NCBI GenBank assembly: GCA_025041195.1
Contig: JAKCFM010000001.1
Span: 868,001 to 932,000 of the forward strand
Source of the DNA: Halobacteriales archaeon YIM A00013
GTDB lineage: Archaea; Halobacteriota; Halobacteria; Halobacteriales; Haloarculaceae
DNA: 64,000 bases
Direction: 5' to 3'
The notes below the pieces were generated by a model. It was not told the DNA's origin and did no database searches. It saw nothing but the letters and a program-made list of their open reading frames with translations. The position numbers and the translations under genes are program-made. This document shows, piece after piece, positions 1-64,000 of the stretch. Numbering within the stretch: position 1 is the stretch's first letter; the number at the start of each line of letters is the position of its first letter.

Positions 1-148
1 CGTCGGCATTCTCATAGTACTGGTCGATATCGGTGTACAGTCCATGACTCAGATTACTCTGATTACCCTCAGGAGCACCAGAACCGACGCTCATCGTATT
101 CCCTTCGGCAAAGTTGCCGTTCGAATGGCGTTGCTTAGTCTGGCTCAT
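1..148 (-). CDS. Partial gene in the head block of the element (N-terminal 49 codons)
   Basis: Only the first 49 codons are inside the window; the gene runs off the left edge. The ATG at 148-146 overlaps the TGA of the previous gene (ATGA), so it is translationally coupled to it. The N-terminus, beginning MSQTKQRHSNGNF, is polar and Gly/Asn/Ser-rich. I do not recognise the family. In tailed-virus head operons the gene after protease and scaffold is often the major capsid protein; that is inference from position only. Confidence 0.6.
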   Translation of the reverse strand, partial: MSQTKQRHSNGNFAEGNTMSVGSGAPEGNQSNLSHGLYTDIDQYYENAD

Positions 149-495
149 TTCAGATCATGAAGTGCTACCTCTTTCGCCACATCGTTCTTGCCTTTGCGTT
201 TGCTCCCATCGGACAAGGTGACGGTGTTGAGCAGCTCATCACTGTCGTTGTAAGCAGCAAGCCCACTATCGCTAAAGGCTTCCCAGCAACGACGAGCGAC
301 TGACAGAGGGATTTCTTCCCCTGGTTCGAACACGACGGTGCGAGTATCGACTTCACCGAAACCGAATTCATCCAGCCAATCTTCGTCACCCTGGATACCC
401 ACCGGCAGCTCTTTACGGACTGCATGGACCTTCTCGGTTCCTTCGGGTAGTGGATCGTCATTATCACCGTCATTATCGCCTATGCTGGCTTTCAT
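145..495 (-). CDS. Hypothetical 116-residue protein of the head gene block
   Basis: An acidic 116-residue protein with no signal peptide or membrane segment. Its ATG (495-493) overlaps the upstream stop as ATGA, and its own stop overlaps the next start the same way, so it belongs to one tightly coupled leftward operon with the DUF2213 protein. The middle is folded-looking (WLDEFGFGEVDTRTVVFEPGE) and the C-terminus is Lys-rich. The family is not recognised. A head-decoration or stabilising protein would fit the position, but nothing in the sequence proves it. Confidence 0.7.
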   Translation of the reverse strand: MKASIGDNDGDNDDPLPEGTEKVHAVRKELPVGIQGDEDWLDEFGFGEVDTRTVVFEPGEEIPLSVARRCWEAFSDSGLAAYNDSDELLNTVTLSDGSKRKGKNDVAKEVALHDLK

Positions 496-926
496 TCGAT
501 ATCATCCTCGATTTCGTCCGTACTCTTCCAACCGCCCGAATCGACGTTCCCGGCCATATCAGCCTCTGCACCCCGTTGAAACGTATGATTGGCGTTAGAC
601 TGTCGTGCTTTGATACCCTCCATGAGTCCTTCCAGAGCTTCCATACTCCGGCTCATCAGTTGCTGTTCATCGTCTTGGGTATATTCGCCAGTAGAAACGA
701 TGTTAGCCACCATCTCGGCCTTCTCGCTATTCGCAGCCATCTCTTCGTATTCCAGTAGCTCTTCGTGTCGATCGCTGTCTAACACTTCCTTGCCTTCGAG
801 GTAGTGAGAAACGTTTTCCTCAATATCCTCCTTCGTGAGGAAATATCCGTTTTCATCAAGCAATTCGATCGTTTTTTCCATGGTCCTTGCAACGATATCC
901 TGCTTTTCGTTCTGTGAAATACTCAT
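492..926 (-). CDS. Hypothetical 144-residue helical protein, possible scaffold
   Basis: A highly acidic 144-residue protein whose first 110 residues are predicted mostly alpha-helical from their Glu/Met/Leu-rich composition. It sits directly after the prohead protease gene with a 4-base ATGA overlap. In tailed viruses the gene behind the protease is often the capsid scaffold, and an acidic helical protein fits that role. This is inference from position and composition; no motif is diagnostic. Confidence 0.7.
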   Translation of the reverse strand: MSISQNEKQDIVARTMEKTIELLDENGYFLTKEDIEENVSHYLEGKEVLDSDRHEELLEYEEMAANSEKAEMVANIVSTGEYTQDDEQQLMSRSMEALEGLMEGIKARQSNANHTFQRGAEADMAGNVDSGGWKSTDEIEDDIE

Positions 927-1891
927 AGCTGATCACTCACAACGGGCGAATTGCCCCAAACCGAACTGTTTGCGGTCGTTTCGTGTTCGTTATGGCAGTC
1001 ACACGTACCTTCGTTGGCCGTTGGACTGTGAATAGTACGATCATCCTCGGAGTGACAGCCACATTCATTCGAAGCCAACTGGTTCACACTCGGACCATTG
1101 CCCCAGTCCGAACCGTCAATTCCGTTGTTCGCTCGCTCTTGAGCGTTAATCATCGATTCAGTCTCGAACTTGTCGAGATTACCGACCATTTCTCGAAGGT
1201 CTTCGATTCGTTTGCCGTAGAGCAACGGCGGATTATCGTGTTCAGTACTGCTGTTTGCGCACAATTCGTCTACCAAAGCGTCTCGTGGTGCCTTTTCGAG
1301 ATTCATGTTCTGATTTGCTGTAATTCCTGCTGATGTTGGTTCTCGCATTGGAGTCGATGCACCTTCACCGAGTTTACACCCGTCCTGGATGTCGCACACA
1401 CCGCTCGACTCTGGTAGGAGTGCTACATGATCGGGTTCGAGGTTGCCTACGACATTTTCACGGTATTCACCGTCATAGGTTCCAGATCGAAGTTTGTCAC
1501 CGCGATAGCCCGATGATACGCTTATCATTCGACCTGATTCGATCTTTTGAGCAGCGAGTTTGCCAGCTTCCCCTTGCTTTCTCAGGCCAGGAAGGTGGAT
1601 CACTGCTGTGGCCTCTGTAAAAACGTCACCGTCTTTGCTCACGGTATGTGGGTCCTTCAAATATCCAACCCGGAGATAGGGCTGTTTATCGACAGAGACC
1701 AAACGGCCATTCTGTTCAGGATGACCGAGTGTGACCGGTATCTCGTTCCAGTCATCTGTTGCTTTCTGGATCTCATTAGCTGGAACATAGCCCCTATTCA
1801 GGTCCATATTCTTGATGAACGTAATCGGAAATTCCCGGATAGACCCGGAACCATCGGGCGGTACTACCTCCGTTTCGTTACTGATGATCAT
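923..1891 (-). CDS. DUF2213-type prohead (maturation) protease
   Basis: A 322-residue protein matching the DUF2213 family of viral maturation proteases, related to HK97 and herpes assemblins with a His-Ser-His catalytic set. Visible are His57 in VTLGHPEQ, a serine in GRMISVSSGY (Ser124 or Ser126), and His155 in NLEPDHVALLP, in the family's order and spacing. After about residue 165 the chain is a long polar tail with two Cys/His clusters near the end (ECGCHS and CDCHNEHE), which could bind metal. It is the first gene of the leftward head block; no portal or terminase gene lies upstream, where 700 bases of non-coding DNA separate it from the divergent replication genes. The role in capsid maturation is inferred from the family. 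Confidence 0.8.
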   Translation of the reverse strand: MIISNETEVVPPDGSGSIREFPITFIKNMDLNRGYVPANEIQKATDDWNEIPVTLGHPEQNGRLVSVDKQPYLRVGYLKDPHTVSKDGDVFTEATAVIHLPGLRKQGEAGKLAAQKIESGRMISVSSGYRGDKLRSGTYDGEYRENVVGNLEPDHVALLPESSGVCDIQDGCKLGEGASTPMREPTSAGITANQNMNLEKAPRDALVDELCANSSTEHDNPPLLYGKRIEDLREMVGNLDKFETESMINAQERANNGIDGSDWGNGPSVNQLASNECGCHSEDDRTIHSPTANEGTCDCHNEHETTANSSVWGNSPVVSDQL

Positions 1892-2380
1892 TTGGTTCGT
1901 ATCTTATCGGTAATACATTCTCTACATAGTAGTGTTTTTCGACGGTATAGGCAATCAGACGTGCAATAATCGGCTTTGAGTGTTTACAAAATAGTAACTT
2001 CGAAGGTCAGAGAGTGTAGAACGGAACCCGATTGTTCTACGATTGCCTGAGAAAGCTCTGTGTCGGTTCTGAAAGCGATTGATGAGACGGTCCAATGATT
2101 ACCTCTTGTATTCCTGAAACGCCTCTAAAAGCTTCTCTAGCAATCTGATAGAATAGAAAGACTGCGTTCGAAGAGTACGACAGCTATGATCATCAGGTAC
2201 GACAGTCTTTCAGCGAGTGCAAAGTGTATACCCCCGCTGAACATCCGTTTATATTCTCTGCAGGGCTAAGTCTCTTTCCCTAATTCCCCGTATACGAATT
2301 AGTTAGGGCCTCTATTCAGTGATTCGGGAAACGAAATGCTTTATAGGTTCGTCTATTAGCGACGAGTATACTAACCGCTC
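1892..2380. other. Divergent non-coding control region of the element
   Basis: About 490 bases between leftward head genes and rightward replication genes. I see no ORF with coding character. It holds several dyads: AAAGACTG and CAGTCTTT about 40 bases apart around 2157-2210, with GTACGACAG-like words repeated inside the interval, and a hairpin near 2279-2308 with arms CCCTAATTC and GAATTAG..AGGG. This is the natural place for an early/late switch, but no operator is proven. Confidence 0.4.
2340..2347 (+). promoter_or_regulatory. TATA box of the replication operon
   Basis: TTTATAGG preceded by a purine-rich BRE-like stretch (GGGAAACGAAA). It lies about 35-40 bases before the ATG at 2381, which would give a leader of only about ten bases. 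Called from spacing and composition. Confidence 0.5.
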
Positions 2381-2494
2381 ATGATGTTTGCAGGAATCCG
2401 GTGCTACAACACCGGAAAAGTTTGGGATGATGATAGAGCACAGACAACCTCACTGGGGGTAACTGAATCCGAACGAGGTGATTACTGTGTCTGA
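2381..2494 (+). CDS. 37-codon leader ORF upstream of the helicase gene
   Basis: A small ORF beginning MMFAGIRCYNTGKVW, first behind the TATA box at 2340. Its stop overlaps the GTG start of the next ORF (GTGTCTGA). A hairpin lies inside it (TCCGGTG, six-base loop, CACCGGA, 2397-2416). No family is recognised. The end-to-start overlaps with the next two genes are the main evidence that it is translated; it may be a regulatory leader peptide rather than a functional protein. Confidence 0.45.
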   Translation: MMFAGIRCYNTGKVWDDDRAQTTSLGVTESERGDYCV

Positions 2495-2618
2495 TTCTAC
2501 GTTAGTCCCGACGGGTGAAAAACCTGTTGTTACCGACTCTAACGTAGTTTTCGAGAGGTTTCAATATCCTTGCGGCATTCGCGTTTGGAAGCCGGTTGTG
2601 GGTGATGGAAATGAGTAG
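2487..2618 (+). CDS. 43-codon ORF coupled to the helicase gene
   Basis: A small ORF starting at GTG 2487 (MSDSTLVPTGEKPVV). The start is set by a strong archaeal Shine-Dalgarno, GAGGTGAT at 2475-2482, with a four-base spacer. The stop overlaps the ATG of the helicase gene (ATGAGTAG), and that gene uses the same GGTGAT plus four-base arrangement. The repeated signal layout argues for real translation. Function unknown. Confidence 0.55.
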   Translation: MSDSTLVPTGEKPVVTDSNVVFERFQYPCGIRVWKPVVGDGNE

Positions 2619-4947
2619 GAGTGATTACTCTGTACTCTCAGAACGATTTGCCGACAGTGTCGATTACCAGAGACCCCTGAAAACTGGGATTCTCCACATA
2701 GCCACCAACAACGAGCGAGCAATCCTAAGAGCTGCTCAATCGACGGGTAAGACCGTTATCGCAACGATGGTTTCACACGGAATCCTTGCTACCATCACCA
2801 GCGATCTTCGGGATAGCTACGATGAAACCGAAGAACTCGCGAAAGAATTCGGTGTGAAATTCCAGGAATTGCCCGTTGGAACTGAAGACTGCATAATCTT
2901 CAGTACGGACGAGTTCGAGGATACGAAGGCATACAAGGCATACGACGAACTAGGTTGGCCTATCGGTCTGATCCATGACGAACGTGATCCAGAGTGCCAA
3001 CACCAGGAAGGTGGCTGTCCGTACCAGCAAAAGAAGAAAGCACTCGATACCGACGCTCTGGGTATTCTGAACGGGAATAACGTTCAGCTGTACAATCCGG
3101 ATTACGTTAATGGTAGAGTCATTATCATTGACGAGGACGCTTTCGAGGATTTCAGGAACGAATACGAGAATCCATTGGACAAAATCAATCGATTCCTCGC
3201 TGCTCGTGATGAGTTCGACATTGACGAGATTCCGTTTCAACTAACGAACGACGTTAGGAAACACGTCATCGACACACTGGACGATATCGGGATTAGTCCG
3301 TACTTCTACAGGGATAGCGTCGGCCAATTCCATTCGAAGGCTCCACTGTTGACCTATGCGTACTTTCAGGAGCCGAGAGAGACTGCTGGACAGTACGTAG
3401 TCGATCTTCCAGGGAATAGGACAGCTACGTACAGAAACCTGAACAACGGCGAACGAACGGATGCTAACGGATTCGGTGATCCTTTCGCTGGTTCCATCGT
3501 AATGTTCGAACCCCCGAACCTTTCGAACGCTCAGGCAGTGATCGCTCTGGATGCTACTCCGTGTGATCCTGAGTGGGAACTATTGCTGGGTTCTGACGTG
3601 AAAAAATACCGCTTGTTCGATGACGAGGGTATGAACGAATATTTCAGATCGAACGGTCTGAAATTCAAGATGCTCAATAATCACATAGCTGCATCTCAAG
3701 GTGGTGATCTGAGCGTTTGGAAAATCGCGTCGTATCTCTTTGAGCTTTGGATGGAACACGGCGAGAAACCCGACCTAATCACGTCGAAAGCCATGTTCAA
3801 CCAACTCGAAGAAGCTGGGTTAGACTATCTGTACAAGGACAGAGACGTTGATCTCCACTTTGGGCATGTCCATGGCAAAAACGATCTACGAAAGTCGTCG
3901 TTGCTCTTAGTCGCGGGTTCGCCTTCCCGTTCGGACTGGTATTTCAAGTACCAAGCAGCGTTGTTCGGTGAAAGTGCAGTACCTGCCACCGATGATGACG
4001 GGAATCGTTTGAACGGCTACGATCTAGACTACCAGAACGATCTGGCAAACGAACTGCTCTATTCGAGTCGTCGCCACGAGACATTCCAAGCTGCTACTCG
4101 AATCGCTCGGGATGATGATGTTGATGGTACTGCGTACTTCGCCACCGGAATGGTCGTCGATGAACTGGACGTTGAGAAAGTTGGGCGAGATATCGGAAAC
4201 GGAAAGTTCGATGCATGTCACAACGTCCGATCTGAGAATGATCTGAAGGTACTCCAATCACTGATGGAAAACGATGGTGTGTCTACCTCCGATATAGCAT
4301 CACAGTTCGATTTCACTAATCGAACGGTTCGAAGAATACTCAATCGACTTCGAGATGATGGAGTAGTCAAAACTACAGGTGCTGGTCCATCGACAACCCA
4401 CCATCTCACCGATTCGGCTACCCGGACAAATCCCCTTTGTAAATCTATAAAGGGCGAATGTCCGGATAGCGATGACCCAATCCCATCGTTCAACCCGTTC
4501 GGTGATGTTGACCTGAGTCCACTCAATCCGAAGTCGGAATCTCGAACTCGAAACCGAGTCGAACGAAAAGACCCACGAGATTCGTTCAATCCTCGTTCGT
4601 GGGACGATTACACTGATTGGGAGATTGAAGTCATGAAGAAAGCCGAGAAACGAAAGCTGTTCGAACAGCAACGACTGGCGCTTGAATCGAACGAGAAATG
4701 GGACGATGTGCTCGACCCAATCGAATTGCCCGATCCAGAGGATACTTCGTGTTCGGATGAACACACCCCCGATCTGGAAGGGGAAACTCCGGACTCTAAC
4801 CCTGGGTGTAGCGAAGGACAAACCGGGTTCGACGGACCTGAGGTAACTCAAGAAGAGATAGAGCACTACGAACGAGGGCCAGAGTATCGTCAATCGGCCA
4901 GTGAGGGCGATATTCCCCCTGAGGTTCGAGCGAGACGAGCGACGTAG
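2611..4947 (+). CDS. Helicase-like replication protein with C-terminal winged helix
   Basis: A 778-residue protein. ATG 2611 is preferred over in-frame starts at 2596 and 2605 because GGTGAT at 2601-2606 lies four bases upstream. A Walker A motif (AAQSTGKT, Lys47) and a Walker B-like RVIIIDED (Asp174) flank a Cys-containing insert (Cys94, Cys129, and Cys136 in GGCPYQQ), which recalls the iron-sulfur region of XPD/DinG helicases, although a fourth Cys is not obvious. A motif VI-like FQAATRIARDDD follows in the C-terminal half, then a winged helix at about residues 541-592 (SDIASQFDFTNRTVRRIL) and a long acidic tail. Likely the replication helicase or initiator of the element. A conserved hairpin repeat (4418-4469) is embedded in the coding sequence. 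Confidence 0.7.
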   Translation: MSRSDYSVLSERFADSVDYQRPLKTGILHIATNNERAILRAAQSTGKTVIATMVSHGILATITSDLRDSYDETEELAKEFGVKFQELPVGTEDCIIFSTDEFEDTKAYKAYDELGWPIGLIHDERDPECQHQEGGCPYQQKKKALDTDALGILNGNNVQLYNPDYVNGRVIIIDEDAFEDFRNEYENPLDKINRFLAARDEFDIDEIPFQLTNDVRKHVIDTLDDIGISPYFYRDSVGQFHSKAPLLTYAYFQEPRETAGQYVVDLPGNRTATYRNLNNGERTDANGFGDPFAGSIVMFEPPNLSNAQAVIALDATPCDPEWELLLGSDVKKYRLFDDEGMNEYFRSNGLKFKMLNNHIAASQGGDLSVWKIASYLFELWMEHGEKPDLITSKAMFNQLEEAGLDYLYKDRDVDLHFGHVHGKNDLRKSSLLLVAGSPSRSDWYFKYQAALFGESAVPATDDDGNRLNGYDLDYQNDLANELLYSSRRHETFQAATRIARDDDVDGTAYFATGMVVDELDVEKVGRDIGNGKFDACHNVRSENDLKVLQSLMENDGVSTSDIASQFDFTNRTVRRILNRLRDDGVVKTTGAGPSTTHHLTDSATRTNPLCKSIKGECPDSDDPIPSFNPFGDVDLSPLNPKSESRTRNRVERKDPRDSFNPRSWDDYTDWEIEVMKKAEKRKLFEQQRLALESNEKWDDVLDPIELPDPEDTSCSDEHTPDLEGETPDSNPGCSEGQTGFDGPEVTQEEIEHYERGPEYRQSASEGDIPPEVRARRAT
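4418..4469. repeat. Dyad element A (inside the helicase gene)
   Basis: Outer arms CTACCCGGACA and TGTCCGGATAG pair with one mismatch. The inner arms CCCTTT and AAAGGG enclose GTAAATCTAT. The element is preceded by GATTCGGCTA, the same word that precedes element C at 5047. It is one of three copies sharing the inner core but not the outer-arm sequence, and here it lies in a translated frame. Confidence 0.75.
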
Positions 4948-4970
4948 AGTATTACGGTCGTAATATGGAA

Positions 4971-5020
4971 TCTCTGGACAAACTCCCTTTATAGATCTAA
5001 AAAGGGGAAGTGTCCAGAGA
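4971..5020. repeat. Dyad element B
   Basis: Perfect 10-base outer arms TCTCTGGACA (4971-4980) and TGTCCAGAGA (5011-5020) enclose an inner stem CCCTTT / AAAGGG with the loop sequence ATAGATCTAA. The core matches elements A and C; the outer arms differ but remain self-complementary. Just upstream, 4950-4965, is a separate dyad TATTACG-GT-CGTAATA. Confidence 0.85.
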
Positions 5021-5025
5021 ACTCA

Positions 5026-5056
5026 GATCGTATTACGGTGTTATTACGATTCGGCT
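5026..5056. repeat. 31-base direct repeat, copy 1
   Basis: Begins GATCGTATTACGGTG and ends ATTACGATTCGGCT; identical to 5111-5141. Each copy contains ATTACG twice. The copies follow elements B and C with an 85-base period. Confidence 0.85.
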
Positions 5057-5105
5057 ATCTACCCAAACCCCCTTTATAGATCTACAAAGGGCGAATGGGT
5101 AGATA
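5056..5105. repeat. Dyad element C
   Basis: Perfect 10-base outer arms TATCTACCCA (5056-5065) and TGGGTAGATA (5096-5105) around the inner stem CCCTTT / AAAGGG with ATAGATCTAC between. The outer arms are unrelated to element B while the inner core is almost identical, so pairing is conserved and sequence is not. Confidence 0.85.
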
Positions 5106-5110
5106 ATTCT

Positions 5111-5141
5111 GATCGTATTACGGTGTTATTACGATTCGGCT
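5111..5141. repeat. 31-base direct repeat, copy 2
   Basis: Identical to 5026-5056. It is followed by a weaker third hairpin (TGGAC-TTTC-GTCCA, about 5144-5157) in the position where another element of the B/C type would be expected. Confidence 0.85.
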
Positions 5142-5182
5142 TGTGGACTTTCGTCCATGTCGGTTCAGAACGTATCAGTGAG

Positions 5183-5606
5183 CTGAGTACACCGGTGTAC
5201 TCAGATAGCTTACAGGAATCGGCGCGCGCGCCGATCTCTTTTCGGTCTGGATTCGACTGTATCAATCGTAGTGCGCGCACTACTTTCCTTTCACTCGTGA
5301 ATCATCAGGATCAAATGTAGACGCGCGTCTACTCTCTTTTCCATAGATATTGGGGTGGAATAAGATCGAACGCACATCCGAATTCCTTTCGAATTGGAAT
5401 CGTTCGTATCAATCGTTTCGGCACCGAAACTTCCATCAGGATTCAGAACGTATCAGTGAACTAGGTGACAATTGTCACTCAGTGCGTTTACATAAGCTAT
5501 CTGGGAGACTTTTGTCTCCCAATGTGTTTTCATATCCATCCTGACAACAGACGGCGTCTGTGTTAAGATTGTTTGCATAACTCATCTGAGTGGTCCGGAC
5601 CACTCA
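5183..5606. repeat. Array of nine palindromes with mostly unrelated arms
   Basis: Dyads at 5183-5204 (22 bases, half-site CTGAGTACACC), 5218-5235 (half ATCGGCGCG), 5268-5283 (half GTAGTGCG), 5317-5332 (half GTAGACGC), 5415-5430 (GTTTCGG-CA-CCGAAAC), 5465-5478 (half GTGACAA), 5502-5521 (TGGGAGAC-TTTT-GTCTCCCA), 5547-5561 (ACAGACG-G-CGTCTGT) and 5587-5606 (half TGAGTGGTCC). Several midpoints are 49 bases apart or twice that. The flanks recur in imperfect form: GTATCAATC or GTATCAGTGA on the left, CATCAGGAT between units. The array lies between the helicase gene and the next small gene, where a replication origin or structured RNA would be plausible. Confidence 0.85.
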
Positions 5607-5694
5607 ATCTACTGATGTATTCCCGATGGGCCATCACCGCTATTCGTCCGGAAACACGTACCTCAAGTGGGTGAGAGTACAATATTGGGTTGTA

Positions 5695-6018
5695 ATGTCC
5701 GAACGAGATGAGATTAATATCGATGAGTTGGAAAAGGGGGATAAGGTCAAATGGAACGATCGGAAACAGTGGCTGATCGTTACGGATACATCTAAGGAAG
5801 AGAGTGCGTATATCGAAGGGCCTCGGGGTGGGAAATACGAGATTATTCCTTCTGGAAAATTCGATATCAGAACCATGTATGACTCTCCCAAACCATACAA
5901 AGGGTATATCGTTAGTCACGAATCGAGTTACATAGGCCAAGGGAAAGAAGTCGATACGATCCTCGTAGAGAAAGAGAACGGACAGTTGAGGGAATTGAAG
6001 AAATGGACGAGGTATTAA
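5695..6018 (+). CDS. Hypothetical 107-residue small protein of the element
   Basis: A 107-residue protein from ATG 5695 (MSERDEINIDELEKGDKVKW). Upstream in-frame codons back to 5590 run through the last palindrome and lack coding character, so the later ATG is chosen. Beta-rich character with short strands (DKVKWNDRKQWLIV, YIEGPRGGKYEII) suggests a small barrel. No family is recognised; the 82-residue protein at 7058 has a similar look (KVLRVHNGEISV). No clear Shine-Dalgarno, so the message may be leaderless. Confidence 0.6.
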   Translation: MSERDEINIDELEKGDKVKWNDRKQWLIVTDTSKEESAYIEGPRGGKYEIIPSGKFDIRTMYDSPKPYKGYIVSHESSYIGQGKEVDTILVEKENGQLRELKKWTRY

Positions 6019-6479
6019 TGAATCCGAACCGATCGACTGAGTAACCCGCGAATTCTTTTATATACTCCCGAATCAACTGGTTCCCGAATTCCAAGGGTAT
6101 AGCGTCTCTATCACTATCCCCCGCAGTATAATGGGAGGGGGGGAGTAAGTAATGGGGATTAGGGGCAAGGGTATAGGTAGAGACTGGTTCTTTTTCTCCT
6201 ATCGGGTTTATCGATTGCTATCGATGAGAGACACAGAGAGACGTTCTGTGCGGTTCGTGAGTAAAAGCAACACCAATCATCACCTACTCGCTCAAATCGA
6301 TTGTAAGGGTACTCAGAGCGTTCTGGCTCAATCGTTGTAGTCGGGTGCTTCGTCGTAACTCTATCCGAAGAATTCCTAAATCGTTCCAGAAATCCATAGT
6401 CGATTGCTGAATTCGTTGTATGATTTTCCAAGTATTCGATGGATTATTGTACCGTTAGGTCATAATACACAACGTGTTA
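6019..6479. other. Non-coding stretch of 460 bases
   Basis: AT-rich, with a TATA-like TTTTATATA near 6056-6064 and a long G run near 6131-6143. An ORF of 62 codons at 6152 has no coding signature and is not called. A TATA-like ATTATTGTA (about 6443-6451) precedes the ribbon-helix-helix gene by about 30 bases and may be its promoter. Confidence 0.4.
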
Positions 6480-6701
6480 ATGACCAAGAAAACCACATCG
6501 ATTCGACTATCGGACGACGCACGTGATACCCTCGGTAAATACGCCCAAGAGCAGGATATGACGCGTTCTGAGGTGATAGAGTCGGTTATCATCGAAGAGG
6601 ATTTGCGCCCGTACTCAGTCAAAACCCACCTGGACCGTATAGAGGGCGAGATGAGCGAGATTAAGCAGCTGTTGGGCGATATCTTGGAGGATGATTCGTA
6701 A
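6480..6701 (+). CDS. Ribbon-helix-helix (CopG/Arc-type) DNA-binding protein
   Basis: A 73-residue protein. Residues 4-40 (KTTSIRLSDDARDTLGKYAQ...MTRSEVIESVI) match a ribbon-helix-helix domain: a short beta strand with alternating polar residues, then two helices. The C-terminus (LDRIEGEMSEIKQLLGDIL) is an amphipathic helix suited to oligomerisation. ATG 6480 is chosen over GTG 6474. The TAA overlaps the next ATG (TAATG), so the two genes are coupled. Likely a repressor or copy-control protein of the element; an antitoxin role is possible but unproven. Confidence 0.75.
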   Translation: MTKKTTSIRLSDDARDTLGKYAQEQDMTRSEVIESVIIEEDLRPYSVKTHLDRIEGEMSEIKQLLGDILEDDS

Positions 6702-6931
6702 TGTCTACTACAGTTCAAATTCGGAGTACGCAGGAGAAAACCGACGATATTCAAACGATGATTGCGCTTCGCAAGGGAATCACGGAATCGAAGGCAACAG
6801 AGCTTATCGACTGCAAATATCAGGAATTCAAGCGTCATCAGATTTCATTCATCGAAGAGGATAAGCTCCGATTCTTCGCCGCTCGTCACGTCTTTATCGA
6901 TTACGAGAAGGACCTTCGGAACAATGAATGA
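6701..6931 (+). CDS. Hypothetical 76-residue protein coupled to the RHH gene
   Basis: A 76-residue protein with charged, helical character (KGITESKATELIDCKYQEFKRHQ). Its ATG overlaps the stop of the RHH gene and its own stop overlaps the start of a tiny downstream ORF (ATGAATGA). No family is recognised. The coupling to an RHH regulator suggests a shared function, for example regulator plus partner, but the sequence gives no toxin signature. Confidence 0.6.
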   Translation: MSTTVQIRSTQEKTDDIQTMIALRKGITESKATELIDCKYQEFKRHQISFIEEDKLRFFAARHVFIDYEKDLRNNE

Positions 6932-7010
6932 AATCGTGATTTTCTACATCGCTTTGACTCTCTTCGTCGTTCAGGGCCACACAGAGGGCGCTCAGAACGT
7001 TTCTAATTGA
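6924..7010 (+). CDS. 28-residue hydrophobic peptide
   Basis: A tiny ORF of 28 codons, MNEIVIFYIALTLFVVQG and a short polar tail, overlapping the end of the 76-residue gene by eight bases. Residues 3-17 form one membrane-spanning stretch. The translational overlap supports expression; the size makes it uncertain. A small membrane peptide of the element is the simplest reading. Confidence 0.4.
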   Translation: MNEIVIFYIALTLFVVQGHTEGAQNVSN

Positions 7011-7057
7011 TATCCGGTGCCAATCCTGCGATACATTGAAACCGCTCAGAAACCGAT

Positions 7058-7306
7058 ATGAGAAAGATGAGTTTTGATTCGATTTCGTTAGGCGAAGAAG
7101 TCTGTTGGCCGCATAAGATAGACTGGGGCAAGGTACTCCGGGTTCATAATGGCGAAATCAGTGTGAGTTCTGGCGATAGATTCGTTTTCGAGGTGAAGAA
7201 TTCCGACCCGTTCGAAATAGTGAGTACAGTAACAGGGGAACGAATATTTGCGAATCATCTAAGAGTACGAGATGAGACTGGAAAAATTCGAAAAATAGAG
7301 TGTTAA
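7058..7306 (+). CDS. Hypothetical 82-residue small protein
   Basis: An 82-residue protein (MRKMSFDSISLGEEVCWPHK); a second ATG three codons in (7067) is an equally possible start. Beta-rich with a probable small-barrel fold (GKVLRVHNGEISVSSGDRFVFEV). No family recognised. It is separated from both neighbours and from the 107-residue gene at 5695, to which it has only a loose resemblance. Confidence 0.55.
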   Translation: MRKMSFDSISLGEEVCWPHKIDWGKVLRVHNGEISVSSGDRFVFEVKNSDPFEIVSTVTGERIFANHLRVRDETGKIRKIEC

Positions 7307-7446
7307 AATCGTTAGAGAGATAATTTATCGGCAATATACTCCTATTCAAACCATTCTCTTAATCCGTTTCTGAGGGCGTTTTGGGACAATCCGATGCTCA
7401 TTACTCGGTGATCGATGGAATGGCTTAGAGAGCGTTGTGAGCGTTC

Positions 7447-7971
7447 GTGAAGGAGTACGACAGTCGTCGGGAGGCTCTTCTCGACAATATTCAGTCGGAT
7501 GAGAACCGAGAGGATCTAACACTGCCTGCTCAGGCCCGAAAATGGTCGAAAGCGGTCCGTGTGGACTACGTTGAGGAGGGTCAACGGTACTTTGGATATG
7601 TCAACGAACTAGGTGACAATTGTCACTCAGAAAGCTTACATATTCCTTCCCGGAGTATGGGAGATGTGAAACGGATTGCGAAGGGTACCGAATACTCGGC
7701 TCAGCATGTCTCTCGGGTAGTTTCGTACATTTTGTACCCTGAACACGTGCAAGAAAATATCGGAGAACGTGGTGGACTATCGAAGACCGTTGCGTATACG
7801 GTCCCATCCCGGTGTACGGATGTGGAGAATGCTCAGAAGGCTCTGGAACTAATCGCAGAACTCGGTGAGTATTTCGAGGGTAAAGGTGGTATCGACAGCG
7901 AGAAGCGGGATATCATCAACTGGTCGATCAAGCAGGCAAACGAGACTGGTGAGGTTTCGGTTTGGAGTTAG
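7447..7971 (+). CDS. HTH-containing protein of the element (174 residues)
   Basis: A 174-residue protein starting at GTG 7447. The middle (SMGDVKRIAKGTEYSAQHVSRVVSYIL, about residues 73-99) has the layout of a helix-turn-helix. Codons 54-62 (NELGDNCHS) are encoded by a 25-base segment, 7606-7630, identical to palindrome six of the non-coding array (5458-5482). The stop lies inside the presumed start of the next gene. The family is not recognised; a DNA-binding role in replication, partition or control is inferred. Confidence 0.6.
   Translation: MKEYDSRREALLDNIQSDENREDLTLPAQARKWSKAVRVDYVEEGQRYFGYVNELGDNCHSESLHIPSRSMGDVKRIAKGTEYSAQHVSRVVSYILYPEHVQENIGERGGLSKTVAYTVPSRCTDVENAQKALELIAELGEYFEGKGGIDSEKRDIINWSIKQANETGEVSVWS
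7606..7630. repeat. In-gene copy of palindrome six
   Basis: 25 bases identical to 5458-5482, centred on the 14-base palindrome with half-site GTGACAA. The following bases (CTCAGAAAGCTTACA) match, with one change, the right flank of palindrome one at 5200-5214. It lies in a reading frame, so the copy is both coding and dyad. Confidence 0.8.
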
Positions 7972-8602
7972 CGATGCTGATCTACTCGCTAAGTCGATTT
8001 CCGACAACAAGCGTGATATCAGTCAAGATACCGGGCCACTCCAACGCGCGCAAGCTGTTAAGCGGCTTAAAGACATGGAGAATCTTACTAACGGTGAGCT
8101 TGGCGAACGGCTTAGCGTCTCAAAGTCTACAATTCGGAAGTGGTTAGAACCGTTCAATTGGGAAGAGGATACTTGTATTCAGCCCAATATCTATGGTAAA
8201 GAGATCGGCGCGCGCGCCGCTTTCAATCCACGGGATATTCCGGTGAGAACAATGATTGCGGTTCGTCGTGCAGTCGGTGGTGGAGAACTGGGGGTGAAGG
8301 CACTCAAGTATGCACAGGAACATGATTTGCCATCATCGGCAGTTAGAGAGGCTAAAGGCGACAATGACTATGATTTCTTTGTCGGACTTTGGAACGAGGC
8401 TAATTCACGTTCGGACGAATTAATAGAATCATCCCTATCTAACCACACTGTCTATGATACACACCCAGGAACTGAGGGGTGTCAAAAAATTAATTTGGGA
8501 GAAATTTACCCGTCGATGGGCGAGATAAGACCTTCAAACAGCGTATGCGGGAAGGTAAGGAGTTTGAAGAGATTGAAGGGGAGAAGGCGGAACAGCGTAT
8601 GA
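7949..8602 (+). CDS. ParB/KorB-like HTH protein, probably frameshifted near its end
   Basis: From GTG 7949 the frame encodes a protein with a ParB-like helix-turn-helix near residues 30-70 (RAQAVKRLKDMENL then NGELGERLSVSKSTIRKWLEP). The start is uncertain; it overlaps the previous gene by 23 bases and lacks a Shine-Dalgarno. After codon 185 or so the text becomes basic and implausible, whereas the -1 frame continues sensibly from about 8494 (PVDGRDKTFKQRMREGKEF) into 8545-8964. A one-base loss between about 8500 and 8515 is the simplest explanation; a programmed shift is possible. Codons near 8198-8219 carry an inverted copy of palindrome two. Role in partition or copy control is inferred. 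Confidence 0.55.
   Translation: MRFRFGVSDADLLAKSISDNKRDISQDTGPLQRAQAVKRLKDMENLTNGELGERLSVSKSTIRKWLEPFNWEEDTCIQPNIYGKEIGARAAFNPRDIPVRTMIAVRRAVGGGELGVKALKYAQEHDLPSSAVREAKGDNDYDFFVGLWNEANSRSDELIESSLSNHTVYDTHPGTEGCQKINLGEIYPSMGEIRPSNSVCGKVRSLKRLKGRRRNSV
8198..8219. repeat. Inverted in-gene copy of palindrome two
   Basis: 22 bases identical to the reverse complement of 5220-5241, including the GC-rich palindrome with half-site CGGCGCG and a flanking AAAGAGAT. Encodes KEIGARA in the ParB-like frame. Confidence 0.75.
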
Positions 8603-8964
8603 AGTCTACCCTGAAACAGAATCAGAACAATACCGCTACCGTCGAACGACGAGAGCGGGAGAAAGGTACCACGAACGAGAAGGTAGCAGAACGCATTGGA
8701 ATCGGTTCTGCCAGTACGTATAGACGTGCTTGTAAGGTATGGGACTATGCACAGGGGTACGACGAACATGAAAATGTCCCTCCACAGTTAGCCGAATGGA
8801 TGGTGGACAGTATGGACAGCATACAATGTAGAAACAGTTGGGACATTCTATACTGTATAGTTGAATTCGATCCGAAGCACGTAGCTAAAGGTGGAGCATC
8901 GGCTACGAGCATTTGCCTTTCTGACTGTGTTGTCTGGGTTCGGAAATATATAACAGTAGTATAG
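8545..8964 (+). pseudogene. Out-of-frame C-terminal part of the ParB-like protein
   Basis: This frame is open from 8494. Read after the N-terminal part it gives a charged helical segment and a second HTH-like stretch (NEKVAERIGIGSASTYRRACKVWDYA). ATG 8545 has no Shine-Dalgarno, so independent translation is doubtful. After about 8815 (WMVDSMDS) the sequence changes character, with dyads such as CTATAC-T-GTATAG near 8851-8863, and the last 50 codons look non-native, consistent with lying at the edge of the integrated element. Confidence 0.45.
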
Positions 8965-8971
8965 ACGTTAA

Positions 8972-9160
8972 CAATATATGATGCTCATATTCGGGCTGGG
9001 CCGTGAAGACGTGTTCCCAATCGAAGATCTGGGGATCAGAAACGCGATGGATTCGCTCTATGATGAGCCATCCAGGGCTGAAAAACATGAGATCGCCACG
9101 CAGTGGCGCCCCAAACGATCGATTGCTGCACTCTATCTCTGGAAACATTATGAGCAGTAA
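8972..9160 (+). pseudogene. 3' remnant of an alkA-type DNA-3-methyladenine glycosylase gene
   Basis: About 60 codons ending HYEQ match the C-terminal end of AlkA/HhH-GPD DNA glycosylases: LIFGLGREDVFPIEDLGIR (the conserved helix-hairpin-helix exit with the catalytic Asp in the ED-x-G region) and WRPKRSIAALYLW. Family members are near 190-300 residues; everything upstream is missing and a stop (TAA 8969-8971) precedes the remnant in frame. The sequence before it belongs to the AT-rich element, so the junction near 8970 looks like the element's right end, inserted into or replacing the 5' part of the host gene. Confidence 0.75.
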
Positions 9161-9540
9161 TGAGATTTGCTCGCGTACGTGCCCATCCTCGTACCAAGCA
9201 GAGTCATAGAGTTTATTTCTAACACTTGATCTAGACAATAATATTTCCAATCAAACCCTCATTTGATTCTCCGGTGTGCTTTATACTCAATGCGCTGGTA
9301 GACTGCGGTACTGGGGAATGTCACGACAGATCATTCACGGCGTATTGTGGGAATTTGGAGACGACTCGTCGTGCCTGGACGGAATTCGGCCGCTATCGTT
9401 GCAGCGTTATCATTTCCAACCCGGGTGTAACGCTGGAACTGATGGCTTACTGGACTGTCCGGTGCACAGGTAGGGAGGTGAGAATCCGTGGATGGAACAA
9501 CACCTTTACAGAGTGATCGGACCCCAGACACAAAGTAACA
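9161..9540 (+). other. Long leader region of the first secreted repeat protein
   Basis: A 380-base stretch containing a promoter (9262-9287) and about 250 bases of apparent leader before the ATG at 9541. A possible upstream ORF of 51 codons begins ATGTCACGACAG at 9318, at the right distance from the TATA box for leaderless translation, but it has no recognisable product. The second gene of the pair has the same arrangement. Confidence 0.45.
9262..9287 (+). promoter_or_regulatory. Duplicated promoter, copy 1
   Basis: TTTGATTCTCCGGTGTGCTT followed by TATACT. It aligns with 10025-10050 (TTTGATCCTCCGGTAG..TTATACT), and a second matching block (CTGGGGAATGTCACGA at 9311) follows, so promoter and leader were duplicated with the gene. 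Confidence 0.55.
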
Positions 9541-9933
9541 ATGACACGTACACTGCGAACCGCACTGACCGCACTCCTCGTCGCGACGCTCGTCGCAGGC
9601 GGGGCTGGTACCGCTGCTGCAGAGTCAACCGCTATCAATAGCGGCGATACCACGGTCGTAAACGATAACGATCTTGTGGACGTGGACGATACGTTGAATA
9701 ACATCTCGGCGAACGTCCTGGGTATCCAGGTCGACGACTCGGAGCTTAACGTGCTCTCTAAAGACGACGACCACCACTACCACCCACAGGAGTCGACCGA
9801 GATCAACAGCGGTGGCACCACGGTCGTGAACGACAACGATCTGGTCGAGCTGGACGAGACGGCCAACAACATCAGCGCTAACGTGCTGGGTGTGCAGGTC
9901 GACGACAGCGACGCTGACATCCTCTCAGCGTAA
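9541..9933 (+). CDS. Secreted two-repeat protein
   Basis: A 130-residue exported protein. Residues 1-27 are a Sec signal peptide (MTRTLRTALTALLVATLVAGG...AAAE). The rest is two copies of a roughly 45-residue unit, each INSG-x-TTVVNDNDLV-x-x-D-x-T-x-NNISANVLG-x-QVDDS, joined by a His-rich linker (DDDHHYH). The unit is acidic, Asn/Val-rich and probably beta-structured; the family is not recognised. The alternating NDN/NNIS text recalls surface fibre or coat proteins, but that is only resemblance. It is followed by a T-run terminator and a one-repeat paralogue at 10285. Confidence 0.75.
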   Translation: MTRTLRTALTALLVATLVAGGAGTAAAESTAINSGDTTVVNDNDLVDVDDTLNNISANVLGIQVDDSELNVLSKDDDHHYHPQESTEINSGGTTVVNDNDLVELDETANNISANVLGVQVDDSDADILSA

Positions 9934-9951
9934 TTCGGCAGAGTCACCGCC

Positions 9952-9958
9952 TTTTTTT
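9952..9958 (+). terminator. T-run terminator after the two-repeat gene
   Basis: Seven T residues 19 bases after the stop codon, typical of archaeal intrinsic termination. Confidence 0.5.
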
Positions 9959-10024
9959 GGTTGCTAGCCCGGTAGCGCTAGCCGTAAAATACGAGCTAAC
10001 ATGAGTTGCCGATTCAACTGGCTA

Positions 10025-10050
10025 TTTGATCCTCCGGTAGCTATTATACT
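10025..10050 (+). promoter_or_regulatory. Duplicated promoter, copy 2
   Basis: Matches 9262-9287 (TTTGAT-CTCCGGT and TTATACT). An ATGACACGA at 10082, about 33 bases downstream of the TATA box, opens a 60-codon ORF of unknown meaning before the real gene at 10285. Confidence 0.55.
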
Positions 10051-10226
10051 TCTCCTCGTGGAGTAGGACGACACTGGGGGAATGACACGAGCAGATATAC
10101 TTCTGCGAGCGGCTGTCCCGTTTGCAGATCCACGTCTAACCGTTCACATGGTGGCCACAGCCGGGTACAGACATAGCTGCCGGCAGCCCCGGTTGACGAT
10201 CTCGTGTGAACACCGGACAGATCTAC

Positions 10227-10249
10227 AATGCGTGCGTCACGCACGCATT
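10227..10249 (+). repeat. Hairpin in the leader of the one-repeat gene
   Basis: Perfect 11-base arms AATGCGTGCGT and ACGCACGCATT separated by one base, 36 bases before the ATG at 10285. As RNA it would form a strong stem just upstream of the start codon; no such stem is obvious in the first leader. Confidence 0.65.
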
Positions 10250-10284
10250 GATGCCGTGTACTGACCCCAGCCACGAATCAGACC

Positions 10285-10509
10285 ATGACACGAATACTAC
10301 GGACGACGTTGTTAGTCGCATTGATCGTCGCTATTTCAGCAGGTGGCGTCGGAACGGCCGTCGCCGAAACGACGGAGATCAACAGCGGCTGTACGACAGT
10401 GGTCAACGATGACGACCTTGTCGACATCGATGATTCATTGAACAACATCTCAGCAAACGTGCTGGGCGTGCAGGTCGACGACAGTAACGCAGACATCCTC
10501 TCCAGCTAA
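10285..10509 (+). CDS. Secreted one-repeat paralogue
   Basis: A 74-residue exported protein: signal peptide at residues 1-27 (MTRILRTTLLVALIVAISAGG) and a single INSGCTTVVNDDDLVDID...NNISANVLGVQVDDS unit, strongly similar to both units of the 130-residue protein at 9541. One Cys replaces a small residue in INSGCTT. The gene keeps its own copy of the promoter, so the pair arose by tandem duplication followed by unit loss or gain. Confidence 0.75.
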   Translation: MTRILRTTLLVALIVAISAGGVGTAVAETTEINSGCTTVVNDDDLVDIDDSLNNISANVLGVQVDDSNADILSS

Positions 10510-10525
10510 CGTATCTGGACAGCAG

Positions 10526-10534
10526 TTTTTTTTT
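10526..10534 (+). terminator. T-run terminator
   Basis: Nine T residues 17 bases after the stop at 10509 and just before the convergent SDR gene. Confidence 0.5.
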
Positions 10535-10537
10535 GGC

Positions 10538-11377
10538 TCACCAGGAGCGTTCGAACTCAGGATCGAACAGCTGTGCGGATGTCGGCGCCGGATCGCCCGG
10601 CGTGACGTTGTACTCACTGAAGCTCTCGATGCCAATCTCCTGGAGGATTTCCTCGTCGTAGCAAGCGTTGCCGGAAAACGTGTCCGGATCACGATCCAGA
10701 ATCTCAAGAACAGAGTCGGCGACGATCTCTGACGTCCGCCAGTCGTCTTCCGTACCGAGACCGAAGTATCGCGTCGCCCGGGTGTCGATACCCGTCACTG
10801 GCCAGATCGTGTTCGCAGCGATCGAATCGTTACGAAGTTCGCGGGCGAGTGACAGCGTCACGAACGACATTCCAAGTTTCGACCAGGCGTAGGCTGCACT
10901 TCCCGGTGATCGATCGGTCGTGACCGGTGGCGCATTGGTGAGGATGTGACCGCCCCCAATCGAACGGAGATGGGGGATAAATGCGCGGCTCGTTAGGTAC
11001 GTCCCCCGAACGTTCACGTCAGTTACGAGATCGAACCGGTTGGCTGGCATCTCAGCCACGTTTGCCAGTTGGATCGCGCTGGCGTTGTTGATCACGATAT
11101 CGATTTCACCGAAATGATCGATTGCCTCGTCTACAGCCTCCGTGATCTGCGTTTCGTCCCTGAGGTTCAGCTGGATTGCCTTCGCGTCAACCCCTCGCGC
11201 TTCGCATTCGGTCTTCGTCTTGTGGATGGACCCCGGAAGCTCGCCGCCCTCCTCGACGGTTTTTCCGGTCGAAACGATGTTACAGCCCTTCTCGGCAAGT
11301 GTCAGCGCGATCTGCTTGCCGATCCCCCTTGTCGTCCCCGTGATAAACGCCGTCCGCCCGTCGAAATCGTACTCCAT
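10538..11377 (-). CDS. Short-chain dehydrogenase, HSDL2-like
   Basis: A 279-residue SDR. The nucleotide-binding TGTTRGIG motif (residues 14-21), NNAS and the catalytic YAWSK are present. The usual catalytic serine position reads TNAPPV, as in HSDL2-type SDRs whose loop is a variant of NISPP. Substrate unknown; HSDL2 relatives act in lipid metabolism. It is the distal gene of a leftward group with an enoyl-CoA hydratase-like and a thiolase gene, which supports an acyl-CoA or hydroxyacyl role. Confidence 0.85.
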   Translation of the reverse strand: MEYDFDGRTAFITGTTRGIGKQIALTLAEKGCNIVSTGKTVEEGGELPGSIHKTKTECEARGVDAKAIQLNLRDETQITEAVDEAIDHFGEIDIVINNASAIQLANVAEMPANRFDLVTDVNVRGTYLTSRAFIPHLRSIGGGHILTNAPPVTTDRSPGSAAYAWSKLGMSFVTLSLARELRNDSIAANTIWPVTGIDTRATRYFGLGTEDDWRTSEIVADSVLEILDRDPDTFSGNACYDEEILQEIGIESFSEYNVTPGDPAPTSAQLFDPEFERSW

Positions 11378-11442
11378 GGTTCAGTCTCGCCGCGGATCGG
11401 TATAAATGATAGGAAGTAAACAATTGGGCCGTTGTTGTGGGT

Positions 11443-12234
11443 TCACTCCCCGGTAAACTCGGGATCGCGGCGTTCCATGAATGCAGTTGCGCCTTCGACG
11501 TGATCGTCTGTGGCGAACACGGCAGCCTGGTGGGCTGCTTCTCGCGTCATTGCCTGGTGGAGTGACTGCTCAATTCCCTGGTTAAGTGCGCGTTTCGAGG
11601 TTTCCAGCGCGACGGTTGGCCCGTCGGCGATCTGCTGGATGAACTGTGTGGCCAGTTCGTCGAACGATTCGTGGTAGACGTGATTGACGAGTCCGAGTTC
11701 GAGCGCTCGCTCGGCGTCGACGATCTCTCCGGTGAACACCAGCTCTTTGGCGACGTTGAGTCCAACCGTCCGGACGAGGAAGTATGAGGTTCCGGTGTCG
11801 ACAGCGAGTCCAACGTTGCGAAAGCCAAAGCTGATCTTGCCGTCGCTGCTCGCCAGCTGGATATCACAGGCCAGCGCGAGGTTTGCACCGGCACCAAAAG
11901 CAATTCCGTCGAGCAACGCGATTGTCGGTAGTCTGCACTCATAGACACGCTGGATTGCGCGACTGGTGAGCTCGTGAATACGACGAACTGCCTCGTACAG
12001 AGGGACGTCACCGTTCATCCGCTCTGCCATGGCGTTGATGTCGCCCCCTGAACAGAACGCCCCCTCGCTTCCACGGAGCACGACTGTTCTGGCCGACTCG
12101 TCGTCTTCAACCGCCTCGATCGCCGCCATAATTCCGGTGGCTACCGCTTCCGTTATCGCGTTTTTCACAGTTGGTGCGTTCAGCGTAATCGTCGCCACGC
12201 CCGAATCGACCTCGTAGGTGACTGCATCGCCCAT
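11443..12234 (-). CDS. Enoyl-CoA hydratase/isomerase family protein
   Basis: A 263-residue crotonase-fold protein. The oxyanion-hole segments GAFCSGGDINAM and GIAFGAGANLALACD are clear. The catalytic glutamates of true hydratases are not in their usual places: the segment reads FGFRNVGLAVDTGTSYFL, resembling PaaG-type isomerases with a catalytic Asp after GL-x-x. It is therefore more likely a ring-opening or double-bond isomerase than a classical hydratase. The adjacent thiolase and SDR genes suggest a fatty-acid or aromatic-acid degradation step. Confidence 0.85.
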   Translation of the reverse strand: MGDAVTYEVDSGVATITLNAPTVKNAITEAVATGIMAAIEAVEDDESARTVVLRGSEGAFCSGGDINAMAERMNGDVPLYEAVRRIHELTSRAIQRVYECRLPTIALLDGIAFGAGANLALACDIQLASSDGKISFGFRNVGLAVDTGTSYFLVRTVGLNVAKELVFTGEIVDAERALELGLVNHVYHESFDELATQFIQQIADGPTVALETSKRALNQGIEQSLHQAMTREAAHQAAVFATDDHVEGATAFMERRDPEFTGE

Positions 12235-12286
12235 GGACCATGGCTGCGTCGAACGGGGTTATTTCTTTCGCCCGATTGAAATGATC

Positions 12287-13435
12287 CTAGCTCCGTTCGA
12301 GCAGTGTGGCGACCCCCTGTCCGAAGCCAATACACATCGTTGACAGCGCGGTGTCGTCACCGGTTCGGTGCAGTTCGTGTGCGAGTTTGGTAATGAGCGC
12401 GGCACCCGTCGCGCCGAGCGGGTGTCCGTGTGCAATCGCGCCGCCGTTCACGTTCGTTCGCTCCCAGTCCGCACCGGTCTCCGCAAGCCAGGCGTGAATG
12501 ACGGGGGCAAACGCTTCGTTCACCTCGAACAGGTCAATGTCATCCACCGTGAGTGCGTGGTCCGCAAGGAGTTCGGTCGTCGCCGGGATTGGTCCGGTGA
12601 GCATCGTCACTGGGTCGACACCGACCACGTGACTGTCAATGATCCTGGCGAGGGGGTCCCAGCCCTGCTGTTCTGCGACGGACGCGCTCGTGAGCAACAG
12701 TGCTGACGCGCCATCAACGATTCCCGACGCGTTGCCGGCATGGATTACACCATCGCCAGGTGGCCGAAATGAGAGTCCCAGGGATGCCAACGTTTCACCG
12801 GTCGTTTCAGGTCGTGGGTGTTCATCCCGGCGGATTGTTTCCGTTTCGCCGTCGCGTTCGACTGTTACCGGGGCGATCTGCTCGTCGTAGTGCCCCGCTT
12901 CCCAGGCGTTTGCCCATCGGTGCTGGGAATCCACAGCGATTTCGTCCGCTCTTTCCCGAGTGCATCCCCACTGTTCGGCGATCCGCTCTGCACCCTCTCC
13001 CTGTGTCGTCAGTTCGTCGAACTCTTCGAAGTAGGTGGGCGTCAGTGAGTTGCCATCGGAGCCCATTGGGACGCGTGTCATGTGCTCGACGCCGCCTGCG
13101 ACCACCACGTCGTGCGTTCCTGACTGAATCTGTGCGGCGGCCATGTTCACGGCCTGCTGGCCCGAGCCACACATTCGATTAAGCTGCACGCCTGGCACTC
13201 CCTCACCCCAGCCGGCCACCATTGGTGCGATTCGGCCGATGTTCAGTCCCTGTTCGTCAACTGGCGTGACACAGCCGTAGATCACGTCCTCGACGATCGA
13301 TGGATCGAATCCAACGCGGCGTTCGAGCGCACGGAGTGGCTCCGCTGCGAGATCCTGTGGATGTAGCTCGCTGTACGCGCCGCCTTGCTTGCCAAACGGT
13401 GTCCGAACGGCGTCCACGATCACTGCTGTTTCCAT
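12287..13435 (-). CDS. Acetyl-CoA C-acyltransferase (thiolase)
   Basis: A 382-residue thiolase of normal length. Catalytic residues are visible: the acyl-accepting Cys in LNRMCGSGQQAV, the His in GGAIAHGHPLGATGA and the second Cys in CIGFGQGVA. It catalyses thiolytic cleavage of 3-ketoacyl-CoA, or the reverse condensation. First gene of the leftward trio with the hydratase/isomerase and SDR. The N-terminus (METAVIVDAVRTPFGK) is the family's canonical start. Confidence 0.92.
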   Translation of the reverse strand: METAVIVDAVRTPFGKQGGAYSELHPQDLAAEPLRALERRVGFDPSIVEDVIYGCVTPVDEQGLNIGRIAPMVAGWGEGVPGVQLNRMCGSGQQAVNMAAAQIQSGTHDVVVAGGVEHMTRVPMGSDGNSLTPTYFEEFDELTTQGEGAERIAEQWGCTRERADEIAVDSQHRWANAWEAGHYDEQIAPVTVERDGETETIRRDEHPRPETTGETLASLGLSFRPPGDGVIHAGNASGIVDGASALLLTSASVAEQQGWDPLARIIDSHVVGVDPVTMLTGPIPATTELLADHALTVDDIDLFEVNEAFAPVIHAWLAETGADWERTNVNGGAIAHGHPLGATGAALITKLAHELHRTGDDTALSTMCIGFGQGVATLLERS

Positions 13436-13806
13436 GTATGTCTCAGACTTTCGTGTAGAACTGTAAAAATATGTTCTGTGCTATCACTGGGTGTCTATGG
13501 TTGGTTGTCGTAGAAATTTTCACGATGTTCACTCCGTTACGTTTGCGTCGGTGAGTTCATCTTCCGGAGGGATACGGAGCGATTTCATGATGCGCAGATG
13601 AATATATTGCATCTTGCTATAGCAATATGGGAGACGTCATTGAAGGACGGATTTTTGCGAGTGATTTTGATCGTGTAGATCAAAATCGAGTAAAAACGAG
13701 GTAATCCTTCGGAAATCGTGCCTGACGAATCGACCGAGCAGTGTTCAGATCAGTTTTCCGAATACAGCATGGGGATGGAGCCACCGCATCACGTGGCTTC
13801 ACATCC
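13436..13806. other. Intergenic region with a strong inverted repeat
   Basis: 370 bases without a credible gene. A perfect inverted repeat, GATTTTGATC-GTGTA-GATCAAAATC, lies at 13663-13687, and a shorter TTGCTATAGCAA palindrome is near 13615-13626. The first could be an operator or a factor-independent transcription stop between the divergent and convergent units; neither can be assigned. Confidence 0.5.
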
Positions 13807-14757
13807 CTACTTTGGTTGGCTGAGAACGCTGTTTGACTGCCAGGTTTTCACGACGTGGTCCAGCCCCTCCTCGTAGGTCGGATACCTGGGTTCCCAATCG
13901 GACGCAGCCAGGAGTTTGTCATTCGATGTCGACATCGGTGAGCTGAGAAGGTCCACTTGAACATCCCCCATCTCCTGACGTGCTACCGCCTCCGATATCC
14001 GCTCTGGAGCGGGGGCTCCAAGCCGTTTGGCGAGGGCTACTGAGAACGCAGCCATGGAGACTGGCTCATTATCGACAACGTGCCAGAGACCATCAAGATT
14101 CTCTTCAGCAACTGCAACGAATCCGCTCGCTGCATCACTCACGTGAATACGCGATATTTTAGTTTCTGCCGTTCCATCGATTATTGGTTGGTCTCCATGA
14201 ATAAGGGCCGTTCCGTGTTCTTGCGTGTGATATGCATCTGGAGCGTAAAAATAGCCACATCGTAGGATGCCCACGTTGAAGCCATACTGTTCGCCAGCCT
14301 CCAAGGAGATGTCTTCAGCGTCTACTGCAGACTGGGTTGACGGGTCATCAGGGTGACGTGCTGCATTCTCATCGAATGTGGATCCATCGGGTTGGCGGGC
14401 AACCCAGACGATGCTCTGTTGGAGATACTGCTCTGCATTGACGTGGGCTGCTGCCTTTGTGAGCACCTGAGCCCCTTCCCGACGAACCCGATCGTTACGG
14501 TCCCAATCTTCGGGTGAGGGGTCTTCTGTCGGAATCGCAGTAGCGGCATGAATGATAACATCGGCTCCCTCAGCGGCGCGAATAACCGACTCCGCATCGA
14601 AAACATCACCACGTCGAGGCTCACCACCACGTGATTGGACGATGCTATCACCGCGTCCATCTCGTGTTAGACCGACTACCGTGTGTCCACGGTCGGTGAA
14701 CTGAGAGACGAGCCGCCGACCGAGCACCCCTGTGGCTCCCGCAATGAATACTCGCAT
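13807..14757 (-). CDS. NAD(P)-dependent epimerase/dehydratase family protein
   Basis: A 316-residue extended-SDR protein. The N-terminus MRVFIAGATGVLGRRLVSQF is a Rossmann glycine motif. The usual catalytic YxxxK is not obvious: the equivalent position reads QYGFNVGILRCGYFYAP, as in the atypical SDR group. Substrate unknown. It lies three bases downstream of a RidA gene, so the two are co-transcribed. Confidence 0.8.
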   Translation of the reverse strand: MRVFIAGATGVLGRRLVSQFTDRGHTVVGLTRDGRGDSIVQSRGGEPRRGDVFDAESVIRAAEGADVIIHAATAIPTEDPSPEDWDRNDRVRREGAQVLTKAAAHVNAEQYLQQSIVWVARQPDGSTFDENAARHPDDPSTQSAVDAEDISLEAGEQYGFNVGILRCGYFYAPDAYHTQEHGTALIHGDQPIIDGTAETKISRIHVSDAASGFVAVAEENLDGLWHVVDNEPVSMAAFSVALAKRLGAPAPERISEAVARQEMGDVQVDLLSSPMSTSNDKLLAASDWEPRYPTYEEGLDHVVKTWQSNSVLSQPK

Positions 14758-14760
14758 GCG

Positions 14761-15144
14761 TTATTTCACAGCCGTGGGTTTTATTTCGACCAACAATTCG
14801 GGGAATGCCAAGCGGTCTACCCCCAATAGCGTGCAGCTTGGTTCTTCAAAGTGGTCGGTTAGTAGGTCCCAATTCTCGAATAAGCGGTCGACATCTGTAG
14901 TATAACAGTCGATCTGTACGACATCTTCGAAATCAAAGCCAGCATCTGTGAGGACCGTTTTCATATTCTCCAGGACCTGCTTCGTTTGTGCACGCATATC
15001 ATCATGATGTACTGGATTGCCTTCGGCATCCATTGACGTCTGGCCTGCGCAGTACAGCACGCGGTCGCTGTCACTGATCTCTATCGCTTGGGAATACCCA
15101 AACTCGCCCTGCCAGTCCCAGGGATTGATGTGTTTCTGGTTCAT
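14761..15144 (-). CDS. RidA family protein (YjgF/YER057c/UK114)
   Basis: A 127-residue RidA-fold protein (YCAGQTSMDAEGNPVHHDDMRAQTKQVLENMKTVL and the C-terminal LLVEIKPTAV). True RidA deaminases use an Arg before the end of the domain to bind the imine carboxylate; here that position reads LVEIKPT, so the substrate may differ. Adjacent to an epimerase-type dehydrogenase three bases downstream. Confidence 0.88.
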   Translation of the reverse strand: MNQKHINPWDWQGEFGYSQAIEISDSDRVLYCAGQTSMDAEGNPVHHDDMRAQTKQVLENMKTVLTDAGFDFEDVVQIDCYTTDVDRLFENWDLLTDHFEEPSCTLLGVDRLAFPELLVEIKPTAVK

Positions 15145-15270
15145 TTAATTTTCACCCTTCAACCATGATCCATTCACTTGTTCGTCTTGTTCCATTGCAT
15201 ACTACGCAAAGTTCAGAGTGACAATAACAATTTCCTGAACATCATTCTGGTAACCATATGATCATTTTCT

Positions 15271-15584
15271 TCACTGTCGCTTTGGGGTCTTTTTCACAGA
15301 GAGAGTCGCACTGTTGACGAAATTGACTGCTAGGACAGTAAACACGCAGTGCAGAGCGGTAGTTGGTGAGATGCGGATTGCGCGCTTGAGAAGAATGACC
15401 GTGCCAGTACCACAAGACCGACGATAGTGAGACCAATCCCGTGACCCTGGGCGAGATCATTTGTCGCAGCCCCACCATGTCCGGCGGCTGCAACTGGCAT
15501 CTGCGTCAGTACGAATACAATGATAACCACAAAGGGTAGGGTTTGCGGGCACGATTTCGTTCGTATGATCTCGTGTTCACTCAC
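15271..15584 (-). pseudogene. Frameshifted small membrane protein gene
   Basis: Two overlapping frames each encode half of one plausible membrane protein. The first half carries a signal-like segment (FVVIIVFVLTQMPVAAAGHGG) and GIGLTIVGLVVL. Then near 15405-15415 the sense moves to another frame with TGTVILLKRAIRISPTTAL and a final membrane segment. The stop of the second half is at 15271. It overlaps the start of the rightward wHTH membrane gene. Probably a broken gene; a sequencing error would also explain it. Confidence 0.4.
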
Positions 15585-16026
15585 AATGGGGCTTATAACT
15601 CTCTCTGGGGTCGCTTTCGGGACTGTTGCTGTGGGCGGTGGCTACCTCACCGCTCGTGAGGGCCAACCCTGGTTAAGCAACCGCTCACCGTTCACTGCTG
15701 GTGACGTGAGCGAACACGGAGATGATGGAGCTACACAGCTGTACACTGACGCATCGACGGAATCGGCACCATCCTCTCAAGCAGGCATTCTAGACGTTCT
15801 GCCCCACGATGAGACACGAATCATTGAACCGGTGCTGACGTCACCCGGCATTACGCAACGTGAGCTGCGAGACCGCGCTGACTTTTCAAAAGCAAAAATC
15901 AGCCAGTCCGTGACCGATCTCGAAAAGCGCGGATTGCTTTACAGGGAGGAGTACGGCCGGACATATCGTCTCTATCCGGACAAATCGCTAACTGGTGTGG
16001 AAGCGCCACGGTCCGATTCTGAATGA
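15565..16026 (+). CDS. Membrane-anchored winged-helix regulator
   Basis: From ATG 15565 the product is 153 residues: one N-terminal membrane segment (LITLSGVAFGTVAVGGGYL), a polar linker, and a C-terminal winged helix (ITQRELRDRADFSKAKISQSVTDLEKRGLLYREEYGRTYRLYP). The family is common in haloarchaea as membrane-bound MarR/TrmB-like proteins. An upstream in-frame start at 15520 adds residues without a membrane signal and is less likely. Target genes unknown; the broken membrane-protein gene beside it is a candidate partner. Confidence 0.75.
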   Translation: MISCSLTMGLITLSGVAFGTVAVGGGYLTAREGQPWLSNRSPFTAGDVSEHGDDGATQLYTDASTESAPSSQAGILDVLPHDETRIIEPVLTSPGITQRELRDRADFSKAKISQSVTDLEKRGLLYREEYGRTYRLYPDKSLTGVEAPRSDSE

Positions 16027-16100
16027 CCGATCACAAGATTTGTTGTGAAGATACTCTCCCGCCGATTGATACTGGGCACCGCTCACAGTAACCACTAGGT

Positions 16101-16739
16101 ATGAAATACATCCGGTTAACGCTCCCGCATGACGTCATTGCTCCTGCTTCAGTGATTACTACGGGTCGCCTTCTCAATATCCAGCTTCTTCCAGATGAGA
16201 CGATTCTTCAGCTCTCACTAGTTCACGCGGATCCCGATGCGCTTCTCGCTGCCCTTGAGACAGTGGATAGGCCGGAGCAGTTAGCGTACGAAGTGGTAGA
16301 GACACAACAGGATCACTGGTACGTCTATCAGCATTGTCAGCCAACGGCACAGGCATTGACACTCCTTCAGCTGTTCAATGACCATCAACTCATGATCATG
16401 TTCCCAGTCATCTTTGATGATACAGGCTGCACGATTGAGATCATTGGCCGTGAGTCGGACGTTCAAAACGGGTTTGACGCGCTTCCCGATGACGTTCGTC
16501 AGCAAACTTCGATTGAGCGCGTGAGTGAGTACTCACCGCAAACAACAACACCGAGTTCCACCCTTACCAAGCGTCAGCGTGAGGTTCTTGATGCGGCAGT
16601 CACTGTCGGCTATTACGATGTTCCGCGCCGTGGTACTGCTACGGAAGTTGCTGCTGCGCTGGGCTGTGCCCCAAGCACGGCGTCTGAACATCTCCGAAAG
16701 ATCGAAGCCCGAGTTCTCTCCGCAATCGCCGCTAAATGA
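16101..16739 (+). CDS. Bat-type (HTH_10) transcription regulator
   Basis: A 212-residue protein whose C-terminal 55 residues are the bacterio-opsin-activator HTH (LTKRQREVLDAAVTVGYYDVPRRGTATEVAAALGCAPSTASEHLRK). The N-terminal 150 residues are a sensory-type domain without a recognised ligand motif. One of four such regulators in the window. The following methyltransferase gene, 125 bases on, could be a target; this is inference. Confidence 0.85.
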   Translation: MKYIRLTLPHDVIAPASVITTGRLLNIQLLPDETILQLSLVHADPDALLAALETVDRPEQLAYEVVETQQDHWYVYQHCQPTAQALTLLQLFNDHQLMIMFPVIFDDTGCTIEIIGRESDVQNGFDALPDDVRQQTSIERVSEYSPQTTTPSSTLTKRQREVLDAAVTVGYYDVPRRGTATEVAAALGCAPSTASEHLRKIEARVLSAIAAK

Positions 16740-16863
16740 ATCCCCGTTCGAATAGTTCCGGAGAGAATTTCCCACGAGCGTTTGACGAACGGAGTTCGTC
16801 GTGTCATAAATGGTCATAGATACCTTGCACTGCTGTTTCCCCCGACAAACCGTTTGAACGAGT

Positions 16864-17481
16864 ATGGGAACCGAATATACGACCACGGAGATCAAGCAGA
16901 AGTACGATGACTCCGCCAGCAGGTACGCTTTCACTGAGCCTGTACAGGAGTTACTCGGCGTTAAGCGGCTCAGGCGTCGGCTGGTGGGGCAAGCATCCGG
17001 AAGGGTGCTAGAGGTTGCATGCGGAACGGGGGCGAACTTCCCGTATTATCCACCGGATTGTGAAATCACGGCCGTCGATCTGAGTTCTGAGATGATTGAT
17101 ATCGCCAAACAGCGGGCCGAGAAACAAGGTTTGGATATCGAATTTCGGCGCATGGACGCTGAAGCACTTGCGTTTCCGGACGACCGGTTCGATACCGTGG
17201 TGTCGACGTTGACGCTGTGTACCTTCCCCGATCCCGTTGGCGCACTCCGTGAGATGCAGCGGGTCATGAAACCGGATGGTCGAATCCTCTTGGTAGAACA
17301 TGGACGGAGTGATAACCGGCTGGTCGCGTGGTTCCAGGACGTCCGAGCGGACGCCCACGCCCAACAATTGGGCTGTCATTGGAATCGGGAACCGCTTGAA
17401 CTCGTAACGGAAGGTGGGCTCTCTCCGGTCGCCACGAGACGGACGTTTCTGGGGATCTTCCATGAAATCGAGGCGAAATGA
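16864..17481 (+). CDS. Class I SAM-dependent methyltransferase
   Basis: A 205-residue methyltransferase. SAM motif I is VLEVACGTGANFPYYP (about residues 45-60), followed by AVDLSSEMIDIA and the motif TLCTFPDPVGALREMQRVMKPDGRILLVEHG, as in UbiE/phosphatidylethanolamine-methyltransferase-like enzymes. The substrate cannot be read from sequence. A strong hairpin follows 78 bases after the stop. Confidence 0.85.
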   Translation: MGTEYTTTEIKQKYDDSASRYAFTEPVQELLGVKRLRRRLVGQASGRVLEVACGTGANFPYYPPDCEITAVDLSSEMIDIAKQRAEKQGLDIEFRRMDAEALAFPDDRFDTVVSTLTLCTFPDPVGALREMQRVMKPDGRILLVEHGRSDNRLVAWFQDVRADAHAQQLGCHWNREPLELVTEGGLSPVATRRTFLGIFHEIEAK

Positions 17482-17558
17482 ATATCTTCGGATTGGTTTG
17501 CAGTCTCGCAGGAATCTCTCGGTTTTTACCGCATAGATGAGTGGAGGCCGTTTGGCTC

Positions 17559-17583
17559 ACCAGAACTGCTCCGCAGTTCTGGT
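17559..17583. terminator. Strong hairpin, possible terminator
   Basis: Perfect 11-base arms ACCAGAACTGC and GCAGTTCTGGT with a three-base loop. It follows the methyltransferase gene, but no T run follows it, so an inserted palindromic element is an alternative. Confidence 0.45.
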
Positions 17584-17706
17584 TAGCAGCCAGACGCAAT
17601 CCGTCCGCCTGATCACAAGCATCCGCCCTTTTCCTGCCATTTGAAGGCCAGCGATTGGTACACCTCCTCCGCCCGTCGGTAGATCAGGTGTGATGCAACA
17701 CAGCGA

Positions 17707-18057
17707 TTAATGGCAGCTCATTCCCATTCCGCCATCGTTCATCATGCTTCCCATACCAGAATTGGCAGTCTGACTCGATTCAGTTCCGTTCATCATCTGC
17801 ATACACGTCTGCATCATCCCACTACATTGCTCCATCTGCGAGCCATTATCGTCTTCCAGCATCCGCATGCACTGATCCATGGACATATTCCCATGGGCTT
17901 CCATCAATTTCTGACACTCATCACTCATATTTGACGGTGTCGTCCCATCTGCCTCCGTGCGCTTGTTGGTGTCGTAGATTCCCATCGCGCTAACGACACT
18001 AACAGCACTCAGTACGATGGCGATAGCAACCACGACGGCGACTGTTGTTGTACGCAT
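17707..18057 (-). CDS. Exported Met/Cys-rich protein, probable metal binder
   Basis: A 116-residue protein with an N-terminal signal/anchor (MRTTTVAVVVAIAIVLSAVSVVSAMG) and a mature part unusually rich in Met, Cys and His (DQCMRMLEDD, EQCSGMMQTCMQMMN, GMGSMMNDGGMGMSCH). Such Met/Cys clusters bind soft metals, above all Cu(I). A copper pump and its regulator lie 7-10 kb downstream. A periplasm-side copper chaperone or sink is the likely role; no defined family is recognised. Confidence 0.7.
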   Translation of the reverse strand: MRTTTVAVVVAIAIVLSAVSVVSAMGIYDTNKRTEADGTTPSNMSDECQKLMEAHGNMSMDQCMRMLEDDNGSQMEQCSGMMQTCMQMMNGTESSQTANSGMGSMMNDGGMGMSCH

Positions 18058-18437
18058 TACTCAGTTCACCACACTCACGACTTGAGTCCAGTGAGGGTAA
18101 CAGTATGGGCGTGAACACACTGTCTCATATCCGTCTATAGCGTTTTTCCAGCGTTCTAAGCGTTCACCTCATCCTGGGACCGTTCATACGACTGAATCTA
18201 CGCAATACAACGAAAACGACCATTTTCGAATGTGAATAGTCGCTCGAAACGTCCCTCCGAGATACTTTGATGGCGAGTATCAGTGAGGTGATGGATGGCG
18301 AGAGCAGTGTGGATTCTACGTGAACGCTGACAACTAAACGTGGCCCGATCATTCCATAGATTGCGACGTCTCCATTCCTGATAACCAGATAACAACACAA
18401 GCATCAGAAGGTCCTTTGGTATGGGTGACGTGATAAA
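18058..18437. other. Intergenic region, nothing assigned
   Basis: 380 bases between divergent genes. The last bases contain GGTGACGTGAT just before ATG 18438, a good Shine-Dalgarno for the peroxidase gene. I see no gene or repeat. Confidence 0.4.
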
Positions 18438-19745
18438 ATGCTAATGGCGGACCACGGTGACCGATCGATCGACGCGCCGGCCCAGATGATTCCGCGACGC
18501 ACTTTCGTCAAAGCGGCTGTTTCGATCGGCGGCTCTGCAGCGTTGGCTGCGTGTCTGAACCGGGAAGGGCCACCAGATCTTCCAACGGGACCGACAGATC
18601 TCGCGAGCCTTCCTGCGGGGCAACATGAATGGAACGACGCTCTCAGTACCGACGACCACGGGAATAATATCTCTCCCCGACATCACTTGTTATTATATCT
18701 AAATTACACGCAGGATGGACAACCATCGCCCGAAGATCGTCACACCATTGAAGAAGCGTTTCGATCACTTGACCGCGCGTATCAACGATCGAACGAAGGC
18801 CTGTTGTTCACAGTTGGCTATTCACCCACATATTTCGAGCGATTCGAGACGTTTCCAGAGGAAATCGACCTTCCCCAACCGACGGCGCTGGCACCCTTCG
18901 AGGATCCAGCGTTCGATACACCGGACACCATACTCCACCTCGCGAGCGATTATGGCTCGGTCGTGCTAGCGGCCGAGCAGGCCCTGTTTGGCGATCAAGA
19001 CACGGTCAATGATGTCGAGATGAAGGCGACGCTCACCGGTGTGTTCGAGCGCGCCGACCGTCGAACGGGGTTTACCGGCACGGGACTCCCCGCGGAAAAC
19101 CAGGACGTTGCGGGCATTCCAGATTCGAAGCCGGTGCCCGACGACGCACCCCTCTATATGGGTTTCAAATCGAATTTTAAGCGAAACCAGGCAAGTGAGG
19201 AACGGGTGACAATACAGAACGGTCCATTTGCAGGTGGAACAACGCAACACGTCTCATTGATCCGGCTGCACCTCCAACAGTGGTATGAACAAGATAGCCG
19301 TCATCACCGCGTTGCAACGATGTTCTGTCCAGCGCATGCTGACCAAGGCCTCGTCGAAGGAACTGGCGAAAACTTGGGCGACTCGTCCAAGATGACCGAG
19401 CAGGACTGTCCTGCACACACCACGGAGCACGCACAACAGCACGGTATCGTTGGTCACTCTCAAAAAACTGCACGGGCTCGTGAGAACGACAGTCCGGTTA
19501 TCATGCGACGAGATTTCAACTCAACTGATGACGATACGGCGAGCCTCCACTTTCTCTCACTCCAACGAACGATTAGCGATTTCGTCGACACACGAGAAGC
19601 GATGAATGGAACGGCCCTCTCCGAAAACGGAGCAGTCGGGCAACGAACCAACAACGGTATTCTCCAGTACATGACGGTTGAGCGGCGGGGTAACTATCTT
19701 CTTCCTCCTCGTTCACTGCGGGCCGTCCCACCTGCCCAACCATGA
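18438..19745 (+). CDS. Tat-exported lipoprotein, Dyp-type peroxidase-like
   Basis: A 435-residue protein. Residues 18-43 form a twin-arginine signal with a lipobox (RRTFVKAAVSIGGSAALAAC), so it is exported folded and lipid-anchored. The mature part (RHHLLLYLNYTQDG..., YMGFKSNFKRNQASEERVT, GGTTQHVSLIRL, FVDTREAMNGT) matches a haloarchaeal family related to Dyp-type heme peroxidases, which use an axial His and a distal Asp/Arg. Which His binds heme cannot be fixed here. The peroxidase activity is family-based. Confidence 0.7.
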   Translation: MLMADHGDRSIDAPAQMIPRRTFVKAAVSIGGSAALAACLNREGPPDLPTGPTDLASLPAGQHEWNDALSTDDHGNNISPRHHLLLYLNYTQDGQPSPEDRHTIEEAFRSLDRAYQRSNEGLLFTVGYSPTYFERFETFPEEIDLPQPTALAPFEDPAFDTPDTILHLASDYGSVVLAAEQALFGDQDTVNDVEMKATLTGVFERADRRTGFTGTGLPAENQDVAGIPDSKPVPDDAPLYMGFKSNFKRNQASEERVTIQNGPFAGGTTQHVSLIRLHLQQWYEQDSRHHRVATMFCPAHADQGLVEGTGENLGDSSKMTEQDCPAHTTEHAQQHGIVGHSQKTARARENDSPVIMRRDFNSTDDDTASLHFLSLQRTISDFVDTREAMNGTALSENGAVGQRTNNGILQYMTVERRGNYLLPPRSLRAVPPAQP

Positions 19746-20002
19746 CGGACGGGACGGAGGACGAACGTTTGGATTCTGCTCCGGATCAATCCCGAACAAT
19801 GCGAACTGTGGGACGATCTCCGCAACGTCACTGCAGAAGTCGGGCAGATTCGTCTGCAACAGCACTGAACGAACTGGGTACTCCTTGTCACCGTTACGTA
19901 TCCAGTTGATGAACCCACAACAGACGGTGACACCACTCCCACCGGGACCCATTTCATTATTAATAACTTATAAATAAATCTTGGATTCTGGTCTGAACGG
20001 AA

Positions 20003-20683
20003 TTAGGCTATAATAGCAAGATAATCTTCAGCACACCAGCCCACGTAATTGCTATCGTTCCATTTGACAGGTCGCCAGTCGTAACCGTCTATTTCCAACC
20101 TGGGGTAGTAGGCCCATCCGTCTGAGCCATTGGGCGCCGTTGTAACTATCTCTCCATCAAGGCCTGGTTTTGCCCGTGTGTTTAGATTGGCAACAGCGTT
20201 TACCATAGCACCATAACCATCATGCGGCGCGTCGCCCACGTAGGAGAGATATTCTGTGGCACACCAGCCTATGTAATAGTTTCCGTCCCAGCCGACGACC
20301 TGCCAGGTGTAGCCGTCCATCACCAAACTGCTGGATAGGACCGTCCCAGTTGCGTGGGGTGGCATCGTCACCGCCACATTCCCGCCGAGGCCTGGTTGGG
20401 ATCGTATATTTAGGTGGTCGGTGGGGGAGACACGAGTATCGCGACCATAATCAGCAGTCACGGCGTCCTCGCTCGATAACGAGTCGGAGCTCGTGCTCCT
20501 CTCAGCACTTTTGGGCGGCTCGGTAGCACTGGCAGCTCCGGTACTAACAGCAGTCCCCATCATCCCGACAATCCCGGTCGCTGCAGCTTTTTTCAGAAAG
20601 CTTCGGCGTCCTTCTGCAGTGTCGGTCTCAGTTCGGATCTCGTCGTACGATTCACTCACGGGTGTTGATTCGTCGGTTACCAT
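20003..20683 (-). CDS. Tat-exported protein with two SH3-like domains
   Basis: From ATG 20683 the product is 226 residues: a twin-arginine signal (GRRSFLKKAAATGIVGMMG), a Ser-rich linker, and two bacterial SH3-type repeats of about 65 residues (LNIRSQPGLGGNVAVTMPPHATGTV...WQVVGWDGNYYIGWCATEYL and LNTRAKPGLDGEIVTTAPNG...WRPVKWNDSNYVGWCAEDYL). Such domains bind cell-wall or surface glycans in bacteria; the ligand in an S-layer archaeon is unknown. Thirteen more codons upstream are possible but lack a signal. Confidence 0.8.
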   Translation of the reverse strand: MVTDESTPVSESYDEIRTETDTAEGRRSFLKKAAATGIVGMMGTAVSTGAASATEPPKSAERSTSSDSLSSEDAVTADYGRDTRVSPTDHLNIRSQPGLGGNVAVTMPPHATGTVLSSSLVMDGYTWQVVGWDGNYYIGWCATEYLSYVGDAPHDGYGAMVNAVANLNTRAKPGLDGEIVTTAPNGSDGWAYYPRLEIDGYDWRPVKWNDSNYVGWCAEDYLAIIA

Positions 20684-21018
20684 GTGGATCAATTCACCAC
20701 AAGAAAGATTAGATGCAGCCAATAATTACATTAATGGATGCGGAACTAATCATAGTCTATCGATGACGAACAATTAATTGGGCCGTTCTATACACATCCC
20801 CTGTTACTGGTGTCTGCGCCGGTGCAGCGAGCGTTGAGCTGGGTGTCTGCCCCCTACGGTTCGTCACTAATAACGACAGAGACGTGCTATCTATGCACAG
20901 TATGATGCGTCAGGACAAGTTACTACGATCGATGGCAACAGCGACTCTTTTTATTACCTAATATTTTTGGAAAAATCATCCAAGAAGCATATACAGCATT
21001 CTCTCTTACGGCGAAGAA
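20684..21018. other. Intergenic region, nothing assigned
   Basis: 335 AT-rich bases between divergent genes. TATA-like stretches occur near 20750 and 20950, but no gene, repeat or strong dyad is visible. Confidence 0.35.
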
Positions 21019-21204
21019 ATGCCACAAATCGAGGAAGAAATGTCAACTATTACGCTAACCCTTTGTAGCATCCAGGGGAGCATCGCTGGCGTTGGGTTAC
21101 TGGTCGTAGGGATTGGTACAGAGTATCCTCCGTTTTTCCTGTTAGGAGCTTTAGTATTTGTGATTTCTATAGTAATAACTATAATAATTCAATTTGTTAC
21201 CTGA
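21019..21204 (+). CDS. Small two-helix membrane protein
   Basis: A 61-residue ORF with two hydrophobic segments (IQGSIAGVGLLVVGIGT and FFLLGALVFVISIVITIIIQF). Such short membrane proteins are common in haloarchaea but this one is not assigned to a family. ATG 21043 (MSTITLTL) is an alternative start. No partner gene is evident. Confidence 0.5.
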   Translation: MPQIEEEMSTITLTLCSIQGSIAGVGLLVVGIGTEYPPFFLLGALVFVISIVITIIIQFVT

Positions 21205-21235
21205 TATACTAGTGTGTAACGAGATAAGCGATCTA

Positions 21236-21895
21236 TCACTGTTCATTCCGGTCAGTTTCCACGTCAAACCAGAGGTGGGTCACGTCGGGTGAGCCAACCA
21301 TCCTCGTCCGTTCTAGCTCGATCGGATCACTGTCGAGAGACTCGAACAAACGGATACCGTCGCCGAGGAGCACGGGCACGACATGGAGCTGTAGCTCATC
21401 AATGAGCCCAGCTTCGATGAACTGCTGGATCACGGTCGCGCCACCGACAATCTCGATGTCTTCGTCATCAACGGTGTCGCTTGCCCGTTTCAGGGCGCGC
21501 TCAATTCCGTCGGTTACGAAGTGAAACGTCGTTCCGCCGTCCATTTCGAGCGGTTCTCGTGGGTGGTGCGTGAGGACGAACACCGGAACCGCAAAGGGTG
21601 GGTCGTCACCCCAGTAGCCCTCGAATGGGTCATCTCCCCACGGTCCCTCGTCGTTGTCGAACATCCGTCGCCCCATTATGGCGGCTCCGACGTTCTCGTT
21701 CGATTCTGCCACGATCTCGGAGTCTCGATTGGTCTCGCCGCCATCATGACCATGCTGATCCTTCCAGCTTTCAGTATCCACCATCCACTCGTGGAGCTGC
21801 TCGCCACCATCGCCGAGCGGATTCTCTCGGCTGTCGTTTGGCCCGGCGATGTACCCATCCAAAGAAATCGATACGTTTGCGAATACGGTACCCAT
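21236..21895 (-). CDS. Dihydrofolate reductase/RibD C-terminal family protein
   Basis: A 219-residue protein of the RibD_C family. It has the N-terminal VFANVSISLDGYIAGP and the nucleotide-binding IEIVGGATVIQQFIEAGLIDELQLHVVPVLLGDGIRLF. Members reduce pterin- or pyrimidine-like substrates with NADPH, but many stand-alone copies like this one have no known substrate. It starts at its canonical N-terminus and stands alone. Confidence 0.85.
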   Translation of the reverse strand: MGTVFANVSISLDGYIAGPNDSRENPLGDGGEQLHEWMVDTESWKDQHGHDGGETNRDSEIVAESNENVGAAIMGRRMFDNDEGPWGDDPFEGYWGDDPPFAVPVFVLTHHPREPLEMDGGTTFHFVTDGIERALKRASDTVDDEDIEIVGGATVIQQFIEAGLIDELQLHVVPVLLGDGIRLFESLDSDPIELERTRMVGSPDVTHLWFDVETDRNEQ

Positions 21896-21971
21896 AGAAT
21901 TCTATTCTGTGCTGTGTGATAATAATATGCTCGGCCGTTCATCGTCGAGGTGATCAGTTGGTGGGAACGTA

Positions 21972-22583
21972 TTACCGGAGATAGAGCGACGAACAGAGGT
22001 GGTAGAGTGCAATCCCGAGGCCAAGGGCGGCGATCGACCATCCTCGAAGTGCAGGAATATTAGCAAGCGCCACGGTCAGGATGAGTATCCAGAGCCCACC
22101 GCCGTAGAACGCGTAATGTTCTGCTTTCCGGTTCTGGTACGCGTTGAGTAACAGTCCGATGTAGAGGTAGGCAACACCGAACATCGACCCGAACGCGACG
22201 AGCATGAAATACAGTCCGCCCTCCGCCTTTAACATGGGGAGAACCGGAATGAGTGCGCCAAGGAGTGCCACAATGCCGACAATAGCGGGATACTGCCATT
22301 TCTCCCAGTGCTGGAGACCAGTGGAGCGCCGATCGATGCCTGCGAAAGCGCGATTTGTTGCGATCTGCGTGAAATACAACACCCCACCCGCGTACAGCAC
22401 GAACCCCACTATCAAAAGCGGGTGCGGCTCGTGTGCGAGGAGTTGAATTGCCGGAAACAACAGCCCAAATGCCACGCCTTGTATGAGCCACCACTGTGAC
22501 CAGGAGGTATCCTGGTCGTTCAGTCCGTTCTCCTGATCGATCTCTGCCCGTGTGGTTTCGTCATTGGATTCGCTCTCAGACAT
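21972..22583 (-). CDS. Six-helix membrane protein, function unknown
   Basis: A 203-residue integral membrane protein: a polar N-terminus of about 28 residues, then six hydrophobic segments (for example LIQGVAFGLLFPAIQLL, YPAIVGIVALLGALIPVLP, LWILILTVALANIP). No transporter or enzyme motif is recognised. Its ATG overlaps the stop of a short upstream ORF (ATGTCTGA), suggesting a two-gene unit. Confidence 0.75.
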   Translation of the reverse strand: MSESESNDETTRAEIDQENGLNDQDTSWSQWWLIQGVAFGLLFPAIQLLAHEPHPLLIVGFVLYAGGVLYFTQIATNRAFAGIDRRSTGLQHWEKWQYPAIVGIVALLGALIPVLPMLKAEGGLYFMLVAFGSMFGVAYLYIGLLLNAYQNRKAEHYAFYGGGLWILILTVALANIPALRGWSIAALGLGIALYHLCSSLYLR

Positions 22584-22746
22584 CTCTGTTGGTGGACGGT
22601 TGATCGGTCGAGTACTCTGTAATCACTGTACACGGCAGTGATCCTCGGAGTTGGTTCTCCCGTGGCTTGCGGGGTTGATCGTTGTGCGAATTCGCCGTGG
22701 GGGACATTGGGTCTGCAGAGGGCTCCGCAGGGATTTCGCCTGTCAT
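22576..22746 (-). CDS. 56-residue disordered ORF coupled to the membrane protein
   Basis: From ATG 22746 a 56-codon ORF (MTGEIPAEPSADPMSPTANS) runs into the start of the membrane protein, sharing eight bases. An AT-rich TATA-like element lies about 36 bases upstream of its ATG. The product is proline- and serine-rich with no fold. The overlap supports expression as a leader or partner; the evidence is weak. Confidence 0.35.
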   Translation of the reverse strand: MTGEIPAEPSADPMSPTANSHNDQPRKPRENQLRGSLPCTVITEYSTDQPSTNRDV

Positions 22747-22876
22747 TGTGAGTATTTGTATACCACTTTGCCGTAGTAAAATAAATGTTATTGGGAAGAA
22801 CGTCAATCTGCACCGATTGGATTGGTATGTTCCAAACGAAGGTACAACCCCGAAGGGCACGAACTACTGACCGTTG

Positions 22877-23578
22877 ATGACCACAACCGATTCTGAGCGT
22901 GTGCTGTTCGTCGTAACGAATCACGATCAACTCGGAGCAACCAACGAACCAACGGGCTACTGGCTGAGCGAGGCGAGCCATCCGTATCACGTACTCACCG
23001 ACGCTGGCTTTTCTATCGATTTCGCCAGTCCGGAAGGGGGTGTCGCGCCGGTCGACCCAGAGAGCGAAGATCTCGACGACCCGATTAACGAGGCGTTCGT
23101 CGAATCAGACGCCTACACCGAACAGCTGCAGAACACGCAACCACTCGACGATATTGAACCCACTGCGTACGAAGGCATCGTTCTCGTCGGCGGACACGGG
23201 CCAATGTGGGATTTTCCCGACAACGAGCAGCTACAATCGCTACTTGCCCAGATCTACGAATCAGGAGGCGTTGTGGGGGCTGCCTGCCATGGTTCAGTCG
23301 GACTCGTGAACGTCCGGCTGTCGAACGGCGACCATCTGGTTGATGGAAAGCGTCTCACGTCATTCACCGACGAGGAAGAAGCGGAAGTTGCACTTACTGA
23401 TGCCGTTCCGTTCCTCCTCGAAACGAAACTCGAAGAACGAGGAGCTGACCACCACGCCAGTGATCCATGGGCAGAGTACGTTGAAGTCGATGGACGACTC
23501 GTTACTGGGCAGAATCCTGCTTCGGCGAAGGCGGTTGGAGAAGCGCTTGTACGAAAACTCGAATCATCGTCGGCGTGA
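22877..23578 (+). CDS. DJ-1/PfpI (Hsp31-like) family protein
   Basis: A 233-residue protein of the DJ-1/PfpI superfamily. It has the nucleophile elbow GAACHGSVGL with its Cys, a Glu in FASPEGGVAP, and VGGHGPMWDFPD, as in Hsp31-type glyoxalase III/deglycases. Likely detoxifies methylglyoxal or repairs glycation, by family. ATG 22877 is preferred over TTG 22874. It stands alone, 100 bases before a Bat-type regulator gene that may belong to the same stress response. Confidence 0.85.
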   Translation: MTTTDSERVLFVVTNHDQLGATNEPTGYWLSEASHPYHVLTDAGFSIDFASPEGGVAPVDPESEDLDDPINEAFVESDAYTEQLQNTQPLDDIEPTAYEGIVLVGGHGPMWDFPDNEQLQSLLAQIYESGGVVGAACHGSVGLVNVRLSNGDHLVDGKRLTSFTDEEEAEVALTDAVPFLLETKLEERGADHHASDPWAEYVEVDGRLVTGQNPASAKAVGEALVRKLESSSA

Positions 23579-23680
23579 ACACACGAAAACGGCGATAGGG
23601 GGATCCTCGTACGAGGGCGCGCACAGAACATTGGAATGTCCCAACCCACGGTTTAGGAACCTCGCCAACGTATCTTCACT

Positions 23681-24457
23681 ATGCGTGAATTCGTTTTCAC
23701 TATTGAATACGATGAGGGGATCGATCCGGGAATGGATCTGTTCATTTCTCATCCCAATCTGCATGCACGGACGATGGCCATTCAGGCCACGACCAATTCG
23801 ATGTGGCGACTCGATCGAATTACCGGTTCATCGTCGGCCCTCGACGCGTACGATGCGTACCATTCCAGCATGGATGGAGATGACGGCTCCGATGGCGTGT
23901 GCGGCAATGTTGTCCGTGAGCACACGTCCGAAATCCTCGCGAAATCGCAGACCAGTCGACTCGTCTACACCTATCGGAAGGTGGCAGATCCAGGCCGTTC
24001 GATTCCGTATCTGGCTGCAAAATACTTCGGTGACGGTCTGTTAATGCACGCCGAACGGAGAGGCAAGCAGTATCGCTGGCGCTTTCTTCTCGACGATGAA
24101 ACGGCCGTGGGACCGATGTACGACACCGTGAGCGAAGCGCTACCGGACGACCTTTCGCTTCGTGTTCAGCGATTGAGTGAACCCGAATGCTGGATCGATA
24201 AGGGAATCGAAACCCCCCAGGAGGGCCTCGCACCCAAACAGCAAGCCGCACTCGAAGCCGCGGTCGAACACGGATACTACCAGACGCCACGAGAGCACAC
24301 CGCTCAAGAGCTTTCGGAAACGCTCGACATACCGAACTCTACGCTCCAGTACCGCCTCTCCCGGGCAGAAGCGTGGCTGGCCAACCGATTCGTCTCCAAC
24401 GCCATGGGGGCCGAACCCGAAACGCAACCAGTGGATGGTGACGTTGGATTCTATTGA
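23681..24457 (+). CDS. Bat-type (HTH_10) transcription regulator
   Basis: A 258-residue regulator. The C-terminal HTH_10 domain is about residues 185-240 (LAPKQQAALEAAVEHGYYQTPREHTAQELSETLDIPNSTLQYRLSRAE). The N-terminal part is a long domain with no recognised ligand motif. It is convergent with the copper ATPase gene, 66 bases away, so a link to metal stress is possible but not shown. Confidence 0.85.
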   Translation: MREFVFTIEYDEGIDPGMDLFISHPNLHARTMAIQATTNSMWRLDRITGSSSALDAYDAYHSSMDGDDGSDGVCGNVVREHTSEILAKSQTSRLVYTYRKVADPGRSIPYLAAKYFGDGLLMHAERRGKQYRWRFLLDDETAVGPMYDTVSEALPDDLSLRVQRLSEPECWIDKGIETPQEGLAPKQQAALEAAVEHGYYQTPREHTAQELSETLDIPNSTLQYRLSRAEAWLANRFVSNAMGAEPETQPVDGDVGFY

Positions 24458-24523
24458 AATGTAGGTTTCAAAGACATACCACAGGAAGACCGTCGTGAGT
24501 GACGGGGGTTGTCGAGTAGCCGA

Positions 24524-27121
24524 TCAGCGCAGCCATCCGAACAGCTGGTAGTCGTGATCGGGCGTGTACCGACGGAAGAGCAGGCTGTTCGACAGCACCG
24601 ACACGCTCGAAAACGCCATCGCGCCGGCGGCAAGGACTGGCTGGAGCAGCCCGAGCGAAGCAAGCGGAATCATTGCCGTGTTGTATCCAAGTGCCCACAC
24701 GAGATTCTGTGTGATCTTTTCGAGCGTTGCCTCCGAGATGCGAATTGCTTTCACGACATCCAGCGGATCATCTCGCATCAGGGTGACATCAGCAGCCTCG
24801 ATAGCGACATCTGTGCCCGAGCCGATCGCCGTGCCGACGTGGGCGACCGCAAGTGCGGGCGCGTCATTGACGCCATCCCCGACCATCATCGCCGTTCGGC
24901 CGTCGTCCTGAATGGAGTCGACGGTGGCCGATTTGTCGTCGGGAAGGACCGACGCGCGCACGTTCTCGGGATTGATTCCGACTTGTTCGGCCACGGCACG
25001 AGCCGTCCGTTCGTTGTCACCGGTGATCATCATTACGTTGATGCCGCGCTCCTGCAGCTGACTCACGGCTTCTTTGGCCTGTGCTTTGACCGTGTCAGCA
25101 TCAGCAACCACGCCAACGAGCGTCCCGTCCTCAGCGACGAGCATCGCCGTTTTTCCCTCGCGTTCGAGGCGCTCCATCGTCTCACTGGCTGGTGACGGAT
25201 CAATGCCGTTGTCGCGGAGGAGCTTCCGGTTGCCAACAAGCACCTCCGTCTCACCGACGGTCGCTTCGATCCCGTGGCCAGGGACGTTCTCGAACGCGTC
25301 GGGAGTGGCCACATCAACGCCACGAGCCTGCGTTCCAGCAACGATTGCGCGTGCAAGCGGGTGTTCACTCGCACTCTCGGCGGCCGCCGCGAGTCCGAGT
25401 ACGTGCTCCTCGGTGGGCTGTACATTCGCCGTGAGCGTACCGCCATCGGTGGCGTGATTCTCGCCGACGGGCTGGCCATCATCACCAAAGACGACAACGT
25501 CGGTCAGCTCCATCGCACCCTTTGTGAGCGTCCCGGTTTTATCGAAGACGACGGTGTCGACATCCTTCGCCCGTTCGAGAACGTCGCCACCTTTGAACAG
25601 GACGCCGTTCTGTGCGCCAAGCGTCGTTCCAACCATCGTTGCGGCGGGCGTCGCAAGCCCCAGGGCACAGGGACAGGCGATCAACACCGCGGATGCGAAC
25701 ACGATGATCGCAAACTCGAAGACCGAGACGCCTCCAGCAGCGATTGGCCCACCGGCGACGAGCCCCCAGAGTGGGAGCGTTCCGACGAAGTCCGCGAGCG
25801 CGCCGGGGAACAGATACCAGATGAGTCCCCAGAACACGGCGTTTGCAATCACCGCTGGAACGAAATATGCGGAGATGCGATCGGCGAGATTCTGAATAGC
25901 AGGCTGGCGAGCCTGCGCTTCTTTCACTGTGTGAACGATCTGCTGGAGCGCTGTGTCCGTTCCAACCTTTGTTGCCTCGACGACGAGCACGCCGTTCTCG
26001 TTGATGGTCGACCCGACCACTTCATCGTCAACCGATTTTTCGACGGGGACCGACTCGCCTGTCACCATCGACTCATCAACCGCTGACTGCCCATCAATAA
26101 CGACGCCGTCCGTCGGAATCTGCTCACCGGGTCGAACCTTCATTCGATCACCGACCTGGACATCTTCAAGCGGCATCTCTGATTCGCTTCCGTCATCAGC
26201 AATGATCGTGGCGGTGTCTGCTTCCATTTCGAGGAGCTTTCGGAGTGCGTCACCCGCCTGGCCCTTTGAGCGCGCCTCAAGATAGTTGCCAAGCGTGATG
26301 AACACGAGAATGAACGCCGCCGTATCGAAGTAGAGCCCCCCAGCGATCAGTCCGAGCAAGACAGCCACTGAGTAGACGTACGCAGTCGTCGATCCCAGCG
26401 CAATCAGTACGTCCATGTTGGCACGGCCGTTTTTGAGCAGCGCGGTGGCGGCGTTCGAATAGAAGGGCTTGCCGAGCACCAGCTGAACGGGCGTGGCGAG
26501 CACGAACGCGATCCATCCTGATGGGACGCCAACGAGCGTTTCGCCGATGAGTCCGAGCGCAAACAGATGATCGGTCATGAACACCATCAGTGGCAACGAT
26601 AACACTGCACCGAACAGCGTCAACCGAAATTGCCGTCTGATCGCGTTGGTGCGAGCGTCCGTCCGGGAATCACTGCCTGTGTCGTCGCTGTCTGACGCAC
26701 GTTCTCGAACTGGCGTGTATCCAGCGTTTTCGATCGCTTCATAGCAGTCCGTGACGGTCATCGCCGCCGGATTGTACGTAATCTGTGCCTCCTCGGTTGC
26801 GGCGTTGACTGCAGCGTCAACGACGCCAGGGGTGTCCTCAAGTGCGTCCTGGATCGTCTCCGCACAGTTCGCACACGACATATCGGTGATTGCAATCGTC
26901 TCCGAGTCGGTCACTGGCGTGTAGCCAGCTTGTGCGACCGCATCGAATATCTTGCCGAGTGAAACGACCGAGGGATCGTACACAACTGAGCCCTCGTCGG
27001 TGGCGAAGTTGATATTCGACTCCGAAACGCCGTCCAGTGAGTCGACAGCGTCGGTGATGGTTTGCGAACAATTCGCACAACTCATCCCCTGGATGTCGAG
27101 GTGGCTTGTTTGCTGCCCCAT
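24524..27121 (-). CDS. copA: Cu(I)-exporting P1B-type ATPase
   Basis: An 865-residue heavy-metal ATPase. Two N-terminal HMA domains carry GMSCANCS (about residue 13) and DMSCANCA (about 79). Then come the transport core with TGES, the intramembrane CPC ([13 protein letters not shown]), the phosphorylation motif [19 protein letters not shown] and [10 protein letters not shown]. The last helices contain YN and [11 protein letters not shown], the extra ligands typical of the Cu(I) subgroup P1B-1. It pumps copper out at the cost of ATP. The Lrp-TRASH regulator gene 200 bases upstream in the same direction is the probable controller. Confidence 0.95.
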
Positions 27122-27324
27122 TACCTGTAGATACGGGTCCCGTATTCAGTGTCCTTTCCCTTTCGGTTATGAGGAGATCAACCGATTCTACTTTTGATTA
27201 CTAGGCTATCTTCGGTGAATATCTTATAGGACTGATGTGAATGGGCCAGATAATTTCGTTCTCGTAGAACAAATATGCATTTATCTGCTGGTTGGGCTCG
27301 ACTGCGGCGGTGAATCGGGACGAT

Positions 27325-27930
27325 TCATGCATTTGCGCTGAACTGATCGTACTGTGCTTTGAACCGTTCCAGACAGGACGAGCAACAGAGATAGTAGAGG
27401 TGGCCATCGATTTCGAGCGTCTCACCCTCTTCGCTCACATCGTTTCCACACTGCGCACAGGTGACGGCGAGGTCGGTGCCCGTGACCTGTGGCGTCCAGT
27501 CGGCGCTGGTGAGAACGACGACCTCGTAATCGGTGATGGCGTTTTGGTCTGCGGAATCGAACGTCTCCGCTAGGAACGTCCGGACCTCTGCTTTCGGGAG
27601 CCGAGACTGAAAGATGACGCGTGGATCAGCGGCGGTGAACACGTGCTCGACCCCATCTGTCCGCACGAGGATATCGCGAATCGCTTCGACTCGCTCGGGG
27701 CGAACGGAGAGTTCTACGAGCACGGGAATCCCCCCGCGGAGCTTCGAACGGTCGAGATCACACGTGAACCGGCGGATGATTCCCATCTCCTGGAGTCGAC
27801 TGACGCGGTCGGATACCGATGGCGAACTGAGATCGACCGCATCAGCAATTTCTCGGTAGGGCCGTCGTGCGTCCTCGCTCAACAGTCGAAGAATTTCAAA
27901 GTCCGTTTCGTCGAGTGTGCGCATGTCCAT
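27325..27930 (-). CDS. Lrp/AsnC regulator with C-terminal TRASH domain
   Basis: A 201-residue fusion: an Lrp-type HTH (DETDFEILRLLSEDARRPYREIADAVDLSSPSVSDRVSRL, residues 6-45), an Lrp ligand-binding middle, and a C-terminal metal-binding TRASH domain, CAQCG...YYLCCSSCLERF, residues about 160-195. In Halobacterium a regulator of this same architecture (VNG1179C) controls the copper pump, so this protein probably senses copper through the Cys set and switches on the ATPase gene downstream. Confidence 0.9.
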   Translation of the reverse strand: MDMRTLDETDFEILRLLSEDARRPYREIADAVDLSSPSVSDRVSRLQEMGIIRRFTCDLDRSKLRGGIPVLVELSVRPERVEAIRDILVRTDGVEHVFTAADPRVIFQSRLPKAEVRTFLAETFDSADQNAITDYEVVVLTSADWTPQVTGTDLAVTCAQCGNDVSEEGETLEIDGHLYYLCCSSCLERFKAQYDQFSANA

Positions 27931-28276
27931 TGTATGCAGTGACTGCAGATACCGTCTTCCCTTGAATCAAAAAGCGATCAGTGCTGGATAGCTAATTCTG
28001 TTAAGCAGGTTTGCGGACGCTATCAGAGATCCTGAAACCAGCAGGCGTCATCGCTTCAGTTTGATGCTTCTTTCACCAGCGAGAATGATCGGTCTTCCAT
28101 TATTTTTCCGTGCTGGTCGCACATGGTTCGCGTTGGATCACACCACGTGAGCACTGCGCGTCTCGGTCGGGTCGTCCAACACGGCTGGCAACAACGGAGA
28201 TTCAATGAGGCTCAGAGAATGGATCGAGGCAGAACTATATTATTGGGGCCGATTCAGGTCGAAATGTACCGGAACA
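27931..28276. other. Intergenic region, nothing assigned
   Basis: About 345 bases between the Lrp-TRASH gene and the end of the acyl-CoA dehydrogenase gene. No ORF with coding character, no strong repeat. The part next to 27930 should hold the regulator's promoter, but no clear TATA box stands out. Confidence 0.35.
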
Positions 28277-30043
28277 TCACCCTGAATTGCTAGTCTCAGT
28301 CAACTGCTCGGGTGCGTATTTTCCATGTCTGACGATCGCTGAAAACTCCTCGGCTGATGGCGGACCAGCGAGATCATGGTCATCTCTCTCGAACGCTGCG
28401 TTCACAAACCGACGGGCAACGAGGGCGTTGCGACCATCGGTACAGTCATCGATCTGCCATTGGGCCCGTTCAAGGAGCAACGCAGCCGTGGTTACGTCGA
28501 AACAACAGTCGGTTATCGTTTTGGCGTACCACTGTGTTTCCTCCGGATCGTTCGTCGCAGCCGTCTGCAGCTTTGATTCGAGTGCATCGCGTTCGTCCGC
28601 AACGATTCGTACAACAGGATGGAGCGACGGGTGTTCCACCGATTCGAGACAGTCGTCAATGCGCTCCAAAAGCGGTTCATGGGCCGCGTGTCGACCCATT
28701 GACCGGAGAACGTCGAGCGCCATGATGTTCGAAGGGCCTTCCCAGATCGGCAACACCTGTGCGTTTCGCAGCAATCTTGGATGGACGAACTCCTCAACGT
28801 AGCCGTTACCGCCTTTGATCTCCATCGCGTAGGAGGCACAATCAACGGCCATTCTGGCCGTTCGATACTTTGCGACCGGAACCAGCAGGCGCATCAGCTG
28901 GTGCGCACGATCATCGTCCGCACGGACGGTTCGATGAAACGCATCGATGGCCTCGAACGTGAACACGAGTGCAGCTTCGTGATCGGTCACCATCTCCAGG
29001 AGATCTCGTCGCATCAACGGGTGCTCGTCAAGTCGGGCTCCAAATGCACGTCGGTTGGCTGCGTGAACTTTCGATTCGAGAAGCGATCGACCGATGGACG
29101 CACACGACGAGATCGCATTGTACAGCCGTTCTGCGTTGAGCATCTCTGCCATCAATGCGAATCCTTGCTCTGGTTCACCGAGGAGATGGGCTGGGGTTCC
29201 TTCGAAGACGATCTCACCCGTTGGGACGGATTTCGTCCCCAGCTTGTCTTTGAGCCGACGAATCTGGTAGGTCGGGGCTGCTGTGTCGTCTTCTTCGGGA
29301 GCGACGAGAAACAACGAGAGGCCCGCTGTGCCCTCGGGTGCCTCAGGACGTCGTGCCAGCGCAAGCGGAGCGCCCGCAGCAACGTTCGAACAGAACCACT
29401 TCTCACCCCAGAGCTCGAACAACCCATCGGAGCGGCTTCTGGCTGTGAGTTCGTTCACCCCAACGTCGCTGCCACCCTGTCGTTCGGTGAGAAACATTGC
29501 TCCCGTCGCCATCTCATCATACTCACGTGCCGTCACCGCGTCGTAGACGTGACGCAACGTGCCATCGTCGTATCGATCGAGCAACAGCGCAACGCCGCTG
29601 GTCATCGCAGCCGGACAGCCCAATCCCACGCTGGATGCATATTCCATCAGATAAAACTGGCCGAAGTGATACGGAAATGAGACGGATTCGTCGCGGCCGG
29701 GCGGTGCGTTGTAGGCATCCGCGATCAGCCCGGCTTCGTAAACGAGCCGTTCGTTCTCGCGGTGTGCTGGATGATACGAAATTTCGTTGATCCGATCGCC
29801 GTGGCGGTCGAACGACTTGAGTTCTGGAGGGTTGTCCGCGACTACGTCAGCGTTGTCCACGACCGTGTCTCCGATCATCGAACCAAACGCGTGAAGCTTT
29901 GACTCACCCCACTCCAGTTCAGCTGTCGAACAGCGTCGCTGGAGTTCGTACTGGAGAGCACGATCGTGGCTGTAGTAGTTGCAATGTCGTCCACGTTCAA
30001 GTGACGAATAGTCGAATGGGGGTGACATATCTGAACGTGGCAT
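28277..30043 (-). CDS. AidB-like acyl-CoA dehydrogenase
   Basis: A 588-residue acyl-CoA dehydrogenase, longer than the usual 380-400 residues, in the AidB branch: GAMFLTERQGGSDVG (flavin-binding), LKDKLGTKSVPTGEIVFEG, and the C-terminal MEIKGGNGYVEEFVHPRLLRNAQVLPIWEGPSNIMALDVLR. AidB proteins bind FAD and act on branched acyl-CoA or in alkylation response. The C-terminal 120 residues are a helical extension. It stands alone; the start at 30043 or the Met five codons later is possible. Confidence 0.88.
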   Translation of the reverse strand: MPRSDMSPPFDYSSLERGRHCNYYSHDRALQYELQRRCSTAELEWGESKLHAFGSMIGDTVVDNADVVADNPPELKSFDRHGDRINEISYHPAHRENERLVYEAGLIADAYNAPPGRDESVSFPYHFGQFYLMEYASSVGLGCPAAMTSGVALLLDRYDDGTLRHVYDAVTAREYDEMATGAMFLTERQGGSDVGVNELTARSRSDGLFELWGEKWFCSNVAAGAPLALARRPEAPEGTAGLSLFLVAPEEDDTAAPTYQIRRLKDKLGTKSVPTGEIVFEGTPAHLLGEPEQGFALMAEMLNAERLYNAISSCASIGRSLLESKVHAANRRAFGARLDEHPLMRRDLLEMVTDHEAALVFTFEAIDAFHRTVRADDDRAHQLMRLLVPVAKYRTARMAVDCASYAMEIKGGNGYVEEFVHPRLLRNAQVLPIWEGPSNIMALDVLRSMGRHAAHEPLLERIDDCLESVEHPSLHPVVRIVADERDALESKLQTAATNDPEETQWYAKTITDCCFDVTTAALLLERAQWQIDDCTDGRNALVARRFVNAAFERDDHDLAGPPSAEEFSAIVRHGKYAPEQLTETSNSG

Positions 30044-30181
30044 ACAATCACAATAATTGTTCCTGTGAGAACGCCCACCGTGGTTTCATTGCTCGCTATC
30101 GGTCGTATTCGACCATCGATTACTATTAATTCTTTCAATTGTCTGTGGTGAAGAAGTATGTTGCTCCCTCCGGTCGTGGTT

Positions 30182-30202
30182 CGAGAGAGCTTAGCTCTCT
30201 CG
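30182..30202. repeat. Perfect hairpin before the PhnB-like gene
   Basis: Arms CGAGAGAGCT and AGCTCTCTCG separated by one base. It lies between the divergent dehydrogenase gene and the damaged 5' end of the PhnB-like gene; it could be a terminator or the trace of an inserted palindrome. Confidence 0.45.
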
Positions 30203-30413
30203 TCATCACGAAAGATCTCTGACCTTTCGAACGACTCCTTGAGGAAGGGGTCTTCGTTCCTATCCCACGATAACGCCGAATTTACGGTTCGATACCAATG
30301 CGCAAGAGGCGGTTGAGCGGTACACCACAATCTTTTCCGATGCGACGATCGGCGACACCACCCGATATACCGCAGCATCCGCTGCTGCATCGGGACAGCC
30401 AGAAGGGAGTGTT

Positions 30414-31178
30414 ATGTCCGTGGAGTTCACCCTGGAGGGCCGTACGTTCGTCGCGCTCAATGGAGGCGCAGAGGGTTCGTTCACTCCCGCAATCTCGTTT
30501 GTCGTCCGTTGTCCGACGCCATCCGAGGTTGACGAACTCTGGAGGGAACTGTCCGAGGACGGCGAACAGCTCATGGCGCTCGATTCCTACCCGTTTAGCG
30601 ATCGATATGGGTGGACCAATGACAAATTTGGCGTCTCCTGGCAACTGATTCACGACGATGATACTGAAGAACGGTCGATAGTTCCCTCATTGCTGTTCGT
30701 TGGCGACCGATGTGGACAGGCTGAAGCTGCTATCCAGTTTTATACGACTATTTTTAAGGATAGTCGGAGTGAAACAATCGCACGATATGGCTCCGATGAG
30801 GATCCCAACGAAGAAGGAACGGTGAAGTTCGCGGATTTCACGCTGTGTGGGATGGAGTTTTCGGCGATGGACAGCGCGCTCGAACACCAATTTGACTTCA
30901 ATGAATCCATCTCGTTCGTCGTCGACTGTGCAGACCAGACAGCAGTCGATTGCTACTGGGATGAACTCACTACGAACGGAGGCGAAGCGGGGCAATGGGG
31001 CTGGCTCACGGACAGATACGGTATCTCCTGGCGGATCATCCCTGCAATCCTCCATGACATTCTCCAGGAAGGAAGTGACGAGGACGTAGACCGTGTCACG
31101 AAAGCGATGCTCAAGATGGAGAAAATCGACATTTCAACGCTCGAAGACGCATATTCTGGCGACGTTGATAGCAATTGA
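30414..31178 (+). CDS. PhnB-like VOC protein, two domains, N-terminus probably damaged
   Basis: The frame encodes two VOC-fold domains of the PhnB/3-demethylubiquinone-methyltransferase-like family (FTLEGRTFVALNGG and SLLFVGDRCGQAEAAIQFYTTIF...FADFTLCGMEFSAMDS). The first domain clearly continues upstream of ATG 30414 in the same frame, back to about 30264 (TITPNLRFDTNAQEAVERYTTIF), but no ATG, GTG or TTG precedes it before the TGA at 30240. The family normally begins M-x-x-ITP. Either the start codon was lost by a small deletion near 30263, leaving a truncated product from 30414, or a non-standard start is used. Enzymatic role unknown. Confidence 0.6.
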   Translation: MSVEFTLEGRTFVALNGGAEGSFTPAISFVVRCPTPSEVDELWRELSEDGEQLMALDSYPFSDRYGWTNDKFGVSWQLIHDDDTEERSIVPSLLFVGDRCGQAEAAIQFYTTIFKDSRSETIARYGSDEDPNEEGTVKFADFTLCGMEFSAMDSALEHQFDFNESISFVVDCADQTAVDCYWDELTTNGGEAGQWGWLTDRYGISWRIIPAILHDILQEGSDEDVDRVTKAMLKMEKIDISTLEDAYSGDVDSN

Positions 31179-31243
31179 ATCGACGAGCAACGACCGCCGA
31201 ACAAGTCCGATCGATTTTCTTCCTTGATCCCGAAAGATATCGT

Positions 31244-31987
31244 ATGAGCGACCGACTCGACGAGGTCGATAAACGGATCCTGTATCATCTAATGCGTGAT
31301 GCACGCAACATTTCTGCTGCAAAAATCGCAGACGAGGTAAGCGTCTCGCCGGGAACCATCCGAAATCGAATCTCACAGCTCGAGGAGGCAGGCATAGTTC
31401 GTGGCTATCATGCAGTAATCGATTATCCACGTGCAGACGGTCGTTTGACGAATCTTTACCTCTGCACAAGCCCGGTTCCAGACCGAGACCGCCTGTCGAA
31501 ACAAGCCACAGAAATCCCTGGTGTGGTTGGAATCCGACAGCTCATGAAGGGTCAGCGGAACATACATATCACGGCTGTCGGAGATGACATGAGTGAGCTC
31601 AATCGAATTGCAAACGATATTTCGAAGCTGGGTCTCGAAATTGAGGAAGAAAACCTTCTCCAGGGCGAACAGCGGTTTCCGTATCACAAATTTGGGCCGG
31701 ACGACACGCAAGACGGACACACAATAGCCGATTTCATGGAACTCTCAGGTGGTGCAGAAGTCGTCGAACTCACCGTCGATAGCGGTACTGACATTGCGGG
31801 ACTGACACTCAGTGAGGCAAACGAAATGGGACTGCTTCAATACAAAGATCTGGTCGTATCTGTCGAACGGGATGACGAAATTCTGACGCCCAGAGGAGAT
31901 ACCACCATTCAGCCGGATGATCTTATCACACTCTTCTGTCAGAATGGACTTAACGAACCCACCGTTGACTCGTTCACAGTCCGATAG
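31244..31987 (+). CDS. Lrp-type HTH fused to an RCK_C (TrkA-C) domain
   Basis: From ATG 31244 a 247-residue regulator: an AsnC/Lrp HTH (EVDKRILYHLMRDARNISAAKIADEVSVSPGTIRNRISQL), a middle Lrp-like domain, and a C-terminal RCK_C domain of about 75 residues (VVELTVDSGTDIAGLTLSEANEMGLL...GDTTIQPDDLITLF) almost superimposable on the end of the TrkA protein at 33991. The RCK_C ligand pocket binds small nucleotides or ions in transporters, so this looks like a transcription factor reading the same signal as the potassium channel next door. Upstream TTG 31175 is an unlikely start. Confidence 0.88.
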   Translation: MSDRLDEVDKRILYHLMRDARNISAAKIADEVSVSPGTIRNRISQLEEAGIVRGYHAVIDYPRADGRLTNLYLCTSPVPDRDRLSKQATEIPGVVGIRQLMKGQRNIHITAVGDDMSELNRIANDISKLGLEIEEENLLQGEQRFPYHKFGPDDTQDGHTIADFMELSGGAEVVELTVDSGTDIAGLTLSEANEMGLLQYKDLVVSVERDDEILTPRGDTTIQPDDLITLFCQNGLNEPTVDSFTVR

Positions 31988-32127
31988 TGGTCTGGAGTGG
32001 TGGTTAATATTCTCCGAACGATCCACCAGCTGGATCTACCGCAATATCAGGAATTCTAAATATATACTAGTAATTACTCCGGTTCAATTCATGGGATTTA
32101 AATTGCTATTGAGCAAACCGGAATACC

Positions 32128-33750
32128 ATGAGGGTTCATCGTGGATCGATGGCGTATGATCTGGGCCGAATGCTTGAGGCCCTTTCTGTACTTCTGTTTG
32201 CTTCGCTCCTCATTCCATTCGTCTGGCAAGAATGGTGGGCAATCCCGACTCTGATTTGTTCCGGGATATTGCCATTGGGGCTTGGATATTTTCTCACCCA
32301 TCGGTTCGAGCATTCGGGTGATTCTGGCCGCTTACACGGAATGATGATCGCTGCTTCTGGTTGGTTTCTCGTTGCCCTGTTCGGTTCCTTGCCCTTCTTT
32401 CTACTCGCCTGGACAGCGCAGTTAGACCCTGGTTTTCTCGGCGTTCCGCAGCGATACACGACTCCAGGAACCCAGGCGTTCGGCACGCTCAGTGTGTTCC
32501 GCCATCCGATTAACGGCGTCTTTGAAAGTATGAGCGGATTTACAGGAACTGGATTGACGATGGCCGTTCATGAGAACACATTGCCGCGGACGCTGCAGTG
32601 GTGGCGTTCGTTCATTGAATGGGTGGGTGGGGTAGGAGTAATTGTGCTCACAACCGCGATACTCGCTCGTCCTGGGAGTGGTTCGCTGACCCTGTATGAG
32701 AGTGAAGCGCGATCAGAGAAGATTCATCCCAGTATTGTCACGACTGTTCGGACGATCTGGTGGATCTTTCTGTTGTTCACATTCTTCTCTATTCTTCTGC
32801 TGTGGCTTGCAGGAATGCCGATCTGGGATTCAATCAATCACGCCATGACAGGGCTTGCAACCGGTGGATTCTCAATTACTGATGGCTCTATCGGGACGTA
32901 CAACAGCGGTATCATTGATTTTACGCTCATCCCAATCATGCTCCTGGGGAGCATCGCTTTCCCAGTACATTATTTGATCCTTCAGGGAGATCTCAAAAAC
33001 TTCTATCGAGATCTACAAACTCGATGGGTGTTCATTTTTTTCGGTGCAGGAACGATCGTTCTGACCGCAGTGCTGTTTCGACAGGGCCTCTATCAAACGG
33101 CAACAGTGTCAATTGCAGGCGTTACACTCCATGGTACCCTAGCGACGCTCATCCAGTCATTTCGGTATGGACTGTTCCAGTTCGTATCAGCTGCCTCCTG
33201 TACCGGGTTTCAAACCGCCAATTCGCTCGGATCTGAATGGGCCCCACAGGCGCAATTGACGGTTGCAGCTGGAATGGTGGTCGGAGCTGCAGCCGGATCG
33301 ACCGTTGGTGGAATAAAGCTCATCCGACTGCTCACACTCATGAAAGGGACACTCTTTCGGATACGTGGTGTCTTCTACCCGTCATCTGCCATTCGAACCT
33401 TCCGGCTCGATGGCAGGGCGCTGTCTGGCACGGAGGCCTCTCAGGAGTTTGAGGAAGCTGCGATTATTACGGTTCTGTGGCTTGCGTTTTTGGCCATTGC
33501 TGCATTTGTATTGATAGTGATGCTTCCAATTGGACCGGGGCCGGATGCATACACCGTTGAGAACGTTCTTTTTGAAGTTGCTTCTGCTCAGGGGAATGTG
33601 GGACTCTCGACGGGGATAACCGGACCATGGATGCCGTCTCTCACCAAAGTACTATTCATCTTTAACATGTGGATCGGACGACTCGAAATTATACCTGTAC
33701 TAGTGCTTCTTCGAAGTCTCTTCGTCTATCGAGGGGTGTATCACAGATGA
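32128..33750 (+). CDS. trkH: TrkH-type potassium transporter subunit
   Basis: A 540-residue channel-like transporter. The four selectivity-filter loops are visible: SGFTGTGLT, TGLATGGFSITD, AASCTGFQTANS and GNVGLSTGITG. About ten hydrophobic segments follow the expected pore-helix pattern. It moves K+ inward in partnership with the TrkA protein encoded 240 bases downstream. The stop overlaps the start of a small membrane protein gene. Confidence 0.92.
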   Translation: MRVHRGSMAYDLGRMLEALSVLLFASLLIPFVWQEWWAIPTLICSGILPLGLGYFLTHRFEHSGDSGRLHGMMIAASGWFLVALFGSLPFFLLAWTAQLDPGFLGVPQRYTTPGTQAFGTLSVFRHPINGVFESMSGFTGTGLTMAVHENTLPRTLQWWRSFIEWVGGVGVIVLTTAILARPGSGSLTLYESEARSEKIHPSIVTTVRTIWWIFLLFTFFSILLLWLAGMPIWDSINHAMTGLATGGFSITDGSIGTYNSGIIDFTLIPIMLLGSIAFPVHYLILQGDLKNFYRDLQTRWVFIFFGAGTIVLTAVLFRQGLYQTATVSIAGVTLHGTLATLIQSFRYGLFQFVSAASCTGFQTANSLGSEWAPQAQLTVAAGMVVGAAAGSTVGGIKLIRLLTLMKGTLFRIRGVFYPSSAIRTFRLDGRALSGTEASQEFEEAAIITVLWLAFLAIAAFVLIVMLPIGPGPDAYTVENVLFEVASAQGNVGLSTGITGPWMPSLTKVLFIFNMWIGRLEIIPVLVLLRSLFVYRGVYHR

Positions 33751-33953
33751 GACTTGATACGATTCCGGTACTCGGCCCTCTGTTTGGGGCAGGTGCCGAC
33801 GACCACGGCTTTGATCTGCTGTTACTCTTCGGACCATTGATTATTTGCGCGATTGGAATATTACACAGATCTTATGTATCTTTCGCTCTCGCACTTTTCT
33901 ATACAGCTGGATTCATTGCATATATTGGATACCAATCCATCACAATGCCCTGA
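33747..33953 (+). CDS. Small membrane protein overlapping trkH
   Basis: A 68-residue protein whose ATG overlaps the trkH stop (ATGA). Two hydrophobic segments (LLLLFGPLIICAIGIL and ALALFYTAGFIAYIGY). The overlap and its position between trkH and trkA suggest an accessory subunit of the transporter. No family is recognised. Confidence 0.65.
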   Translation: MRLDTIPVLGPLFGAGADDHGFDLLLLFGPLIICAIGILHRSYVSFALALFYTAGFIAYIGYQSITMP

Positions 33954-33990
33954 AAGAAAGGATTAGCGGCTGGCCGTGCATAATCCGTGT

Positions 33991-34653
33991 ATGTATATCA
34001 TCGTCGTCGGAGCAGGTGATATTGGAATTCAAGTTATTGACATTCTAGTAGCGGCAGAGAGCGATATTGTTGTCATTGAGAGTGACCAACACATTGCTGA
34101 GCAAGTTAGCCAGCAGTACGACTGCCTCGTACTGAATGCTGATGCAACAGTGAAGGAGACGCTCGTTGAAGCTGGTGCTGAGCGGGCTGATGCGATAATT
34201 ACAACGACGGATGTTGATGCTACGAATATGATGGCGTTGATGATTGCCCAGGAGCTTTCGATCCCATCGTTAGTGTCCACCGTTCAAAATCCAGATCACA
34301 TGAGTCTCTTCCGGAAAATTGGTGCGAATGCACTGCAGAATCCTCAACAACTTATTGCAGAGTACCTTGTCCGAGCGGTACAACGGCCATCGATTAAGGA
34401 CTTTATGCACCTCAGAGGTGACGCAGAAGTATTCGAAATTTTAGTTTCGTCCGGTGCACCAATCGCAGAGCTCACGATCGAAGAAGCAAACGAGCGAGGA
34501 CTCATCGGTGATACCCTCCTAATCGTTGCGATCGAACGAGATGGTGGTATACTAACCCCGCGTGGTGACACCATTATCCAGATTGATGACCTTGTAACAG
34601 TGTTCTCACGAGAGGGAGCTACGGCTTCGGTTGTTGAGGAATTCAGCGGATAA
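33991..34653 (+). CDS. trkA: TrkA-type NAD-binding regulatory subunit
   Basis: From ATG 33991 a 220-residue RCK protein. RCK_N is a Rossmann fold (MYIIVVGAGDIGIQVIDIL...VVIESDQHIAEQV), residues 1-120, binding NAD(H)/ATP. RCK_C is at about residues 145-220 (LTIEEANERGLIGDTLLIVAIERDGGILTPRGDTIIQIDDLVTVF). It gates the TrkH channel. GTG 33976 five codons earlier is possible but less likely. Confidence 0.92.
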   Translation: MYIIVVGAGDIGIQVIDILVAAESDIVVIESDQHIAEQVSQQYDCLVLNADATVKETLVEAGAERADAIITTTDVDATNMMALMIAQELSIPSLVSTVQNPDHMSLFRKIGANALQNPQQLIAEYLVRAVQRPSIKDFMHLRGDAEVFEILVSSGAPIAELTIEEANERGLIGDTLLIVAIERDGGILTPRGDTIIQIDDLVTVFSREGATASVVEEFSG

Positions 34654-34688
34654 AACGACTGAGGACCTTGAAGAAATGGTTACGCCGC

Positions 34689-34931
34689 TCAGTCGACAGT
34701 GCCGAGAAATCGCCAATGAATATCATTGCCTCCCTCAGGACGCGGCTCGTATTCAATTCGATAGAGTGCTTCTCTAGTTTCTGCATTGTCAGTTCGTTCA
34801 ACGACCACAACAAGAACGTGCTTTTGCGACGACTCGTTGATTTCAAATGATAGAATCTCTGCGCGCTCCTCCAGTTGCTTTCTGGCGACCGCTTCGAAGT
34901 CCTCATCTGGTTCATCATCTTGATCAGGCAT
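34689..34931 (-). CDS. Hypothetical 80-residue acidic protein
   Basis: An 80-residue soluble protein (MPDQDDEPDEDFEAVARKQL) with an acidic N-terminus and beta-rich second half (KHVLVVVVERTDNAETREALYRIEYEPRPE). Convergent with trkA. No family recognised. A TATA-like AATATTATA lies just upstream, as for a leaderless gene. Confidence 0.6.
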   Translation of the reverse strand: MPDQDDEPDEDFEAVARKQLEERAEILSFEINESSQKHVLVVVVERTDNAETREALYRIEYEPRPEGGNDIHWRFLGTVD

Positions 34932-35180
34932 AGGATAAATATTATACTCTTCACTTGCTTAATTCTGTGCGTGATATCTCAATATATACTGGAAAACCGT
35001 AACCAGATCTGAACAATAAGCCGTGAAACCTCACAGAGTGGAAATCTATTGTCACCTTCTGATGGGCTTCCATCTTCATTTGTCGCCATGTATATTGAAT
35101 CTTCAACTATTTCGTAAATTGGCGGTATATACCCTCTATCGTCCGAAAAGGGTATAATTTACACGTCCCGAATTGGGGAT

Positions 35181-36425
35181 ATGGCTAACAACTCAAACCG
35201 GCGAAATTTTCTCCGTGGGGTAACGCTTGCTGGGTTTGCCTCACTCGCCGGCTGTTCATCGATCCTCGAGGACTCCGATTCGGAGCCAGCCACTCCGGGG
35301 ACGGGGACTGACGACGGTGGCAGTCGCCCAACGAGCACCTCGATTGATACGTTTGAGGATCTCTCGAACTGGTCGGTCCAGGAAGGAAAGCTCCGGACGA
35401 CCTCGGAAGGAGAAGCATTTGAAGGCTCACAGTCGATCGTCCTTGAGCCCGAAGACGGTGCAAACCAACCAGTTGCAAAGATCTCTCGCTCGTTTGGTTC
35501 TGAGCCACTGGATCTGAGCAATCGGGATCTCTCGATCGTCGCGAAGGTTACAGAGCCAGAGGATGTGCGCATTCGAGCAGAGGTCATCGCGCCGGCTCGC
35601 AGTTCAATGCTTACCGCCGTTCGATACGTTCCCCTCGAACTCGACGACTGGGTCCGATTCGATCTTGGCTACACCGAACAGACCGGTGAGCCAGTGATGA
35701 ACACGGTTTCTGCAATCAACCTGCAGATCGGACCGATGACCGAAGGAGCGTCGTTCTCCGTTTCGTTCGATGATCTGCGCTCGTACCCGAAGGCAAAGCG
35801 TGGCGCTGTGATGATTCAGTTCGATGATGGCCACCGGAGTGCGTACGAGGAGGCGTTCGGAATCTTACAAGAGTTAGACATGTCAGCGTCCGTGGCAGTG
35901 ATCCCGGACGCGGTCGGCGCGAGCGATCGCGTGACCGAATCGATGATGACGGAGATGGCAAACGCCGGGTGGAATATGATCGGCCACGCCAGCGAACTCC
36001 TTCCAGAGCATTCACCCGAAGAGCAGAAACAGATTCTCGAACGGACACAGCAGTATCTCCGCTCGAAGGGACACAACGCGGGCGCAAACCATTTCGTTGC
36101 CCCGTACAGCCGTGTTGATGCGAGTGCACTCACGCACATCGCAGAGCTGTTCACGACGGGCTATCTGTTCGGTGCAAGCCCGAACAACGCAGCCCAGCCC
36201 AGCAATCCGGCGTTTCTCTCCAGGGTCCAGGGACGCTCAATCGAAGGGACAAAACAGGCCATCGATATGGCCGAAGCACAGAATCAGCTCGCCGTGATTT
36301 CATACCACGAAATCGGCGGCGATGCGGTTTCTGCCGCAGATCTCCGTGAGATCATCGAGTATATCGATTCGAAAGACGTCGACGTGATCAAACCAACGCA
36401 GCTTGCATCTAGAATATCTCGATAA
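35181..36425 (+). CDS. Tat-exported polysaccharide deacetylase lipoprotein
   Basis: A 414-residue protein. Residues 7-31 are a twin-arginine signal with lipobox (RRNFLRGVTLAGFASLAGC). A beta-sandwich-like region (about 50-205) is followed by a NodB-type polysaccharide deacetylase domain: MIQFDDGHRSAYEEAF with the catalytic Asp pair, WNMIGHASELLPEHS with metal His, and VISYHEIGG near the end. It should act outside the cell on glycans or glycosylated surface proteins. Substrate unknown. Confidence 0.82.
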   Translation: MANNSNRRNFLRGVTLAGFASLAGCSSILEDSDSEPATPGTGTDDGGSRPTSTSIDTFEDLSNWSVQEGKLRTTSEGEAFEGSQSIVLEPEDGANQPVAKISRSFGSEPLDLSNRDLSIVAKVTEPEDVRIRAEVIAPARSSMLTAVRYVPLELDDWVRFDLGYTEQTGEPVMNTVSAINLQIGPMTEGASFSVSFDDLRSYPKAKRGAVMIQFDDGHRSAYEEAFGILQELDMSASVAVIPDAVGASDRVTESMMTEMANAGWNMIGHASELLPEHSPEEQKQILERTQQYLRSKGHNAGANHFVAPYSRVDASALTHIAELFTTGYLFGASPNNAAQPSNPAFLSRVQGRSIEGTKQAIDMAEAQNQLAVISYHEIGGDAVSAADLREIIEYIDSKDVDVIKPTQLASRISR

Positions 36426-36659
36426 AATTTGTGCAATGTTGGCGTGATTTTTGCTGCTATCTACGATTCTATGTGTATTCTCTGTGTGTCGCCAGGCTGC
36501 TTGTTCACGTTCGTACCACGTGGTTCTCACAGGTGAGCGCCACTCCGTCGTCGGGTACAGTTGCAAATGTTACCCCTATTGGGATGTTCTGTCAGTACTC
36601 GCCGCAATGAGTGAGTACAACCCACACGGTTTGTTTATCTCACTCGTTACGAGTGAGTT

Positions 36660-38345
36660 ATGAACACAGTCGAACGCTGGAAACAGAACAAACATCCTCT
36701 CGACGTGATCGACGACGTGCACGAATACGCACGGATGGGCGCAACGTTCGAGGAAATCGAGGCGGCCGGGGGAGCCGGGGAGTTCGAGCGGCTGAAGTGG
36801 GCTGGACTGTACACCCACGGGACCCACACGGATTATTTCATGCTCAGAACGAAGGTTCCAGGTGGACACCTTACCCCAGAGCAGGCAGCCGTTATTGGCG
36901 AGGTGGCCACGGAGTTTGCTACGGCACCACCCGAACACGGTGGCGACTCGCAGAATCCAGAGTGGGGCGATGGCTATCTCGATATCACGACACGCCAGGA
37001 CATCCAGATGCACTGGATCGAGATCGAGGACATTCCGAAGATCTGGGATCGCTTCGACGAGGTCGGGTTAACGACAGTACAGGGCTGTGGTGATGGGGCA
37101 CGCAACGTGCTAGGCTGTCCAGCTGCTGGCTTAGACGACCACGAGTGTTTCGACGCCCAGCCCGTCGTCGACGCCGTCTCGTCGTACTTTACGGGAAATC
37201 GGGAGTATGCGAATCTCCCGCGAAAGTTCAAACTGACGATCAGTGGCTGTCGCCACGACTGTGGGCAGTCACAGATCAACGACGTTGGTCTGACGCCCGC
37301 AAAGCGGGAGATTGACGGAGAGTTGACCTACGGTTTTCACGTAAAAGTTGGTGGCGGGCTCTCCGATGGGCCACGAATGGCCACAGCGCTGGACGTGTTC
37401 GTTCCACCGGGTGATGCCGTAGAGTTCTGTCGGGCCGTCGCACAGTCGTTCAAAGAGCTCGGCGATCGGCACAACAGAGGCGTCTGTCGTATGCGATATC
37501 TCGTCGAACAGCTCGGTCCTGAAGCGTTCGAAACGGCCGTTCGCGACCGGTGTTCGGTGGCACTCCCCAGCCGTGGGACCGACTGCACCGAGGGATACGT
37601 TGGAGACCACGTTGGCGTGCACAACCAGCGGACTGCAGGGCTTTCGTACGTCGGCTGCAATGTGATTGCTGGACGCATGGGTGGTGCGGAGTTCGTGGCA
37701 GCAGCGCGTGCCACAGAGCGGTACGGAACTGACGACGCGTCCGTCCGACTGGCAACCGATCAAAATTTCATTCTCACGCATATCCAGGACGACCATCTCG
37801 ACGAGTTGCGCTCCGAACCGGTTGTGAAAAAATACTCACCGAATCCTGGTCCGTTTAGCCGTGGTGCGATCGGCTGTACGGGCAGCGAGTTCTGCAACTA
37901 CGGCATCGTCGAGACGAAGCGTCGAATCAGCCGCTGGGCACGCACGCTCGATGAGGCGATACCGCTTCCTGATGATCTCGATGTGGTACGGCTCCATCTC
38001 AGCGGCTGTTCTGCCTCCTGTGCGCAGCCCCAGATCGCAGACATCGGCTTTCGGGGTGAAACGGTCGCCATTGGTGGTGCTGATGGGACAGAGCTGACTG
38101 AAGGCGTTGATATTGGCCTCGGCGGGAGTCTCGGCACGGAGAATGCGTTTCTGGACTGGATCGAAACGGCCGTGCCAGCAACAAGCTTGATTCCGGCGTT
38201 ACAGGAGCTGTTTAGCGTGTTCACCACCGAGCGGGAGGCGGACGAACGCCTGTTTGAATGGTGTCGGAGAACGGAGAACGATCGACTTCGATCAATCCTT
38301 CGGCGGGCGGATGCGCCGGTCGCGGCGGGGGTGGCCGATGAGTAG
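36660..38345 (+). CDS. Siroheme [4Fe-4S] sulfite/nitrite reductase
   Basis: A 561-residue assimilatory-type reductase with the duplicated ferredoxin-like/siroheme-binding halves. The cluster ligands are the classical C-x5-C (GCTGSEFC, near residue 404) and C-x3-C (SGCSASC, near 449). The N-terminal half carries degenerate relatives (GCGDGARNVLGC, SGCRHDC). Whether sulfite or nitrite is the natural substrate cannot be read from sequence. The gene overlaps the next by eight bases, and that gene encodes an F420-binding iron-sulfur protein that is the likely electron donor. Confidence 0.88.
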   Translation: MNTVERWKQNKHPLDVIDDVHEYARMGATFEEIEAAGGAGEFERLKWAGLYTHGTHTDYFMLRTKVPGGHLTPEQAAVIGEVATEFATAPPEHGGDSQNPEWGDGYLDITTRQDIQMHWIEIEDIPKIWDRFDEVGLTTVQGCGDGARNVLGCPAAGLDDHECFDAQPVVDAVSSYFTGNREYANLPRKFKLTISGCRHDCGQSQINDVGLTPAKREIDGELTYGFHVKVGGGLSDGPRMATALDVFVPPGDAVEFCRAVAQSFKELGDRHNRGVCRMRYLVEQLGPEAFETAVRDRCSVALPSRGTDCTEGYVGDHVGVHNQRTAGLSYVGCNVIAGRMGGAEFVAAARATERYGTDDASVRLATDQNFILTHIQDDHLDELRSEPVVKKYSPNPGPFSRGAIGCTGSEFCNYGIVETKRRISRWARTLDEAIPLPDDLDVVRLHLSGCSASCAQPQIADIGFRGETVAIGGADGTELTEGVDIGLGGSLGTENAFLDWIETAVPATSLIPALQELFSVFTTEREADERLFEWCRRTENDRLRSILRRADAPVAAGVADE

Positions 38346-39708
38346 CGAGCCAACTGAATCCGAAGGTGAAACGCCAACCAACGTAACGAGCGATGGATCG
38401 CTTCGGGATCTCTCGTTCACCGAACCACCGACCGGCCGGAGCCAGAACGTCGAATCAACTGATCCGACCGTTCGTCCGGGTGTTCCCGACGGCATCACCC
38501 TGGAGACGCCGGACTACTCGATCCGAAGCGAGATGAGCGACATCACGACGCCCGACGAAAAAACCTGGTTCATGGAACTCGACGAGGCCGTCATTCAGGA
38601 CGGCCGCTGTATCCAGTGTGGAACCTGTGTCGCCTCCTGTCCGTCCGATTCGATCGGCATCGGCGAGGATGGACTGCCCGAACTGGTGAAGATGTGTACT
38701 GGCTGTTCACTCTGCTGGGATTTCTGTCCGCGTGGCGGACTGCGCTATGAGCGTCAATGGAAACTCACTGGTGGAGAAGACAACGTTTCCGGCGCTGGCG
38801 ATCCACTCACGGAGTTTTCTGCAACGGTCACAGAAGACTGGCGTTCGAATGCACAGGATGGCGGTGTCGTGACCAGCATTCTGGTCCATCTCCTTGAGGC
38901 TGGTGAAATTGATGGCGCGCTGATCGCCACGGAGTCGGACGACGACCCCTGGAAAGCTGAATCGACGCTCGCAACCTCGAAAGCAGAGCTGATCGAGAAT
39001 GCTGGCAGTTTCTACAATCAGACGATGGCGCTCGGGAATCTCGATCTCGATCCCGATGCGATTGATGGGAAACCTCCTGAAGAGTGGTCACTCGCGCTCG
39101 TCGGGACCCCCTGTGAGATCGAAGGGATTCGAGCGCTCCAGGATTTTGGCTGGGAGTATCAGTCACACGAGGCTGGCGTTCGCGCGATCGAGTACACGAT
39201 TGCGTTGATGTGCACGAAAAATTTCAACTATCAGCGGTTGATCGGCGACCAACTCGAAGCAAAGCGGGGTATCGACCTCTCGGCCGTCGAGAAACTCGAC
39301 GTGTTACACGGCAAGCTGATGGTCTATGGCGAACACGGAGAGATGATTCTCGAAGAGGACATTGAAGAGTTTCACGACGCCGCGCTCAAGGGCTGTGATG
39401 AGTGTGCGGATTTCACCGGCTACTGTGCCGATCTCACGGTCGGATCTGTTGGTTCGAGCGAGGAGTATTCGAGCGTCATCGTTCGAACGGAACAGGGAAT
39501 GGAAGCCTTCGAGCTGACAGCGCCGGATCTGGAGTATCACGACCTGGAGGACCGATCGGCGATCGGCCGGTTGCAGGGCTGGGATAAAAAGCAGGCGTTT
39601 GAATCGCTCGAACGGCCGTTCGATCCCGACGCACCGAGATTTATCGACTACACCGACCACGCAGAGCAGTATGGTACAGCCATCAATCCACACGAAAGTA
39701 ACCACTGA
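38338..39708 (+). CDS. FrhB/FqoF-like F420H2 oxidoreductase subunit with two [4Fe-4S] clusters
   Basis: A 456-residue protein: an N-terminal disordered stretch, then two ferredoxin motifs (CIQCGTCVASCPSDSIG and CTGCSLCWDFCPRGG, about residues 98-140), then the FrhB-type flavin/F420-binding domains (PCEIEGIRALQDF...CTKNFNY and GCDECADFTGYCADLTVGSVGS). This family oxidises reduced coenzyme F420 through FAD and passes electrons to its Fe-S clusters. Start ATG 38338 overlaps the reductase stop, so the two are made together, probably as one F420H2-dependent reductase. The two parts are fused in the methanogen enzyme Fsr but separate here. Confidence 0.85.
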   Translation: MSSEPTESEGETPTNVTSDGSLRDLSFTEPPTGRSQNVESTDPTVRPGVPDGITLETPDYSIRSEMSDITTPDEKTWFMELDEAVIQDGRCIQCGTCVASCPSDSIGIGEDGLPELVKMCTGCSLCWDFCPRGGLRYERQWKLTGGEDNVSGAGDPLTEFSATVTEDWRSNAQDGGVVTSILVHLLEAGEIDGALIATESDDDPWKAESTLATSKAELIENAGSFYNQTMALGNLDLDPDAIDGKPPEEWSLALVGTPCEIEGIRALQDFGWEYQSHEAGVRAIEYTIALMCTKNFNYQRLIGDQLEAKRGIDLSAVEKLDVLHGKLMVYGEHGEMILEEDIEEFHDAALKGCDECADFTGYCADLTVGSVGSSEEYSSVIVRTEQGMEAFELTAPDLEYHDLEDRSAIGRLQGWDKKQAFESLERPFDPDAPRFIDYTDHAEQYGTAINPHESNH

Positions 39709-39777
39709 TGTTGGCATCAAGACAGCATCCAGTGGTAACCGCAACGCTTAACCCTCAGTTGACGTTCATAGCCATCA

Positions 39778-40695
39778 ATGGCAGGGGGACTTTTCGGAAT
39801 TGGACAAATTACAGTCGACGAACTAACGAATAGTTTAGTGAATGAAGTTTTGACTGGGGTGTCGGTTGCAGGTAAGTTTTTAATCGGCTTTGTACTGGTG
39901 TATTTCGTGGCCAAGCGGGTGATCAAGCCCCGCCTCAAGTATCTCTTGAAAAACCGACAGGTCAATCCAACGGTCGTCAGTCTGACGATGAGCGTTTCAG
40001 AAGCAGTATCGGTCATCATTGCGATAGCGGCGGCTTCGACACTTGCCGAATTTGGCGTCGTGATGTCGGCCTTTGCGACACTTTCGGGTGCCATCGCGCT
40101 GGCGGTCGGCTTTGCCGCACAGGATCTCATCGGGAACTTCGTCTCAGGAATATTCATCCTCCGCGATGAGCCGTTCCACGTCGGTGACTGGATCGAATGG
40201 GACGGAATGAAAGGCGTCGTTCGGGAGGTCGAGCTTCGAACGACGAAAATCGAGACGTTCGACAATGAGCTCATCACGGTTCCGAACCAGGAGCTGGCGA
40301 ACAATCCGGTCGTCAATCCGGTCGCCAACGACGAGCTCCGGATCAGCTTCATGTTCGGGATCGGTTACGACGACGACATCGAGCAGGCAAAGCAGGTCAT
40401 CCTCGCTGGCGCACAAAAGACACCCGGCGTGAGTAATTCACCCGAACCGGCCGTGCGCCTCACCGAGCTTGGTGATTCCTACGTGGGGCTGGTTGGCACC
40501 GCCTGGATCGATAACCCAACGCACTCGGAGTACGTCAGGGTCCGGTCGGATTTCGTCCAGCGCGTCAAAGAGGGATTCGACGCCGAAGGCATCTCGATCC
40601 CGTATCCGTTCACGGAAGTGACCGGCGAGCTCTCGATCGAAGAGACGCAGGCACCGGCCGTCTCCAGCGGTCGCGATCCCACCGTCAACGACTGA
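39778..40695 (+). CDS. mscS: MscS-family mechanosensitive channel
   Basis: A 305-residue channel. Three N-terminal hydrophobic segments, the pore-lining GFAAQDLIGNFVSGIFI and the beta domain FHVGDWIEWDGMKGVVREVELRTTKIETFDNELITVPN are typical of MscS. It opens on membrane stretch to release osmolytes. The C-terminal cytosolic part is normal in length, with a short polar tail. Confidence 0.92.
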   Translation: MAGGLFGIGQITVDELTNSLVNEVLTGVSVAGKFLIGFVLVYFVAKRVIKPRLKYLLKNRQVNPTVVSLTMSVSEAVSVIIAIAAASTLAEFGVVMSAFATLSGAIALAVGFAAQDLIGNFVSGIFILRDEPFHVGDWIEWDGMKGVVREVELRTTKIETFDNELITVPNQELANNPVVNPVANDELRISFMFGIGYDDDIEQAKQVILAGAQKTPGVSNSPEPAVRLTELGDSYVGLVGTAWIDNPTHSEYVRVRSDFVQRVKEGFDAEGISIPYPFTEVTGELSIEETQAPAVSSGRDPTVND

Positions 40696-41883
40696 TTACG
40701 GCTTCTTTTTGAGCACGGTGCTGTCGAGCGCTGTCACGTCTGTGATGCCAGCATTGGCCAGCGTCAGATCGAGTTCGGCCAGAACGTTCCGATAGACGGC
40801 TTCGACACCGTCACTGCCGGCAAGTGCGAGTCCGTAACAGTATGGCCGTCCCAGGCCGACGACATCGGCCCCAAGCGCGAGCGCAATCGCAACGTCGCTT
40901 CCGGATCGGATCCCACTGTCGAACCAGACGGCAGCGCGATCCCCAATCGCATCGACGACCGGCTGTAGCGCCTCAAGTGCAGGGATAGCTCGGTCGAGCT
41001 GTCGTCCACCGTGGTTCGAGACGACAACTCCGTCTGCACCGCAGTCGAGGGCTCTGCGAGCATCATCGGGATGGCAGATCCCTTTGAACACCACCGGGAG
41101 TTCCGTTTGCGAGCGGATTGTTTCCAGCGCATCCCACTTCACCGATGGATCGCCGAAGACGGTGAGGAACTCCTGGATCGCCGCCATCTCGTTCGTTTCC
41201 GGATCACAGTCCAGTCGGTCTCGAAACGCAGGGTCGGTAGTGAAGTTGGCAATCCCTTCGCCGTCGAGAAACGGGAGATAGCCTCGCTTGAGATCACGCT
41301 CGCGCCAGCCCAGGATCGGAACGTCGAGCGTGATGAGTATCCCGCCACACCCTGCGGCCTGTGCACGTTCAAGCAAGCTCTCGGTGATCGCCGGATCGCT
41401 CGAATAATAGAGTTGAAACCACCATGTTCCTGGCTCAAGGACGTTGCCAACGCGTTCGAGTGGGACGGAGCAGACGGAACTTACACAGAGTGGACAATCG
41501 AGCGAAGTTGCGGCACGTGCAGTCGCAAGCACGCCGTCGTCGTGAAGGATTGACTGGACGCCGACTGGCGCGAGCGCAACTGGAAACGGCCACTGTTTGT
41601 CGAACGGTGTGACTGACAGCGACCGGCTGGCCACGTCGCGCCCGAGCCGTGGGACGATCTGGTAGCCGTCGAACGCGTCTCGATTCGATGCCATTGTGGT
41701 TTCGCTCCCAGCACCACCGGCGAGATAGCCACGCGCCGTTGACTCAAGCGTTTCGAGTGCTGCGTCGCGGAGATCGGGAAATCGAACGGGGATCTCCGGA
41801 GGCTGATCGACGACCATCCCGTTGGCGTAAATCTCCTGCTGACGATGTTCGCCAACTGGTTCGCTTTCGTTTTCAGCCGTCAT
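40696..41883 (-). CDS. FMN-dependent 2-hydroxyacid dehydrogenase/oxidase (lactate type)
   Basis: A 395-residue TIM-barrel flavoprotein of the L-lactate dehydrogenase/glycolate oxidase family. FMN and substrate signatures: VFKGICHPDDARRA (Lys), VVSNHGGRQLDRAIPAL (catalytic His-Gly-Gly-Arg), and SGIRSGSDVAIALALGADVVGLGRPY. It oxidises lactate or a related 2-hydroxyacid. The ATG overlaps the end of the SCP2-like gene by 11 bases, so the two probably form one unit. Confidence 0.88.
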   Translation of the reverse strand: MTAENESEPVGEHRQQEIYANGMVVDQPPEIPVRFPDLRDAALETLESTARGYLAGGAGSETTMASNRDAFDGYQIVPRLGRDVASRSLSVTPFDKQWPFPVALAPVGVQSILHDDGVLATARAATSLDCPLCVSSVCSVPLERVGNVLEPGTWWFQLYYSSDPAITESLLERAQAAGCGGILITLDVPILGWRERDLKRGYLPFLDGEGIANFTTDPAFRDRLDCDPETNEMAAIQEFLTVFGDPSVKWDALETIRSQTELPVVFKGICHPDDARRALDCGADGVVVSNHGGRQLDRAIPALEALQPVVDAIGDRAAVWFDSGIRSGSDVAIALALGADVVGLGRPYCYGLALAGSDGVEAVYRNVLAELDLTLANAGITDVTALDSTVLKKKP

Positions 41884-42442
41884 CGGGAAGCAGTGCCGTC
41901 AGCTGGCCCATGGTGCCTGCAAGCTGCGTTCCCTTCTGAATCGGGCCTTCAAGCTGGTAGCGCTGTTGCATGAACCCCTGGATCGGATCGGTCGAACCGG
42001 TGATTATTCCGACGAGCTCATTTGCCGGGCCAGTGATCGACAGATCAGGCTCCGCAAGCAGGTCGGTTCCACCAGTGATTGTCTGGTCGTCCCCATCAAG
42101 CTGGAGATGTCCGGTCATTGGCGCGTCATCGGCCTCGAAATTCACGCTGATATCGTCCGTGATGGATGATTGCACGTTCGGACTTGCCCGTACGAGTAGC
42201 TCCATGCCGGTCCAGAGCAGTCCCTGAAACTGCTCGACCGTTTCAGGCTGCTCGTTCGCAAGCGTCCCCACGTCGATGGCGTCCATTCGCTGGGTGACAC
42301 GTGCGAACAGGGCGGGCTGTTCGAGCATGAGCTGTTCTGTTTGGCCTTCGAGCGCATCAAGCACGTCCGGGAGCTCCTCTGTGAGTTCGTCGTCGGAGAG
42401 CGCTAGCACCGTCTCGATCTTCCCAATGGGATCTGTCGTCAT
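41873..42442 (-). CDS. SCP2-like sterol-carrier-fold protein
   Basis: A 189-residue protein with an acidic helical N-terminal half and a C-terminal SCP2-like fold (VNFEADDAPMTGHLQLDGDDQTITGGTDLLAEPDLSITGPANELVGIITGS). SCP2-type proteins bind lipids or acyl chains. It overlaps the start of the 2-hydroxyacid dehydrogenase gene. A helper role in acyl or lipid handling is inferred. Confidence 0.75.
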   Translation of the reverse strand: MTTDPIGKIETVLALSDDELTEELPDVLDALEGQTEQLMLEQPALFARVTQRMDAIDVGTLANEQPETVEQFQGLLWTGMELLVRASPNVQSSITDDISVNFEADDAPMTGHLQLDGDDQTITGGTDLLAEPDLSITGPANELVGIITGSTDPIQGFMQQRYQLEGPIQKGTQLAGTMGQLTALLPDDG

Positions 42443-42518
42443 GAAAGCTGCATACTACCAGCAACTGAGAGAAATTAGTCGTTCAGCCGCCCATCGCTGG
42501 TGATTTATCCCAGAGGGC

Positions 42519-43628
42519 TCACTGGAGCGACCGATTCGACCGGTTTAGACGCTCGCATCCGTCTTCGGTGACGACAAGGAGATCTTCGATCCTGACACCA
42601 AACTGATCGGGGAGATAGATTCCTGGCTCGACGCTGAACACCTCTCCAACCTGGAGTTCGTGATCGTTGTCGGCCGTAATGTACGGCGGTTCGTGAACTG
42701 CGAGCCCAACGCCGTGGCCGGTCCGATGGATGAACGCATCGCCGTAGCCAGCATCCCGAATCACTGAACGCGCGGCTTCGTCGACGGCAGCCGCCCGGAC
42801 GCCCGGTGCAACCGTCTCAATGGCTGCTTGCTGTGCGTTGTGGACGATCTCGTGGACATTTCGTACCTCATTCGACGGCTCGCCATCAAACACGACCGTT
42901 CGGGTCTGATCGCTCGGATAGCCATCCATCCGTGTCCCGAAATCGAGGACGACAGGCTCTCCAGGGGCGATCTCCCGTTCACCGTGGGTGTAGTGTGGCT
43001 GTGCACCGTTCGGGCCCGCACCAACGATCGTCTCGAACGACACGCCATCACCACCAACACTGGCCAGTCGCTTCTCAATCTCACTGGCCAGCTCGGATTC
43101 GCTCCAGCCAATCACTGCCGAACCAAGCGATCGAATCTCATCGACAACGCTGTCGGTCGCCTGCGCGACCGTTCGTAAGGCGTCAATCTCCGCGGCATCT
43201 TTTGTTCGTCGGAGCGGATCGAAAACGGTGCTCGCAAGTTCGATCGACACAGATGGATACGCCGCCCGCCAGCGCCGCAGATGGGCGTGCCACATCGTAT
43301 CCTCGGCGATAATCGTCTCCTCCGCGAGCGACACACCCAGCTCCGAGAGCGCCTCACCGACCACTTCGAACGGGTCGGTCGTATCGTCGTAGGTGAACAC
43401 CCGATCCACCCAGCAGTCACTGTGGAGCTGTGTGGCCTCTAGTGCTGGTACCACGAATGCTGGCTCGCCAGCTACTGGGATGAGTAGCATGAACGGCCGT
43501 TCGCTTGGTGTTTTCTCGACACCCGTGAGATACTGCAGATTCCGCCCCGGAGAGAGCACAGCAAGCGCTCTCCCAGCCGTGGACAGTTTGGATTGACACG
43601 CCTCGATTCGTCCCTTGAAGTGGTCCAT
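42519..43628 (-). CDS. M24 family metallopeptidase (Xaa-Pro dipeptidase type)
   Basis: From ATG 43628 a 369-residue M24 peptidase. An N-terminal creatinase-like domain (residues 1-130) precedes the pita-bread catalytic domain with all five metal ligands: DFGTRMDGYPSDQTRT (two Asp), HRTGHGVGLAVHEP (His), VEPGIYLP (Glu) and GVRIEDLLVV (Glu). It cleaves X-Pro or short peptides. Eight upstream in-frame codons to 43652 are possible but the later ATG begins the family's usual text. Confidence 0.88.
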   Translation of the reverse strand: MDHFKGRIEACQSKLSTAGRALAVLSPGRNLQYLTGVEKTPSERPFMLLIPVAGEPAFVVPALEATQLHSDCWVDRVFTYDDTTDPFEVVGEALSELGVSLAEETIIAEDTMWHAHLRRWRAAYPSVSIELASTVFDPLRRTKDAAEIDALRTVAQATDSVVDEIRSLGSAVIGWSESELASEIEKRLASVGGDGVSFETIVGAGPNGAQPHYTHGEREIAPGEPVVLDFGTRMDGYPSDQTRTVVFDGEPSNEVRNVHEIVHNAQQAAIETVAPGVRAAAVDEAARSVIRDAGYGDAFIHRTGHGVGLAVHEPPYITADNDHELQVGEVFSVEPGIYLPDQFGVRIEDLLVVTEDGCERLNRSNRSLQ

Positions 43629-43658
43629 ACTGCCGATTTGCCCGAGAAACAAAAGAGC

Positions 43659-44318
43659 TCACTGATCGGCTGCAACGTTCAATGCGTTCGAAACGAGCTT
43701 CTGACAGCCTCGACGAATCCGTTCTGAGGCGGCCTGTCGCGAAATATCTAGCTGCTCGGAAAGCTCTTCGAGCGTAATTTGGCGTGGGACAGTGAAATAT
43801 CCCTCACAGACCGCCAGCTCCAGCGCCTCACGCTGTTTTTTCGAGAGTTCGTGGCGACCGTTCGTTGCGGATTCCTCTCCTTCGTAGATGCCACGCAGGG
43901 AGAACGAAACATCGGCTCTCTCACAGATCTGCCGAAATACTTTGAGTGCGTTGCGATCCGGCAATCGAACCCGTGAATCAACACCGTTTGCCGTTACCGT
44001 GACGGAGAGCCGCGAAATACCGGATTCGGCCTCAGCCGGATACAACACCATTGTCGCACTCTCGGCGACCCGAGCGCGATACAGACGCCGATCGGAGAGA
44101 CGATTAACCGTCTGCACCGATTCAATCGTTTCATCCGCTTCGATCGCTGCTTCGAACGGTTCAAACGCACCACCGTACGCCCAGATGATCAATAGCGGCT
44201 GGTCAGAATGTTCGCCAACGGTCCCTTCGACGTCGAGCGTCATCGACGGAACGGTAGCAAGCGCATCCATAAACGGAAGATCAGGGCTGTAGAACCGAAT
44301 TTCCGCGATGAGACTCAT
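43659..44318 (-). CDS. Bat-type (HTH_10) transcription regulator
   Basis: From ATG 44318 a 219-residue regulator (MSLIAEIRFYSPDLPF). C-terminal HTH_10: LSKKQREALELAVCEGYFTVPRQITLEELSEQLDISRQAASERIRRG. The N-terminal sensor has no recognised motif. The longer in-frame start at 44444 adds poorly conserved residues. Thirty bases from the M24 peptidase gene, in the same direction. Confidence 0.83.
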   Translation of the reverse strand: MSLIAEIRFYSPDLPFMDALATVPSMTLDVEGTVGEHSDQPLLIIWAYGGAFEPFEAAIEADETIESVQTVNRLSDRRLYRARVAESATMVLYPAEAESGISRLSVTVTANGVDSRVRLPDRNALKVFRQICERADVSFSLRGIYEGEESATNGRHELSKKQREALELAVCEGYFTVPRQITLEELSEQLDISRQAASERIRRGCQKLVSNALNVAADQ

Positions 44319-44427
44319 ATAGATACTCCGTTCGTCTACCACTAAAGATTGATCAACCGCCAGAGCCTGGATCCATTTTCGGACTGCAGTTGCAACACTC
44401 AAACAGTTCGGGCGGCTACAGCCACGT

Positions 44428-45366
44428 ATGACCACGAGCCGCACACAAATACTGAATCTCCTCTGGAACCGTGACGAGCCACTATCCGGACCAGCACTGG
44501 CAGATTCCCTCTCAATCTCCAGGGCTGGCGTCTGGAAACAGATCGAAGCACTCCGGTCCGAGGGATTTGCTATTCCGAGTACGGATGCGGGCTACGTGTT
44601 GGCATCGATTCCTGAAACCGGCTCGGCGGCGCTTGAACTGGGACTCGATGCACCATTTTCGGTTGAGTATCACGATGCAATCGACAGCACCAACCGATGC
44701 GCGCGTGAACTCGCCGAATCTGGCGGGGAAGAAACGGCCATCGTGGCCGGTGAACAGACGGCCGGCCGGGGACGGCTCAACAGGGACTGGGAGTCACCGC
44801 CCGGCGGGATCTACTGCAGTCTTCTCTGTCGACCATCGATCGCGCCGGTTGAAGCACCGCTGTTTACGCTTGCAGCGGCAGTAGCCACGACAGAAACGCT
44901 TGCCACGGTGGGCTGTGACGGATCAATCAAGTGGCCAAACGACGTGCTCGTCGGCGAACCGGAACGGAAAATTGCCGGCATTCTCACTGAGATGCAAGGC
45001 GAAACCGACCGTATCGATTGGATGGTCGTTGGAATTGGAATCAATGTGGAAACCCCACCAATTGCGGAGTCAACAGGACTCAACGACGAAATTGACGGCA
45101 CAGTCGATCGACGGACGGTAATTCAAGGGATCATCGAACGGTTCCATCAGCTTCGCGCTGCACCGGCGGAGATTCTCCCAGCCTGGCGCGAGCACTCGGC
45201 AACGCTTGGTCGGGATGTCAGGGTAGAAACGCCAGAGGGATCCGTTGTTGGAACGGCTACTGAGATCGTCTCACCGGGCGCACTGCTCGTCGAAACTGAC
45301 GGTGGGACAGAACGAATTCATGCCGGTGATTGCGAACACCTGCGACCGATCAGTGCAGGGCGCTAG
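44428..45366 (+). CDS. birA: Biotin-protein ligase BirA
   Basis: A 312-residue protein: N-terminal HTH (PLSGPALADSLSISRAGVWKQIEALRSEGF), then the ligase domain with GRGRLNRDWESPPGGIYCSLL, the biotinyl-AMP-binding loop, and IKWPNDVLVGEPERKIAGILTE, and the small C-terminal domain. It attaches biotin to carboxylase subunits and, with its HTH, may repress biotin genes. The 3' end overlaps the convergent propeller gene by four bases. Confidence 0.93.
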   Translation: MTTSRTQILNLLWNRDEPLSGPALADSLSISRAGVWKQIEALRSEGFAIPSTDAGYVLASIPETGSAALELGLDAPFSVEYHDAIDSTNRCARELAESGGEETAIVAGEQTAGRGRLNRDWESPPGGIYCSLLCRPSIAPVEAPLFTLAAAVATTETLATVGCDGSIKWPNDVLVGEPERKIAGILTEMQGETDRIDWMVVGIGINVETPPIAESTGLNDEIDGTVDRRTVIQGIIERFHQLRAAPAEILPAWREHSATLGRDVRVETPEGSVVGTATEIVSPGALLVETDGGTERIHAGDCEHLRPISAGR

Positions 45367-46811
45367 CCGTTCGAAATCGCGCTCACAATTCGTGGACGAA
45401 TCCGCCAGAACGCCTCAAGCAGCGCGAGAAGCAGGGCCGAACAGACAACAATCACGAGCAGTCCGAACTCCACGAGACCAACCCATGCGGGCATCACGTA
45501 CTGGATCGCCTGGAACACGGGCCCAGAGATGCGTTCTTTCATCCACAGCACTGGCTCCTCGAAGGCGCCAGCATTTTCGGTCGCGGATTCCATTGTGATC
45601 GCTTCACCATCGCCGGAGCCATCGACCGGGAATCGCTCTGCTTCGTACGGATACGCGACCGCCACAGACCAGACGACGGCACCCTCTGGGGTGACCTCGA
45701 AGACGCGGTTACCGTTCGAATCAGCGATCAGCGTGTTTCCATTCGCCAATCGGTCGCCGTCACGGGGCCAAAGCAAGTTCGCATCCGTGTACGACCAGCT
45801 TTCTTCCCAGCTTCCGTTCGTCCGTTGATATTCGACGATGCGGTTGTTTTCGGAATCAGCAACGACAACCGCCGGTCCACCCCGTTCTTCGGGGATGTAA
45901 TCCGGGTTGTGCTGTTCGTACAGCGTATCGTAGTCGTCGAGCGATCCGAGCGTCTGATTGGTTTGCATGGCCGCACTGCTATTGACGGTAGGATCGAGAA
46001 AGACGACCGAATCCTGGTTCCGAAGGCTTGCCATCAGGCGACCGTCCGCAAGAACATCGACATCGTTTACGTGCGTCCAGTCGGTGTACGGCGAGTTTCC
46101 AGTTCCCGTTCGGTCGTATTCACTCGTGGCGTTCCACTGCCAGTCAATCTGACCGCTCGTCGTATTGATGATCATCACCTGATCAAGGAAGATATCAGCA
46201 ACGGCGATGTGGGTGTCGTTGATCCGGTCGCCGTCGTGCCAGCGTGAGGAGTGTTTTCCTGGCGTGAAGGCGGAATAGACGGTTTCTGTCGTCTCGTTAT
46301 ACAGATCAGCGCGGGCAACGCCGTTTACGGTACACGCATCGGCGTCCGAGTGGGCATCGACGTACTGTTTCCATTCTTCATACGACGCGCTGTTTGCGTA
46401 GTCGTTCGTTCGCCAGTACTCCCGGGATCCGAAATCCGGACACGCCGATTCGGAAATATGATCCGAGTAGAAGAACTCCACGGTCGGGCTGTCAGTGTCA
46501 TTTTCGATCGGATCAACGTCCCAGTATCGTGTATGAGTTGTGTTGGAATACAGTAATGTTCCATTCGGCGCAACTGCCACCACCTCCGCCTCCGAACGCG
46601 GACCGTCGGAACCATCTCCAAGCCACGAGTTCGAATCCGTCGAAATCACCGTAATCTCGTCCCGTTCGCCAACAGAGGACGATTGAATTCCGGGATAGTC
46701 CGACGGCTCCGCTGTCGCAGTAACCGCATACGATACACCGAGACCAGCTGTTGATAGAAGGATACTTCCAATGAGTATACTTCGAATGAGCGTTCTGGGA
46801 CCGAAGTTCAT
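45363..46811 (-). CDS. ASST-like beta-propeller membrane protein
   Basis: A 482-residue protein with an N-terminal signal/anchor (LIRSILIGSILLSTAGLGV) and a C-terminal membrane helix (LVEFGLLVIVVCSALLLALLE). Between them lies an extracellular beta-propeller of the arylsulfotransferase family, with repeats such as PNGTLLYSNTTHTRYWDVDP and WTHVNDVDVLADGRLMASLRNQDSV. Haloarchaeal members are annotated as arylsulfotransferases, but their substrate is untested. The protein is probably surface-exposed and anchored at both ends. Confidence 0.75.
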   Translation of the reverse strand: MNFGPRTLIRSILIGSILLSTAGLGVSYAVTATAEPSDYPGIQSSSVGERDEITVISTDSNSWLGDGSDGPRSEAEVVAVAPNGTLLYSNTTHTRYWDVDPIENDTDSPTVEFFYSDHISESACPDFGSREYWRTNDYANSASYEEWKQYVDAHSDADACTVNGVARADLYNETTETVYSAFTPGKHSSRWHDGDRINDTHIAVADIFLDQVMIINTTSGQIDWQWNATSEYDRTGTGNSPYTDWTHVNDVDVLADGRLMASLRNQDSVVFLDPTVNSSAAMQTNQTLGSLDDYDTLYEQHNPDYIPEERGGPAVVVADSENNRIVEYQRTNGSWEESWSYTDANLLWPRDGDRLANGNTLIADSNGNRVFEVTPEGAVVWSVAVAYPYEAERFPVDGSGDGEAITMESATENAGAFEEPVLWMKERISGPVFQAIQYVMPAWVGLVEFGLLVIVVCSALLLALLEAFWRIRPRIVSAISNG

Positions 46812-46936
46812 CTCCGTGTTTCCCTCACGGTGTCACGACTATTTATATACCCAAGTTTCACCGCCGCCGTTATTACTATCAATAATAGCGCGTATCTCGC
46901 AACTAACTACTTACGCTGTCAGAGTGAACAGTATGT

Positions 46937-47653
46937 ATGGCGGATGAGACGGTGGTTCGATTCGATCCACACGTTCATTCTGCAGCTTCACACGATGGAA
47001 CGGAACCAGTAGCACGTATTCTTCAGCACGCACGAGACATTGGGCTCGATGCGATTGCAATCACCGATCATGACACGATCGAGCGCTCACGTAGTGCAGC
47101 AGCACTCGCGCCGAAATACGGGCTCATAGGGGTTCCCGGTGTTGAAATCTCGACACGCGATGGTCATTTGATCGGGCTGGGAATCGAGACGATGCCCGAA
47201 CCGAACCGCCCGTTCTTTTCGACGGTGCAGGCGATCCGTGATCGAGGGGGGGTCGCCGTCGCTCCCCACCCGTTTCAGCGGATTCGACACGGTGTTTCGA
47301 AGCGTTCGTTGACCGATTGCGACGCCGTTGAAGTGTACAATTCCTGGTTGTTCACTGGCTACCGAAACCGGCGCGCACGAACGTTTGCGCAACGTCGAAG
47401 CTATCCTGCGCTTGCCGGCAGCGACGCGCATTCAATCCTCACCATTGGGCGGGCGTACACGGAAATCGCCTTTGAGAACGCACCGGAGATCGATGCAGAG
47501 GCGATATTGGACGCTATAACCGACGGTGCAGTATCCGTTCACGGTCGGCGTGCCCCATTTCATCGATCAGTTGGTCACTATATCCGCGGGGCGTGCCGGA
47601 AGACAGCCACGATAACACGCACCACACCATCCAGAATATTAGAATTACTGTAA
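46937..47653 (+). CDS. PHP-domain phosphoesterase
   Basis: A 238-residue PHP protein: RFDPHVHSAASHDGTEP and IAITDHDTIERS supply the first metal ligands, GVEISTRDGH and AVAPHPFQR the later ones, and AGSDAHSILTIGRAYTEI the last. PHP enzymes hydrolyse phosphoesters with a trinuclear metal centre; substrates range from histidinol phosphate to nucleotides, and this member's is unknown. A TATA-like region lies near 46850-46900. Confidence 0.85.
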   Translation: MADETVVRFDPHVHSAASHDGTEPVARILQHARDIGLDAIAITDHDTIERSRSAAALAPKYGLIGVPGVEISTRDGHLIGLGIETMPEPNRPFFSTVQAIRDRGGVAVAPHPFQRIRHGVSKRSLTDCDAVEVYNSWLFTGYRNRRARTFAQRRSYPALAGSDAHSILTIGRAYTEIAFENAPEIDAEAILDAITDGAVSVHGRRAPFHRSVGHYIRGACRKTATITRTTPSRILELL

Positions 47654-47819
47654 CTAACACATTTTTGCTCTGAAATTAATAGAAGAGGGACGCCACTGTA
47701 CCCGCATTTTGCTGTGAGAGCGCTCACAGTGGCCGATTTGATTTTCTCGAACGTGACACAATATTGATGGTATTCTTCACGCAACATTGATTTTTCGGGA
47801 GCCATATACGATCGGAGTA

Positions 47820-49823
47820 ATGGCTGATAGTGAGGAGGGGACTGTAGAGAACTGGCGCGACGCCGAGAACAGATACGGTGCGGAGGACGAAGCAATCGGC
47901 GTATCTACGCTTGGCCGGCTGTTCGAAGGGACAACGAGTCGGAATCGTGATCGAGTGGCACAGCTGTATAAGGGCGGCGTCCATGATCGGTCACTCGTCG
48001 AGCGGGACATCATCGATTCGGCTGCAGCTGGTCGCTACACCTCGTTGACCTACAGCGAGATGCAACACATAGTGCACACGCTCGCCGCTGGATTTCGTGA
48101 CTGGGGATTTGAGGCGGGTGACAGGATTGGCCTCTTTGCGGATTCGCGGCTGGAGTGGGCGCAGGTCGATTTCGCCCTCCAGGTGGCCGGTCTCGTTTCC
48201 ACGACGGTGTATAAGGAATCCACACCCAACCAGGTGCAGTATCTTCTTGATGATCCTGGCGCGACGGGTGTCGTCGTCGAGAACGAAACACTGCTAGAGC
48301 GTGTGTTAGCTGTCGAAGACCAGCTTGAGCTGGAACTGATCGTGGTGATCGATACGATCAGTGGTTATGAAGACCGCGACGATATTCTGACGCTTGGCGA
48401 ACTCCATCGGCTGGGTGAGAGCGTTTCGTGGCCGATGAAACTCGAGGGATGGCTGAATGATAGGGATGTTGATGATCTCGCTAGCATTATCTATACGTCA
48501 GGAACGACGGGCAAGCCCAAAGGGGTAAAACTGACGCACCGAAACTTTCGAGCGAACGTTAATCAGATTCTCAAGCGCCTCGGCGATCGCCCGGATAAAT
48601 CCGACGATCTGCCGGCCGTAAACGAAACGACGCGGACGCTCTCATTTTTGCCGTTGGCACACGTCTTCGAGCGGACGACAAATCATTTTTTGATGTTTGC
48701 AGCGGGTGCGTCTGTCGCGTATGCCGAGTCTGCGGACACGGTCGCCGACGACATCCAGACGGTAAAGCCCACCAACATCGCAGCTGTCCCGCGAGTCTAT
48801 GAGCGAATCTACGACAGCATGTTAGAGCAGGCAAGCGAGTCAAACACGAAAGAGCGCATTTTCAACTGGGCGGTTGGCGTTGCCCGCGAGCACATGCGAA
48901 AGGACCGACACGGTCCAATTCATCGGTTGAAGTATTCAATCGCCGATCGGCTCGTGTTCAGTAACGTCCGGGAACAGCTCGGCAACAACATGGAGATGTT
49001 CGTCAGCGGAGGCGGCAGTCTCTCGAAGGATATCGCCGAGCTGTTCTGGGGAATGGATATTCCGGCGCTCGAAGGGTACGGTCTCACGGAAGCAGCGCCT
49101 GTTATCAGCGTCAATCCGTTTGAGGACGTCAAACCGGGAACGCTTGGCCCACCGCTCTCCGGTATCGAGATCGGGCTCGATGCCTCAATTCTCACTGAAG
49201 AACAAAAACGCCGGGCGACCGGTGATATTGGTGAGCTGCTCGTTCGGGGACCAAACGTAACGGAGGGATACTGGAAACGGCCGGCAGCCACTGACGAAGC
49301 GTTCACTGACGACTGGCTTCGGACGGGCGATATTGTCGAACGCGGCGATGATGGCTATCTCACATTCCACGAGCGTCGAAAGCAGATCCTCGTGCTATCG
49401 ACCGGCAAAAATATTGCTCCCGGACCGATCGAAGACCGCTTTGCGACGAACGATCGTATCGAACAGGTCATGGTGATTGGTGACAATGAGAAATTTATTG
49501 CTGCACTGATGGTTCCTAATTTCGATACGATTCGGCGGTGGGCAAATCGAGAGCACATCCATCTTCCCGAGACGAAGGCAGAGATCTGTCGAAATGATCG
49601 CGTTCGGCGCTGGATTCTCGAATCCGTTGATGCGGTGAACGAACAGCTCGAGTACGAAGAGCAGATCAAAATGTTCGAGTTGATTCCGGAGGAGTGGACG
49701 CCTGAGAACGGTCTATTGACGCCATCCCTCAAGAAAAAGCGTCGCAAGATCTTAGAACGCTATGACGGACAGGTCCGTCGCATCTATGCTGACGATAAAC
49801 GCCCAGCACCAGCGGACGACTAG
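47820..49823 (+). CDS. Long-chain fatty acid-CoA ligase (AMP-dependent synthetase)
   Basis: From ATG 47820 a 667-residue adenylate-forming enzyme. ATP-binding IIYTSGTTGKPKGVKLTHRN, EGYGLTEAAPVIS, and DWLRTGDIVERGDDGYL...ERRKQILVLSTGKNIAPGPIED show the full motif set. It activates long-chain fatty acids with CoA. It is rightward and stands alone. The acyl-CoA enzymes elsewhere in the window (thiolase block and the AidB-like dehydrogenase) could use its product. Confidence 0.93.
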   Translation: MADSEEGTVENWRDAENRYGAEDEAIGVSTLGRLFEGTTSRNRDRVAQLYKGGVHDRSLVERDIIDSAAAGRYTSLTYSEMQHIVHTLAAGFRDWGFEAGDRIGLFADSRLEWAQVDFALQVAGLVSTTVYKESTPNQVQYLLDDPGATGVVVENETLLERVLAVEDQLELELIVVIDTISGYEDRDDILTLGELHRLGESVSWPMKLEGWLNDRDVDDLASIIYTSGTTGKPKGVKLTHRNFRANVNQILKRLGDRPDKSDDLPAVNETTRTLSFLPLAHVFERTTNHFLMFAAGASVAYAESADTVADDIQTVKPTNIAAVPRVYERIYDSMLEQASESNTKERIFNWAVGVAREHMRKDRHGPIHRLKYSIADRLVFSNVREQLGNNMEMFVSGGGSLSKDIAELFWGMDIPALEGYGLTEAAPVISVNPFEDVKPGTLGPPLSGIEIGLDASILTEEQKRRATGDIGELLVRGPNVTEGYWKRPAATDEAFTDDWLRTGDIVERGDDGYLTFHERRKQILVLSTGKNIAPGPIEDRFATNDRIEQVMVIGDNEKFIAALMVPNFDTIRRWANREHIHLPETKAEICRNDRVRRWILESVDAVNEQLEYEEQIKMFELIPEEWTPENGLLTPSLKKKRRKILERYDGQVRRIYADDKRPAPADD

Positions 49824-49832
49824 GTCGGCCCA

Positions 49833-50486
49833 TCAGTTAACCAGTGTCGAGAGGACGCGTGATTCTGCCTTGCGGAGGTGTTCGTCGATCGTCGACGGTG
49901 CACAGCCGAGTTCCGTAGCGATTTCTTCGTGGGTCGTCTCTCGCGGGATTTCGTAGTAGCCCATCCGGACGGCTTTCTGGAACACTTCTGCCTGACGTTC
50001 CGTGAGCAGCCCCAACAGATACGGCCGTTCCGGTGAGTACTGGCCCACCTGTTCGACAGAGATGGAGATCTCTTCGGGGAGATCCTCAAGGGCGCGTCTG
50101 AGCATATCGTGCGTTCCGACAACGGTCACGCGAAGCGATCCCCGGTCGGTAAACGCAAGCGGGGTGTCGATGATGAGGGCGTATTTTTGGGCGAGAGCCA
50201 TCAGCTTTCCCGCTGGTTCTCCGGGTTTGACGTGGACGTACAGATGGAAGACGTCTCCTCGGACATCAAGTACGTCGTGGGCAATCACGTCGCTGAACGT
50301 GACGAGATCCGACTGAAATGAGGATTCGTCACCTCGGAGTCGGTACAACATTACCCCCGTTCCATCACCGAGCGCATTGATGTGCAACAGGGCCTCCCGA
50401 GTCACGTCCGGATGGTCGGCGATTACTGTATCGACCGGATGAATGGTGCCGTTTTCGGCGGTCAGGGTGAAGTCAAAATACCTCAT
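49833..50486 (-). CDS. Bat-type (HTH_10) transcription regulator
   Basis: A 217-residue regulator (MRYFDFTLTAENGTIHPVDTV), C-terminal HTH_10 (LLTERQAEVFQKAVRMGYYEIPRETTHEEIATELGCAPSTIDEHLRK). Convergent with the acyl-CoA synthetase gene, ten bases apart. Its target is unknown. Confidence 0.85.
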   Translation of the reverse strand: MRYFDFTLTAENGTIHPVDTVIADHPDVTREALLHINALGDGTGVMLYRLRGDESSFQSDLVTFSDVIAHDVLDVRGDVFHLYVHVKPGEPAGKLMALAQKYALIIDTPLAFTDRGSLRVTVVGTHDMLRRALEDLPEEISISVEQVGQYSPERPYLLGLLTERQAEVFQKAVRMGYYEIPRETTHEEIATELGCAPSTIDEHLRKAESRVLSTLVN

Positions 50487-50587
50487 CGGTGAATTACCGG
50501 ACGGTCAACAGTATACAGTATAATTGTTTATCCTTTTCGTTCGTTACGAACTTCGCTGTGGTGTACACGTTGGTCACAGGCCGCCTC

Positions 50588-50980
50588 TCAGGGTTCGACG
50601 GCTGTGCAATCGACGGTGTCGGTGTCGATCGCATCCATAATAGCGTCCTGATCAGCACCCTGTTCGTAATAGAAGACGATGTCGAACGTTCCGTCTCGCA
50701 GGAGCTGCTGGCACTCCCAGACGAAGCCATCGTCCTCGATTCGCAGTCCCTGGTGCTGGTTGAGACCGAACTCTGGATCGTCGTTTCCGGAGTAGACGTA
50801 GGTGTCGTCTTCGCCAGCTGCTGTGGCGATCGCCGCACCGACGTCGAGCGTCAGCTGGTGGAGTTGCGTTTCATCGTCAGTGGTACACTCCGTATGAACA
50901 ATCAGGCCGCGGAGATCGATCTCACCGGGCTCAAGCAGTGCACGCGTCCGTTCAATGAGATTCGCTTCGAGGGTGTCCAT
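50588..50980 (-). CDS. Conserved haloarchaeal protein, possibly DUF5778
   Basis: A 130-residue acidic soluble protein (MDTLEANLIERTRALLEPGE). It looks like a haloarchaeal conserved family I associate with DUF5778, but I cannot verify this. Segments DGFVWECQQLLRDGTFDIVFYYE suggest an alpha-beta fold. No motif gives a function. Upstream lies the cold-shock array, 100 bases away. Confidence 0.6.
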   Translation of the reverse strand: MDTLEANLIERTRALLEPGEIDLRGLIVHTECTTDDETQLHQLTLDVGAAIATAAGEDDTYVYSGNDDPEFGLNQHQGLRIEDDGFVWECQQLLRDGTFDIVFYYEQGADQDAIMDAIDTDTVDCTAVEP

Positions 50981-51080
50981 ACGGTTGTTGTGTGACTGTC
51001 GAGTTTAGCTCTCACGATCGAATCGGCGATGTCACTCAACGGGTAATCGTCCAAATAAAAGTGCTATCGATGTGACGACG

Positions 51081-51275
51081 TTACAACCGAGTAAGGTTCG
51101 TCGCACGCGGGCCTTTATCGGCCTGCTCAATCTCGAATTCGACTTCCTGACCTTCCTCCAGGTCAGGGCCGCCGATGTCTTCCATGTGGAAGAACACGTC
51201 CTCGTCGGCTTCTTCGGAATCGATGAAACCGTAGCCACCGGTGTCGTTGAAGAAATCAACTTTGCCAGTCGCCAT
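51081..51275 (-). CDS. Cold-shock protein, copy 7 (distal end of array)
   Basis: A 64-residue cold-shock-domain protein ([20 protein letters not shown]). RNP1 reads GGYGFID and RNP2 DVFFHM, the two nucleic-acid-binding strands. It binds single-stranded RNA or DNA, typically as an RNA chaperone. Last gene of seven; a T-rich stretch near 51045-51056 may end transcription. Confidence 0.93.
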
Positions 51276-51277
51276 GA

Positions 51278-51472
51278 TTAGAGCCTCGTGAGGTTTGTTG
51301 CGCGTGGGCCTTTATCGGCCTGCTCAATCTCGAATTCGACCTCCTGACCTTCCTCCAGGTCAGGGCCGCCGATGTCTTCCATGTGGAAGAACACGTCCTC
51401 GTCAGCTTCTTCGGAATCGATGAAGCCGTAGCCACCGGTGTCGTTGAAGAAATCAACTTTGCCAGTCGCCAT
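51278..51472 (-). CDS. Cold-shock protein, copy 6
   Basis: 64 residues, identical in sequence to copy 7. The ATG follows the previous stop by two bases (TAA-TC-ATG). The only ribosome-binding signal is the GAGG just before that stop. Confidence 0.93.
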
Positions 51473-51474
51473 GA

Positions 51475-51669
51475 TTAGAGCCTCGTAAGGTTTGTTGCGC
51501 GTGGGCCTTTATCGGCCTGCTCAATCTCGAATTCGACCTCCTGACCTTCCTCCAGGTCAGGGCCGCCGACATCTTCCATGTGGAAGAACACGTCCTCGTC
51601 AGCTTCTTCGGAATCGATGAAGCCGTAGCCACCGGTGTCGTTGAAGAAATCAACTTTGCCAGTCGCCAT
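51475..51669 (-). CDS. Cold-shock protein, copy 5
   Basis: 64 residues, differing from copies 6 and 7 by one change (HMEDV for HMEDI). Same two-base gap to its neighbour. Confidence 0.93.
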
Positions 51670-51671
51670 GA

Positions 51672-51866
51672 TTAGAGCCTCGTAAGGTTTGTTGCGCGTG
51701 GGCCTTTATCGGCCTGCTCAATCTCGAACTCGACTTCCTGACCTTCCTCCAGGTCAGGGCCGCCGATGTCTTCCATGTGGAAGAACACGTCCTCGTCGGC
51801 TTCTTCGGAATCGATGAAGCCGTAGCCACCGGTGTCGTTGAAGAAATCAACTTTGCCAGTCGCCAT
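51672..51866 (-). CDS. Cold-shock protein, copy 4
   Basis: 64 residues, protein identical to copy 7; the DNA differs from neighbouring copies at a few silent positions, so the copies are not products of a single very recent event. Confidence 0.93.
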
Positions 51867-51868
51867 GA

Positions 51869-52063
51869 TTAGAGCCTCGTAAGGTTTGTTGCGCGTGGGC
51901 CTTTATCGGCCTGCTCAATCTCGAACTCGACTTCCTGACCTTCCTCCAGGTCAGGGCCGCCGATGTCTTCCATGTGGAAGAACACGTCCTCGTCGGCTTC
52001 TTCGGAATCGATGAAGCCGTAGCCACCGGTGTCGTTGAAGAAATCAACTTTGCCAGTTGCCAT
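51869..52063 (-). CDS. Cold-shock protein, copy 3
   Basis: 64 residues, protein identical to copies 4, 6 and 7. It begins 197 bases upstream of copy 4, as each copy does relative to the next. Confidence 0.93.
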
Positions 52064-52065
52064 GA

Positions 52066-52260
52066 TTAGAGCCTCGTGAGGTTTGTTGCGCGTGGGCCTT
52101 TATCGGCCTGCTCAATCTCGAATTCGACCTCCTGACCTTCCTCCAGGTCAGGGCCGCCAACATCTTCCATGTGGAAGAACACGTCCTCGTCAGCTTCCTC
52201 GGAATCGATGAAGCCGTAGCCACCGGTGTCGTTGAAGAAATCAACTTTGCCAGTTGCCAT
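52066..52260 (-). CDS. Cold-shock protein, copy 2
   Basis: 64 residues, with HMEDV as in copy 5. First of the six near-identical copies. Confidence 0.93.
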
Positions 52261-52262
52261 GA

Positions 52263-52457
52263 TTAGAGCCTCGTGAGGTTCGTCGCACGCGGGCCTTTAT
52301 CCGCTTTTTCAATATCGAACTCGACTTCCTGACCTTCCTCCAGGTCAGGGCCACCCACGTCCTCCATGTGGAAAAACACGTCCTCGTCGGACTCGTCAGT
52401 ATCGATGAAACCGTAACCGCCAGTGTCGTTGAAGAAATCAACCGTACCGGTCGCCAT
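52263..52457 (-). CDS. Cold-shock protein, copy 1 (promoter-proximal, diverged)
   Basis: 64 residues and the most different copy: [20 protein letters not shown], then [16 protein letters not shown] and EVEFDIEKADKG. It looks like the parental gene, from which the downstream six were amplified. It sits behind the only promoter of the array. Confidence 0.93.
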   Translation of the reverse strand: MATGTVDFFNDTGGYGFIDTDESDEDVFFHMEDVGGPDLEEGQEVEFDIEKADKGPRATNLTRL

Positions 52458-52481
52458 TGCGTATTACTGGATGTCCTGCCC

Positions 52482-52492
52482 CTATTAAAATC
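52482..52492 (-). promoter_or_regulatory. Promoter of the cold-shock array
   Basis: On the minus strand GGATTTTAATAGGGG, a TATA box about 30 bases before the ATG at 52457, giving a very short leader. No comparable element lies between the copies, so the seven genes should be one message. Confidence 0.6.
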
Positions 52493-52559
52493 CTCTGGCT
52501 GCCGTCGGAGCGCCCTGTGGGTCACAAGACTCATACAGTAGCCAGAACATCAACAGCGT

Positions 52560-53450
52560 ATGTTCGAACGGGTTCGTCGCTGGGCGCTCGGAGTCTACGA
52601 GCGGAATCTCGAGCGTGAGCTCTCTGGTGCCCCAGGCCATATTGCGATCATTCAGGATGGCAACCGTCGATACGCCAGCAAGCGCGGCGAGGGAACGTCA
52701 GTTGGCCACCGTGAAGGAGCGAAAACCTCCGAGGCGATCCTGGAATGGTGTGCGGACCTCGGAGTCGAGGAACTGACGCTGTATACGTTTTCGACGGAAA
52801 ACTTCAATCGACCGCCCGAAGAGCGAGCAGAGCTGTTCGATCTGATCGAATCAAAGCTTCGATCGTTTGCTGACGAGCCCCAGGTCCACGAACGGGAGGT
52901 GCGAATTTCCGCGATCGGTCAGACCGACCGCCTGCCAGAACGTGTCAGAGACGCAATCGACTACGCAGAATCAGCGACGGAATCATACGAAACACTCAGA
53001 CTCAACATTGCGCTCGCGTACGGTGGCCGTGCCGAACTGCTCGATGCCGCCCGTGACGTCGCAGCAGAGGTCGACGCTGGACAGTTGCGCCCTGGTGATA
53101 TCGACGCTGAAGAGCTCGAACAGCGTCTCTACACCAACTCCGGACGCGCCGTCGATCTCATCATTCGAACCGGTGGTGACGAACGAACGAGCAACTTCCT
53201 CCCCTGGCACGCAAACGGTAACGAGGCTGCAGTCTTTTTCTGCACGCCGTACTGGCCAGAGTTCCGGCGAATCGATCTGTTGCGCGCAATTCGCACCTAC
53301 GAGTCACGAAAGGAGTCCTTCCAGCGGACGCGCGTCCAGCGAGCGATCGCCCTTCTCAGAGCGGTCGGTGCCGAAGATGGGCTGCGTGCCCGTCTCAAAC
53401 GACAGGTGGGCGGGCTCGAAATTGATGAGGAAACGCCGATCAACCGGTAG
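52560..53450 (+). CDS. uppS: cis-Prenyltransferase (undecaprenyl diphosphate synthase family)
   Basis: A 296-residue synthase. The N-terminal catalytic motif IAIIQDGNRRYASKRG is intact, followed by GHREGAKTSEAILEWC and the TLYTFSTENFNRP motif. In the C-terminal motif DLIIRTGGDERTSNFLPW is intact, but the following WHANGNEAAVFFCTPYWPEF departs from the family consensus (typically W-Q-x-x-Y-x-E-L-x-F). It adds isopentenyl units in cis to make polyprenyl carriers for N-glycosylation. Convergent with a second homologue. Confidence 0.9.
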   Translation: MFERVRRWALGVYERNLERELSGAPGHIAIIQDGNRRYASKRGEGTSVGHREGAKTSEAILEWCADLGVEELTLYTFSTENFNRPPEERAELFDLIESKLRSFADEPQVHEREVRISAIGQTDRLPERVRDAIDYAESATESYETLRLNIALAYGGRAELLDAARDVAAEVDAGQLRPGDIDAEELEQRLYTNSGRAVDLIIRTGGDERTSNFLPWHANGNEAAVFFCTPYWPEFRRIDLLRAIRTYESRKESFQRTRVQRAIALLRAVGAEDGLRARLKRQVGGLEIDEETPINR

Positions 53451-53451
53451 C

Positions 53452-54060
53452 TCACTCGCCGAATCGACGCTGGCGTTCCTGATAATCCCGTATCGCCCGG
53501 AGATAATCGCGCTTTCTGAAATCACGCCAGTTGATATCCGTGAAATACAGCTCCGAGTAGACCGACTGCCAGATCATGAAATCCGACAGGCGCTCGGCCC
53601 CCGTTTTAATAAACAGATCTGGATCGGTGGGAAAGACCAGATGGCGCTCGATTGTGGACTCATCAATGTCGTCAACCACGAGTGATCCATCATCGACCGC
53701 GTGCGTTACTTGCTGGACGGCCTTGGCAAACTCCGCTTTCCCACCCAGCCCGATGCTCACCTGTATCGGCGTATCGACCCGCTCGCTGTCCTCGGGAAGG
53801 CGCACGGCAAGCGGTGCCGGTGTGGAAATATCTGAAAGCGAGTGATATAGCGTCTGTACGACGGCTTCGTCGAGTACGCTGACGTACACCATCACGCGGT
53901 CGGCGCTGTAATCGAACGCCCAGTAAAAGAACGATTCGAGCGTTGCATACGCTCCTGGATTGAGCAGATCGCGCTCGGTGATGACGAGTGCGATATGCTC
54001 CGGAACGGCGGCCTCACTCCATCGTGTTCGGGCTGCGAGATACCGATCGTAGAGGGACAC
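53452..54060 (-). CDS. cis-Prenyltransferase homologue lacking the catalytic N-terminal motif
   Basis: A 202-residue protein clearly in the cis-prenyltransferase fold: DLFIKTGAERLSDFMIWQSVYSELYFTDINWRDFRKRDYLRAIRDY is a full C-terminal active-site text. The N-terminal D-G-N-R-x-x motif is missing; the equivalent strand reads IALVITERDLLNPGAY, so the catalytic Asp and diphosphate-binding Arg are gone. It faces the intact synthase gene end to end. Eukaryotic and some other cis-prenyltransferases work as a catalytic plus a non-catalytic subunit (DHDDS/NgBR), and this pair has that look. Confidence 0.8.
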   Translation of the reverse strand: MSLYDRYLAARTRWSEAAVPEHIALVITERDLLNPGAYATLESFFYWAFDYSADRVMVYVSVLDEAVVQTLYHSLSDISTPAPLAVRLPEDSERVDTPIQVSIGLGGKAEFAKAVQQVTHAVDDGSLVVDDIDESTIERHLVFPTDPDLFIKTGAERLSDFMIWQSVYSELYFTDINWRDFRKRDYLRAIRDYQERQRRFGE

Positions 54061-54163
54061 ACCGTCGGTAACGGACAGACCAGCCTAAAGTTCACGACTG
54101 CAGATCGGATCGCACAATCTCATACCCGAGAGGATTAAGTTCTCGACAACAAAACCCTGAGGC

Positions 54164-55552
54164 GTGGCATCATCAGTTCGGCGGGCCGTCGGATTCGCCG
54201 TCGTCGGAACGTTCGTTCTGGCCGTTCCGTTTATAGCGGCCTCGAGCGTTAGTTTCAGCGCAAGCTGGTTCAATTCAACCGTTCCGGCCATCGATCCGGC
54301 AGGGATGACGGCGATCGTCATTTCGATTCCGTTTTTGTTCGGCACCGTCGTGTCACTGGTTACGAGCAACGGCCCGTTGTTTGATCTGTTTGCCTTTCCC
54401 GCAGATTACGAGGAGGGCCGACTCTACGGACTCGCAAACTTCTGTCTGGCCGCTGGTGGACTTGCGGCCTTTAGTCTCCAGATTGACCTCTCGTTGACCA
54501 TATTCATCGCGAGCGTTTTGCTCGTCGTCTATGGAAATCTCGGAGAAAAACTCGCCAGGCGACGGACGGATGATCCACTCGTCGCCGTTGCTACCTTCCT
54601 GGGTGTCTCCTGGTGCAGTGCGATCGTGGGACAGTGGCTGACCATCTCGATGCTGGACACCCCGCTAGACCCTCCAAAACTGCTCTTTCTGGCAATCACG
54701 GGTGGCCTGTTTGCAGCATTGCTCCGATCGGTATTGCCCGACCGCGATGACCCAATCATCATTCTATCCGTGACGTTTGCCCTCTGGATTCTGAACGGAA
54801 TCGTCCCGGGAGTTACTACGTCGTACGTGGTGACTGCACTCGCCGTGACCGTAGCATTCGGCTATCTCTCGTATGCACTCGAGACAGCTTCGATCACCGG
54901 CATGCTTTCGGGAGTCGTTATCGCGTTCGTCACGATCGTTCTCGGGGGATACCAGTGGTTTGCCGTCCTGATCGCATTCTTTGGTGGTGGTGGGCTCGTG
55001 ACGAAGTTCCGCTACGAAACGAAACGAGATCGGGGACTCGCACAGGATAATGAGGGCGCACGCGGCGGTGGTAACGTCATCGCCAACTCGCTCGTTGCAC
55101 TGTTGGCTGTGCTCGGGAGTTCAGCCGCCGAGCTCATCGGACTCTCCCCATCAGTGTTCGTCCTCGCGTTCGCAGGCGCCGTCGCGACGGCGATGAGTGA
55201 CACGTTATCGAGCGAGATCGGCGGACTGTATGGCCCCCCGAGGCTGATTACCACGCTCAAACCGGTTGCGCCAGGGACGGACGGTGGCGTGACACTCCAG
55301 GGGGCGTTCGCAGGCATTGTTGGAGCTGGTATCATCGCCCTGCTGACGATCGGGCTGTTCGATAGCGTGACGATCGTTGGAGGCCTGATCGTCATTGCCG
55401 CTGGTACCATTGGCATGCTCGTCGATAGCCTGTTGGGCGCGACGATTGAGGGAGCTGCGCTTGGTAACATGGGCGTCAACTTTCTGGCAACGCTCTCAGG
55501 TGGGCTGTCGGCGTTCGGACTGACGCTGCTTGGTGGCGTCGTGGTGCTGTGA
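54164..55552 (+). CDS. DUF92 family integral membrane protein
   Basis: A 462-residue protein with about ten membrane segments. The DUF92 signature region is GGGGLVTKFRYETKRDRGLAQ...RGGGNVIANSL and MSDTLSSEIGGLYG...PPRLITTLKPVAPGTDGGVTLQG. A plant member (VTE6) is a phytyl-phosphate kinase, so this protein may phosphorylate an isoprenoid phosphate. The neighbouring cis-prenyltransferase genes support that. Start GTG 54164 is at a leaderless position. Confidence 0.82.
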   Translation: MASSVRRAVGFAVVGTFVLAVPFIAASSVSFSASWFNSTVPAIDPAGMTAIVISIPFLFGTVVSLVTSNGPLFDLFAFPADYEEGRLYGLANFCLAAGGLAAFSLQIDLSLTIFIASVLLVVYGNLGEKLARRRTDDPLVAVATFLGVSWCSAIVGQWLTISMLDTPLDPPKLLFLAITGGLFAALLRSVLPDRDDPIIILSVTFALWILNGIVPGVTTSYVVTALAVTVAFGYLSYALETASITGMLSGVVIAFVTIVLGGYQWFAVLIAFFGGGGLVTKFRYETKRDRGLAQDNEGARGGGNVIANSLVALLAVLGSSAAELIGLSPSVFVLAFAGAVATAMSDTLSSEIGGLYGPPRLITTLKPVAPGTDGGVTLQGAFAGIVGAGIIALLTIGLFDSVTIVGGLIVIAAGTIGMLVDSLLGATIEGAALGNMGVNFLATLSGGLSAFGLTLLGGVVVL

Positions 55553-55995
55553 TCCGATCTGCCAGTTCAGCCGATCGGGGACGAATTGGTTCGTTACAAC
55601 AGTCGCTGTTGTCCTCACCGTGGCCGGAACTCTTGGCGCTCGCACTCGAACAACCGGCGGATGAGAGTCCGTTCTGTCTGGTGGCAGTGCCAGCAGAGCA
55701 CGCTGGGCCGATCGGCTACGCTCTCGCTATCGACGGTGGACACGACGATGATGCGACGGGCTGTTATGTCGCAGAAATTGCGGTCGAACCGGCTCATCGG
55801 CGTGAAGGACACGCAACTGCACTGCTCGAAGCTGTCACAGCACGAACGGTAGCGACCGAACTCTCTCTCAGCGCGCGTGCAGATGACGACGACGCGATCG
55901 CGTTCTACCGTGCTAACGGCTTCGAACTGGTCAAACGCAAACCGAACGAGTACGACGACGGCGTCGACGGACTCCTGCTGAAAAAACGAATTTAG
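55549..55995 (+). CDS. GNAT family acetyltransferase
   Basis: A 148-residue GNAT protein. The acetyl-CoA binding motif is EIAVEPAHRREGHATALLEAV, followed by the C-terminal AIAFYRANGFELVKRKPN. Substrate unknown. The GTG start overlaps the stop of the DUF92 gene (GTGA), so they share a message. Confidence 0.82.
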   Translation: MIRSASSADRGRIGSLQQSLLSSPWPELLALALEQPADESPFCLVAVPAEHAGPIGYALAIDGGHDDDATGCYVAEIAVEPAHRREGHATALLEAVTARTVATELSLSARADDDDAIAFYRANGFELVKRKPNEYDDGVDGLLLKKRI

Positions 55996-56000
55996 TTCTC

Positions 56001-57269
56001 TTACGGGCTAGACTGTGTAACCTGCCCGACCGTACGCACGCGAACGCTCGTGGGTTGTTTGACGAATGATTCACACTCTTGTGTGACGATCTGGCCGACA
56101 CCAGTCTGCGCAGCTATGTCCAGCACGCGTTGTGTGAGTGCCCCATCGATGATGAGACACGCCGGTGGATCGCCAGCCGATTTGAGCAATGTAAACGCCT
56201 CATCAACTGACCCGTCTGCGATCGTTTCGAAGGACGCATCGAGCAGGCGAACGGCGTGACCCTCAGCTTCGACCACCTCGGTCACGTGTCCGGACAGCGT
56301 ATCTGGCGGTGTCGGATCCGCTGTGGTCGCTCCGTTCGGCGTAGATCCGGCCGTTGCAGTGGGTTCTGCAAGTGGCGCGTCTGGAGTCGGTGCTCCCTCA
56401 GTGGGTGGCGGCGCTGGCCGTGCACTGCCGTCAGTTGCAGCCAGTTCTTCAGGTCCTGGAGCGTGTTGAGAGACTGAATCGGCGGGGATCTTCTCTCGTA
56501 GCGCTTTCATCACCGCGTTCCGTGAGAGATCCTCAACGTGATCGTCGGTCGGCGCCATCGCAACGAAATCGATCGACGCGACTTGACCGAGCTCTTTGAG
56601 GAGGAGATCGCCGCCCCGATCCCCGTCGAAAAAGGCCGTCACGGTTTTGTCCGTTGTCAGCGACGCTACGGCATCGGGCACGCTCGTCCCTTGGACGCCG
56701 ATGGCGTTTTTGATGCCGTACTGGAGGAGCGTTAGCACGTCAGAGCGCCCCTCGACGACGATGATTGCGTCCGAATCGGCAACCCGAGGCCCCGCAGGCA
56801 GTCCTTTGTACTCCGTGATATCTTCGATTCTGATCGATCGGCGCACCTCTTCGACTAACTCATCGCTCGTCAGGATTCCGCCGTCGAACGCCGACCCGAG
56901 CAGGGTCTTCGCCCGCTCAACGATCTGTCGACGCTTTGCCGCCCGAACGTCTTCAATCCGGTCGACCTCGACGGCTGCCCGACACGGGCCAACCCGTTCG
57001 ATCGTTTCGAGGGATGCGCCAAGGATAGCGGTTTCGACCTGATCAAGCCCGCTGGCGATCGTCACCGTGCCGAACGATTGGCCCGACTCCGAGCTGATCT
57101 CAACGTCGATCCGGCCCACCTTCGAGGAGTCCTGGAGATCGCGGAGATCAAGCTCGTCGCCAAGCAACCCCTCCGTCTGTCCGAAGATGGCACCAACGAC
57201 GTCACTCCGTTCGACCACCCCCTTTGCAGTGATGTTGGCGTGTATAAGGTATTTCGCTGTATCGTACAT
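56001..57269 (-). CDS. dnaG: DnaG-type primase
   Basis: From ATG 57269 a 422-residue archaeal DnaG. The N-terminal domain (MYDTAKYLIHANITAKGVVERSD) is followed by the TOPRIM domain with AIIVVEGRSDVLTLL (catalytic Glu) and TAFFDGDRGGDLLL (Asp-x-Asp). A proline/alanine-rich disordered linker (about residues 275-340) precedes a C-terminal domain. Archaeal DnaG makes RNA primers in vitro and is a stable subunit of the RNA exosome. Sixteen in-frame codons upstream, His-rich, are probably not translated. Confidence 0.92.
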   Translation of the reverse strand: MYDTAKYLIHANITAKGVVERSDVVGAIFGQTEGLLGDELDLRDLQDSSKVGRIDVEISSESGQSFGTVTIASGLDQVETAILGASLETIERVGPCRAAVEVDRIEDVRAAKRRQIVERAKTLLGSAFDGGILTSDELVEEVRRSIRIEDITEYKGLPAGPRVADSDAIIVVEGRSDVLTLLQYGIKNAIGVQGTSVPDAVASLTTDKTVTAFFDGDRGGDLLLKELGQVASIDFVAMAPTDDHVEDLSRNAVMKALREKIPADSVSQHAPGPEELAATDGSARPAPPPTEGAPTPDAPLAEPTATAGSTPNGATTADPTPPDTLSGHVTEVVEAEGHAVRLLDASFETIADGSVDEAFTLLKSAGDPPACLIIDGALTQRVLDIAAQTGVGQIVTQECESFVKQPTSVRVRTVGQVTQSSP

Positions 57270-57495
57270 GATTATGTGAGTGCCCGTATGGGCGTGATTG
57301 TGATGGTCTCCATGCACTATGCATGAGACACGCTAAAATCGTGCCTATCGACACATAAACCATGCGGGATTGAGTTATTTAGTAACGATACCAATTAGTG
57401 AATAATTTATTATAGTTTTGAGTTAATGAATTATTCATGACTAGAGATACCATACGCGATGGGGATTCAAGTCATTCCTTGCAGAACCGTTAGAT

Positions 57496-58764
57496 ATGTA
57501 CGAACGAACGTACATGGAAGGGACCCGTGGGACGATGGCCGTTGACTGGGAAGAACGGATTAACACCGCTCGCCTCCGCCAGGAGCGCAAGACCCGTGCC
57601 CTTGCGCAAATGGCTGACCACGGACTGGCCGCGATGGTGTTGTTTTCCGACCCGAACATTCGGTATGTGACGGGCCTGGCGATGACCGGCGGAAGCGGTG
57701 CCGACCACTACACGTTATTGACAGAAGACGGATCGATTGTCCACTGGGACACGGCAGATCACGCGTCCAATCAACGATTCAACTGTCCGTGGCTCGATGA
57801 TATCAGATACGCCTGTCCAGGCCTGGGGAACGTGCCACGGGCAGCGGGCCGTCCCTCTGCACGTCGGTTCCTGCGTGAAACCATGGTTGATGAGATTGAA
57901 GCCGCCCTGAACGACCATGGAGTACAACAGCAGCCGATCGGCGTTGATATTGCGAACCCAGCGTTGCTTGCGGCGTTCGAGGATCGATCGATCGAGGTCG
58001 ATACGGCGGCCTGCAGCTCGGCGATGTCGTCGGCGCGCGCGATCAAAACCCGGGATGAGATCGAATGTCTTCGAATGGTCGCTGCAATCTGTGAGGGTGC
58101 GTTTCAGCAGATCACTGAAACGGCGCGTCCCGGGCGGCGCGAATCTGCCGTCTGGGGTGGAGCGGTCAAACAGCTGTTTCGTCTCGGTGCTGGCGTCCAT
58201 GGTGGCTATCTTACCTCGGGGCCGAACACCTGGCCGAAACACCAGGCGAACACCACTGATCGGATTCTCCGCCCGGGAGATCTCATCTATGCTGACTGTT
58301 ACAACGTTTCCTATCTCGGCTATCGGTCGTGTTACTACCGAACGTTTAGTCTGGGGGCGCCAACGCAAGCCCAAACGGAGGCGTACGAGACCGCCCGCGA
58401 CAACCTCTATGACGTCCTCGAACGGATCGAACCCGGTGCGACGACAGACGAAATCTGCAAGGGCTTTCCAGATATGGAGGGCGAACACGCCGAGTGGTAC
58501 GATGCCACCAATCACTGGCAACTGACGACAAACCACTGGGCGCACGGCCTCGGTCTGCAACTCTATGAGCAACCGCTCATCTGGCGTGGGATCTCCCCGG
58601 ACCATCCGATCGAAATTAAAGAAGGCATGACGATGGCCGTCGAAACGATGGAGCCTGCTGAGAACCAGGGTGTTCGCATCGAAGAGATGGTCGTCGTTCG
58701 TGAAAATGGCGTTGAGATTCTCAGTCGATGGCCAGTCGAATCAATTACCGTCATCGATCCCTGA
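57496..58764 (+). CDS. M24-fold protein with a lost metal ligand
   Basis: A 422-residue pita-bread-fold protein with a creatinase-like N-terminal domain. The metal set is incomplete: the first Asp is in LIYADCYNVSYLGY, but the second, in the S-D-x-T-R-T position of active peptidases, is replaced by Cys (SCYYRTF). The His in HGLGL and the Glu pair (VETMEP and GVRIEEM) remain. It is therefore probably not a dinuclear aminopeptidase; a hydrolase that works without two metals, like creatinase, is one option. ATG 57535 (MAVDWEERI) is an alternative start. Confidence 0.8.
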   Translation: MYERTYMEGTRGTMAVDWEERINTARLRQERKTRALAQMADHGLAAMVLFSDPNIRYVTGLAMTGGSGADHYTLLTEDGSIVHWDTADHASNQRFNCPWLDDIRYACPGLGNVPRAAGRPSARRFLRETMVDEIEAALNDHGVQQQPIGVDIANPALLAAFEDRSIEVDTAACSSAMSSARAIKTRDEIECLRMVAAICEGAFQQITETARPGRRESAVWGGAVKQLFRLGAGVHGGYLTSGPNTWPKHQANTTDRILRPGDLIYADCYNVSYLGYRSCYYRTFSLGAPTQAQTEAYETARDNLYDVLERIEPGATTDEICKGFPDMEGEHAEWYDATNHWQLTTNHWAHGLGLQLYEQPLIWRGISPDHPIEIKEGMTMAVETMEPAENQGVRIEEMVVVRENGVEILSRWPVESITVIDP

Positions 58765-58853
58765 ATATTACTTCGTTCCTGATTAATTATTTTATTACTA
58801 CCGCAAGATTAATAAAAACTCAACACACAGTGTATACTGAGCGGTGAGATAGT

Positions 58854-59009
58854 TCACAACGGCCTCTCTGGTTCGATCCAACGACACTCATCGTTCACAC
58901 GCTTCCACAACGTTCCCCCAGCGTCGGGATGGTCCTCATCCCGATTTCTAAACGTGACGTGCAGATTTCGGGCCGAATGGCGTTGCTGTCTCTTGCTGGT
59001 CGTGGTCAC
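58854..59009 (-). CDS. Possible 51-residue protein
   Basis: From GTG 59009 a short ORF (MTTTSKRQQRHSARNLHVTF) with protein-like text, ending WIEPERPL. Downstream of the 107-residue gene, same direction, 52 bases apart. No motif and no Shine-Dalgarno; a chance ORF cannot be excluded. Confidence 0.35.
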   Translation of the reverse strand: MTTTSKRQQRHSARNLHVTFRNRDEDHPDAGGTLWKRVNDECRWIEPERPL

Positions 59010-59061
59010 CGTGATGATTTCAAGAGCGCAGAGTCGGTACCATCTGGTGACTACAAGCCCA

Positions 59062-59385
59062 TCACCGGAGACCGATCTGGTCTCTGAGTTCCTCAACGTG
59101 ATTCAACATTACTTCGACGCCGCTCGCCCAGAAAAGCTGGTTTGGATCGAGCCGCTCGCCATAGAGCTCATAGAAATCACCGTCAAGTTCGTCGTACAGG
59201 GAGATGACTTCCTCAGCAAGATCGTCGGGGAGTTGCATCTGCACCGCGGTACCGTCTTCGTCGTCACCACCAGTTGGCAATCCAACCGTACCACGCACCC
59301 CCACATGGCTCTGACCGCTTTCCTGGGTGTCGTTCACCCAAACGAATTCACTCGAATCGGACTGGTCCTCAACCATCATCTCCAT
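59062..59385 (-). CDS. Hypothetical 107-residue acidic protein
   Basis: From ATG 59385 a 107-residue acidic protein (MEMMVEDQSDSSEFVWVNDT) with a helical second half (LPDDLAEEVISLYDELDGDFYELYGERLDPNQLFWASGVEVMLNHVEEL). No family recognised. It stands alone, divergent from the RPA operon, and shares that operon's upstream region. Confidence 0.6.
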   Translation of the reverse strand: MEMMVEDQSDSSEFVWVNDTQESGQSHVGVRGTVGLPTGGDDEDGTAVQMQLPDDLAEEVISLYDELDGDFYELYGERLDPNQLFWASGVEVMLNHVEELRDQIGLR

Positions 59386-59516
59386 TGTGGAAACTAATAC
59401 AAATATACCTTGGGAGTCACCTCGGATCATGGGGATGAATCGCCTCTGCCAACCGACTCTGCAGGATCGTCGTTCACGGAACGCTTTTTGTGAATCCCCC
59501 GTTCAGTTACTGTAGG

Positions 59517-60791
59517 ATGGATCTCGAAGCTCGCGCCGAGGAGCTCGCCTCCGATCTCGGCGTAGACAAAGCGGAGGTTGTAGCGGACTTACAAACGTTA
59601 CTGGAATACGACGTTCCAGTGTCAGAAGCGATACAGAGTCTTCGCCGAAAGTACGGTGGAACTGGGTCCACCGCTTCGGTGCCGACGGCGTCATCGATCG
59701 AATCGTTGTCTGCAGATCAGCCAGGCGTCTCGCTGGTGGGCACGGTATTGACGCGTGGACGGCGAACGATCGTCTACGATGGTGACGAACAGATGATTAT
59801 CGAGGGGACGATCGGCGACGAGACCGGTCGTGTCGCCTACACTGCGTGGGAGGATCTCGAATTTTCGGTTGGCGAGACGATATCGATTCAGAACGCCGGC
59901 GTTCGAGAGTGGGATGGCGAACCCCAGCTCAATCTCGGCGACACCACGACGATTTCCACGGCTGAAGAATCGCTTGACGTGCCGTTCGAGATCGGTGGCG
60001 ATCGCACACTCGATTCCCTCCAGACGGGCGATCGTGGAATCACGGTCGCTGTATCGGTGCTTGAGTGTGAACAGCGAACGATCGATGGCCGAGACGGTGA
60101 GACCACAATACTCAGTGGTGTCATTGGGGATGAAACGAAACGGCTGCCGTTCACTGACTGGGAGGCCCACACTGCGCTGATCGAATCGGGAGCGTCGGTC
60201 GAGCTCATCGACTGTCACGTCCGTGAACACCGGGGCGTTCCGGCGGTGAACGTTGGCGAGCACACGACCGTCCGTCAGCTCGATCAGGCGGTTTCGGTGA
60301 CCGAAGCCGTCCCGGAACTGGAGATCGGCGACGCAATTGACGCGGGTGGTGCGTTCGACATCGCTGTTGTTGGCACTGTTATTGACGTTCGTGATGGCTC
60401 CGGGTTGATTCAGCGCTGTCCGGAGTGTTCGCGAGTGATCCAGAACGGCCAGTGTCGGAGTCACGGTTCGGTGAGCGGCGAGGATGATCTCCGCATCAAA
60501 GCCGTCATCGACGACGGCACCGGAACGCTGATGGGAATCTGTGATCGCGAGCTGACGGAGTCGGTCTACGGCGATACCCTCGAAAGCGCACGCGAGGCAG
60601 CTCGTGATGCGATGGATCGGTCGGTAGTAACCAGTTCGATCATGGAGGCGATCGTCGGCCGGCAGTACAGACTGCGTGGCTCGCTCCAGATCGACGAGTA
60701 CGGGGCGATGCTCACGGTTGATTCGTTCGATCGGGTGACCACTGCGCCATCGGAGATTGCAGAGACAGCGCTCGCGGAGGTGAGCCAATGA
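59517..60791 (+). CDS. rpa: Replication protein A, large single-strand DNA-binding subunit
   Basis: From ATG 59517 a 424-residue RPA with a helical N-terminal segment (MDLEARAEELASDLGVDK) and several OB folds (for example SLVGTVLTRGRRTIV...EGTIGDETGRVAYTAWEDLEF, repeated twice with changes). A zinc finger lies near residue 301 (CPECSRVIQNGQCRSHG), followed by a last OB fold. It coats single-stranded DNA in replication and repair. The stop overlaps the next gene by four bases. Confidence 0.9.
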   Translation: MDLEARAEELASDLGVDKAEVVADLQTLLEYDVPVSEAIQSLRRKYGGTGSTASVPTASSIESLSADQPGVSLVGTVLTRGRRTIVYDGDEQMIIEGTIGDETGRVAYTAWEDLEFSVGETISIQNAGVREWDGEPQLNLGDTTTISTAEESLDVPFEIGGDRTLDSLQTGDRGITVAVSVLECEQRTIDGRDGETTILSGVIGDETKRLPFTDWEAHTALIESGASVELIDCHVREHRGVPAVNVGEHTTVRQLDQAVSVTEAVPELEIGDAIDAGGAFDIAVVGTVIDVRDGSGLIQRCPECSRVIQNGQCRSHGSVSGEDDLRIKAVIDDGTGTLMGICDRELTESVYGDTLESAREAARDAMDRSVVTSSIMEAIVGRQYRLRGSLQIDEYGAMLTVDSFDRVTTAPSEIAETALAEVSQ

Positions 60792-62326
60792 GCAACGCCC
60801 CTTCCGTCGGGCGGGAGACTGCACAACGGCTGTTCGCAGCCGAATTCGCCGATGCGACCCACGAGTACGCAGAGAGCGACGACGATCGCGCACCAAACTA
60901 CGTCGTCGCGCCAAGTGGGCTTCGGATGAATCGTGTGTTCGTTGCGGGCGTCTTGACGGAGATTTCGCCGGCCGGCGACAGCATGGTTCGGGCTCGGATT
61001 GCCGATCCGACCGGTGCGTTCGTCTGTTATGCTGGACAGTACCAGCCAGAAGCGCTGGCCACGCTCGAATCGCTGTCGCCGCCGGCGTTCGTTGCCATCA
61101 CAGGCAAAGCACGAACGTTCTCGCCAGACGATGCGGACGTAGTGTACAGCTCGATCCGTCCGGAGGTAATCACGGAGATCGACGCCGAGACGCGCGATCG
61201 GTGGAGCGTACGGACCGCTCGCAGAACGCTCGAACGGATCGCCACGACGGATGCAGTTCAGGCGCGTGCGCTTTCGGATTCTGAGATAACACTGACTCGC
61301 CGTCTCGAAAATGCTGGCGTTCCGGCGGATCGAGCGGCAGGGATTGCTCGCGCCCGATCTGCGTACGGTACCACGACTGCGTATCTGTCCGAACTCCAGC
61401 GCCTCTCGATCGACGTCCTCGAACTCGTTGCCGAACGGAAGGAGTCGGTCGATCCGTTGTCGTATCCCCCCGGCGAGGACGCAACCGTCTCGTTCGTTCC
61501 AGCAATTGAGCTGTCGGTCGAACTCGACGAACGAGAGGCAGAGGTGGAACCAGACGGTTCGGACGCTCCGGCCACCTCCGAGACTGCAGAACGCGTCGAT
61601 ATCCACACTGATGAACCTGAACAAGCGTCTGCCGTGGATACGAATGGGACTAAAACCAGTGAACAGGAGTCAGCGCCAGACAGTGCTGCTGAGACGAGCG
61701 ATACGCCGGTTGAGGAGTCGATCGAGAGCGACGATTCGATCGATGCATCCCCATCGGCAACGGAAGACGATTCCGACGCCGAGCCCACGCAAGCGGACGA
61801 CCTGTCGACCGAACCCGACGAATTCGACCCAGAGGAGTTCGAGCTCGACGAAGAAGTACGCGAACAGGTCGAATCTGAGTTCGGAACGGAGTTTTCCACG
61901 GCAAGTGAGGTTGGCTCCACCGAATCGGCATCCCCGGACGATAGCCCCGATCAGCCGCCAGCCGAGGAGACCAACGATGCCGACCTCGATGATCCGGCTG
62001 CTAGCGTGGGTAAAAACGACCAGGCGCAATCGGCGGACACGGAGAAATCTGTGGAATCTGCCGTTGATTCTGAACCTGAATCTGCCAAAGAATCCGAACC
62101 CGAGCCTGTCGCAGAATCGGATGCAGAATCCATCGATATTTCCGCGGTTGTTCTGAGCGAGATGCGATCGATGAACGACGGTGATGGTGTTGATCGCACA
62201 GAGCTCATTGACGCTGTAACATCGAGTGCTAATGTCAGTTCAGATGATGTCTCCGATGCGATACAGGAAGCGCTGATGAATGGAAAGTGTTACGAGCCGG
62301 CCGAGGACACGCTGAAACCGATCTAA
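60788..62326 (+). CDS. rpap: RPA-associated protein
   Basis: A 512-residue protein encoded directly behind RPA with a 4-base overlap. The N-terminal half contains an OB-fold-like region (MNRVFVAGVLTEISPAGDSMVRARIADPTGAFVCYAGQYQ) and a helical segment; residues about 250-460 are a very acidic, low-complexity linker (Glu, Asp, Ser, Ala); the last 50 residues are helical. In Haloferax, rpa genes are paired with rpap genes and the products form a complex. The linker is longer than typical by eye. Confidence 0.88.
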   Translation: MSNAPSVGRETAQRLFAAEFADATHEYAESDDDRAPNYVVAPSGLRMNRVFVAGVLTEISPAGDSMVRARIADPTGAFVCYAGQYQPEALATLESLSPPAFVAITGKARTFSPDDADVVYSSIRPEVITEIDAETRDRWSVRTARRTLERIATTDAVQARALSDSEITLTRRLENAGVPADRAAGIARARSAYGTTTAYLSELQRLSIDVLELVAERKESVDPLSYPPGEDATVSFVPAIELSVELDEREAEVEPDGSDAPATSETAERVDIHTDEPEQASAVDTNGTKTSEQESAPDSAAETSDTPVEESIESDDSIDASPSATEDDSDAEPTQADDLSTEPDEFDPEEFELDEEVREQVESEFGTEFSTASEVGSTESASPDDSPDQPPAEETNDADLDDPAASVGKNDQAQSADTEKSVESAVDSEPESAKESEPEPVAESDAESIDISAVVLSEMRSMNDGDGVDRTELIDAVTSSANVSSDDVSDAIQEALMNGKCYEPAEDTLKPI

Positions 62327-63087
62327 TGGCGGTCATCGAGCCGATTCCGGGGGCTCCTGCTGGTGTTGTGACCACAGCAGATGAGCAGCTGCTGGTTCTC
62401 GCAGATTATCATGCCGGAATCGAAGCTCGATTCAGACAAAATGGCGTGGAGATTCCCTCACGCGCGGACGAACGACGAGCGTTGGTCGAGACATTGCTCG
62501 ATCGATCGAACGCCAGTCGGCTGGTTGTTGTCGGCGATCTCGGCACGGATATCGGTCGTCCGAGCGCCACCGAGCGCGATGAAATCGAACAGTTGTTCGA
62601 GACAGTCGCTACCAGGGTCCCACTAACGATCGTCAAAGGAAATCATGACGGCGACATCGAAACACTCGTTGAGGCAGTGGAGTTCGAACACAATATATCG
62701 GTGACTGAGAGCGACGGCTGGCGATGTGGAGCCGTCGGATTCGTACATGGACACACCTGGCCAGCCGAAGAAGTGCTTGCGGCGTCGGTTCTGGTGATGG
62801 GTCACGAACATCCCATGGTCAATTTGACCGATGCTGTCGGCGGTGGTTCGACCGAACGGGTCTGGCTCCGAGGCACACTCAATCCTACACCGTTCGAACC
62901 ACACACGAGCGCGCACGATATTGATCCCGGATCGATCGTTATCTGTCCCGCGTTCAATGATCTCACCGGTGGAACCTGGATCAATACCACCCAGACGTTT
63001 CTCGCCCCATTCCTCCCGGAGGGAATCGACGACGGACAGGCCTATCTCCTCGATGGCACTCGACTTGGCCCGTATGATGATGTTTAA
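62326..63087 (+). CDS. rpe: RPA operon phosphoesterase (calcineurin-like)
   Basis: From ATG 62326 (TAATG with the rpap stop) a 253-residue metallophosphoesterase: LADYHAG, VVVGDLGTDIG, IVKGNHDGD, HGHTWP and GHEHP are the dinuclear metal motifs. The same gene order rpa-rpap-rpe is known from Haloferax, where rpe is not essential. Its substrate is unknown; a nucleotide or DNA-end processing role is inferred from the neighbours. Confidence 0.9.
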   Translation: MAVIEPIPGAPAGVVTTADEQLLVLADYHAGIEARFRQNGVEIPSRADERRALVETLLDRSNASRLVVVGDLGTDIGRPSATERDEIEQLFETVATRVPLTIVKGNHDGDIETLVEAVEFEHNISVTESDGWRCGAVGFVHGHTWPAEEVLAASVLVMGHEHPMVNLTDAVGGGSTERVWLRGTLNPTPFEPHTSAHDIDPGSIVICPAFNDLTGGTWINTTQTFLAPFLPEGIDDGQAYLLDGTRLGPYDDV

Positions 63088-63141
63088 ATTTTGATAATTA
63101 TCGCGACCGCCGCTCCGTCCGCAACGAAGATGGGTGGATCG

Positions 63142-63300
63142 TCAGTTGCCGCGAGAAGAGCGCGCCTTGCGGATCGATGCACCGTCGCGGAGTTTATCTT
63201 GACAGTTCGGACAAACGCGGACGGACTCCATCCCGTTCGGTGCGAACACTCGTACGTACGCTTCGGTTACGAACGACCCACAGTTACTGCAGTCTGGCAT
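63142..63300 (-). CDS. Zinc-ribbon microprotein (C-x2-C, C-x2-C)
   Basis: A 52-residue protein from ATG 63300, MPDCSNCGSFVTEAYVRVF then VRVCPNCQDKLRDG, ending in a basic tail. Two C-x2-C pairs make one zinc site. It resembles the small zinc-finger proteins common in haloarchaea (possibly DUF7563). Such proteins act in regulation and swarming or stress in Haloferax; the function of this one is not known. It is convergent with the rpa operon. Confidence 0.8.
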   Translation of the reverse strand: MPDCSNCGSFVTEAYVRVFAPNGMESVRVCPNCQDKLRDGASIRKARSSRGN

Positions 63301-63405
63301 CCTCTGAACGAATTTCACTCGTAAACATACATCTTACGTATCTGAATGGGTAGAAATAATGTTATTATTAGAATGGAATTCTGATATGAATGTTTGTATT
63401 ATTAA

Positions 63406-63654
63406 CTAATTACTGGTCGCATAGGTTTTCTCAACAAATTCGAGAATGCGATCAGATTCACTCATGGTGACGCCGTACGCATCGTCCACGAGCACGGGAA
63501 CACCACGTTGTCCCGAGATTGCTTTGACTTCGTTTCTCTCCGAGTGATCGGCTGCGACCCAGACGTTCTCAACGTCGATATCGAGTTCAGTAAGTCGGTC
63601 TCCGACGCGTTCACAGAACGGACAGCCCTCAAGGCGGTATAGAGTGGGCGACAT
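63406..63654 (-). CDS. Glutaredoxin-like protein
   Basis: From ATG 63654 an 82-residue thioredoxin-fold protein: MSPTLYRLEGCPFCERVGDRL with the redox CPFC, then RGVPVLVDDAYGVTMSESDRILEFV with the cis-Pro in GVPVL and the GSH-binding-like ESD. It should reduce disulfides using the cell's thiol (gamma-glutamylcysteine in haloarchaea). The longer frame to 63678 lacks family support. Confidence 0.9.
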   Translation of the reverse strand: MSPTLYRLEGCPFCERVGDRLTELDIDVENVWVAADHSERNEVKAISGQRGVPVLVDDAYGVTMSESDRILEFVEKTYATSN

Positions 63655-63701
63655 GACTATTCGTTCGTTCTCAATCACTACAGTTCTAGGGGACTATCGA
63701 A

Positions 63702-64000
63702 TTACAGATTCGGATCGTGTGTTATTTTTGTCCCGGCACTATCTCCAGAAAGAAATCTGCCCACTCCATCGACGCCGAACACGAACGCGTCAGTTTCGAG
63801 TTCGAGCAACGAGGCAACTTTTCCGGCCATACCACCCGTGACGTCCGTTGAATCACTCCCACCGAGTACGTGGGCAACATCGTCCAGGGACTCGATCAGT
63901 GGAATCAGTTCATTCCCATCGAGCACTCCAGGCACCGCAGAACACAGTCCAACACGGAACGCATCAAGAGTGGACGCATACGAACAGACGATCTCATCGC
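63702..64000 (-). CDS. Isopentenyl phosphate kinase (3' part)
   Basis: About 98 C-terminal codons of an amino-acid-kinase-fold protein are inside the window; the start is past the right edge. The text RVGLCSAVPGVLDG...DDVAHVLGGSDSTDVTGGMAGKV is the signature end of archaeal isopentenyl phosphate kinase, which makes isopentenyl diphosphate in the archaeal mevalonate pathway. That diphosphate is the substrate of the cis-prenyltransferase 10 kb upstream. Confidence 0.85.
   Translation of the reverse strand, partial: DEIVCSYASTLDAFRVGLCSAVPGVLDGNELIPLIESLDDVAHVLGGSDSTDVTGGMAGKVASLLELETDAFVFGVDGVGRFLSGDSAGTKITHDPNL

Follow-up and report, generated by a model that had tools for sequence, protein, structure and literature searches.

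Dyad sites beside a putative replication helicase gene in an integrated haloarchaeal virus remnant: different palindromes between matching flanks

In most DNA-binding sites it is the letters that are conserved, and in most hairpins it is the stem, whose loop is free to vary. In plasmid origins of the iteron and inverted-repeat type, short direct words and inverted repeats lie directly behind rep, with iterons and operator dyads keeping their letters, and in integron attC sites the palindromic structure is conserved around a variable central sequence, with conserved end boxes. The REP/BIME sequences, which are RAYT-mobilised palindromes tagged with GTAG or CGTC, have loops of 2 to 20 nt, frequent G-T pairs and many copies genome-wide (PMC3733652), and Rickettsia palindromic elements, which are about 150 bp long, are found in frame in many unrelated protein genes (PMC10969869). 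Mitochondrial repetitive hairpin-forming elements are palindromic repeats dispersed in the intergenic regions, and sometimes in the genes, of a small replicon (PMC2800124). In the 'melting-pot' rolling circle of circoviruses (PMC2690592, citing Cheung 2004), template strand switching regenerates the origin palindrome, so that symmetry is kept without the letters.

The locus described here is an array of palindromes, or dyads, at 5183-5606 of the window, which is the whole 64-kb stretch of haloarchaeal DNA that was analysed and to which positions refer unless another locus is named. The array resembles REP/BIME in its short palindromes, alternative complementary stem letters, intragenic and intergenic copies and clustering (PMC3733652), but it is symmetric to the centre, wobble pairs are rare, the copies are confined to one element, and no REP tag (terminal GTAG or CGTC outside the stem) was found, GTAG occurring only within the arms of units U3 and U4. 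A possible palindromic insert in frame recalls the Rickettsia elements (compare the 22 extra residues of rep, below), while the units here are about 45-60 bp long, belong to one element and are arrayed beside rep. Dispersal over a small replicon is shared with the mitochondrial elements, for which the accessible text describes hairpins with shared motifs and not swapped cores between conserved flanks (PMC2800124). As in circoviruses, there is a palindrome beside rep, but the circovirus origin has a single stem-loop, its loop is fixed and its Rep is of the HUH kind, compared with many loop-free dyads and a helicase-type Rep here. Unlike in iteron and inverted-repeat origins, the inner letters of the array dyads are free. 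An integron attC array was rejected, with no GTTRRRY (R') or RYYYAAC (R'') boxes in 5150-5640, no cassettes, and cores symmetric to the centre. As far as the sources at hand describe them, the REP, Rickettsia, mitochondrial and circovirus systems lack exchangeable loop-free cores between conserved symmetric half-sites.

The array belongs to an integrated element of about 11.5 kb (C1:865497-876986, C1 being the contig whose positions 868001-932000 make up the window) which was inserted into an alkA-like DNA glycosylase gene and which is an integrated haloarchaeal virus remnant. The 9-bp core ATGATGCTC is present at both the left and the right element ends, and the split alkA has its C-terminus at 8978-9160 and its N-terminus at 17119-17544 of locus L067. 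The main features are:

1..8986, no strand: part of the element within the window; the left end and the integrase precede the window
L067 18131-19078: Xer-type tyrosine integrase of the element
923..1891, minus strand: head-maturation-protease-like gene (DUF2213), with relatives in the haloarchaeal tailed viruses HATV-3 and Hardycor1
2596..4947, plus strand: rep, putative replication helicase, SF2 XPD/DinG-like fold with a C-terminal winged helix

In the joined attP (window 1-8986 plus L067 17497-20000), GTATAGAC repeats lie on either side of the core. The other element genes are small orphan genes, a ribbon-helix-helix (RHH) gene at 6474 and two ParB-like fragments. The ParB-like gene at 7865-8602 lacks the N-terminal ParB domain of its homologues, so the element end there looks decayed; it overlaps the orphan gene at 7447-7971, for which homologue searches found none, out of frame, and the second ParB-like fragment lies downstream (window 7447-8964). 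The relatives at loci L056, L058 and L059 have two full-length ParB-like paralogues about 1.8 kb apart. Outside the element, two similar tandem secreted-protein-like ORFs (MTRTLRTAL... and MTRILRTTL...) with repeated NSGxTTVVNDxDLV motifs occupy 9541-10509, and a 25-bp near-perfect palindrome, CAATGCGTGCGTCACGCACGCATTG, lies between them at 10226-10250.

An exhaustive search of 5150-5625 (perfect arms of at least 6, loops of 0 to 12) returned exactly nine inverted repeats, the number reported by an earlier note on this DNA, with centres at 5193.5, 5226.5, 5275.5, 5324.5, 5422.5, 5471.5, 5511.5, 5554 and 5596.5. Six of the nine are loop-free and perfect to the centre, the remaining loops are 2, 4 and 1, and none has a loop of 3 or of 5 to 12. 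Seven strong dyads were observed, in comparison to 0.10 in dinucleotide-preserving shuffles (maximum 2 in 300). The window holds 14 perfect even palindromes of at least 14 bp, and 8 of the 14 are of this family (six in the array and two in nearby genes). The 49-base spacing of midpoints that had been claimed was upheld, in that 49 divides ten of the pairwise distances between centres (p about 0.004 when units are placed at random and the best period is allowed), and six units stand in this register when the weak position at 5373.5 is counted. Recurring flanks were likewise confirmed (for example, 19/20 for the left flank of U1 and U6). The earlier note had also called the palindromes mostly unrelated and placed the feature at 5183-5606. 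Both statements need correction: the flanks are homologous and some cores are related (for example, TGAGT...CCGG...ACTCA in the first and ninth), and the feature begins earlier, TATTACG words and a pair of 50-bp dyads being present from 4949 onward, and has copies in three genes. When the array was compared by blast with its own genome and the window, the coding-site matches were at 7606-7642 (E 3e-8), at 8176-8222 in reverse (E 1e-5) and at 4410-4460 in rep (E 4e-7). The units and their copies are as follows:

4950, 4959 (minus strand), 5031, 5042, 5116 and 5127, spanning 4950..5133, plus strand: six TATTACG words, iteron-like
4971..5020, plus strand: family C dyad 1, with a variable outer stem and a constant inner stem CCCTTT/AAAGGG around TAGATCTA
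5056..5105, plus strand: family C dyad 2, an 85-bp direct repeat with dyad 1; outer stem changed on both sides relative to dyad 1
5183..5204, no strand: U1, palindrome CTGAGTACACCGGTGTACTCAG; left flank (5164-5182) nearly identical to that of U6
5218..5235, no strand: U2, palindrome ATCGGCGCGCGCGCCGAT; core the same as the site in the ParB-like gene
5268..5283, no strand: U3, palindrome GTAGTGCGCGCACTAC
5317..5332, no strand: U4, palindrome GTAGACGCGCGTCTAC; right flank as in the ParB-like gene site (antisense), arms different
5364..5383, no strand: weak, possibly eroded dyad at the expected 49-bp position (centre 5373.5)
5415..5430, no strand: U5, near-palindrome GTTTCGGCACCGAAAC; left flank common to U3
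5465..5478, no strand: U6, palindrome GTGACAATTGTCAC; core identical to the site in the 7447-7971 gene
5502..5521, no strand: U7, inverted repeat TGGGAGAC-TTTT-GTCTCCCA; family A copy, inverted
5547..5561, no strand: U8, odd palindrome ACAGACGGCGTCTGT
5587..5606, no strand: U9, palindrome TGAGTGGTCCGGACCACTCA; core related to U1
about 4420..4464, plus strand: family C copy within rep
7593..7642, plus strand: family A copy in the orphan gene 7447-7971; palindrome at 7613-7626
8176..8222, minus strand: family B copy in the ParB-like gene 7865-8602, antisense to the gene; palindrome at 8206-8219

Group A consists of the orphan-gene site, U6, U1 and U7 (reversed), group B of the ParB-like gene site (reversed), U4, U2, U3 and U5, and group C of the rep site and the two large dyads at 4971-5105. 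The centre-aligned alignments of groups A and B are all gap-free. As judged from these comparisons, the array palindromes are the cores of one repeat family, with paralogous units. The copy in rep lies within 22 residues that are missing from both closest homologues, in a region predicted to be disordered, as expected of an insertion. For the ParB-like gene, no insertion was seen (a linker of 36 residues in comparison to 32-51 in homologues), and DTCIQPNIYG in the flank of its site resembles NTIFHPEYEG of the homologues, suggesting that the flank there may be native gene sequence which was copied into the array. The direction of copying between genes and array may therefore differ from site to site.

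Because no second genome with the array was found among those searched, paralogous copies inside the one element, rather than relatives, were used to examine whether symmetry is kept. In group B, 8/8 pairs were changed on both sides and 95% of the cells were paired, in comparison to 23% to 60% when the partner was slid by 1-3 columns. For group A, 6/11 pairs were changed on both sides, with 91% of cells paired (27% to 42% when slid), and in the outer stem of group C, whose inner stem is constant, 5/10 were changed on both sides, with 97% paired (20% to 52% when slid). Taken together, double-sided change was found in 19/29 varying-or-invariant stem pairs (outer stem only for C) and 91% to 97% of cells were paired in comparison to 20% to 60% in the slid controls, over which the stems are favoured by having been read partly from the same sequences, while the double-change counts are independent of that. 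One-sided (wobble) changes were absent from groups B and C and few in A, and B and C have no G-U pairs. The earlier proposal that symmetry rather than sequence is kept is thus supported by the paralogues, on the basis of copies within one element.

The identity of flanks and arms varies separately. U4 and the ParB-like gene site are identical at 19/20 positions of the right flank and at 3/16 of the arms, and U1 and U6 at 19/20 of the left flank and 6/18 of the arms. In the opposite direction, U6 and the orphan-gene site have arms identical at 18/18 with 12/20 in each flank, and U2 and the ParB-like gene site have arms identical at 15/16 with flanks at 6/20 and 12/20. These contrasts indicate that the core and each of the two flanks were inherited separately, the breakpoints lying where the palindrome meets its flanks. 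Beside flanks that are 19/20 identical, 5-6 of the 8-9 palindrome pairs differ on both sides, most of them still pairing, and 6/8 changed pairs beside such a flank are not easily obtained by slow neutral compensation.

Outside the variable core, there is a conserved symmetric tier of GTATCA/TATGTAA-like half-sites. In the half-sites of the group-A type (U1, U6, U7, U9 and the orphan gene), counted outward from the centre, C at 7, A at 10 and T at 17 are present in 10/10, and A at 19 and C at 26 in 9/10. Across the array, left-right matches at 17-22 from the centre numbered 27/54 in comparison to 13.7 at random centres (p<1/4000) and to 20.2 in a mispaired-halves control (p 0.03), several flanks being copies of one another, so that this second tier provides few independent observations. 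Read by eye, TGATAC occupies 17-22 in the A units and 12-17 in the B units, so that each side is displaced by 5 bp and the two together by 10 bp, or about one helical turn. A flank motif search gave a composite of weak words (information content of 5.4 in comparison to 4.5-5.0 in shuffles), which is less clear than the centre-anchored table. The half-sites are probably the contacts of a dimeric DNA-binding protein, for which a dimer on both is the natural reading of the sequence. It had been held unlikely that one protein binds all the palindromes; since the half-sites on either side of the variable cores keep a fixed distance from the dyad centre, the flanks could be bound by a single protein, and that objection is weakened.

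Relatives of rep were found in 126/391 haloarchaeal genomes (wHTH-only matches included), one named relative being from a Haloarculaceae archaeon. The alignment of 28 homologues has a GK[ST] P-loop, an invariant DE, a QxxxRxxR motif and conserved cysteines. The AlphaFold model reached a pLDDT of 75 with the 28-sequence input (35 with a 3-sequence input), and its best matches were XPD (Foldseek E 5e-12) and DinG (Z 14.5, rmsd 5.8 over 441 residues). No HUH or AAA+ initiator fold appeared for rep among the structure-alignment rows, although this is purely negative evidence. From its fold, its winged helix and its position in the element, rep may be a replication initiator. As at iteron-type origins, direct repeats lie beside rep, whose end is at 4947: the 85-bp direct repeats and the TATTACG words, all six copies of which are at 4950-5133, with none elsewhere in the element part inside the window. 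A change of skew is not strictly required at an origin; the minimum of cumulative GC skew, which is confounded by gene direction, is at about 1.5-2 kb and not at 5.2 kb. An origin structure, one of the possibilities raised earlier, is therefore plausible for a region adjoined by a replication helicase gene and iteron-like words, but unproved, with the GC-skew turning point near 2 kb and not at the array.

Searches with the DNA of the region against phage and plasmid records, all genomes of the family and the genus returned only its own element, plus one chance-level genus match (E 0.03). The proteins of rep, the orphan gene and the downstream gene had no relative among viral contigs. When about 90 loci containing a relative of rep, of the ParB-like genes, of the gene at 5698 or of the integrase were scanned for palindrome clusters, no comparable array was found: the cluster at locus L140 is of a different, looped class in a TIR-bordered element, and that at L031 consists of long-arm, looped inverted repeats unlike the array units. 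The L140 cluster has eight dyads in about 450 bp (17190-17650), inside an element of about 560 bp bordered by CAGCCAGAAAGCCCC inverted repeats. Together with window 30182-30230 and L066 16223-16267, it represents another class of haloarchaeal chromosomal hairpins, with variable stems and 3-nt loops (TTC/GGA/TTA), which are often paired and joined by TGATGA/TCATCA. At 51130-52350, dyads recur every 197 bp as part of a 197-bp tandem repeat of at least 7 copies. Several identities were also rejected for the array. As regards integrase attachment sites, the units were aligned with attP, and shuffled sequences did as well as the best alignment (225/300 and 119/300); Rfam returned only a sub-threshold chance match (22.7 in comparison to a gathering score of 57 bits); the cores differ, with no identical repeat at the 49-bp period as in a CRISPR array; and for a ParB/parS centromere with one specific palindrome the inner palindromes differ, though outer half-sites are shared.

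The explanation that we favour, tentatively and as somewhat short of an even chance, is that 4949-5640 is a replication or maintenance control region of the virus remnant, in which the dyad sites change through short exchanges while selection favours symmetry. A rival to be taken seriously, although we consider it unlikely, is the palindrome-making mobile element suggested earlier, in the form of a small REP-, RPE- or RHE-like repeat which spread within the element, also in frame into genes, and whose stems diverge with compensation because mobility needs hairpin formation. It would account for copies inside and outside genes in both orientations and for the extra residues of rep; a Y1 transposase family exists in the host genome, and REP families are reported to include subfamilies that differ by complementary replacements in the stem, as well as copies inside genes (PMC3733652). 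However, searches of the own genome gave no copy outside the element, the units have neither the loop nor the G-U tolerance of REPs, the register is regular, the ParB-like gene has no insertion relative to homologues and its DTCIQPNIYG looks native, and REP/RAYT linkage was rejected, with Y1_Tnp matches only on contig C2 and the element on C1. Rather more doubtful is an array that serves a dimeric element protein, either ParB-like or the RHH gene product, as a centromere for partition or as a set of operators, further sites being dispersed through genes. In agreement with it, the element has ParB-like and RHH genes, and the symmetric half-sites are conserved at 7-11 and 17-21 from the centre, about 10 bp from each other, whereas a dimer reading half-sites needs no palindromy of the inner 14-18 bp to the very centre, the core sequences differ, and the ParB-like gene is truncated and apparently decayed.

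It is improbable that the units form hairpins in a non-coding transcript or act as a series of terminators. The fold energy (z = -5.45) is one that any palindromes would give, and although right flanks are pyrimidine-rich in some units, no Rfam family was matched, there are hardly any G-U pairs, and the symmetry reaches the loop positions in 6/9, where symmetry of the central four bases has a chance of about 5e-6 under independence if only the hairpin mattered (own calculation). Symmetry through the centre and few wobble pairs favour symmetry of duplex DNA over RNA hairpins, so the earlier suggestion of a small-RNA family is disfavoured. That the palindromes are functionless by-products of mutation alone, from snap-back or template-switch copying at recombination junctions, appears the least probable of these readings: core and flank breakpoints do coincide, and perfect arms stand between diverged flanks, but the 49-bp register, the conserved outer half-sites and the clustering beside rep argue against it.

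In the favoured control-region explanation, the region directly behind rep holds, besides the iteron-like TATTACG words, about eleven dyad units that belong to one repeat family. Every such unit would have conserved degenerate half-sites symmetric about its centre, likely bound by a dimeric protein, and the letters of its inner segment would be free as long as the segment is perfectly palindromic in duplex DNA. Symmetry would be kept by selection, perhaps aided by template-switch repair copying one arm onto the other, while short ectopic exchanges would shuffle flanks and cores, and the region would serve initiation or maintenance together with rep. The origin reading does not by itself explain the copies inside genes or the free change of cores. 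It is conceivable, though on our estimate unlikely, that these are a class of dyad sites of an archaeal mobile element in which duplex symmetry itself is recognised, the inner palindromes being cassettes exchangeable between conserved flanks, including those in coding genes, and kept symmetric by an active process, such as a nuclease or recombinase that senses symmetry, or repair by template switching or from a hairpin template.

Matching flanks around different centre-symmetric palindromes are predicted by neither simple operator evolution nor RNA-stem covariation. If confirmed in relatives, the locus would be a natural test bed for the making, exchange and maintenance of perfect palindromes on a small replicon, and it might expose a protein or repair process that reads the symmetry of DNA and not its sequence. 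A further outcome is a candidate origin region for integrated haloarchaeal elements of a poorly known family, whose replication helicase is XPD/DinG-like.
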